Part shown: one piece after another, positions 1 through 21,299 of the stretch
Numbering within the stretch: position 1 is the stretch's first letter
Layout of the letters: each line of letters begins with the position of its first letter
From: a virus
Length of the DNA: 21,299 nucleotides
Direction: 5' to 3' (one strand)
IMG/VR virus record: IMGVR_UViG_3300033978_000435
Location: 1-21,299 of that record
Made by a program: the position numbers and the translations under genes
Notes under the pieces: model-generated
Seen by the model: the letters and a program-made list of their open reading frames with translations, nothing else
The model's database searches: none
What the model was told of the DNA's origin: nothing

Positions 1-126
1 TCAAGCGCAGCGCCGCCGGCCGCCAGCGGGTTGTTCGGATCGTGCGACTGAAAGCCGCGACCGATTCCGAGTCCGATCGCTCGCATCCGGTTTTGCGTGA
101 AGAATGGTTCTCGTTGCTTCGCCATG
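1..126 (-). CDS. Small phage protein of 41 aa, unknown function
   Basis: This is a short complete ORF. It starts at an ATG 12 nt after the stop of the ejection-protein gene and its TGA is the first three bases of the window. A GAAAGG ribosome binding site about 7 nt before the ATG supports translation. The product begins MAKQREPFFTQNRMRAIG and is basic at the N-terminus, with a Gly/Ala-rich end. It has no recognisable domain or membrane segment. It is the last visible gene of the leftward late operon, next to virion-entry genes, so a small virion component or chaperone is possible, but that is only positional inference. Confidence 0.55.
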   Translation of the reverse strand, partial: HGEATRTILHAKPDASDRTRNRSRLSVARSEQPAGGRRRCA

Positions 127-138
127 CCCAGCCTTTCG

Positions 139-1101
139 TTATGCCCAAGTGCCGCCGCCGCTCATGTTGTACTGAGGGCTTCCCGGATTTCCGTAGTTTG
201 ATGGCGGTGGGCCGACTCCCGAGTATGTGCCTCCGGCGGTCGCCGCGCCCATCCCGGCAGAACCAAGCGCGCCAGCAGCAGGTGACATCATGCCAGCAAG
301 ACCAGCGCCGAACATCGCTCCGCCGAACGAACCCATCGCGGAACCGAACGCGCTGGTCATGGCCCCAGCGAGGTTCGCGGCCTGACCTTGGTTTTGGAAC
401 CCGATGTTGTAGCCCTGCTGGATCAGGTTCATCCTGTTTGTCAAGGCTCCCTGCTGCATGTTCGCGATGTTGCCGCTGTAAGTTTGGTAGATGTTGGACA
501 GATTCGTCGCCATCGACTGCTGAATTCCAGACAGGCCTTGACCCATTTGTGCCGACAGCGTCGATAGACCTTGAGCGCGAGAGGCTTCCAGCGAAGACAA
601 CTGGCCGGCGTACTGCTCGCGGATCATGCCTTCCTGCAACGCGCCGCGAGAGCCTATCCCCTCGACGCGCTGCGATCCGAAAGAGGTCTGACCGAGGCCG
701 GTGAATGCGTTGCGAGAGGTCGCCGCCGCCTGCTGCCGCCGCGTCTCCTGCCGTGTCGCCTCGATGCTCGACTCGCGTCCGATGCGCATCTCGCCAAGCG
801 CGCGATCCATGCCTTCGCCGTACTGCTGCCTTGCCTGATCGAAGTACTGCGAAAACGACTGCTCCGCGCGCCGCATCTCCGACCGGTACAAGTCCATGTT
901 CGCGGTGCGTTCTCGCGTGTATTGGTCGAGGATCGGCTCAAACATGCCCTGATACTCGGTGGAAAGTTCCCTGTATTCTTTCTTCGCCTGCTGTGCCAAG
1001 GCATTGAGCGCCCGCCGTCTCGATCGAGCGCCGAATCCGCCGAGGATTCCTCCTCCAGCCAGCAGGCCACCACCAAGAAGCGCCATTGACAATGGTTCCA
1101 T
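139..1101 (-). CDS. Internal virion / DNA-ejection protein (putative)
   Basis: A 320-aa protein. The start is the ATG in a TAATG overlap with the stop of the nozzle gene, with GAGGAGG as a strong ribosome binding site. A longer in-frame reading exists but would run far into the nozzle gene. Residues about 5-30 are Gly/Ala/Leu-rich and hydrophobic (MALLGGGLLAGGGILGGFG) and are followed by RSRRR. Residues about 40-200 are Gln/Glu/Arg-rich and predicted helical or coiled coil. The C-terminal third is Gly/Ala/Met-rich and low in complexity. This layout is typical of podovirus ejection proteins (P22 gp7/gp16/gp20 type) that cross the cell envelope with the DNA. No lytic transglycosylase motif is visible. 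The role is inferred from composition and from its place next to the nozzle gene. Confidence 0.6.
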   Translation of the reverse strand: MEPLSMALLGGGLLAGGGILGGFGARSRRRALNALAQQAKKEYRELSTEYQGMFEPILDQYTRERTANMDLYRSEMRRAEQSFSQYFDQARQQYGEGMDRALGEMRIGRESSIEATRQETRRQQAAATSRNAFTGLGQTSFGSQRVEGIGSRGALQEGMIREQYAGQLSSLEASRAQGLSTLSAQMGQGLSGIQQSMATNLSNIYQTYSGNIANMQQGALTNRMNLIQQGYNIGFQNQGQAANLAGAMTSAFGSAMGSFGGAMFGAGLAGMMSPAAGALGSAGMGAATAGGTYSGVGPPPSNYGNPGSPQYNMSGGGTWA

Positions 1102-3404
1102 TACACGCCTCCTCTGCTCTTTCCGACCTGCGACACCACCACGGACATCCGCTCGACCGACCACGGCTTTCCGTCCGAGGCAACGGTAATGTAGATCGCC
1201 TCCGAGCGAATGCGGCACTTCTTCGCGGTGTTTCGTCCCGGAACGAGCGATCCAATCTCGGTGACGCTCGCCTCGGGGAATGACGCTCCCGACACCAAAG
1301 CGTTGTCGCGGATGTCCGGGGCGACCGGGTCTTGGGTAACGGTGATCATCGCGCCGTCAGGAGACCCCTCATCGGGCGTGATCTGCTCGTACTCGATTTG
1401 GTATACGTTCGGCCCTGTCGAGATCACGCGCTCGATCACCCAGCACGGAGCCACCGAGGCGGCGACATCCCACCGGATGATCCAATCGCCCGGGCCGTTG
1501 TACACGCGGTTGATGCCGGCCACGAATGGATCGGCCTGCGTGTACTGTCCGAACGGCCTAGCCGCGAATCGCCCATCGACGAAGTCGGGACTTGGAGGGG
1601 TAGCCCCGGGGTCTCCCCCGTCATACAGCGGCGCAGAACCCGTGGCTGCGGCGTTCCCCCCGTCGATCACAAGCGGATTGAGGTTGATCACGAACAGGGA
1701 GTCGGTCTGAACGCCAAGCGCGCTCTGCGCCGTGTCACCGGTGGAGACCGACACGATCGGGGCTTCGCTCCGGTCGGTGAAGTTCGACGGAACCTCGTAC
1801 TTGTCATCGGCAAGGTCGATGCGCACCTCGCTGAGCATCGCGCGGTACGGCAACTGACCGATGATCGGGCCGAAGGTCAGGCTGCTCCTTACGAACTGCC
1901 GACGCTGATCCTCGTCGGTCATCTCCTCATTCCACCCATCGACACCGATCGGATACGAGCGGTCGATGATGCTGATGGACTTTGCCCCACCGAGGAACAG
2001 CCGTCCGGAATCGGTTCGCGATGTGCCGACAAAGCATGCGGAGGTCGGGGCGTAGATGTTCGGGTCTGCGAACCGCTGCGGCCAAAACGAATCGGTCTTG
2101 AGGTCGTAGAACAGGTGCAGGCTAGCGTTCTCCACGCCGTTCACGGCCAGCAGAATCCACACGCCTTCCCGGTCGGGGTCGTAGCACAAGCACGGAAACA
2201 CATTTCCGGCATCGATACCACCTAACAGAGACGAGACCGCTTCGCCAACATCAATTGGTTTTGCTGTTGATTCAGAGGTCAGTCCGCCTTCGGTTGTCTG
2301 AGTCTTTGTGTCAGCGCCGGCCCCGCTTCCGCCTTCCGTGGTAATCGCGCGGAGCGTTCCGCCTGCGAGCGGACTTGTCCCGCCGATCGCGGGAGTTCCG
2401 AAGTCGAGCCGGAGGAAGAACGAGTCCAGCCGTCCTGCGCTCACGCGATTGGCACGGTTGAAGTTGAAGTCGTTGGCGTTGATGAAGTACAGCCCATCGC
2501 TCGCAAGGATGAACGACCCCTTCTCCTGCGATTGGCAGAACGCTCGCTGCCCCGTGATTCCAATCGACTTGGTCAGGCTGACAATCTGCGCGTTGGGATC
2601 GAACTCGGGATCGCTGGTCAGAAACGAGAACGAGTTCGTGCATGCGAACATCAGGCCGGTCTGCGCGAATGGGAAGATCGCGACGATGGGGTCGCCCAGC
2701 GTTCCATAGACATCGGTGATTGCGCCACCGATTCCCGAGACAGCACCGATGAAGTCAGTACCTGTCCAGCCATCATCAGACCCGTTTCCGGCGGCGGCGA
2801 CAACCTTGTCGGGAGCGCACGCAAACCACACAGTCGGGGTCTTCTTATACCCAGCGAGAACCACACGAGCGCCCCACCGGCAGATGAGCGTTGCGCGGTT
2901 TCCCGCCGGAGATGACAAAGGATCGGTGTGATACGGCCCTTTGTGGTTTCCGGTTGTCGCACCCCAAACCGAAACGCCTGTCGTGGTGTCGGTCAGAAGA
3001 ACCTTGACATAATGCGTGCCATCGACGAAGTAGAAGTACTCGTTGAACTGCACGCCCTCGACAAGTCCTGTCGCGTTCAACGGCGCAGTTGTTTGACCGG
3101 GAAATTCCGTGGCGGTCGCCGTCAGATTGCTCCGTGGGTCTGCGTAGTAGACCTTTCCGGCGCGGACGAAGATGATCTTCTCGACGAGCGCGCCAGCGAT
3201 GAACGCGCGAAAAGTCCCCATGAACTGCACGCTGCCGAGGTTGTACAACTGCGTGCCGTTGCGCGTGCTGATGCGCGTGCGCCCGTTCCAAATGTCCGAA
3301 GGCATCATGTTGACGCAGGACGGTGTCATGCCCGGAGGGATCGCAGAGAACTGCGATTGCTCCGTGAAGCCCTTGAACGGAAGTTGGACGGGCATGTGGG
3401 TCAT
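1101..3404 (-). CDS. Tail nozzle / tail tubular protein B-like
   Basis: A 767-aa protein, a length near that of podovirus nozzle proteins (T7 gp12 is about 790 aa). The ATG overlaps the fibre-gene stop as ATGA. A second possible ATG lies three codons in. The N-terminus has a pattern seen in nozzle and stabilisation proteins: PGMTPSCVNMMPSDIWNGR, then a repeated-beta region with TRNGTQLYNLGS, and a VRAGKVYYAD blade. The rest is beta-rich with many YFVDG- and WILLAVNG-type strands that suggest a propeller-like fold. The C-terminus ends with a segment typical of virion surface proteins (ITVASDGKPWSVERMSV). No signal peptide or catalytic motif is present. Its position after capsid, adaptor and fibre genes agrees with a tail part. 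Family-level assignment is moderate. Confidence 0.6.
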   Translation of the reverse strand: MTHMPVQLPFKGFTEQSQFSAIPPGMTPSCVNMMPSDIWNGRTRISTRNGTQLYNLGSVQFMGTFRAFIAGALVEKIIFVRAGKVYYADPRSNLTATATEFPGQTTAPLNATGLVEGVQFNEYFYFVDGTHYVKVLLTDTTTGVSVWGATTGNHKGPYHTDPLSSPAGNRATLICRWGARVVLAGYKKTPTVWFACAPDKVVAAAGNGSDDGWTGTDFIGAVSGIGGAITDVYGTLGDPIVAIFPFAQTGLMFACTNSFSFLTSDPEFDPNAQIVSLTKSIGITGQRAFCQSQEKGSFILASDGLYFINANDFNFNRANRVSAGRLDSFFLRLDFGTPAIGGTSPLAGGTLRAITTEGGSGAGADTKTQTTEGGLTSESTAKPIDVGEAVSSLLGGIDAGNVFPCLCYDPDREGVWILLAVNGVENASLHLFYDLKTDSFWPQRFADPNIYAPTSACFVGTSRTDSGRLFLGGAKSISIIDRSYPIGVDGWNEEMTDEDQRRQFVRSSLTFGPIIGQLPYRAMLSEVRIDLADDKYEVPSNFTDRSEAPIVSVSTGDTAQSALGVQTDSLFVINLNPLVIDGGNAAATGSAPLYDGGDPGATPPSPDFVDGRFAARPFGQYTQADPFVAGINRVYNGPGDWIIRWDVAASVAPCWVIERVISTGPNVYQIEYEQITPDEGSPDGAMITVTQDPVAPDIRDNALVSGASFPEASVTEIGSLVPGRNTAKKCRIRSEAIYITVASDGKPWSVERMSVVVSQVGKSRGGV

Positions 3405-4381
3405 GGGAACTTACGCAACGCAAAGATGATGACACCGTCGATGTCTGTTCCCGACCCAAGAGTCCATGCTGAAGACGCGGACGAATATGAAATGGCCGTT
3501 GTGTTTTTCCAGAGGTTGTTTCCGCCTGTTCTGTCAATCTGCAATGCAAACCCATACCAATTTCCAAATGGGTTCCCTCCAACCTTGGCGGTAGCAACCT
3601 GATTCGACGCTGTATCGAAGTTTGTAACCTCCCATGTGATGTTGCCGTCGAGAGACGTGATGTTCTGCGTCCCCGGGCCAACAAACTGAACGATTGCAAT
3701 ACTGATTGCGCTCATGCGAGCAAGATCATCCATTCGCATGACGTGTGAGTGCAACGCCGCCGCAAGCAATGGGCCGTTTGTCACCGACAGTAGGTCAACT
3801 ACCGTAGCGTCGCCCGTCACCGTAGCGTCGCCCGTCACCGTAGCGTTGCCATCGACCGTGGCGTTCCTCTGCACCTCGATGTCGCGCACCTTTGCATCGA
3901 CACCTTCGGCGTTGTCAACTCCCCACAGGTTCTGCGGTGTCCACGGTCTCCAAGGCGGTGTCTGCGTCGAGTCGTAGATTCGCGCGTACGACTTTTGCGG
4001 CTGCGTGCCGTCACCGTCAGTCCACAGATGTTGGACAACGACCGATCCGAATGGAAGCACCATCAGGTTGATGCCACCGTCAGCGGCCTTGATGTCGATC
4101 GGAGCAGCAGGAAGCACGCCGCCCGTAATCGACGCGATGCCGGCGTACCGGTACAAACCCATCACACGCATCGACGGATCGTCGATATCGACATTCGGAG
4201 ATGCAAAGTACGGCAGCGTTCCGCCAAGCCACGGGAGCGCCGGCCAGTTGCTCGACCCATCGCCGATCTTGATCTGCTTCAGCGTGGTGTCGAGTCCGAA
4301 CTCGCCTGCGGCAAGAGTTGGCGGCGTTCCGGCCGCCCAGTTGGTGGACGTGTCGCGGCGGACTTGAATCTTCGCGGTCAT
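3401..4381 (-). CDS. Tail fibre / receptor-binding protein with Mtd-like N-terminal domain
   Basis: A 326-aa protein with a GAGGAG site before its ATG, 3 nt after the lipoprotein stop. Residues about 5-50 match the N-terminal domain of Mtd-type fibres: IQVRRDTSTNWAAG, then TLAAGEFGLDT, KQIKIGDGSSNWPALPW. In known phages this domain anchors trimeric fibres to the tail. Residues about 170-195 form four hexapeptide repeats (ATVTGD-like) that probably make a short beta-helical or triple-spiral shaft. The rest ends in an Asn/Trp/Ser-rich C-terminal domain with NPFGNWYGFALQ and a final LRKFP. The C-terminus is the likely receptor-binding part. No reverse transcriptase or template repeat is seen, so this is not evidence for a diversity-generating retroelement. 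Confidence 0.75.
   Translation of the reverse strand: MTAKIQVRRDTSTNWAAGTPPTLAAGEFGLDTTLKQIKIGDGSSNWPALPWLGGTLPYFASPNVDIDDPSMRVMGLYRYAGIASITGGVLPAAPIDIKAADGGINLMVLPFGSVVVQHLWTDGDGTQPQKSYARIYDSTQTPPWRPWTPQNLWGVDNAEGVDAKVRDIEVQRNATVDGNATVTGDATVTGDATVVDLLSVTNGPLLAAALHSHVMRMDDLARMSAISIAIVQFVGPGTQNITSLDGNITWEVTNFDTASNQVATAKVGGNPFGNWYGFALQIDRTGGNNLWKNTTAISYSSASSAWTLGSGTDIDGVIIFALRKFP
3801..3872 (-). repeat. Four 18-bp tandem units inside the fibre gene
   Basis: The unit accgtagcgtcgcccgtc occurs twice exactly (3801-3818, 3819-3836) and then in two diverged copies (3837-3854, 3855-3872). It encodes an A-T-V-T-G-D hexapeptide in the fibre frame, so it is a coding repeat. Copy number could vary by slippage and change shaft length. 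Confidence 0.85.
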
Positions 4382-4384
4382 CAG

Positions 4385-4609
4385 TCACTCCTCTACGAAA
4401 CTCGGCGGAACCGCGTACCACCCCTCAGGAATGGAGACGCGGTTTGTTCCCAACACCCACTCTCCGCCCTCACGGGCGTAGATTCTCCCCTTCGTTTCCG
4501 GGCCGATCCTGATCGGACTTGACTCCGGAACGAGGATCGTCCGCGCGGCGCATCCAATCGCGGATGCTCCTGCCAGCGCGGCCAAGAGCATCGCGATCAG
4601 AAGTCGCAT
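4385..4609 (-). CDS. Small lipoprotein, outer-spanin-like
   Basis: A 74-aa protein. Residues 1-20 form a signal peptide: MRLLIAMLLAALAGASAIGC, with an AIGC lipobox whose Cys20 would be lipidated. The mature part is about 55 aa (ARTILVPESSPIRIGPETK, then GEWVLGTNRVSIPEGWYAVPP) and resembles small phage lipoproteins found beside lysis genes. The gene starts inside the preceding ORF in the +1 frame, the layout of Rz/Rz1 spanin genes. The ribosome binding site is weak, which fits translational coupling. The same frame extends upstream to an ATG at 4696, which would bury the signal peptide, so I prefer the 4609 start. A lipoprotein is clear from sequence; an outer-membrane spanin role is inference. 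Confidence 0.65.
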   Translation of the reverse strand: MRLLIAMLLAALAGASAIGCAARTILVPESSPIRIGPETKGRIYAREGGEWVLGTNRVSIPEGWYAVPPSFVEE

Positions 4610-4691
4610 CCGTGCTGATGTGTGGACGCTCCAACAAGCATTGCATCCACTTGAGTAGTGCGCCAAGGATTCCCGCGATGAAGTCGGACAC
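4470..4691 (-). CDS. Small protein with N-terminal hydrophobic segment, overlaps the lipoprotein gene
   Basis: A 73-aa ORF starting at a GTG. AAAGGG lies 8 nt upstream, a better spacing than for the ATG at 4696. Residues 3-20 (DFIAGILGALLKWMQCLL) form a hydrophobic or amphipathic helix. The rest is hydrophilic and charged (ERPHISTDATSDRDALG, then RSIRDWMRRADD). The C-terminal two thirds overlaps the lipoprotein gene in another frame, so the two cannot evolve independently there. It could be a short inner-membrane partner of the lipoprotein (inner-spanin-like), though it is much shorter than Rz (153 aa). I recognise the general type as a small phage protein of lysis regions but cannot assign a family. 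Confidence 0.5.
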   Translation of the reverse strand: MSDFIAGILGALLKWMQCLLERPHISTDATSDRDALGRAGRSIRDWMRRADDPRSGVKSDQDRPGNEGENLRP

Positions 4692-4695
4692 GGCA

Positions 4696-4908
4696 TCAGC
4701 CCTTTACTCCGGCATCTTCGCTGCTGACGTTGTTGTCACGGGCAAACAAACCAACAATTCCCGACATGATCGCAGCCAATGCAATCTCAAAGTTCGGAAC
4801 TGTTGAAGGGTCGCCGTCAAACTGAGCCTGCACGACCGATGCGATTGCGATAACGATGGCGGCAACGCCGGCGGTTGTGGTCTTCCAAGACTTCTTCATC
4901 TGTTTCAT
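4696..4908 (-). CDS. Small membrane protein, holin-like
   Basis: A 70-aa protein. AAGAGGAA precedes its ATG at 4908; a second ATG is three codons in. It overlaps the upstream gene as ATGA. It opens with MKKSWKTTTAGVAAIVIAI, followed by a loop with DGDPSTVPN, a second hydrophobic stretch (EIALAAIMSGIVGLFA), and a hydrophilic end RDNNVSSEDAG. Two hydrophobic segments in 70 residues fit a class II type holin. This KSWKTT...ARDNNVSSE pattern is common in phage lysis regions. Its neighbours are another membrane protein and a lipoprotein. Function as the pore former is likely but unproven. Confidence 0.65.
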   Translation of the reverse strand: MKQMKKSWKTTTAGVAAIVIAIASVVQAQFDGDPSTVPNFEIALAAIMSGIVGLFARDNNVSSEDAGVKG

Positions 4909-5165
4909 CTGTTGATTCCTCTTAGGTTTGTCTCGATATCCGTCAGCCTGCGCTCGATCCCGTTGATCCGCTCTCCGCTGACGGCGTTCAATGTCCGCAT
5001 CTCTCCCTTGACCTCGACGATCTGCGTCTCGATGCCCGTGGCGATCGATCCTAATTTCCAGCCCACGCCAAGTATGGCGCTCACGATCGTGATCAGCGAC
5101 ACGATGGCTGCGAGCATCATGTGCGGCGGTGCGGTTCGGGAACTCCTGTTGCTCTCGTCGGTCAT
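4905..5165 (-). CDS. Membrane-anchored coiled-coil protein of the lysis cluster
   Basis: An 86-aa protein. It starts at an ATG overlapping the adaptor stop (ATGA), with GAGGC upstream. Residues 1-15 are polar (MTDESNRSSRTAPPH). Residues about 16-42 form one transmembrane helix (MMLAAIVSLITIVSAILGVG). Residues about 45-86 form a heptad-patterned coiled coil with Ile/Leu/Val spacing (IETQIVEVKGEMRTL, INGIERRLTDIETNL). One TM helix plus a periplasmic or cytoplasmic coiled coil resembles XhlA-type haemolysin/holin accessory proteins or an inner spanin. I cannot choose between them from sequence. Location between virion and holin-like genes supports a lysis role. Confidence 0.55.
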   Translation of the reverse strand: MTDESNRSSRTAPPHMMLAAIVSLITIVSAILGVGWKLGSIATGIETQIVEVKGEMRTLNAVSGERINGIERRLTDIETNLRGINR

Positions 5166-5938
5166 TGCACAAAGCCTCTTCGGTAGCGGACGGGGTCGGC
5201 GACGAAGGCTCCAGCGCGCACCGGCGGAAGCCTCCCGTAGTCTCGCTGCGCAATGCCGTCCTTGGTGGCGGCCGCGTTCCAAACCGGCCCGTTGTCGATC
5301 TCGATCAGGCGCGCGGCGAGACCCTCGTCTTCGTAGGCAACGGCGAACGCGCGGCAGTATGCGATCAAGAGAGACTCGACGAACGGAGGCACGGGGATGA
5401 TGTAGGTGTCGGGGGTAACCGCGTCCGTCTCACCCGAGACGGCCGTCCACCCCGCCCGGTAGCGGATGATGATGGCATCGGTCGTGGTGGCCTGCGGGGT
5501 CGGATACAGGTCGAGTCGCGGCGCGGGGAACGCCGTGCCGGGGACGATCGGCGTTGCCGGTGTCACGCCGTCCTGCGCCCACGGCCGCGTCAGCGCGGCG
5601 TAGTACACGCTGTCGAGCAACGCCGGAGCCATGCTGTTGCGGAAGAGTTCGATCTGCTCGGGTGTCGTGAGTTCGACGCGCCAACCGAGTCCGGCCTTGC
5701 TGACGAGCGAGATGATGTCCTCGGCATCGCCCGGGAGCGCCGCCCAGTTCTGATTTGCGACGAGCGACAGCGGACGGCCGGTGCGCTCGCGGAACCGCCA
5801 CGCCTTCGTGAACAGGTAGTTGCCGGCCTGATTGACTATCTCGGCGATCCGCTGGTTGTGCGTGACACCGCTGACGATCGACGGTTGGCCGCCGAGCGCG
5901 AGGAGAATGTGCTGCTTGAGGCCGCCGTAGGTAAGCAT
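5162..5938 (-). CDS. Head-tail adaptor (connector) protein
   Basis: A 258-aa protein. It begins MLTYGGLKQHILLALGG, then NQRIAEIVNQAGNYLFTKAWRFRER. This helical N-terminus followed by a mixed region with RPLSLVANQNWAALPGDAED and a YPTPQATTTDAIIIRYRAGW strand pair is typical of podovirus adaptor proteins (T7 gp11 or P22 gp4-like roles), which bind under the portal and receive the nozzle. It comes after the capsid and decoration genes and before the nozzle gene, as expected. There is no convincing Shine-Dalgarno site before the ATG; instead a strong hairpin ends 7 nt upstream. The exact family is not certain. Confidence 0.65.
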   Translation of the reverse strand: MLTYGGLKQHILLALGGQPSIVSGVTHNQRIAEIVNQAGNYLFTKAWRFRERTGRPLSLVANQNWAALPGDAEDIISLVSKAGLGWRVELTTPEQIELFRNSMAPALLDSVYYAALTRPWAQDGVTPATPIVPGTAFPAPRLDLYPTPQATTTDAIIIRYRAGWTAVSGETDAVTPDTYIIPVPPFVESLLIAYCRAFAVAYEDEGLAARLIEIDNGPVWNAAATKDGIAQRDYGRLPPVRAGAFVADPVRYRRGFVQ

Positions 5939-5944
5939 GGAAGC

Positions 5945-5972
5945 GGCTGGCCGTGGTTTCCCACGGCCAGCC
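5945..5972 (-). promoter_or_regulatory. Strong RNA hairpin with GAAA tetraloop before the adaptor start
   Basis: Perfect 12-bp stem (GGCTGGCCGTGG with CCACGGCCAGCC). On the transcribed strand the loop is GAAA, a GNRA tetraloop. There is no T-run, so it is not a classical intrinsic terminator. It lies after the decoration gene and 6 nt before the adaptor ATG, where a ribosome binding site would be. It could protect the 3' end of capsid mRNA, partly stop transcription, or lower adaptor translation. Confidence 0.75.
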
Positions 5973-5988
5973 GGTAGTTGGTGTCAGG

Positions 5989-6540
5989 TCACGCGCCGCC
6001 AGTTGCGAACTGGTAGCCGTTGATCAGCACGGTCATCAGCGATGCAGTCACGGGCGCACCCGTGGTGACCGTGGTGAAGCCGATCGCCATCGGTGCGCCC
6101 TGCGCCGCCACAGCGGCCACACCGAGCGTCGAAACGAGAACGCCAGCACCGTTCGTAAGAACGGTGACTCCGGCGGTGATCGGAGATGTCGAGAGAGTCG
6201 TGACCTTTGCTTGGCAAAGGCCGGCAACGCAAATCTTGACGCGATTGCCTGCGGTGGCGGCTTCAAGAACCACGCCGAAGATGCCACCCTTTCCGGTCTG
6301 CGTGGTCGAAGCACTTCCAGCCGCGCCGGCGACCGACAGAACCACGACATTGAAGGGGTTCTTCTTGTCATCGAGGTCGTTGATCTTCGTGAGGTCGGTG
6401 TAGGTGGTGTTCGACCCCGAAAGGTCGAACATGACGAGATCGCCAACGGCAAGGTTCACCGCTGCGATCGGGGCCACGCAAACCTGATGCGGCGTGAGGC
6501 CGCCGAGGTTTCCTGCGGGAGTGATGAGTCCGGGAATCAT
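5989..6540 (-). CDS. Capsid decoration / head-stabilising protein (putative)
   Basis: A 183-aa protein with AAGGAGG before its ATG. It follows the major capsid gene by 36 bp. The sequence is Gly/Ala/Thr/Val-rich and predicted all-beta: MIPGLITPAGNLGG, VGDLVMFDLSG, GGIFGVVLEAATAGNRV, then a repeat-like end with GAPMAIGFTTVTTGAPV. The GDLVMFD...GKGGIFGVVLEAA pattern is like DUF2190-type capsid cement proteins that bind the outer capsid. It has no transmembrane segment or enzyme motif. Placement right after the capsid gene is the strongest support. Confidence 0.6.
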   Translation of the reverse strand: MIPGLITPAGNLGGLTPHQVCVAPIAAVNLAVGDLVMFDLSGSNTTYTDLTKINDLDDKKNPFNVVVLSVAGAAGSASTTQTGKGGIFGVVLEAATAGNRVKICVAGLCQAKVTTLSTSPITAGVTVLTNGAGVLVSTLGVAAVAAQGAPMAIGFTTVTTGAPVTASLMTVLINGYQFATGGA

Positions 6541-6576
6541 GTGTGTGTCCCTCCTTGGGGATCAGTTGTTTGTGGA

Positions 6577-7911
6577 TCAGGTCTTCGCGAAGATGGGCGC
6601 GACGATGCCGTGGCGCTGACGGCTGTTGCAGAAGAGGTTGCTCCAGCAGTCAACCGGCTGCACATAGGTGAACGGCTGGTTGGGGTGACGCATGACCTCG
6701 TGCTGCTTGAAGTAGCGCCGGCTGTGGAAAATCGGCGTGAGGTAGTTGCCGTTCACGAAGAAGAAGCGCGGAGCCTTCACGATCGTGTTGGCTCCGGATT
6801 CCGAACCGAACCGGTTGAACGCTCCGGCTGTCGCGGTCACGCCGTTGTATCCACCGATGTTCTGAGTCACCGCGCCGCTATGGGCGGGGAAAATTTCTGC
6901 CGTGTCAAGGTCGGAGCAGTAAGTCACATCGATGCCGGCATATGCCGGGCTGCTGTACGAAGCGTCCTGATAGGACACGAGCGTGTCGTTGCTCAGGCGC
7001 AGCGCGTTGCGGTAAATCTGAACGCCCTGCCGGCTGGTGAGGATCATCTGCCGGTTGAGGTTGTCGTTCTCAAAGTACTGCTGGCGGGTGCTTGGAGCCT
7101 CATACTTGAGACGCATGAACATCAAGTCCATCGCGTTGAACAGGTTTGAGATGCTGACACCAACGCGGTCTGCTGCGCTTTGGTTGTAGACCGTCAAATC
7201 GTCTAACGTCACGACACGGTCGTTTCCCCAGTTCGTGCCGAGTGGAGTCAACCGGTCATCCGAAGCGTCGTACAGTTCCAGCAAATTCGTCCAGCGGTTC
7301 TCCGTGAACGGAGAGATGCGCATGACGGTGTGCGAGGCGTTGCTCGATGCGGTGTACGGAGCCTGACCACGAAGGCCAAGAGCGCCGCCGAGGAATTGGC
7401 CGACTTCGGTGAGGAAGAACGGAAGCGAGTACGGCAACTTGCCGTTGTCGCTCTCCATCTGCGCGATGGACGGAGCAGCCCACAGGTCTTCTTCGAACCC
7501 GTTGAGCATGCTCGTCCACATGCGCTGCTCCTTGATGCGCTTCAGCCGCTTGTAGGCGACCTTGGTGCTAGAAGAGGTCTCGCCGGTGTTGAGTTCGACC
7601 TCGGTGTCCGTCCACGACATGTGGTCGATGTGGAAGCGCCACGGCGCGCGCACATAGTCGGTCACCTGCGGGTTGCGCCAAACGAAGGTGTCGTTCGGCT
7701 GGTAGTGGTCGTAGGTGCGCGAGTCATCGAACATGATGACATCGCGGATTTCCGTGCCGCCTTGAATCGTCTGCTCCTTGCTCTTGCCCTTGAGCAGACG
7801 GCTGAAGGCGTAGGTGTTCTTGACAGCCTCGTTGATGACTTGATCGGCGCTCGTCAGGTATGACGGCCCGGTTGTGGTCATAAAGTCGTTGAAGGTGGAA
7901 ATTGCAGGCAT
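6577..7911 (-). CDS. Major capsid protein
   Basis: A 444-aa protein starting at an ATG with GAGGG upstream, 15 nt after the scaffold stop. It opens MPAISTFNDFMTTTGPSYL, then VINEAVKNTYAFSRLLKGK and EQTIQGGTEIRDVIMFDDS, a pattern typical of HK97-fold coat proteins of several podoviruses. Later stretches (SRQGVQIYRNALRLSND, AGIDVTYCSDLD, KAPRFFFVNGNYLTPIFHS) fit the P-domain and core beta strands. No N-terminal scaffold fusion is present; the scaffold is a separate upstream gene. The order portal, scaffold, capsid, decoration is the usual head module. The HK97 fold is inferred from family resemblance. Confidence 0.85.
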   Translation of the reverse strand: MPAISTFNDFMTTTGPSYLTSADQVINEAVKNTYAFSRLLKGKSKEQTIQGGTEIRDVIMFDDSRTYDHYQPNDTFVWRNPQVTDYVRAPWRFHIDHMSWTDTEVELNTGETSSSTKVAYKRLKRIKEQRMWTSMLNGFEEDLWAAPSIAQMESDNGKLPYSLPFFLTEVGQFLGGALGLRGQAPYTASSNASHTVMRISPFTENRWTNLLELYDASDDRLTPLGTNWGNDRVVTLDDLTVYNQSAADRVGVSISNLFNAMDLMFMRLKYEAPSTRQQYFENDNLNRQMILTSRQGVQIYRNALRLSNDTLVSYQDASYSSPAYAGIDVTYCSDLDTAEIFPAHSGAVTQNIGGYNGVTATAGAFNRFGSESGANTIVKAPRFFFVNGNYLTPIFHSRRYFKQHEVMRHPNQPFTYVQPVDCWSNLFCNSRQRHGIVAPIFAKT

Positions 7912-7926
7912 GTTGCCCTCGTTTGG

Positions 7927-8793
7927 TTATCGGGAAAGGACTCTGCGGACATCGTCGCGCGTTCCGCCGCCAAGCAAGATGTCGAGCGCGCGATCGTCCT
8001 GATCGACCTCGCGAACCGTGCGCGCCGGCGGCTTGCCGACAGTCGGTTTCGCTAGGTTCCTCGGGTCGGCGCGCCTTGGCTCGCCTGCCTTCATGCGGAA
8101 CGCTTCTTGGACGATATCCGAGATGGATTCAAACTGACCGGGATTCTCGCGCCCGATCGTCGCTGCCATATTTGTGATCTCGTCGAGAGACGGCGCTTTG
8201 CTGCCGTACATCGACGCGAGACGGTCGTATGCGCTCCGCGTCTCGTACTTGATCTCCATCGCACGAGCGCGCTCTTGAAACGAGTTCTCAAGGCGCTCGG
8301 CGAGGTTGCGGAGAGGCTTTGCGGCCTCGTCCCCGAAGATTTCCCCGAACTCGGAAAGCGGATCGGCATCGGCCTCACCGTCACCCGACTGCGTGGATGC
8401 CTTCGGATTCTCAGTCTTCGCAGCATCGGGCTTCTTGTCGTTGCCCTTTGCCGCTCCGAACGAGTCCACATCGGCCTGCCTCTTCGCGGCCTTCAAGCCC
8501 CACTCCTTCACCTTGGAAGGGTCGGACTTGAGGGACGCGATGATGTCGGCCGGAACGCCGTCCCGCTGCAATGCCTTCAGCGCCCGATCGAAGTCGGGGT
8601 CGTTCGCTGGAGCAGACGGTTCGGACGTGCGATTGACCTGCTGCGGCGCAGGCTCGTCGATGCCGAGGAGACGATCGAGGACAGCGTCCTCGCTTTCGGA
8701 GTTGTCCGCCTCAACGGCGGCTTCCGCAGCGAGTTGCTGCACAGGATTGACGATCTCATCGTCAGGCTTGGCTGGTACTTCGGGTTCTGACAT
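7927..8793 (-). CDS. Scaffolding protein
   Basis: A 288-aa protein. The ATG at 8793 is chosen because AAAAGGAC lies upstream and the previous stop is 1 nt away; the longer frame runs back into the neighbour. It is acidic and polar: MSEPEVPAKPDDEIVNP, then an Ala/Glu-rich region, QRDGVPADIIASLKSDPSK, a disordered Lys/Glu/Asp/Ser middle, a helical section with EKPLRNLAERLENSFQERA-like character, and a short basic C-terminus (VRRVLSR) that could bind the coat protein. Composition, size and position between portal and capsid match internal scaffolds, which help procapsid assembly and then leave. No protease motif is visible. Confidence 0.8.
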   Translation of the reverse strand: MSEPEVPAKPDDEIVNPVQQLAAEAAVEADNSESEDAVLDRLLGIDEPAPQQVNRTSEPSAPANDPDFDRALKALQRDGVPADIIASLKSDPSKVKEWGLKAAKRQADVDSFGAAKGNDKKPDAAKTENPKASTQSGDGEADADPLSEFGEIFGDEAAKPLRNLAERLENSFQERARAMEIKYETRSAYDRLASMYGSKAPSLDEITNMAATIGRENPGQFESISDIVQEAFRMKAGEPRRADPRNLAKPTVGKPPARTVREVDQDDRALDILLGGGTRDDVRRVLSR

Positions 8794-8794
8794 C

Positions 8795-9085
8795 TCAGTC
8801 CTTTTCGAAACCGTGCCGCGCCATGACATCGCGTTCATGGCGCTTCGACATAATGATGGGCTTGCCCTGACGATTGGTCTTGCATCCATGAAGTCCGCGC
8901 GGAAGTGCCGTGCTGACATAGGGATACTGGTGACGGTTCGTTCCCGGATCGACCTGCAACGTGCTGGCAATTCGGGTAAGGGTTACCCCATCGTGGGTGA
9001 TAATACTGCCAATCGACGGCGCTTCACTCATGCGCATGGCGATTTCGACAACATTTCCGTTGGGGTCGAGGAACTCGTAGAGCAT
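8795..9085 (-). CDS. FmdB-like small protein lacking the zinc cysteines
   Basis: A 96-aa protein. It starts MLYEFLDPNGNVVEIAMRM, then APSIGSIITHDGVTLTRIAS, and ends with IIMSKRHERDVMARHGFEKD. The layout follows FmdB-family zinc-ribbon proteins that occur beside phage portal genes (YEY..C..CG, then a second CPxCG, then R/K-rich end). Here both CxxC knuckles are absent and only one cysteine (in GLHGCK) remains, so zinc binding by the usual site is unlikely. Stop and start spacing with portal (1 nt) and scaffold (1 nt) shows it is part of the head operon. Function unknown; the family link is my reading of pattern, not a search. Confidence 0.55.
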   Translation of the reverse strand: MLYEFLDPNGNVVEIAMRMSEAPSIGSIITHDGVTLTRIASTLQVDPGTNRHQYPYVSTALPRGLHGCKTNRQGKPIIMSKRHERDVMARHGFEKD

Positions 9086-9086
9086 T

Positions 9087-10865
9087 TCACATCGCCCTGT
9101 TCGCGGCGGCTTGGAGGCCGGCTAGGCTGCTTGCGGGTATCGGACTCGGCTCGCCCATTGCGTTGGTCGGTGGGCCGCTGGCCGGCCCCGGCATGCCGCC
9201 GACTGCCGCCGCCTGCGATGCCTGCGCCATCTGCTGCATGGCGTTCTGATCGATCATGTCGGGCAAGTGGGGCATGTTGAGCGCGTCACCGACCACCGAC
9301 AGGATTTCGCGCCACTTGATGAACGGCATCGTCATCATGCCCTGCGCCACGCTGGTGGTGATCTGAAGCAGTTCCATCGCGCGCTTCTGCACGAGCGCCT
9401 CGGACACGCGCTCCATGCTGTACGCATCGACCGCGACCTCAAGGTCTTCCCAGCCCGGCATCTGAACGCCGCCGGTGAACTTGGGGTTTGCCTCCAGCAG
9501 CGCCTCCGCGCCCTCGCGCCCGAGCGGGAACGCCACCCGGTCATCGTGCCACATGAACCACAACACCGATCGGGCGATGTCATCCACCGCCTCTTGGAAC
9601 TGGCGCTTGAGGTGGGCCATGCGCATCGTCGCGCTCGACTCGGCCACGGCGACCTCGGTCGCGGTCGCGCTGCCTTGGATGTTGCCGCGCATCGCGTCAT
9701 GGATGCCCGACACCCGGTCGAGCCTGTCCTGCGCGATCTGCGAATACTGCACCTGCTGCTGCGTGATGCCGCCGACCTCAAGGTTGACTACCTTCTCCTT
9801 GTCGAGGTTCTCAGAGACGATCACGAAGTCGTGCGGCTTGTCCTTCAAGTCCTGCGCCAACTTGCTGTTCCGCGAATCAACCATGATCAGCCGCTTGTAC
9901 GCCGCCGCGCTTGCGCGCAGGCTGATCAGGTGCGCGTTGAGGTCTTGGCTCTGCGATTGGATCGCGATCATCGGCGACAGCGGGTACGGATCGTCGGGGA
10001 CGGTGTACGCGCCGAAGACGGTGTACGGGCCGTTTCTCGGCCCGAAGTACGGTCGCGGCGCGCGGATGAACCCGTCCCACTTGGACTGACCGTTCCGGCC
10101 CTTGACGATCGTGAAGATCGTTCCGTTGATCAGTCCCGGCCCGGCCAGTTCGTCGGCAATCTCGGCCTCCGCGATGTCGGCCTCCGGAACCCAAATCTCG
10201 TAGACCGCGAACTCCTTGCGATCCTCAAGATCGCGGCCGTTATCATCGCGAACCTTGTCAATGTCGGTTCCCGAAGGGATCGCAAAGATCGCGTCGATGT
10301 CCCAACTCTCGTCGGTCTTCGCCATCGCAAGAAGGTCGTTCTTGTCCATCGCGTAGCAATGGCCCATGAACCTCGCGTCCTCGACGCTCGTCGCGGCGGG
10401 GTCGATGAAGAACCGATCGGGCGAGATGCGGTAGACGCGCGGAAGGTAAGGCTCTTTGCCGTCAACCTGCCGCGCCTCCGGCCTCGGCTCGCTCACCGTC
10501 AGCGCCACGCCGTAGGTGAAGATCATGTCCACCGCGACACGCTCCAGCGTGCGGCGCAACTTGACGATGCGCGCCCACCGGTTCACGGCGATCTGAAGCC
10601 GTTTCCCAAGCATCAGGTCGAGCATCGGCTCGCCCAACTTCACCCGAAACTTAGGCGTGTCGTGGATGATGCGCGGCAGCACCAGCGACACATACTCGTG
10701 GCCGAAGTTCTCGGGATCGTCGGTGTCGGGATCGTTGCGATCGTCGCGATATCCCGGGCCGTGGTACTTTTCGACCATCGTCCGCAGCGATGACAGGTGA
10801 GCGTCACGGAACTTTTCCGCGCTCTCGATCTCTCGCCGCATCGCCATGAACGACATATCGAGCAT
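9087..10865 (-). CDS. Portal protein
   Basis: A 592-aa protein. Its ATG overlaps the previous TGA (TGATG). The length fits podovirus-type portals. It has the N-terminal helix region (RREIESAEKFRDAHLSSLR), a DPDTDDPENFGHEYVSLVLPRI stretch, a clip/stem-like middle, and the typical late signature IAQDRLDRVSGIHDAMRGN followed by QGSATATEVAVAESSATMR and a long helix. The Pro/Gly/Met-rich C-terminus (residues about 555-592) is likely disordered. It would form the dodecameric ring for DNA passage and bind terminase and adaptor. Position next to scaffold supports the call. Confidence 0.85.
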   Translation of the reverse strand: MLDMSFMAMRREIESAEKFRDAHLSSLRTMVEKYHGPGYRDDRNDPDTDDPENFGHEYVSLVLPRIIHDTPKFRVKLGEPMLDLMLGKRLQIAVNRWARIVKLRRTLERVAVDMIFTYGVALTVSEPRPEARQVDGKEPYLPRVYRISPDRFFIDPAATSVEDARFMGHCYAMDKNDLLAMAKTDESWDIDAIFAIPSGTDIDKVRDDNGRDLEDRKEFAVYEIWVPEADIAEAEIADELAGPGLINGTIFTIVKGRNGQSKWDGFIRAPRPYFGPRNGPYTVFGAYTVPDDPYPLSPMIAIQSQSQDLNAHLISLRASAAAYKRLIMVDSRNSKLAQDLKDKPHDFVIVSENLDKEKVVNLEVGGITQQQVQYSQIAQDRLDRVSGIHDAMRGNIQGSATATEVAVAESSATMRMAHLKRQFQEAVDDIARSVLWFMWHDDRVAFPLGREGAEALLEANPKFTGGVQMPGWEDLEVAVDAYSMERVSEALVQKRAMELLQITTSVAQGMMTMPFIKWREILSVVGDALNMPHLPDMIDQNAMQQMAQASQAAAVGGMPGPASGPPTNAMGEPSPIPASSLAGLQAAANRAM

Positions 10866-11005
10866 CAGCAGCCCTTGCCCTTCATCTTGGTCTTCTTACC
10901 CCCGCTCTTTGCTCCGCCTTTGCCGCCGCCCTTGCCACCATTCATGCCGCCGCCCTTACCGTGGCGGGTGCTTGCGTTTCCCGACTTCTTGCTTGTTCCG
11001 TACAT
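10865..11005 (-). CDS. Lys/Gly-rich small basic protein (46 aa)
   Basis: Too short for common cut-offs but well supported. AGGAG lies 6 nt before the ATG, the start overlaps the upstream stop (TGATG), and its own TGA overlaps the portal ATG. The product opens MYGTSKKSGNASTRHGK and then is mostly Gly, Lys and Met in short GGK/GGG runs, ending KTKMKGKGC. About a quarter of residues are Lys or Arg, with very few acidic residues, so it is strongly basic and likely disordered. It could bind DNA or acidic scaffold. Translational coupling to the portal gene is likely from the overlap. Confidence 0.75.
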   Translation of the reverse strand: MYGTSKKSGNASTRHGKGGGMNGGKGGGKGGAKSGGKKTKMKGKGC

Positions 11006-11067
11006 CACATGCTCCTGCGCGTTTCGCGCTTGTTGGGGTTACCTGTCAACAGTATCAGCGCCGCCAT
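11005..11067 (-). CDS. Possible 20-aa micro-ORF coupled to the next gene
   Basis: ATG at 11067, 4 nt after the preceding TAG, with GAGAGGG about 9 nt upstream. The stop overlaps the next ATG by one base (TGATG). The peptide runs MAALILLTGNPNKRE and then ends in an Arg-rich tail. A hydrophobic start, a GNP and a basic end form a coherent pattern. The ribosome binding site of the next gene lies inside its last codons. It may be a real peptide or a leader that couples translation. Evidence is arrangement only. Confidence 0.4.
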   Translation of the reverse strand: MAALILLTGNPNKRETRRSM

Positions 11068-11071
11068 CGCG

Positions 11072-11338
11072 CTAGCCCTCTCTCAAAGTGTTTGGAAACA
11101 TGATCGGCTGCTTGAACTCTATCGAGTCTACCACTACCGCGCCGATCTGATGCGCGGGTTCACTCGGAACCTCAAACGCCCACGATCCGTTCGTGGTCTC
11201 TCGCGGCAACGCCCACCGCATCATCTTTGCCCTTTCGTGAGCGTCGTTCGACAACGGACATCCGATCAACGCAGACACCTCCGCCTCCGCCTGCAATGCG
11301 AGAGCCTCGGTTGGGAAGATGTACCACGACTGCGTCAT
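11072..11338 (-). CDS. Conserved-type small phage protein, 88 aa, unknown
   Basis: ATG right after the TAG of the LamG-like gene, with CGAGG upstream. The product begins MTQSWYIFPTEALALQAEAE, contains SNDAHERAKMMRWALPRETT and GSWAFEVPSEP, and has no transmembrane segment. A WYIF start, an Ala-rich helix, and a RWA-PRET-G-W-F-P core are seen in small phage proteins beside tail-fibre genes. It may be a fibre chaperone or a small virion protein, but I cannot name a family. Its position after a LamG-like fibre-type gene suggests a partner role. Confidence 0.6.
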   Translation of the reverse strand: MTQSWYIFPTEALALQAEAEVSALIGCPLSNDAHERAKMMRWALPRETTNGSWAFEVPSEPAHQIGAVVVDSIEFKQPIMFPNTLREG

Positions 11339-12259
11339 CTACAACCTCGGAGCAAAGTTCTTGAAAGGATGAGCCGATGGAAGACCGCTTTGCACTCCCC
11401 ACTTCCACGCAAGGTATCCCTCGATCCTTTCCCACACCGATTGAGTAACAGCGTTCGCGTTCCTCACCACAATGAACTCACCAAATGTAGTTGCTGAATG
11501 AAGAGCCGGCGATCCGTTGTCTCCGTCAGCGCCAAGGCACAGACCGTTGAGTTCTGCTACTGCTGTTAATCCAACCTGCGAATCCACAGTAGACCCGTAT
11601 GACCTGCGTAAACAGAACAACGCTCCATTGAATACGGTTCCGTTGAGCCACAACCCGCTTGGATTTTTTGTCAAGCCAGCGGAACTGTAGACGGTGTAGT
11701 CTGCGCCAAATGTTTCTATTGAACCACCAAGCCCGCCTACGCCGCCAATGATCCCTACAGGATTTGATCCACCACCGTAAACCCAGTAGTCAAACGTGTA
11801 GGTTGCGTTTGTGCCGCCGTTGCTTCGCGTATACCCGCTCCACGGCCTTATACTGGTTGTCGGGAATCCCAAATACGGAGGAGGCTTGCAGATGTAGAAC
11901 ACGGCGAACGGCTGGGGTTCGCCGTTTGGGCTTTGCGGCCAGTTTGAATAGTCATTCGGATTTGACCGCAGCGTGTCGTTCGATCCGTCGAACACAACCC
12001 CCGGCTTTCCGTTCATCGCAGTCGCGTTGTACTGGGGTTGATTTGCACCAACAGTCTGCTCAAGGTCGTTGCCAAGACCGCTTTTGTCCGTCCAGTATGA
12101 AACAGCCGGAAGTCCACCAAGCGGAGGAAGAATCGTCGGCGTGTCCGTCGCGTCGTACCACGCAAGAAGATCAGATTCGATTCTTTTTGGAGTCCACAGT
12201 TGAACCCGGAGCGCAACGCTCGCGTTTGCCTTTCTGAAATTGAACCGACTTCGCGGCAT
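11339..12259 (-). CDS. LamG/concanavalin-like surface or fibre protein
   Basis: A 306-aa protein with GAGGAAG before its ATG. It begins MPRSRFNFRKANASVALR, nearly the same N-terminus as the 46-aa ORF at 13685-13825. The rest fits a LamG/concanavalin A-like beta sandwich: LLAWYDATDT, VSYWTDKSGLGNDLEQ, PQYNATAMNGKPGVVFDG, and the C-terminal signature RIEGYLAWKWGVQSGLP with HPFK. These domains often bind sugars and occur on virion surface and adsorption proteins. Location between terminase and portal genes is unusual for a receptor-binding protein, so it may be a capsid-surface carbohydrate-binding protein. No signal peptide. Confidence 0.7.
   Translation of the reverse strand: MPRSRFNFRKANASVALRVQLWTPKRIESDLLAWYDATDTPTILPPLGGLPAVSYWTDKSGLGNDLEQTVGANQPQYNATAMNGKPGVVFDGSNDTLRSNPNDYSNWPQSPNGEPQPFAVFYICKPPPYLGFPTTSIRPWSGYTRSNGGTNATYTFDYWVYGGGSNPVGIIGGVGGLGGSIETFGADYTVYSSAGLTKNPSGLWLNGTVFNGALFCLRRSYGSTVDSQVGLTAVAELNGLCLGADGDNGSPALHSATTFGEFIVVRNANAVTQSVWERIEGYLAWKWGVQSGLPSAHPFKNFAPRL
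12206..12247 (-). repeat. Coding repeat copy B (RFNFRKANASVALR)
   Basis: This 42-bp stretch encodes residues 5-18 of the LamG-like protein and matches 13772-13813 in peptide exactly and in DNA at 36 of 42 positions. All six differences are in third codon positions and are silent. Confidence 0.85.
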
Positions 12260-12260
12260 G

Positions 12261-12482
12261 TTACTTCCTCGATCGGTTTGAAGATCGGCTCGTCACGCGC
12301 AGGTTTGACTTCCGGTTGTCGCGCGGGTCGCCGTTCTTGTGGTCGATGTCCTTGCCGTCGCCCTTGCGAACGCGGCCCGAACGCTCGGCCTCACGTCGCG
12401 CGCGGTTGCGGGATGCCCTGTCCTTCTTCGCGGAAGTCGAGGACTGATGCTTGAGGTACTCGTCTCGGTAGTTGCGCGGCAT
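12261..12482 (-). CDS. Minimal HNH-type endonuclease-like protein
   Basis: A 73-aa protein. Start chosen at the ATG 7 nt after the upstream stop (12490); a longer frame to 12521 overlaps that gene. Sequence: MPRNYRDEYLKHQSS, a Lys/Arg-rich helix (KKDRASRNRARREAERSGR), then KGDGKDIDHKNGDPRDNRK followed by SNLRV. The D-H-x-N-G, D-N, N-L-R spacing is the HNH core (first His in IDHKNG, later Asn in DNRKSN). The usual final His or long N-terminal zinc half is missing, so activity may be weak or lost. Some phages carry HNH proteins that help terminase cut. Here it sits between structural genes. It ends 1 nt before the LamG-like gene. Confidence 0.65.
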   Translation of the reverse strand: MPRNYRDEYLKHQSSTSAKKDRASRNRARREAERSGRVRKGDGKDIDHKNGDPRDNRKSNLRVTSRSSNRSRK

Positions 12483-12489
12483 GGCCTGC

Positions 12490-13674
12490 TCAGATGTAGG
12501 AGATCGCGATTTTGTGTTCACCAGCCGTCACGGCTCCCGTGTCGTTGTCGGCAGCGCCCGTGGTCATCGCGATCGCGATTCCCGTTGCGAACCGTAGTCC
12601 GACATTGAAGTCCTGCGCCACGGTTCCGTTCGCGGGGATCGGTATGACCAGCACGGGGACATCGGTCGCGAGTACGGGCGCAGTCGCCTTGTTGTACAAC
12701 TTGAGGTATCGAAGCGCCCCGTTGGTGTTGTTCACGCTGAACCCGTAGAGCGTTCCGGCTGAACCCTTGGCCGCGACTAGGTTGTTGTCGCCCGTACTGT
12801 TGCGGAACAGGACGGAGGGCGTGACCGGCGTTCCTTCGTTCGCCGTGACCGTTCCCGTCACGGTGGTAGTCGGGGCCGAGACAACCACGACATTCATCGC
12901 GTTGCCAGCGACCGAGTTGCCGCGCCCCGCCGTGATCTCGGCTGTCAGTTCGGCGTAGTCCTGCACCGAGAGGTACTGGATCGTCGCGTTCGTCGGTGAC
13001 GCGGGTGCGCTGCTGTTCGTCCAGCGGAGCCGAACCTTGTACACCGCGTTCGGGTCGGGAATCTGCTGGTGGCGGCGGTACGAGTTCGCGCGTCCCGTGG
13101 CCGCGTCGAGCGTGCCGCCGTGGAACCACGCCTCGTCGGCGAACGCCTCCAGTTCGTACACGCCCGATCCTGCGGTGGTTGGGATCGCGGACTGCGCCGA
13201 CCGCAGGCGCGCAAGACCCCCGTTCTGCACCTCGTAGATTCCCTGCGTTGCGTTGCTGGTTCCCTCAAACGCCCACGCGAGGGTGTGCTGTCCGTTGGGA
13301 GCAAGCGTGACGGGATCGACGCTGATCGCCTCGACGAAAAAGGTTCCGCCCGCAATCCGCTGGCTCAGGGTCAAGCCGATGCTCACGCGGAACGGGATTG
13401 TGAATGTCTCCACGCTCGTGACCATCGTGGTCGATCCGTTCGTCGTTCCGTTCGCCATCACCAGCGCGCCGCTTGAGTTCGACGCGGAGCCGCCCGTGCC
13501 GACATCCGTCACCCACTTCGTCGCGTCAGGAGACCCGTTGACCGTGAACGAGTCGCGCCACTTCTTCTGCACGCTCTTCATCTTGATCATGTCATCCTGC
13601 GAGTCGTACCCCGGGTTCAACACCATGTTCACGGTGTTCCCGTTCGCGTCCTTCACAGGGATAAGTGTCGGCAT
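12490..13674 (-). CDS. Virion surface-type beta protein, unknown role
   Basis: A 394-aa protein that follows a 46-aa ORF by 10 bp. The first 35 residues (MPTLIPVKDANGNTVNMVL, then NPGYDSQDDMIKMKSVQKK) are polar. The middle is Ser/Thr/Asn/Gly-rich beta (VETFTIPFRVSIGLTLSQR; HTLAWAFEGTSNATQ). The C-terminal 130 residues resemble a small beta domain seen in phage head-fibre and tail proteins (GTPVTPSVLFRNSTGDNN, LYGFSVNNTNGALRYLKLY, IPIPANGTVAQDFNVGLRF). There is no enzymatic motif. The last domain pattern, with KLYN and VPIPANG, is often found in virion decoration or fibre proteins. Virion placement is inferred. Confidence 0.6.
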   Translation of the reverse strand: MPTLIPVKDANGNTVNMVLNPGYDSQDDMIKMKSVQKKWRDSFTVNGSPDATKWVTDVGTGGSASNSSGALVMANGTTNGSTTMVTSVETFTIPFRVSIGLTLSQRIAGGTFFVEAISVDPVTLAPNGQHTLAWAFEGTSNATQGIYEVQNGGLARLRSAQSAIPTTAGSGVYELEAFADEAWFHGGTLDAATGRANSYRRHQQIPDPNAVYKVRLRWTNSSAPASPTNATIQYLSVQDYAELTAEITAGRGNSVAGNAMNVVVVSAPTTTVTGTVTANEGTPVTPSVLFRNSTGDNNLVAAKGSAGTLYGFSVNNTNGALRYLKLYNKATAPVLATDVPVLVIPIPANGTVAQDFNVGLRFATGIAIAMTTGAADNDTGAVTAGEHKIAISYI

Positions 13675-13684
13675 GTCGGTTCTC

Positions 13685-13825
13685 TCAGAATGGGTCTTGG
13701 ATGAACATCAGGTACATCGAGTTCGACACGGCGGAGAAGTCCAGCATCAACTGCCCTTCCACGTCCCTGATCCGAAGCGCAACGCTTGCGTTCGCCTTTC
13801 TAAAGTTGAATCGCCCTTTTGCCAT
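13685..13825 (-). CDS. 46-aa ORF with N-terminus shared with the LamG-like protein
   Basis: ATG overlaps the large-terminase stop (TGATG) and GAGG lies upstream in the terminase end. The product starts MAKGRFNFRKANASVALR and ends with a hydrophobic stretch, DFSAVSNSMYLMFIQDPF. It may be a stand-alone structural peptide using the same N-terminal module as the LamG-like protein, or the remnant of a longer fibre gene that lost its C-terminal domain. Silent differences between the two copies favour a working short protein. No known family was recognised. Confidence 0.6.
   Translation of the reverse strand: MAKGRFNFRKANASVALRIRDVEGQLMLDFSAVSNSMYLMFIQDPF
13772..13813 (-). repeat. Coding repeat copy A (RFNFRKANASVALR)
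   Basis: Encodes residues 5-18 of the 46-aa ORF. See the copy at 12206-12247. Retention of the peptide with only silent DNA change shows selection on the protein, not a recent duplication. Confidence 0.85.
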
Positions 13826-15546
13826 CAGCGGAACACCTCGTGATGCTTTAGGATCACTCCAAGCGCCTCGCTCGGCAACGCCGCCTCGCGAACCTCCGCG
13901 CTCACGCCCTCTTCGCAAAGCATCAGCGCGCCCGCAAGCGCGATGACCCGGTCGCCGTGCGACTCGCGCGCGCCGCTCGCCATGTCGCGCACGCTCGCCG
14001 CCTCGATCGACCCGTCATCAAGGATCACATAATCCAACATCTCGCGCAAGGTGTCCTCGCCCGGAATCCGCACATTGCCCTGACTGATCGCGCGGGACAA
14101 CGCCCCCAGCAGCGTCCGCTTCGCGCGCCGGCTGCTGTTCCACCCGATCCTCACCGTCAGACGCTCCGTGGTCGTTCCCACCATCCGCTGACGGTACACC
14201 GACGAGTACCCGATCCGCTGGAAGTCGTGGTGCAGCGCCGCGCCCGGGCCGTTTACCTCCCACCCCACCAGCGGAAGCCGCCGCCCACGGTACACCGTCA
14301 TCGCCACCTCCACCATCTCCTGCGCCAAGTCGTGCGGAGGACAGTTCGGGTCGGCAAACTCGGCCACCACCTCCCGGTTGTCCGCGTCCATCACGCACAC
14401 CGCCGCGTTCGCGCTCCCCGTTCCGTAGGACGGGTCGGCGAACATCACATACTCCCGCTCCGTCTCCCCGTGCCGCCACACCCGCCACCGACCGTTCGGG
14501 TCCGCCACGAACCGGCCGCGCAGCAACTCGCAACGCTCGCCCGGCATCGCGTTCTCGTTCATGTGCGCCGTCACCACCCCCGGCGTGAAGAAGTTCGAAC
14601 CGCTGCCCACCTCGGTCGCAAACACATTCTGCGCCATGTCCACCGTGTCGCGCCGCTTCAACTGCTCCCCAAGCCACGGTGTCCACACGAACTCAGACCC
14701 CGCTACCCCCGTCACCCGCCCGTCCACATCCACCCGGGTCTCCGCGTTCGCCCCCTTCAGCGGATGCTCCGTGTACAGCAACTCCACCAGCCTCGGATCG
14801 CCCTGCGTCCGCGCCATCCGCACCAGCGTCGAGTACTGCGTCCCGCTCCCCAAGGGGGTACACACCGCGATCCGGCACGCGCTCGCGTCCGCCGCCGACC
14901 GCCACGCCGCCTCCGCCTCCCCCATCGACGCAAACTCGTCGAACAGGATCAGCGTGCGCCGGCCGCCTCGGCCCACATGCGCCGTCGATGCCTGTCCCGC
15001 AATCGTCGCGCCCGAGACCGGGTTCCGAAGCATCATGTGCTGCCGCGTGTCGCTGCCGCGCCGCAGCAACTCGTCCGCCGCGCCCGGCAACAGCCACGGA
15101 GGCTGGCTCTGCAATAGGTAGTCCACCTTCCACATCAGCGAGTCCGGGTCGCCCGGGCGATCCACGCCGTCCTCCACGCGGCTCACCAGCAGGCTCTGCC
15201 ACCCCTTGAACAGCCACCCCCACGAGGCCACCGCCGCCAGCAGCCACGATGCACCCATGTCGCGGCTCTTCCGAACCACCACATCCCGGCCGTCCGACAC
15301 CGCCGCGTTCACCTCCTGCACCGCGCGCTCCTGACACGGCCACAGCACGAACGGACGGTTCGGCTTCACGCTCGGAACCTCGCGCCCCGACACCGGATTC
15401 ACCTCCTTCGGGGCGTATGTCCACCCCGTCAGACGGAGCCACAGGCAGATGTCCTCCGCAAACGCGGCACGAAAGTCCGCCTGCGTCGATGGGCTGTCCA
15501 CCGTTGCGTCCAAGAACTTCTTCCGAAGTCGTGCAATTTCAGACAT
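13825..15546 (-). CDS. terL: Terminase large subunit (ATPase and nuclease)
   Basis: A 573-aa protein with both terminase parts. The Walker A-like motif is near residues 92-100 (RKSRDMGAS). Walker B is near 198-206 (LILFDEFA, with the catalytic Glu). The RNase H-like nuclease has Asp371 in FADPSYG, Glu430 in VGWEVNGPG, and a late Asp532 in SHGDRVIALAGA. It would drive ATP-dependent DNA packaging at the portal and cut concatemers. The ATG at 15546 is used; its ribosome binding site is weak (CCGGA). The gene stops with a 1-nt overlap with the 46-aa ORF. It lies downstream of small terminase, separated by 224 bp of non-coding DNA, which is more than the rest of the operon allows. Confidence 0.95.
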   Translation of the reverse strand: MSEIARLRKKFLDATVDSPSTQADFRAAFAEDICLWLRLTGWTYAPKEVNPVSGREVPSVKPNRPFVLWPCQERAVQEVNAAVSDGRDVVVRKSRDMGASWLLAAVASWGWLFKGWQSLLVSRVEDGVDRPGDPDSLMWKVDYLLQSQPPWLLPGAADELLRRGSDTRQHMMLRNPVSGATIAGQASTAHVGRGGRRTLILFDEFASMGEAEAAWRSAADASACRIAVCTPLGSGTQYSTLVRMARTQGDPRLVELLYTEHPLKGANAETRVDVDGRVTGVAGSEFVWTPWLGEQLKRRDTVDMAQNVFATEVGSGSNFFTPGVVTAHMNENAMPGERCELLRGRFVADPNGRWRVWRHGETEREYVMFADPSYGTGSANAAVCVMDADNREVVAEFADPNCPPHDLAQEMVEVAMTVYRGRRLPLVGWEVNGPGAALHHDFQRIGYSSVYRQRMVGTTTERLTVRIGWNSSRRAKRTLLGALSRAISQGNVRIPGEDTLREMLDYVILDDGSIEAASVRDMASGARESHGDRVIALAGALMLCEEGVSAEVREAALPSEALGVILKHHEVFR

Positions 15547-15770
15547 GGATGTCCGGATTTAGGGGTCAGTACTGTGTCAACGGAGGGGGGTATTAGATAC
15601 TAGGTTCTGACGCGCGCGCTCGCCGGGGGGTGCGCCCGGGTGCGTGCGCGCGCCTGCCCGGGTGTGCCTGCGCGCGCCCCCGCGAATAGCCGCGCGTGTG
15701 CGCCCGACATCGCGCGAGCCTGCGTGCGTTGCCATGTCCTGCGCGCGCGTGCGTTGCCTTCCCCGCGCCG
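15547..15770. other. Non-coding GC-alternating segment between terS and terL
   Basis: No plausible gene is seen. From about 15608 to 15770 the strand is almost all G, C and T with long alternating CG/TG (purine-pyrimidine) tracts, such as gcgtgcgcgcgcctg, which can form Z-DNA. Imperfect direct repeats (gcccgggtg + g/c-rich) occur at about 15630-15652 and 15656-15679, and GCGTGCGTTGCC occurs at 15722-15733 and 15747-15758. The 15547-15607 part is different and more AT-rich, with TTGACA-like and GTAT/ATAC sequence on the minus strand. A DNA packaging start (pac or cos) is a natural idea because terminase genes flank it, but this is inference. Confidence 0.6.
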
Positions 15771-16220
15771 TCACGACTGCCACTCCGCCAGCAGCAGGCG
15801 CGCTCGACCGCCCTCGCCTGCATCGGCCGTCAGCGTCGTGCGCTGATCGACCTGCACGCTCGCTCTGTCGCGGTAGACCTCGGGGCGCAGACCCTTCAAG
15901 CGGAACTGCAACAGCGTGACCTGCGCGGGCGTGGCATCAACCTCGCCTGTCGCGATGGCATCCACGATGCCCTCCAACCGCGTGGCCGTCTCCGCGCTCG
16001 TGGCGCGATGCCTCTCGGCGAAGTCGGGGTGCATGCGCATCCACCGATGCACCTGCGCGTCCCCGACACCTGCGGCCTCACAGGCGGCGCGCCATCCGCC
16101 CGAGCCGACCGTGTCGAGCCACACGGCCATTTGCCGCTCGCGCCTCTCAGCCATCGCGGGCGGCTCCACGCCCTCGGGCAGCAAGTCAAAGTAAAAAGTC
16201 GCAGGAAGTTGCTTTGCCAT
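15771..16220 (-). CDS. terS: Terminase small subunit
   Basis: A 149-aa protein (152 aa if the GTG at 16229 is used). The ATG at 16220 is preferred as the conventional start codon, but neither start has a good ribosome binding site. The N-terminus has MAKQLPATFYFDLLPEG. Residues about 35-75 give a helix-turn-helix (GWRAACEAAGVGDAQVHRW) typical of terS DNA binding. The C-terminus has LQFRLKGLRPEVYRDR, a common terS motif before the portal/terL-binding tail. It would bind the packaging site and load large terminase. It is the first gene of the leftward operon. Confidence 0.8.
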   Translation of the reverse strand: MAKQLPATFYFDLLPEGVEPPAMAERRERQMAVWLDTVGSGGWRAACEAAGVGDAQVHRWMRMHPDFAERHRATSAETATRLEGIVDAIATGEVDATPAQVTLLQFRLKGLRPEVYRDRASVQVDQRTTLTADAGEGGRARLLLAEWQS

Positions 16221-16299
16221 AACACCCACAATCTACGGGACTTGTGGACAAAGTGGAAGAATCGCTCAAGGGAATCTCATCAAAAATCCGATGAACCGT

Positions 16300-16327
16300 T
16301 TGCATCCCCACATTTGTGGTGCATACT
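16300..16327 (+). promoter_or_regulatory. Promoter with CCACATTTGTGG palindrome
   Basis: TTGCAT and CATACT are separated by 16 bp. The spacer holds CCACATTTGTGG, a near-perfect dyad (five-base arms CCACA/TGTGG), so a bound protein would block the promoter. The layout matches those at 19524 and 20421. Confidence 0.6.
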
Positions 16328-16334
16328 GTTGTTT

Positions 16335-16363
16335 GTCGAGAGCAGCACGGTGCTGACCTCGAC
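16335..16363 (+). promoter_or_regulatory. Leader hairpin before the first early gene
   Basis: GTCGAG pairs with CTCGAC (outer 6 bp) and CAGCA with TGCTG (inner 5 bp) around a CGG loop. It ends about 23 nt before the ATG. The inner palindrome CAGCACGGTGCTG recurs at 16773-16785. Confidence 0.65.
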
Positions 16364-16386
16364 CCACTCCCGAAAGGAACCGACAC

Positions 16387-16722
16387 ATGCAGACCTCGCC
16401 CGCTACGACCATCACCATTCGCGACTACGATACCTTGACCCCCGTGAGCCATGTTGTCCCGGTCTTGTACCCGGAGACGGCCAACGCGCTCAAGGTGATG
16501 GTCGCCCACATCGACGCGCAGATCAACCACCTGTGGCACTACGGCAGCCACGGCAGCCATCGCATCGGCGAGGTGCGCGAGATGGTCGCTGGCATCATCG
16601 CGCAGACTCGGCTGATCACCATCCTGACCGGCGACCGCCCGCACAGCGAGCGCGTTGTGTACGCCCTGCGCAGCGCGTGTTTCAAGGCCGAGAAGAGCGC
16701 GCTCGCTCGTCTGCGCAAGTGA
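16387..16722 (+). CDS. Early phage protein of 111 aa, unknown function
   Basis: ATG after the CACTCCCGAAAGGA ribosome binding site at 16365-16378. The product opens MQTSPATTITIRDYDTL, contains VLYPETANALKVMVAHID, and has a helical C-terminal half (GEVREMVAGIIAQTRLITI; RSACFKAEKSALARL). No domain, signal peptide or membrane segment is recognised. It is the first gene to the right of the divergent region and is followed by a strong hairpin, so it is a separate transcriptional or mRNA unit. Charge is close to neutral with several His/Tyr residues. Confidence 0.8.
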   Translation: MQTSPATTITIRDYDTLTPVSHVVPVLYPETANALKVMVAHIDAQINHLWHYGSHGSHRIGEVREMVAGIIAQTRLITILTGDRPHSERVVYALRSACFKAEKSALARLRK

Positions 16723-16732
16723 CCCACAACCT

Positions 16733-16758
16733 CTGCGCCCCCTTGACGGGGGGCGCAG
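16733..16758 (+). terminator. Post-stop hairpin, loop TTGAC
   Basis: CTGCGCCCCC pairs with GGGGGCGCAG (10 bp) with a TTGAC-type loop. No T-run follows, so it may terminate weakly or stabilise the 3' end. A related TTGAC-loop hairpin is at 18191-18208. Confidence 0.7.
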
Positions 16759-16772
16759 GGCTTCCCGACCCC

Positions 16773-16785
16773 CAGCACCGTGCTG
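16773..16785 (+). promoter_or_regulatory. CAGCACCGTGCTG palindrome before the second early gene
   Basis: Same 13-bp near-palindrome as in the first leader hairpin (16343-16355), differing at the centre. It lies about 37 nt before the ATG of the acidic-protein gene. It could be an RNA hairpin or a protein binding site. Confidence 0.5.
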
Positions 16786-16822
16786 CGGCCGGAACCGCCC
16801 GACTCCCGAAAGGAGCCTGACA

Positions 16823-17056
16823 ATGCTGATGACTGCCAAAGACGCGAAGAAATTGTTCAACGACATCGCAAAGCGCGATGGCGAAAAATCGTATGTGCTG
16901 GTTTTCTACGCGGAGGTGGACGACGCGATGTCCACCGCCGCCGACGAACTTGACGGCGGCGAAGGCAACTGCGTTGAGAGCGCGTTGGCGTTGTACCTCA
17001 GTCTTTGCGAGGAAAACATTCCGTCCGAAGAGGAAGACGAATCCAACGATGGCTGA
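16823..17056 (+). CDS. Small acidic protein, copy 1 of a paralogous pair
   Basis: A 77-aa protein. The ATG at 16823 is used because a GAAAGGAGCC site precedes it; the longer frame has no site. It starts MLMTAKDAKKLFNDIAKR, has SYVLVFYAEVDDA and a LDGGEGN turn, and ends with an acidic tail rich in Glu/Asp. It aligns from Met1 through Ile66 with the protein at 18821-19060 (37 of 66 identical by hand, about 56%), both with an acidic C-terminus. Function unknown. A DNA-mimic or protein-binding tail is possible but not shown. It is followed by a TTCG-loop hairpin and then the FII-domain gene. Confidence 0.85.
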   Translation: MLMTAKDAKKLFNDIAKRDGEKSYVLVFYAEVDDAMSTAADELDGGEGNCVESALALYLSLCEENIPSEEEDESNDG

Positions 17057-17069
17057 CGGCTCGCGTGCC

Positions 17070-17095
17070 GTGGGCTCCCCTTCGGGGGAGCCCAC
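17070..17095 (+). terminator. Post-stop hairpin with TTCG tetraloop
   Basis: GTGGGCTCCCC pairs with GGGGAGCCCAC (11 bp) closed by TTCG, among the most stable RNA tetraloops. It starts 14 nt after the stop. No T-run follows, so a processing or 3'-end protection role is as likely as termination. Confidence 0.8.
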
Positions 17096-17142
17096 CCGCC
17101 TGCGCCGTTGCAGGATTCACCCCACTCCCGAAAGGACTGACC

Positions 17143-18177
17143 ATGCCCGCGATCACCAAGTTCATCATCGCCCTCGACCCCGCCGCCCCCTGCTACGCGC
17201 TCTCGTTCGATGTCTCGCCGAGCGACATCTTCCGCAACACCGCAGCGACCCGCGCCGTTGCGACCCCCGACCGCACCAAGGCGCACCAGTTCGACACCTT
17301 CGAAGAAGCGCGCAAGGTCTCAAAGGACATCACGGGCTGGGGCGGCGCGCAGCGCGTGGAAGAGATCGCCGTGCAGGTCGCCGAGCCGCGCGACCTCGAC
17401 GGCTCCGACCTCAACATCGACACCAACCGCATCGAGACGCGCGATGCCGCGACCTTCGCGTGGCACGAGGCGGTCGATGCGGGCAAGGACACCGTGGCAG
17501 AGCGCATCGACCATGTTCTCGCCTCGATGCGCGACCTCGGGTTCGGGGCTGACCGCGTGAACGATTGGACGTGCGCGGCCGACATCATCACCATCGCAGA
17601 CCCGCACGGCAACTGGCTGACCCTGTCGTTCGACCCCCGTCAGGACGGCTTCGACTACCCGGCCTCGGTCGCGGATGCGGAGGCCATCGAGGCGCGTCTC
17701 GATGCCGAGGCGAACCTCGGCGAGGGCGAGGAGTCCGAGCCTGCGGACGCGGCCGACAGCGGCGACGATGCCTGCGACCCGCTCGCGGAGATGTGGCGCG
17801 AGGAGGAGCCGATCTGCGCGGGCTGCGATGGCCTGTTCCCTCTGCGCGAAGGGCAGCACGAGTGCGAGACCTGCGCGGCTGCGCGGTCGATCGTGAACCC
17901 GGTGACTGCGGCCGTGATCGCCGCGACCGGGGAACTGTACGACTACATGGAACTGGCTGAGGCCGAGGCCGAACGCCAGCCGATCCTCGACGAGGATGCC
18001 GTCACCGACCTGCTCACGAACCTGCGCCACGCCGCTGCTGCGGACGGCATCGACTTCGATGAACTGGTCGCCATCAGCGCGCGCCACTTCGCGGCAGAGG
18101 TTGATGCGCAGGCAAAGATGGCGAGCCTGACGGCCAAGATCATCGCCCCCGCGCAGCGCGGCGATGACAACGGCTGA
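17143..18177 (+). CDS. FII-domain protein with central zinc ribbon, unknown function
   Basis: A 344-aa protein starting at the ATG after CACTCCCGAAAGGA (17123-17136). Residues 1-60 hold a small alpha/beta unit (FIIALDPAAP; SPSD; TPDRTKAHQFDTFEEARK) that is also present in the protein at 19125-19505. Residues about 185-215 are acidic and disordered. Cys225, Cys228, Cys241 and Cys244 form a CxxC-CxxC zinc ribbon. The C-terminal 100 residues are mostly helical (LDEDAVTDLLTNLRHAAAA; LTAKIIAPAQRG). A zinc ribbon and acidic linker suggest protein or nucleic-acid binding. I do not recognise a known family. It is followed by two hairpins. Confidence 0.75.
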   Translation: MPAITKFIIALDPAAPCYALSFDVSPSDIFRNTAATRAVATPDRTKAHQFDTFEEARKVSKDITGWGGAQRVEEIAVQVAEPRDLDGSDLNIDTNRIETRDAATFAWHEAVDAGKDTVAERIDHVLASMRDLGFGADRVNDWTCAADIITIADPHGNWLTLSFDPRQDGFDYPASVADAEAIEARLDAEANLGEGEESEPADAADSGDDACDPLAEMWREEEPICAGCDGLFPLREGQHECETCAAARSIVNPVTAAVIAATGELYDYMELAEAEAERQPILDEDAVTDLLTNLRHAAAADGIDFDELVAISARHFAAEVDAQAKMASLTAKIIAPAQRGDDNG

Positions 18178-18190
18178 CCCCATCCCGCTC

Positions 18191-18208
18191 CGCGCCTTGA
18201 CGGGCGCG
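18191..18208 (+). terminator. Post-stop hairpin, loop TTGAC
   Basis: CGCGCC pairs with GGCGCG around a TTGACG loop. The same loop type is at 16733-16758. Confidence 0.55.
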
Positions 18209-18219
18209 CGGCGGCTTCG

Positions 18220-18235
18220 CCCCCCGTGCGGGGGG
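18220..18235 (+). terminator. Second hairpin in the same gap
   Basis: CCCCCC pairs with GGGGGG around GTGC. It follows the TTGAC hairpin by 11 nt and sits just before the next ribosome binding site. G-run slippage or hairpin pausing is possible. Confidence 0.6.
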
Positions 18236-18244
18236 TTCACAACC

Positions 18245-18263
18245 CAGTTCACGAAAGGAACTG
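18245..18263 (+). promoter_or_regulatory. Ribosome binding site inside a hairpin
   Basis: CAGTTC pairs with GAACTG (6 bp) with the 7-nt loop ACGAAAG; GAAAGGA spans loop and stem. ATG starts 3 nt later. One of four such covarying structures (with 18800, 19566, 20491). Confidence 0.65.
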
Positions 18264-18266
18264 ACA

Positions 18267-18680
18267 ATGTCCCTAAATGTCGATGCATCGCGAGTCAAGA
18301 ACGCCGAAACCGTCTGCTTCCGTGGAGAGGGTGACAAGCGCGAGTGGAACCCGCTCACGACCCTGATCGCCTTCACGACGATGTCGGTTGACATCGGCGA
18401 GATCACCGCCGAGAACGCCGAGGAGTTCTACTGCCGCGCCGCCCTGATCAACGACATCTACGCGAGCGCGTCGAGCCTCGCGCCGACCGACATCACCATC
18501 GCCGACATCAAGGCGCACATCGGTCTCCGCACGAATGTCGCGACCCTGACCCGGGCGAAGTGGCTCGCGAAGGTGTCCAAGGTGGTCATCCCGAACCGCC
18601 TGCGCGCGTACAAGTACCGGCTCGACCGCGCCGAGCAGGCCAATATCACCAGCGCCGCCGAGCAGCCCGCAACCGCCTGA
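18267..18680 (+). CDS. Early phage protein of 137 aa, unknown function
   Basis: ATG follows the hairpin ribosome binding site at 18245-18263. The product begins MSLNVDASRVKNAETVCF, has a Thr/Ile-rich section (NPLTTLIAFTTMSVDIGEI), an acidic helix with ENAEEFYCRAALINDIYA, and a basic helical end (RAKWLAKVSKVVIPNRLRA). The basic second half could bind nucleic acid, but no motif is clear. There is no transmembrane segment. It lies between the two copies of the acidic/FII gene pair and is followed by a GGGGCG hairpin. Confidence 0.8.
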   Translation: MSLNVDASRVKNAETVCFRGEGDKREWNPLTTLIAFTTMSVDIGEITAENAEEFYCRAALINDIYASASSLAPTDITIADIKAHIGLRTNVATLTRAKWLAKVSKVVIPNRLRAYKYRLDRAEQANITSAAEQPATA

Positions 18681-18695
18681 CTTCCTTTCGTGGCG

Positions 18696-18716
18696 TGGGG
18701 CGATGCGACCGCCCCA
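18696..18716 (+). terminator. Post-stop hairpin, ATGCGAC loop
   Basis: TGGGGCG pairs with CGCCCCA around ATGCGAC. The 19-mer GGGGCGATGCGACCGCCCC is repeated exactly at 19077-19095. Confidence 0.75.
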
Positions 18717-18737
18717 TAACACGAACTTGCATAATCT

Positions 18738-18778
18738 CACCACATTTGTGTTGACTTCCTAAGACTGACCGCTATTCT
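18738..18778 (+). promoter_or_regulatory. Promoter with nearby CACATTTGTG dyad
   Basis: TTGACT (18751-18756) and TATTCT (18773-18778) are 16 bp apart, a good sigma70-like pair. CACATTTGTG (18741-18750) lies directly upstream, within CACCACATTTGTGTTG. It shares the CCACA...TGTG core seen at 16308. It drives the second acidic-protein gene. Confidence 0.6.
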
Positions 18779-18799
18779 TCCTTCGTGTGCATCAACCCC

Positions 18800-18816
18800 G
18801 GTTCAAGAAAGGAACC
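18800..18816 (+). promoter_or_regulatory. Ribosome binding site inside a hairpin
   Basis: GGTTC pairs with GAACC around the 7-nt loop AAGAAAG. GAAAGGA spans loop and stem. ATG starts 4 nt after the stem. Confidence 0.65.
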
Positions 18817-18820
18817 TGCC

Positions 18821-19060
18821 ATGCTAATGACCGCTCAACGCGCTTCCAAAATGTTCGCCGATGTTGCCGCGCGCAACGGCAAAAATTCCTACGTCGTTGT
18901 GTTCTTCGCTGAGATGAGTGACGCTCAGTCGGATGCCTCCGCCGCGCTTGATGGCGGAGAAGGTGACGCGGTCGAGCGCGCGATCGGGGAGTACATCGAA
19001 CTCTGCGACGAGCAGATTGGCGACGATGACGAGAACGGCGACGATGACGAGAACGACTGA
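18821..19060 (+). CDS. Small acidic protein, copy 2 of a paralogous pair
   Basis: A 79-aa protein. It starts at the ATG following the hairpin ribosome binding site. MLMTAQRASKMFADVAAR, SYVVVFFAEMSDA and LDGGEGD match the protein at 16823-17056 position for position, with about 56% identity. The C-terminal 15 residues are nearly all Asp, Glu, Asn and Gly and are more acidic than in copy 1. Function is unknown. Its own promoter (18751-18778) and its own hairpin (19077-19095) make it a self-contained unit. Conserved SYV-VF-AE and LDGGEG suggest a small alpha/beta fold. Confidence 0.85.
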   Translation: MLMTAQRASKMFADVAARNGKNSYVVVFFAEMSDAQSDASAALDGGEGDAVERAIGEYIELCDEQIGDDDENGDDDEND

Positions 19061-19076
19061 CCCGTGACCGATCGAC

Positions 19077-19095
19077 GGGGCGATGCGACCGCCCC
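19077..19095 (+). terminator. Post-stop hairpin, ATGCGAC loop (repeat copy)
   Basis: Exact 19-bp copy of GGGGCGATGCGACCGCCCC seen at 18697-18715. Stem GGGGCG/CGCCCC, loop ATGCGAC. Confidence 0.75.
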
Positions 19096-19124
19096 CGCTC
19101 CAACCCCCAAACGGAACCCGACCC

Positions 19125-19505
19125 ATGCCATTCATCATCGAACTCTGCCCCCAAACCTCATCCGACCCCGCCCTCGCGCGACTGTTCTTTCGCGCGGTAG
19201 CAAATCCAAGCGACCCGACCGACTACTCGGTGACGAGCAACCGCGACCGAGCGACCGAGTTTGCCGACCTCGACTCGGCGCGCGCCGCGCTTCCCCGAAG
19301 TTACCCGCAGTCCGTGATTCTCGCGGTCAACGACCCGGAGTCGGGATCGGCCGAGACCACGCGCCGCGCTCTGCTGGGCTTTCCAAGCGAGGCCAAGATC
19401 GTCGCGCTGACCAACGCGCTGCGCGCCGCAGGCGCGACCCTGCACCGTGACGGTGACGGCGTGAAGGTTGCCCTTGCGGACGGCTCGACCGTTTCCGTTC
19501 TTTGA
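19125..19505 (+). CDS. FII-domain small protein, short paralog of the 344-aa protein
   Basis: A 126-aa protein. ATG at 19125; the ribosome binding site is weak (ACGGAACC) and lacks the GAAAGGA form. It begins MPFIIELCPQTSSDPALAR and has NPSD, SVTSNRDRATEFADLDSAR. These match FIIALDP, SPSD and TPDRTKAHQFDTFEEAR of the 17143-18177 protein, so the first 60 residues are probably one domain in both. The rest has a helix with GFPSEAKIVALTNALRAAG and ends LADGSTVSVL. It lacks the zinc ribbon and acidic linker. Homology is by eye, moderate. Confidence 0.75.
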   Translation: MPFIIELCPQTSSDPALARLFFRAVANPSDPTDYSVTSNRDRATEFADLDSARAALPRSYPQSVILAVNDPESGSAETTRRALLGFPSEAKIVALTNALRAAGATLHRDGDGVKVALADGSTVSVL

Positions 19506-19523
19506 GAATCTCGCACATTCGAC

Positions 19524-19551
19524 TTGCACACCACAATACTGGTGACATACT
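19524..19551 (+). promoter_or_regulatory. Promoter with ACCACAATACTGGT dyad in the spacer
   Basis: TTGCAC and CATACT with a 16-bp spacer that holds ACCACAATACTGGT (arms ACCA/TGGT). It starts 19 bp after the previous stop and is nearly the same as 20421-20448 over more than 40 bp. Confidence 0.65.
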
Positions 19552-19565
19552 CTCTGCTACACCCC

Positions 19566-19580
19566 GCTCTTGAAAGGAGC
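19566..19580 (+). promoter_or_regulatory. Ribosome binding site inside a hairpin
   Basis: GCTC pairs with GAGC around TTGAAAG. The stem changes from GGTTC/GAACC to GCTC/GAGC while keeping pairing. It decides the GTG start at 19587 over the ATG at 19524, which lies in the promoter. Confidence 0.65.
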
Positions 19581-19586
19581 CTGACC

Positions 19587-20078
19587 GTGAAGGACATCGA
19601 AACGACCAGCCTGTTCGCCGCCTCCGCCCTCTTCGAATCCGCGCTGCGCGAGCAAGCCCGCTGCGGAGCCAAGTGGACTACCTCGACCGAGGCGCACACC
19701 GCCCTGTCCGCGATCGAGCAGATCACCGGCATCGAGTACCCGATCCTGATCGTCGCGCTCAACGAGGCGCTCGCCGTCAGCCTGCTGCACCAGTTCAAGG
19801 ACTGCTCGCGCTTTCTTGGATGCCATGCCGAGGCAGGCGAACCGCGCGTCGAACACACCATCCACACCCTCGTGGACAAGTACCTGAGCAGGCGGTTCAT
19901 GGGAACCAAGCAGGCTCCCGGCTTCCACTCGTGGGCGCGCCAGCGGCTGGAGTCGGGCAGTTTCACGCTCGCGGGCTACACCCCGCAGTTCGTCGCCACC
20001 TTCCACCGGATTCTCGACGAGCGCGATCCGCCCGCCGAGGTCATCACGCTCGTGCCGGTGAACGGAGGTGGCGCGTGA
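19587..20078 (+). CDS. Early phage protein of 163 aa, unknown function
   Basis: The GTG at 19587 is chosen because the hairpin ribosome binding site is just upstream; an in-frame ATG at 19524 is in the -35 element. The product starts VKDIETTSLFAASALFESA and is largely helical (TALSAIEQITGIEYPILIV; LNEALAVSLLHQFKDCSRF). Its second half has KYLSRRFMGTKQAPGFHSW and LDERDPPAEVITLVPVNG. There are three Cys but no zinc pattern. No family recognised. It starts a three-gene run with overlapping stops and starts. Confidence 0.75.
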   Translation: MKDIETTSLFAASALFESALREQARCGAKWTTSTEAHTALSAIEQITGIEYPILIVALNEALAVSLLHQFKDCSRFLGCHAEAGEPRVEHTIHTLVDKYLSRRFMGTKQAPGFHSWARQRLESGSFTLAGYTPQFVATFHRILDERDPPAEVITLVPVNGGGA

Positions 20079-20308
20079 CCCCGCGCGTGATCGCCTACGC
20101 CTTCGATGCCGACGTGCATTGCCCGGCCTGCACGCGCGCCGCGCACGATGACGGCAGGCTGACCCTCGCGGGTCGGCCGATCATCGACCGGAACGGCCTA
20201 CCCGAATCCTTGAAGGATCGGGAGGGCAACTGGGTGTCCGCCCTCTTCTCGTTCGACGAACTTCCGCCTATCCGCTGCGCCGTGTGCGCACAGGAGATCA
20301 ACCCATGA
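20075..20308 (+). CDS. Small zinc-ribbon protein
   Basis: A 77-aa protein starting at a GTG in a GTGA overlap with the previous stop, with GGAGGTG 5 nt upstream. It begins VTPRVIAYAFDADVHCPAC. Cys16, Cys19, Cys68 and Cys71 make two CxxC knuckles that would bind zinc. The middle has DREGNWVSALFSFDELPP. Small proteins with VIAYxxDADxHCPxC at the start and a CxxC at the end are common in phages and plasmids, often near DUF932 genes, as here. Role unknown. Confidence 0.8.
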   Translation: MTPRVIAYAFDADVHCPACTRAAHDDGRLTLAGRPIIDRNGLPESLKDREGNWVSALFSFDELPPIRCAVCAQEINP

Positions 20309-20403
20309 ACCGCGAAGAACCGACTACCATCGAACTGATCTGCGGCACGCTGACCGCCGTCGCGCTTGTTGCGATCCTTTGGACGTTCGCAGCAATTTTC
20401 TGA
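20305..20403 (+). CDS. Very small membrane protein of 32 aa
   Basis: The ATG overlaps the previous stop (ATGA) and AGGAG lies 8 nt upstream. The product opens MNREEPTTIELICG and then runs as one hydrophobic helix (LTAVALVAILWTFAAIF) to the end. This gives one transmembrane segment and a short polar N-terminus. It is below common length cut-offs but has good translation signals. It may sit with the two genes upstream in one transcript. Function unknown. Confidence 0.65.
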   Translation: MNREEPTTIELICGTLTAVALVAILWTFAAIF

Positions 20404-20420
20404 AATCTCTCCAATTCGAC

Positions 20421-20448
20421 TTGCCTACCACAATACTGGTGCTATCTT
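20421..20448 (+). promoter_or_regulatory. Promoter with ACCACAATACTGGT dyad
   Basis: TTGCCT, 16-bp spacer, TATCTT. The spacer holds ACCACAATACTGGTG, also at 19530-19544, and homology covers upstream ATTCGACTTGC too. It drives the DUF932 gene; the leader is about 60 nt. Confidence 0.65.
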
Positions 20449-20490
20449 TCCCCTGTCGCCCGACGCAACTCCGCCGAAGGGACACCCCCC

Positions 20491-20507
20491 GGTTCACGAA
20501 AGGAACC
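20491..20507 (+). promoter_or_regulatory. Ribosome binding site inside a hairpin
   Basis: GGTTC pairs with GAACC around ACGAAAG. Same loop and same stem as the others or nearly so. ATG of the DUF932 gene starts 6 nt after the stem. Confidence 0.65.
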
Positions 20508-20513
20508 CTGACA

Positions 20514-21299
20514 ATGCACGGCATTCACTCCAACGACTCGCTGATCCTCGCTCGCACCTCCGCATGGCACGGCCTCGGCCGCGTCCTGCCCGACACCGTG
20601 ACCCCGGCCGAGGCGCTTTCTACCGGCGGACTTTCGTGGACGGTCGAGGAGAGCGCCTCGCTGACCGCCTGCTTCGTCGGCAATGACGGCACGGCTGAGC
20701 GGGCGGTGGTCGAGACCCACAAGACCCTGCGCCGCAGCGATGACCGCTCGATCCTCTCGACGGTCGGCTCGGACTACAGCGTGTTACAGAACGCCACGCT
20801 CGCCGACATCGCCACGAGCCTCGGCTCGGAGGGCAAGGCGCGCGTCGAGAGCGCAGGCTCGCTGTTCGGAGGGCGCAGGGTATTCTTCCTGCTGCACGGC
20901 GACACCCTCGACATCGGCGGCAAGGGCGACATCGTGCAGCAGTTCATCCTGCTCGCGAACGCGCACGATGGCACGATGTCGGCCACGGTGCTGCCGACCT
21001 CGATCCGCGTAGTCTGCAACAACACGCTGACAATGGCGCTCGGCGCGGCGAAGACCGCGTACCGTTGGCGGCACACGTCCGGCCTGTCGCTGCGCATCGA
21101 GGACATCAAGTCGGCGCTCGCGACCTACCGCGATGCCGCGAAGTCGGACGCGGAGGCGATGAACGCGCTCGCCGCGAAGCCGCTGACCCGCGACGAGATT
21201 CAGAGCCTGTGGGTCGATGTTCTCGTCGCGCTCGACGGCAAGATCGAGGCCAACCCCCGCACCGAGCAAGAGGCGCGCCGCAAGGCCAAGGCCGTCGAT
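20514..21299 (+). CDS. DUF932 phage/plasmid protein (3' end beyond the window)
   Basis: 262 codons are visible and the frame is open to the window edge. It begins MHGIHSNDSLILARTSAWH with GLGRVLPDTVTPAEAL, then GLSWTVEESASL, SDYSVLQNATLADIA, GGRRVFFLLHGDTLDI, and VQQFILLANAHDGTMSATV with LPTSIRVVCNNTLTMAL. These are the core features of DUF932 (TIGR03299-type) proteins of phages and plasmids. The family is widespread, and its role is not settled; a link with recombination or DNA metabolism is often suggested. It has its own promoter and hairpin ribosome binding site. Confidence 0.9.
   Translation, partial: MHGIHSNDSLILARTSAWHGLGRVLPDTVTPAEALSTGGLSWTVEESASLTACFVGNDGTAERAVVETHKTLRRSDDRSILSTVGSDYSVLQNATLADIATSLGSEGKARVESAGSLFGGRRVFFLLHGDTLDIGGKGDIVQQFILLANAHDGTMSATVLPTSIRVVCNNTLTMALGAAKTAYRWRHTSGLSLRIEDIKSALATYRDAAKSDAEAMNALAAKPLTRDEIQSLWVDVLVALDGKIEANPRTEQEARRKAKAVD

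Follow-up and report, generated by a model that had tools for sequence, protein, structure and literature searches.

Podovirus receptor-binding proteins carry short N-terminal docking peptides, such as the hepta- and undecapeptide of K1-5/SP6 and the MALxxLV peptide of KP34, which are conserved within a phage group, precede exchangeable bodies and attach proteins to a component of the particle (PMC6872550). In T4, the capsid targeting sequence (CTS) is a conserved stretch common to diverse internal proteins, which it directs into the scaffold core (PMC3012670). The capsid decoration proteins Hoc, pb10, gp12 and phi29 gp8.5 bind sugars or host surfaces, and some of these accessory carbohydrate-binding proteins have N-terminal capsid-contact parts (PMC7602432). 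No paper worded 'identical N-termini' for phage structural proteins was found in the literature. Here, a comparable arrangement is described from the window, the whole stretch of 21,299 nucleotides that was analysed (positions 1 to 21,299 of IMG/VR record IMGVR_UViG_3300033978_000435), where one peptide, RFNFRKANASVALR, is found close to the N-terminus of two otherwise different proteins.

The genes concerned are encoded on the minus strand in the order terminase, p46, p394, HNH protein, LamG, p88 and portal. The terminase large subunit (13825..15546, phrog_2) is immediately upstream of p46 (13685..13825), a mini-protein of 46 aa whose ATG overlaps the terminase stop codon (TGATG). Directly downstream of p46 is p394 (12490..13674), modelled as a ConA/GH16-like jelly roll, followed by a small HNH_3-type protein (12261..12482; PF13392, 4e-9), a LamG-like protein of 306 aa (LamG; 11339..12259), the small protein p88 (11072..11338) and an SU10-like portal protein (9087..10865, PF23899). 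Given the SU10-like portal and adaptor, the window phage is probably short-tailed. Further along the same strand lies p183 (5989..6540), a cement-type protein that adjoins the major head protein. Two other ORFs of the window may be recorded here. The protein at 3401-4381 combines a major tropism determinant N-terminal domain (PF18454) with VTGDAT repeats, and its C-terminus appears to be variable, since in most relatives only the first ~140-210 residues are conserved. At 7927-9085, a 347-aa ORF of the scaffold region overlaps a 96-aa ORF; its match switches frames near residue 60 in L015, L019 and L021, so its true start is probably later.

Translation of the ORFs placed RFNFRKANASVALR at residues 5-18 of both p46 (13772..13813, minus strand) and LamG (12206..12247, minus strand), with MPRS- and MAKG- as the preceding residues in the two proteins. 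The likeness of the two copies breaks off sharply at either end. Codon comparison of the 42-bp copies gave six differing bases out of 42, each a silent change at a third codon position, as had been reported in an earlier note made from the window's letters; the same note had the peptide starting both ORFs, which is right insofar as it is N-terminal in both, but it begins at residue 5. By Nei-Gojobori counting the copies have a dS of ~1.1 and a dN of 0, in agreement with the note's description of an old repeat with a fixed peptide, and six random substitutions in a tag copy would all turn out silent with a chance of 8e-5 to 3e-4. At 36/42, nucleotide identity does not exceed what two independent codings with this phage's codon usage would give (P = 0.12), which argues that the copies are old; a rare AGA codon is common to both. 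The tag peptide is held at the protein level while its silent sites are saturated. In L026, a near-identical twin contig, the tag occurs on these two ORFs only, within the covering 16.9 kb locus. Across 2.9 million viral contigs, this near-identical twin was the only one in which a DNA search detected the exact peptide, and tblastn with the LamG N-terminus in annotated phages returned chance matches only.

LamG matched phrog_10356, a family of virion structural proteins, at 1.6e-27, and no Pfam LamG model was matched; this profile match and a modelled ConA-like fold together place it in the phrog_10356 family. In the model, residues 1-20 have a pLDDT of ~46-55 and confidence then rises above 90, so the tag is consistent with a flexible stretch of N-terminus lying outside the folded domain, with the ConA-like lectin-fold body taking up residues 22-306. 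The nearest structural match was the tailspike of the cyanopodophage Pan3 (PDB 9vyh; Z 18.1 over 236 residues, rmsd 6.6, 14% identity), a name that favours tail placement. LamG also matched sialidase and clostridial neurotoxin binding domains in structure, which reflects the common ConA-like fold only and is no indication of such a function. For p394, the nearest folds were GH16-type glucanases. Neither p46 nor p394 had a Pfam or PHROG match, and profile searches of PDB sequences returned nothing useful. Relatives of p394 came from 78 loci in viruses and 12 in bacterial genomes; those in L208-L215, from Planctomycetota genome bins, have neighbours that look like genes for head-tail connectors and tails, which hints at prophages with related structural proteins and at possible hosts.

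Relatives of the locus were gathered by portal (24 loci), by LamG, by p394 (from viral and bacterial genomes) and by p46. The family of the window phage, called class A, comprises the window with its twin L026, L019/L020 and L115/L100; L101, L044, L043 and L110 make up class B. In class B, LamG, p88, p46 and p394 alone match, and the window's remaining virion genes have no detectable counterpart; p88 was found in L019 of class A and L044 of class B. By these comparisons, LamG, p46 and p394 form a module found in two phage families between which no other virion genes in common could be detected. The contigs are fragments, and LamG and p46 are present together in only four distinct genomes: the window, L101, L044 and L043.

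In L115/L100, L043, L044, L101 and L110, a p46 homologue immediately precedes the p394 homologue, and these p46 homologues have in common a C-terminal motif, LDFSxxxNSMYxxF. This motif belongs to a conserved C-terminal half (residues 21-46, DVEGQLMLDFSAVSNSMYLMFIQDPF; 13688..13765, minus strand), delimited by homologue comparison and unrelated to LamG. Between L043 and L044, whose p46 proteins are related to each other, dN/dS is 0.17; for the C-terminal half, window versus L115, it is 0.26. Judged by its homologues, p46 is a real gene, conserved and under purifying selection. The suggestion that the 46-aa ORF might carry the tag alone does not hold, since its homologues keep a C-terminus of their own, and the lack of a conserved frame, which the earlier note had named, together with a lack of peptides in mass spectrometry, as a ground for abandoning its reading, was not what was found. 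No match to p46 was obtained by tblastn in annotated phages. Basic mini-ORFs with a weaker resemblance occupy the p46 position in Microcystis phage Mwe-JY08 (L116) and in L047/L087; for the mini-ORFs upstream of p394 in L047 and L116/L233, where no LamG was found nearby, the N-terminus was on no other ORF in the sequence scanned.

A common N-terminus on LamG and p46 was also seen in class B. The pairs are MARSRRPRS/MARARRPRS in L101, MGRGRRPRI/MARARRPRF in L044 and MGRGRRPRT/MGRSRRSRI in L043, and no other ORF of these contigs carries the sequence convincingly; in each genome the tag thus has two carriers whose bodies are unrelated. All four within-genome LamG/p46 pairs are more alike than composition-matched shuffles (P 1.5e-4 or less), whereas the tag pairs tested between the window and class B do not. 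Within class A, the window tag is recognisable as FRKAQAASALR in the LamG of L019 and as RFIRKSVGSAAVR in the p46 of L115. The body of LamG is 75% identical between the window and L101, with 5/21 residues of the tag in common; between L044 and L101 the body is only 38% identical and the tag matches at 16/28. In these alignments, the N-terminus tracks the phage family rather than the protein body. Class B tags match across genomes too (permutation rank 2/24), so genome-specific matching of tags is seen, in sequence, between the two families and not within class B.

The explanation that we consider probable is that RFNFRKANASVALR is a short N-terminal docking peptide, fixing two structural proteins to one partner in the phage's particle. 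LamG would be attached to the particle through its tag, and p46 would have two parts, the tag and a separate conserved C-terminal element tied to its neighbour p394, so that p46 may bridge p394 to the partner of the tag. That partner would belong to the virion, with the capsid as its likeliest place and the tail as the alternative; the capsid is favoured by the cement-domain analogy only, and the Pan3 tailspike match points the other way. The earlier note had proposed a tag for attaching virion proteins, and this is still the best explanation; class B repeats the arrangement with a tag sequence of its own. Counting against it are the small number of genomes with both genes, two of which (L043 and L044) have related p46 proteins, the tag matches across genomes within class B, and the mini-ORFs of L047 and L116/L233, whose N-terminus has no second carrier in the sequence scanned.

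The cement-domain analogy comes from sister phages, in which proteins of ~640 aa lie between terminase and portal (L010 2739-4676, L017 3693-5621, L015 1517-3400). These have a p183-related N-domain followed by repeated GGxxN motifs with a fibre-like look, and Phage_cement_2 was matched in 13/16 members of the p183 family (best 8.9e-10), with no direct match for the window's own copy of p183. With a cement-type N-domain on these proteins, cargo at the tag locus appears to be put on the particle via its N-terminus. Three tandem p183-related ORFs were also noted after the major head protein in L016 (14342-16141). Also in favour of docking, in another phage group (L143 and L144) an N-terminus of the form MHRxRxW..P.WR..NR(I/V)L is common to a 146-aa protein and to a neighbouring protein, the body of the latter differing completely between the two phages (427 versus 1109 aa); it is unrelated to the window tag (positions 2864 and 3837 in L143, 431 and 1404 in L144). 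LamG-like classes of other phages have highly conserved N-terminal extensions before a lectin-like body, MRRWRLNSGYCGNTDQRRTK- or MPRGxxxxDEAxLQ- (L132, L135, L138, L141-L143, L145, L160, L161, L177, L189; L148, L153, L159, L164, L167, L170, L172, L185, L201, L203), and these N-termini were on no other ORF in the loci scanned.

Set against the described systems, the window tag resembles the K1-5/SP6 and KP34 peptides in being a short N-terminal peptide that is conserved within a phage group while the bodies behind it differ (PMC6872550). Those peptides attach proteins to a component of the particle, as the window tag would. Unlike them, it stands on a lectin-fold protein and a 46-aa mini-protein, its sequence is unrelated, its genes lie between terminase and portal, and no T4gp10-like adaptor was identified. 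With the T4 CTS it has in common that a single short N-terminal sequence heads several proteins of one phage that differ in the rest of their length (PMC3012670); the CTS directs proteins into the scaffold core, whereas the lectin-fold cargo of the window suggests the outside. As with Hoc, pb10, gp12 and gp8.5, accessory carbohydrate-binding proteins would be involved (PMC7602432), but attachment in the window phage would use a peptide of ~14-25 residues, at a capsid location that is inferred only. By these analogies, the window tag is best read as one more version of the docking peptides described in phages, set apart by a new sequence, by where its genes lie and by having a mini-protein among its carriers.

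Instead of plugging into a capsid or tail, LamG and p46, perhaps with p394, could bind each other through their common N-terminus. Sharing was seen only where LamG and p46 co-occur and only on these two ORFs, and the two genes are adjacent in L043 and L101, all of which would suit such mutual binding. We nevertheless consider it unlikely, as the LamG of L019 keeps its version of the tag in a contig where no p46 was found, and the exchange of bodies behind a tag that stays with its phage family speaks for a resident partner.

No better placed is the proposal that the proteins are carried inside the head and that the N-terminus signals their packaging or binds nucleic acid, after the manner of the T4 CTS. 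Class B tags are very Arg-rich (MARARRPRSVAAMRARR), which would suit a nucleic-acid-binding role as well and counts against docking, and the internal proteins of T4 are likewise diverse, with the conserved CTS alone in common (PMC3012670). Both large bodies, however, are modelled as ConA-like lectin folds, which are more typical of surface binding, and the window tag, unlike that of class B, is only moderately basic; this proposal, too, is improbable. The T4 CTS is removed by the prohead protease.

It is far less probable still, and largely refuted, that the repeat acts at the level of DNA or RNA, for instance in starting translation or as a recombination site, or is the outcome of recent gene conversion. 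Its place at the start of two genes and its sharp ends would be expected of an element of this kind, but the window copies have saturated silent sites, and the identical tag residues of class B are mostly coded differently (10/13, 8/12 and 9/11 with different codons; nucleotide identity down to 25/72) and the bases upstream of the two tags are unrelated. The silent divergence in the window and the differing codons of class B together make recent gene conversion, which the earlier note had named as able to undo its reading, unlikely. That p46 is a functionless remnant, broken off the 5' end of a duplicate LamG gene, as its LamG-like opening and length of only 46 aa might suggest, is scarcely credible and largely refuted, given a C-terminus unrelated to LamG, homologues that keep this C-terminus and its position, and dN/dS values of 0.17-0.26.

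Within the docking-peptide explanation, a more specific and tentative proposal, which we think possible but would not favour, is that p46 acts as a micro-adaptor. Its tag would occupy the virion site of LamG and its LDFSxxxNSMY element would recruit p394, bringing two lectin-fold proteins in via one socket, and the tag would have been replaced to fit a new particle when the module moved to an unrelated phage family. If true, this would be a natural plug-and-socket system, in which ~14 to 25 residues suffice to place foreign proteins on a phage and a peptide is kept identical on two proteins despite silent saturation and matched anew after a move from one phage family to another. Matching N-termini on neighbouring but unrelated ORFs would then be a simple signature by which virion-docked proteins could be found, along with very small structural genes that are missed by annotation.

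Follow-up and report, generated by a model that had tools for sequence, protein, structure and literature searches.

The early arm and its leaders

The window analysed here is a whole virus record of 21,299 bases. As far as about 16.2 kb the genes are structural (tail, head, portal, terminase) and point leftward; the early genes run rightward from 16387, and only the last of them has a Pfam match, to DUF932. The window has 11 copies of the heptamer GAAAGGA where 2.2 would be expected (0 of 100 shuffles), and the heptamer precedes seven early genes, all seven where a first-pass annotation of the sequence had placed them; it is absent before the early genes at 19125, 20075 and 20305. The gap between GAAAGGA and the start codon had been given as 7-12 nt and measures 6-9 nt. 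Exact hairpins are present at the four leaders for which stems had been described, each enclosing a 7-nt loop of the form NNGAAAG. The other three had been credited with only 2-3 pairs: those at 16372 (-1.5 kcal/mol) and 17130 (-3.1 kcal/mol) are indeed weak, but the one at 16808 forms 4 bp with -7.1 kcal/mol. The seven leaders are:

16368..16378, plus strand: weak second-class leader TCC-CGAAA-GGA, before the gene at 16387; -1.5 kcal/mol
16803..16815, plus strand: second-class leader CTCC-CGAAA-GGAG, with 4 bp around a 5-nt loop, preceding the gene at 16823; -7.1 kcal/mol
17126..17136, plus strand: weak second-class leader TCC-CGAAA-GGA, before the gene at 17143, with outer CA/TG pairs across a C-C mismatch; -3.1 kcal/mol
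18245..18263, plus strand: Shine-Dalgarno hairpin CAGTTC-ACGAAAG-GAACTG, before the gene at 18267; -7.4 kcal/mol
18800..18816, plus strand: Shine-Dalgarno hairpin GGTTC-AAGAAAG-GAACC, before the gene at 18821; -6.9 kcal/mol
19566..19580, plus strand: Shine-Dalgarno hairpin GCTC-TTGAAAG-GAGC, before the GTG-start gene at 19587; -7.1 kcal/mol
20491..20507, plus strand: Shine-Dalgarno hairpin GGTTC-ACGAAAG-GAACC, before the DUF932 gene at 20514; -6.6 kcal/mol

In this arrangement, arms of 3-6 bp flank a loop N[C/U]GAAAG, five letters of which begin the Shine-Dalgarno sequence GAAAGGA; the letters that follow open the 3' arm, and the start codon lies outside the hairpin. Across the window and its relatives, AC, TC or TT before GAAAG usually goes with a 4-6 bp stem and a 7-nt loop, while CC in that place (25 leaders) goes with pairing shifted to TCC[CGAAA]GGA, 3-4 bp. 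The weaker CTCC[CGAAA]GGAG form tends to sit near the start of the early arm. The paralogous early genes 16823-17056 and 18821-19060, which are 51% identical, differ in their leaders: the first has a weaker one of the second class, the other a strong hairpin with a 7-nt loop.

The loop letters themselves have a simple explanation, since GAAAGGA (or GAAAGGAG) is the full-length complement of a 16S tail ending in ...CCUCCUUUC; such tails are common. The early caution that loop conservation might merely reflect the Shine-Dalgarno core was thus well placed: GAAAGGA is also conserved at genes that have no hairpin. No Rfam covariance model matched the region 15800-21299 at E-values up to 1.

Many hairpin genes also have a promoter-like TTGnnn...CATACT/TATCTT element about 40-75 nt upstream, with a CCACA-TTT-GTGG inverted repeat inside or just before it. 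The candidates in the window, matched partly by eye, are:

16300..16327, plus strand: promoter-like TTGCAT-CCCCACATTTGTGGTG-CATACT, which contains an inverted repeat, precedes the first leader and is conserved in relatives
18739..18778, plus strand: CCACATTTGTG and after it TTGACT-N16-TATTCT, ahead of the 18800 hairpin
19524..19551, plus strand: promoter-like TTGCAC-ACCACAATACTGGTGA-CATACT; a transcript made from it is predicted to start shortly ahead of the 19566 hairpin
20421..20448, plus strand: promoter-like TTGCCT-ACCACAATACTGGTGC-TATCTT, upstream of the 20491 hairpin and 87% identical to the 19524 copy

Similar elements carrying CCACA-TTT-GTGG (or ACCACAATACTGGT) stand before early genes in five related contigs (L003, L004, L137, L138, L269), and these inverted-repeat elements are likely to be the operator-promoter of an early regulon. 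Inspection by eye showed no tendency for strong stems to go with a nearby promoter. Two further repeats occur in the early arm. A palindrome, CAGCAC[G/C]GTGCTG, lies at 16344-16356 and 16775-16787, upstream of the first two early leaders. A hairpin-capable intergenic repeat, GGGGCGATGCGACCGCCCC, is found at 18690-18720 and 19075-19100 and recurs between early genes of relatives (on the minus strand at L003 7698, L004 4231 and L005 9037); it may perhaps be a terminator or processing site.

Relatives and covariation of the arms

Relatives were gathered by protein homology: the DUF932 protein led to L003, L004 and L005, a DUF932 profile added L136-L143, and a terminase profile added L264-L342. 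Among isolated phages there was no relative at the DNA level, all DUF932 and terminase matches being below 60% identity, and a terminase scan of bacterial genomes, made in search of a host, gave none either.

Hairpin leaders stand before many early genes of one clade, and only before genes of the early arm. The phages that have them share 69-91% terminase identity with the window (most 73-91%; L100, 69%), and no hairpin leader occurs in relatives whose terminases are 61% identical or less. L141 and L278, at about 70% identity, are without stems. In L278, GAAAGGAACTGACCATG is retained and the complementary 5' arm is missing; stems can thus come and go while the Shine-Dalgarno sequence stays the same, and they are not essential for initiation. 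The early protein family of window positions 17143-18177 is mosaic, with homologs in the hairpin phages, often in 2-3 copies per phage; some members have a zinc-ribbon-like CxxC pair, and the family is present in 10-11 of 11 hairpin phages compared with 0-1 of 12 phages without hairpins.

The first-pass annotation had proposed that the stem letters change while pairing is kept, and that independent variation of the arms in homologous leaders would count against RNA structure. The arms do not vary independently: they covary across leaders, including orthologous leaders of related phages. By permutation, which treats leaders as exchangeable and does not fully model shared ancestry, the covariation score of 82 distinct leaders is 0.253, against 0.104±0.014 after shuffling (0 of 500) and 0.05-0.10 in slid controls, so that pairing is specific to the register of the 7-nt loop. 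In 70 distinct leaders from nine loci picked by protein homology only, 31 stems of at least 4 bp are found; shuffling the 3' arms among the leaders of one phage gives 16.7±2.5, and shuffling them across all leaders gives 8.4±2.3 (0 of 5000 in both cases). Collapsing repeats to 36 distinct arm combinations leaves seven that are fully paired, with seven distinct stems, against 1.35 expected (p=1e-4). At pair 3 of the main class (54 leaders, those without CC before GAAAG) there are 25 T-A, nine G-C, seven C-G and five A-T pairs, and eight mismatches.

The DUF932 gene illustrates this in a single set of orthologs, whose proteins are 56-82% identical. Its leaders carry GGTTC/GAACC (window, L137), GTC/GAC (L003, L004, L138), TGTC/GACA (L005), GCTC/GAGC (L136) and TACC/GGTA (L142). 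All eight have at least three pairs, and each of the four Watson-Crick types appears at pair 3. Another gene of the same phages provides a natural negative control, keeping its GAAAGGA leader without a hairpin in five genomes, and among 130 GAAAGG leaders from unrelated viral contigs only seven have such a stem, three of them in one contig (L075). With relatives added, the leader pattern is far above chance, and the covarying stems are strong evidence for a phage "start box" acting as RNA structure.

Possible roles of the hairpin

What might such a structure do? Our preferred reading, which we hold to be somewhat probable, is that the early genes of one phage clade have a cis-acting RNA hairpin built into the region where translation starts, and that it serves to display the Shine-Dalgarno sequence. 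In predicted folds of 42 strong leaders in 90-nt context, the 5' arm is paired with probability 0.91; GAAAG is unpaired at 0.74, compared with 0.57 when the arm is shuffled (p=9e-10), and the next three Shine-Dalgarno bases are unpaired at only 0.08, compared with 0.43. These probabilities suggest that with the stem in place the first half of the Shine-Dalgarno sequence is exposed and the second half-closed. The 16S tail could then nucleate on the loop, a docking site already formed and accessible at all times, and the weak stem (-3 to -7 kcal/mol) would melt while the 30S subunit extends the pairing. Early genes with promoters of their own would each be insulated from adjacent RNA, with the initiation rate set by the hairpin, and the stem letters would be unconstrained provided that pairing holds.

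The main rival, which we regard as rather unlikely, is a translational operator: a phage or host RNA-binding protein would read the hairpin and switch the whole early set together. One structure in many copies, with a near-invariant loop, in a single regulon and in company with a common promoter/inverted-repeat element, speaks for this model. Stems become stronger farther along the early arm (within-phage permutation, p=0.001, uncorrected for shared ancestry), which also suits it. So do details of the loop: in 41 of the 42 hairpins with stems of 4 bp or longer its second base is C or U and can therefore pair with the closing G, which would make C-GAAA-G a GNRA loop carrying a 1-nt bulge. One variant loop, TTGGAAG, retains GNRA. 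A GNRA tetraloop is compatible with the loop and not needed to explain it. Against the operator, the Shine-Dalgarno sequence already accounts for the loop letters, and GAAAGGA is conserved without hairpins. Stem length and the weak class both vary widely. No regulator was found: a multi-copy early protein family tracks the hairpin phages but is also present in L278, which has no hairpins. Nothing found here directly bears out the earlier suggestion that a factor opens or closes the site and controls the genes jointly: neither a ligand nor a protein that binds the hairpin nor an alternative fold came to light. Between a protein-bound operator and insulated, tuned ribosome docking, we infer the latter.

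A quite improbable alternative is that the hairpin stabilises mRNA, blocking 5'-end-dependent decay near the 5' end of short early transcripts and holding the Shine-Dalgarno sequence as a by-product. The positions of the promoter-like elements agree with this, some hairpins lying no more than about 10-15 nt from the predicted transcript start; hairpins also precede genes with no nearby promoter (18245), however, and stability would not require a strict loop register on the Shine-Dalgarno sequence. Less probable again is a DNA-level inverted repeat, either a regulator site or a cruciform, that contains the Shine-Dalgarno sequence by coincidence. Pairs are almost all Watson-Crick and G-U pairs nearly absent, which would suit a DNA repeat, and the same phages use another DNA palindrome as a likely operator; yet the arm letters are not conserved as in a protein site, the loop is asymmetric, and the hairpins occur in a single orientation at a fixed distance upstream of start codons. 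Least probable, and already disfavoured, is a conserved ribosome-binding box duplicated among genes with pairing due to chance or inheritance: conservation of GAAAGGA and a CTGACC spacer without hairpins, and the short stems of the CTCCCGAAAGGA class, would fit it, but the excess of fully paired arm combinations, the several different paired stems in orthologous leaders and the rarity of stems at GAAAGG leaders of other phages would not.

Parallels in other phages

The displayed Shine-Dalgarno sequence resembles several known elements in part. CsrA/RsmA sites present A-N-GGA in a hairpin loop over the Shine-Dalgarno sequence; they are likewise short hairpins with free stem letters, but in all class-1 hairpins here GGA straddles loop and stem (G | GA), and the leaders were not assigned to that type. 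In the MS2-type operator, the coat protein binds a hairpin that contains the start codon. It too is a short bulged hairpin near a phage ribosome-binding site, and differs in that the start codons of the window are outside the hairpin and that no candidate binder is established. Inhibitory start-region structures of T4 genes e, soc, 49 and I-TevI bury the Shine-Dalgarno sequence and/or the start codon of single genes (PMC3014915). These are also RNA structures at phage translation starts; here, in contrast, the loop keeps GAAAG of the Shine-Dalgarno sequence free, and many genes are involved.

The best parallel is with the start-associated sequences (SAS) of cluster K mycobacteriophages. These are repeated elements 3-7 bp before start codons, almost only of non-structural genes, in one orientation and mostly at ATG (PMC3203893, PMC11373665), and the window leaders likewise lie a few bp before non-structural start codons in a single orientation. 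In both, the Shine-Dalgarno sequence falls within a 7-nt centre between complementary arms (GGG-ATAGGAG-CCC in SAS). About half of SAS are preceded by a promoter-like inverted repeat (ESAS), and the window has such a subset, with an inverted repeat of different letters overlapping the promoter match. The 13-bp SAS consensus, GGGATAGGAGCCC, is not found in the window leaders at up to two mismatches (e.g., GTTC-ACGAAAG-GAAC), so they were not filed as SAS; the loop letters differ, and no protein homology is shown.

SAS were called non-palindromic in 2011, with no hairpin proposed (PMC3203893), and their role was called ill-defined in 2024 (PMC11373665). Unlike those of the window, their arms are nearly fixed: GGG/CCC in 102 of 126 leader copies from seven cluster K genomes. 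Some variants are still paired, including TAC/GTA and CGG/CCG before annotated starts in MacnCheese (L576 3517, 1020) and Pixie (L580), and CAG/CTG and GCC/GGC in Aminay, where the starts are less certain. The excess of paired variants (p=0.04) is a suggestive hint that SAS arms may pair. A doubtful idea is that unrelated phage groups independently evolved a set of early genes whose Shine-Dalgarno sequence sits in a 7-nt hairpin loop, with a shared factor or ribosome state reading the loops and controlling the genes jointly, and that SAS are the same device, overlooked since their arms rarely vary.

The design, in an uncultured phage group, resembles SAS and has covarying stem letters around a Shine-Dalgarno loop; a literature search for a described early regulon with the Shine-Dalgarno sequence in a loop found none. 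The SAS of cluster K phages, whose hosts are culturable, become a directly testable hairpin hypothesis. If the stem does tune or insulate initiation, it would be a compact natural design for predictable ribosome-binding sites.

Hairpins as a general phage habit were considered and are not established. Outside the family, GTTC..GAAC stands before a start codon in 43 of 97 virus matches, compared with 13 of 100 for CTTG..GAAC (p=1e-6) and 25 of 79 for GTTC..GACA, a control that keeps the 5' arm and loses the pairing (p=0.09); in bacterial genomes the figure is 27 of 119. An untargeted hairpin scan was too noisy. In L075, an unrelated phage with a GC content of 0.49, a palindrome, TCTAGGATCCTAGA, lies directly upstream of several GAAAGG leaders between about 6180 and 10820, some of them with a hairpin, in an ESAS-like layout.
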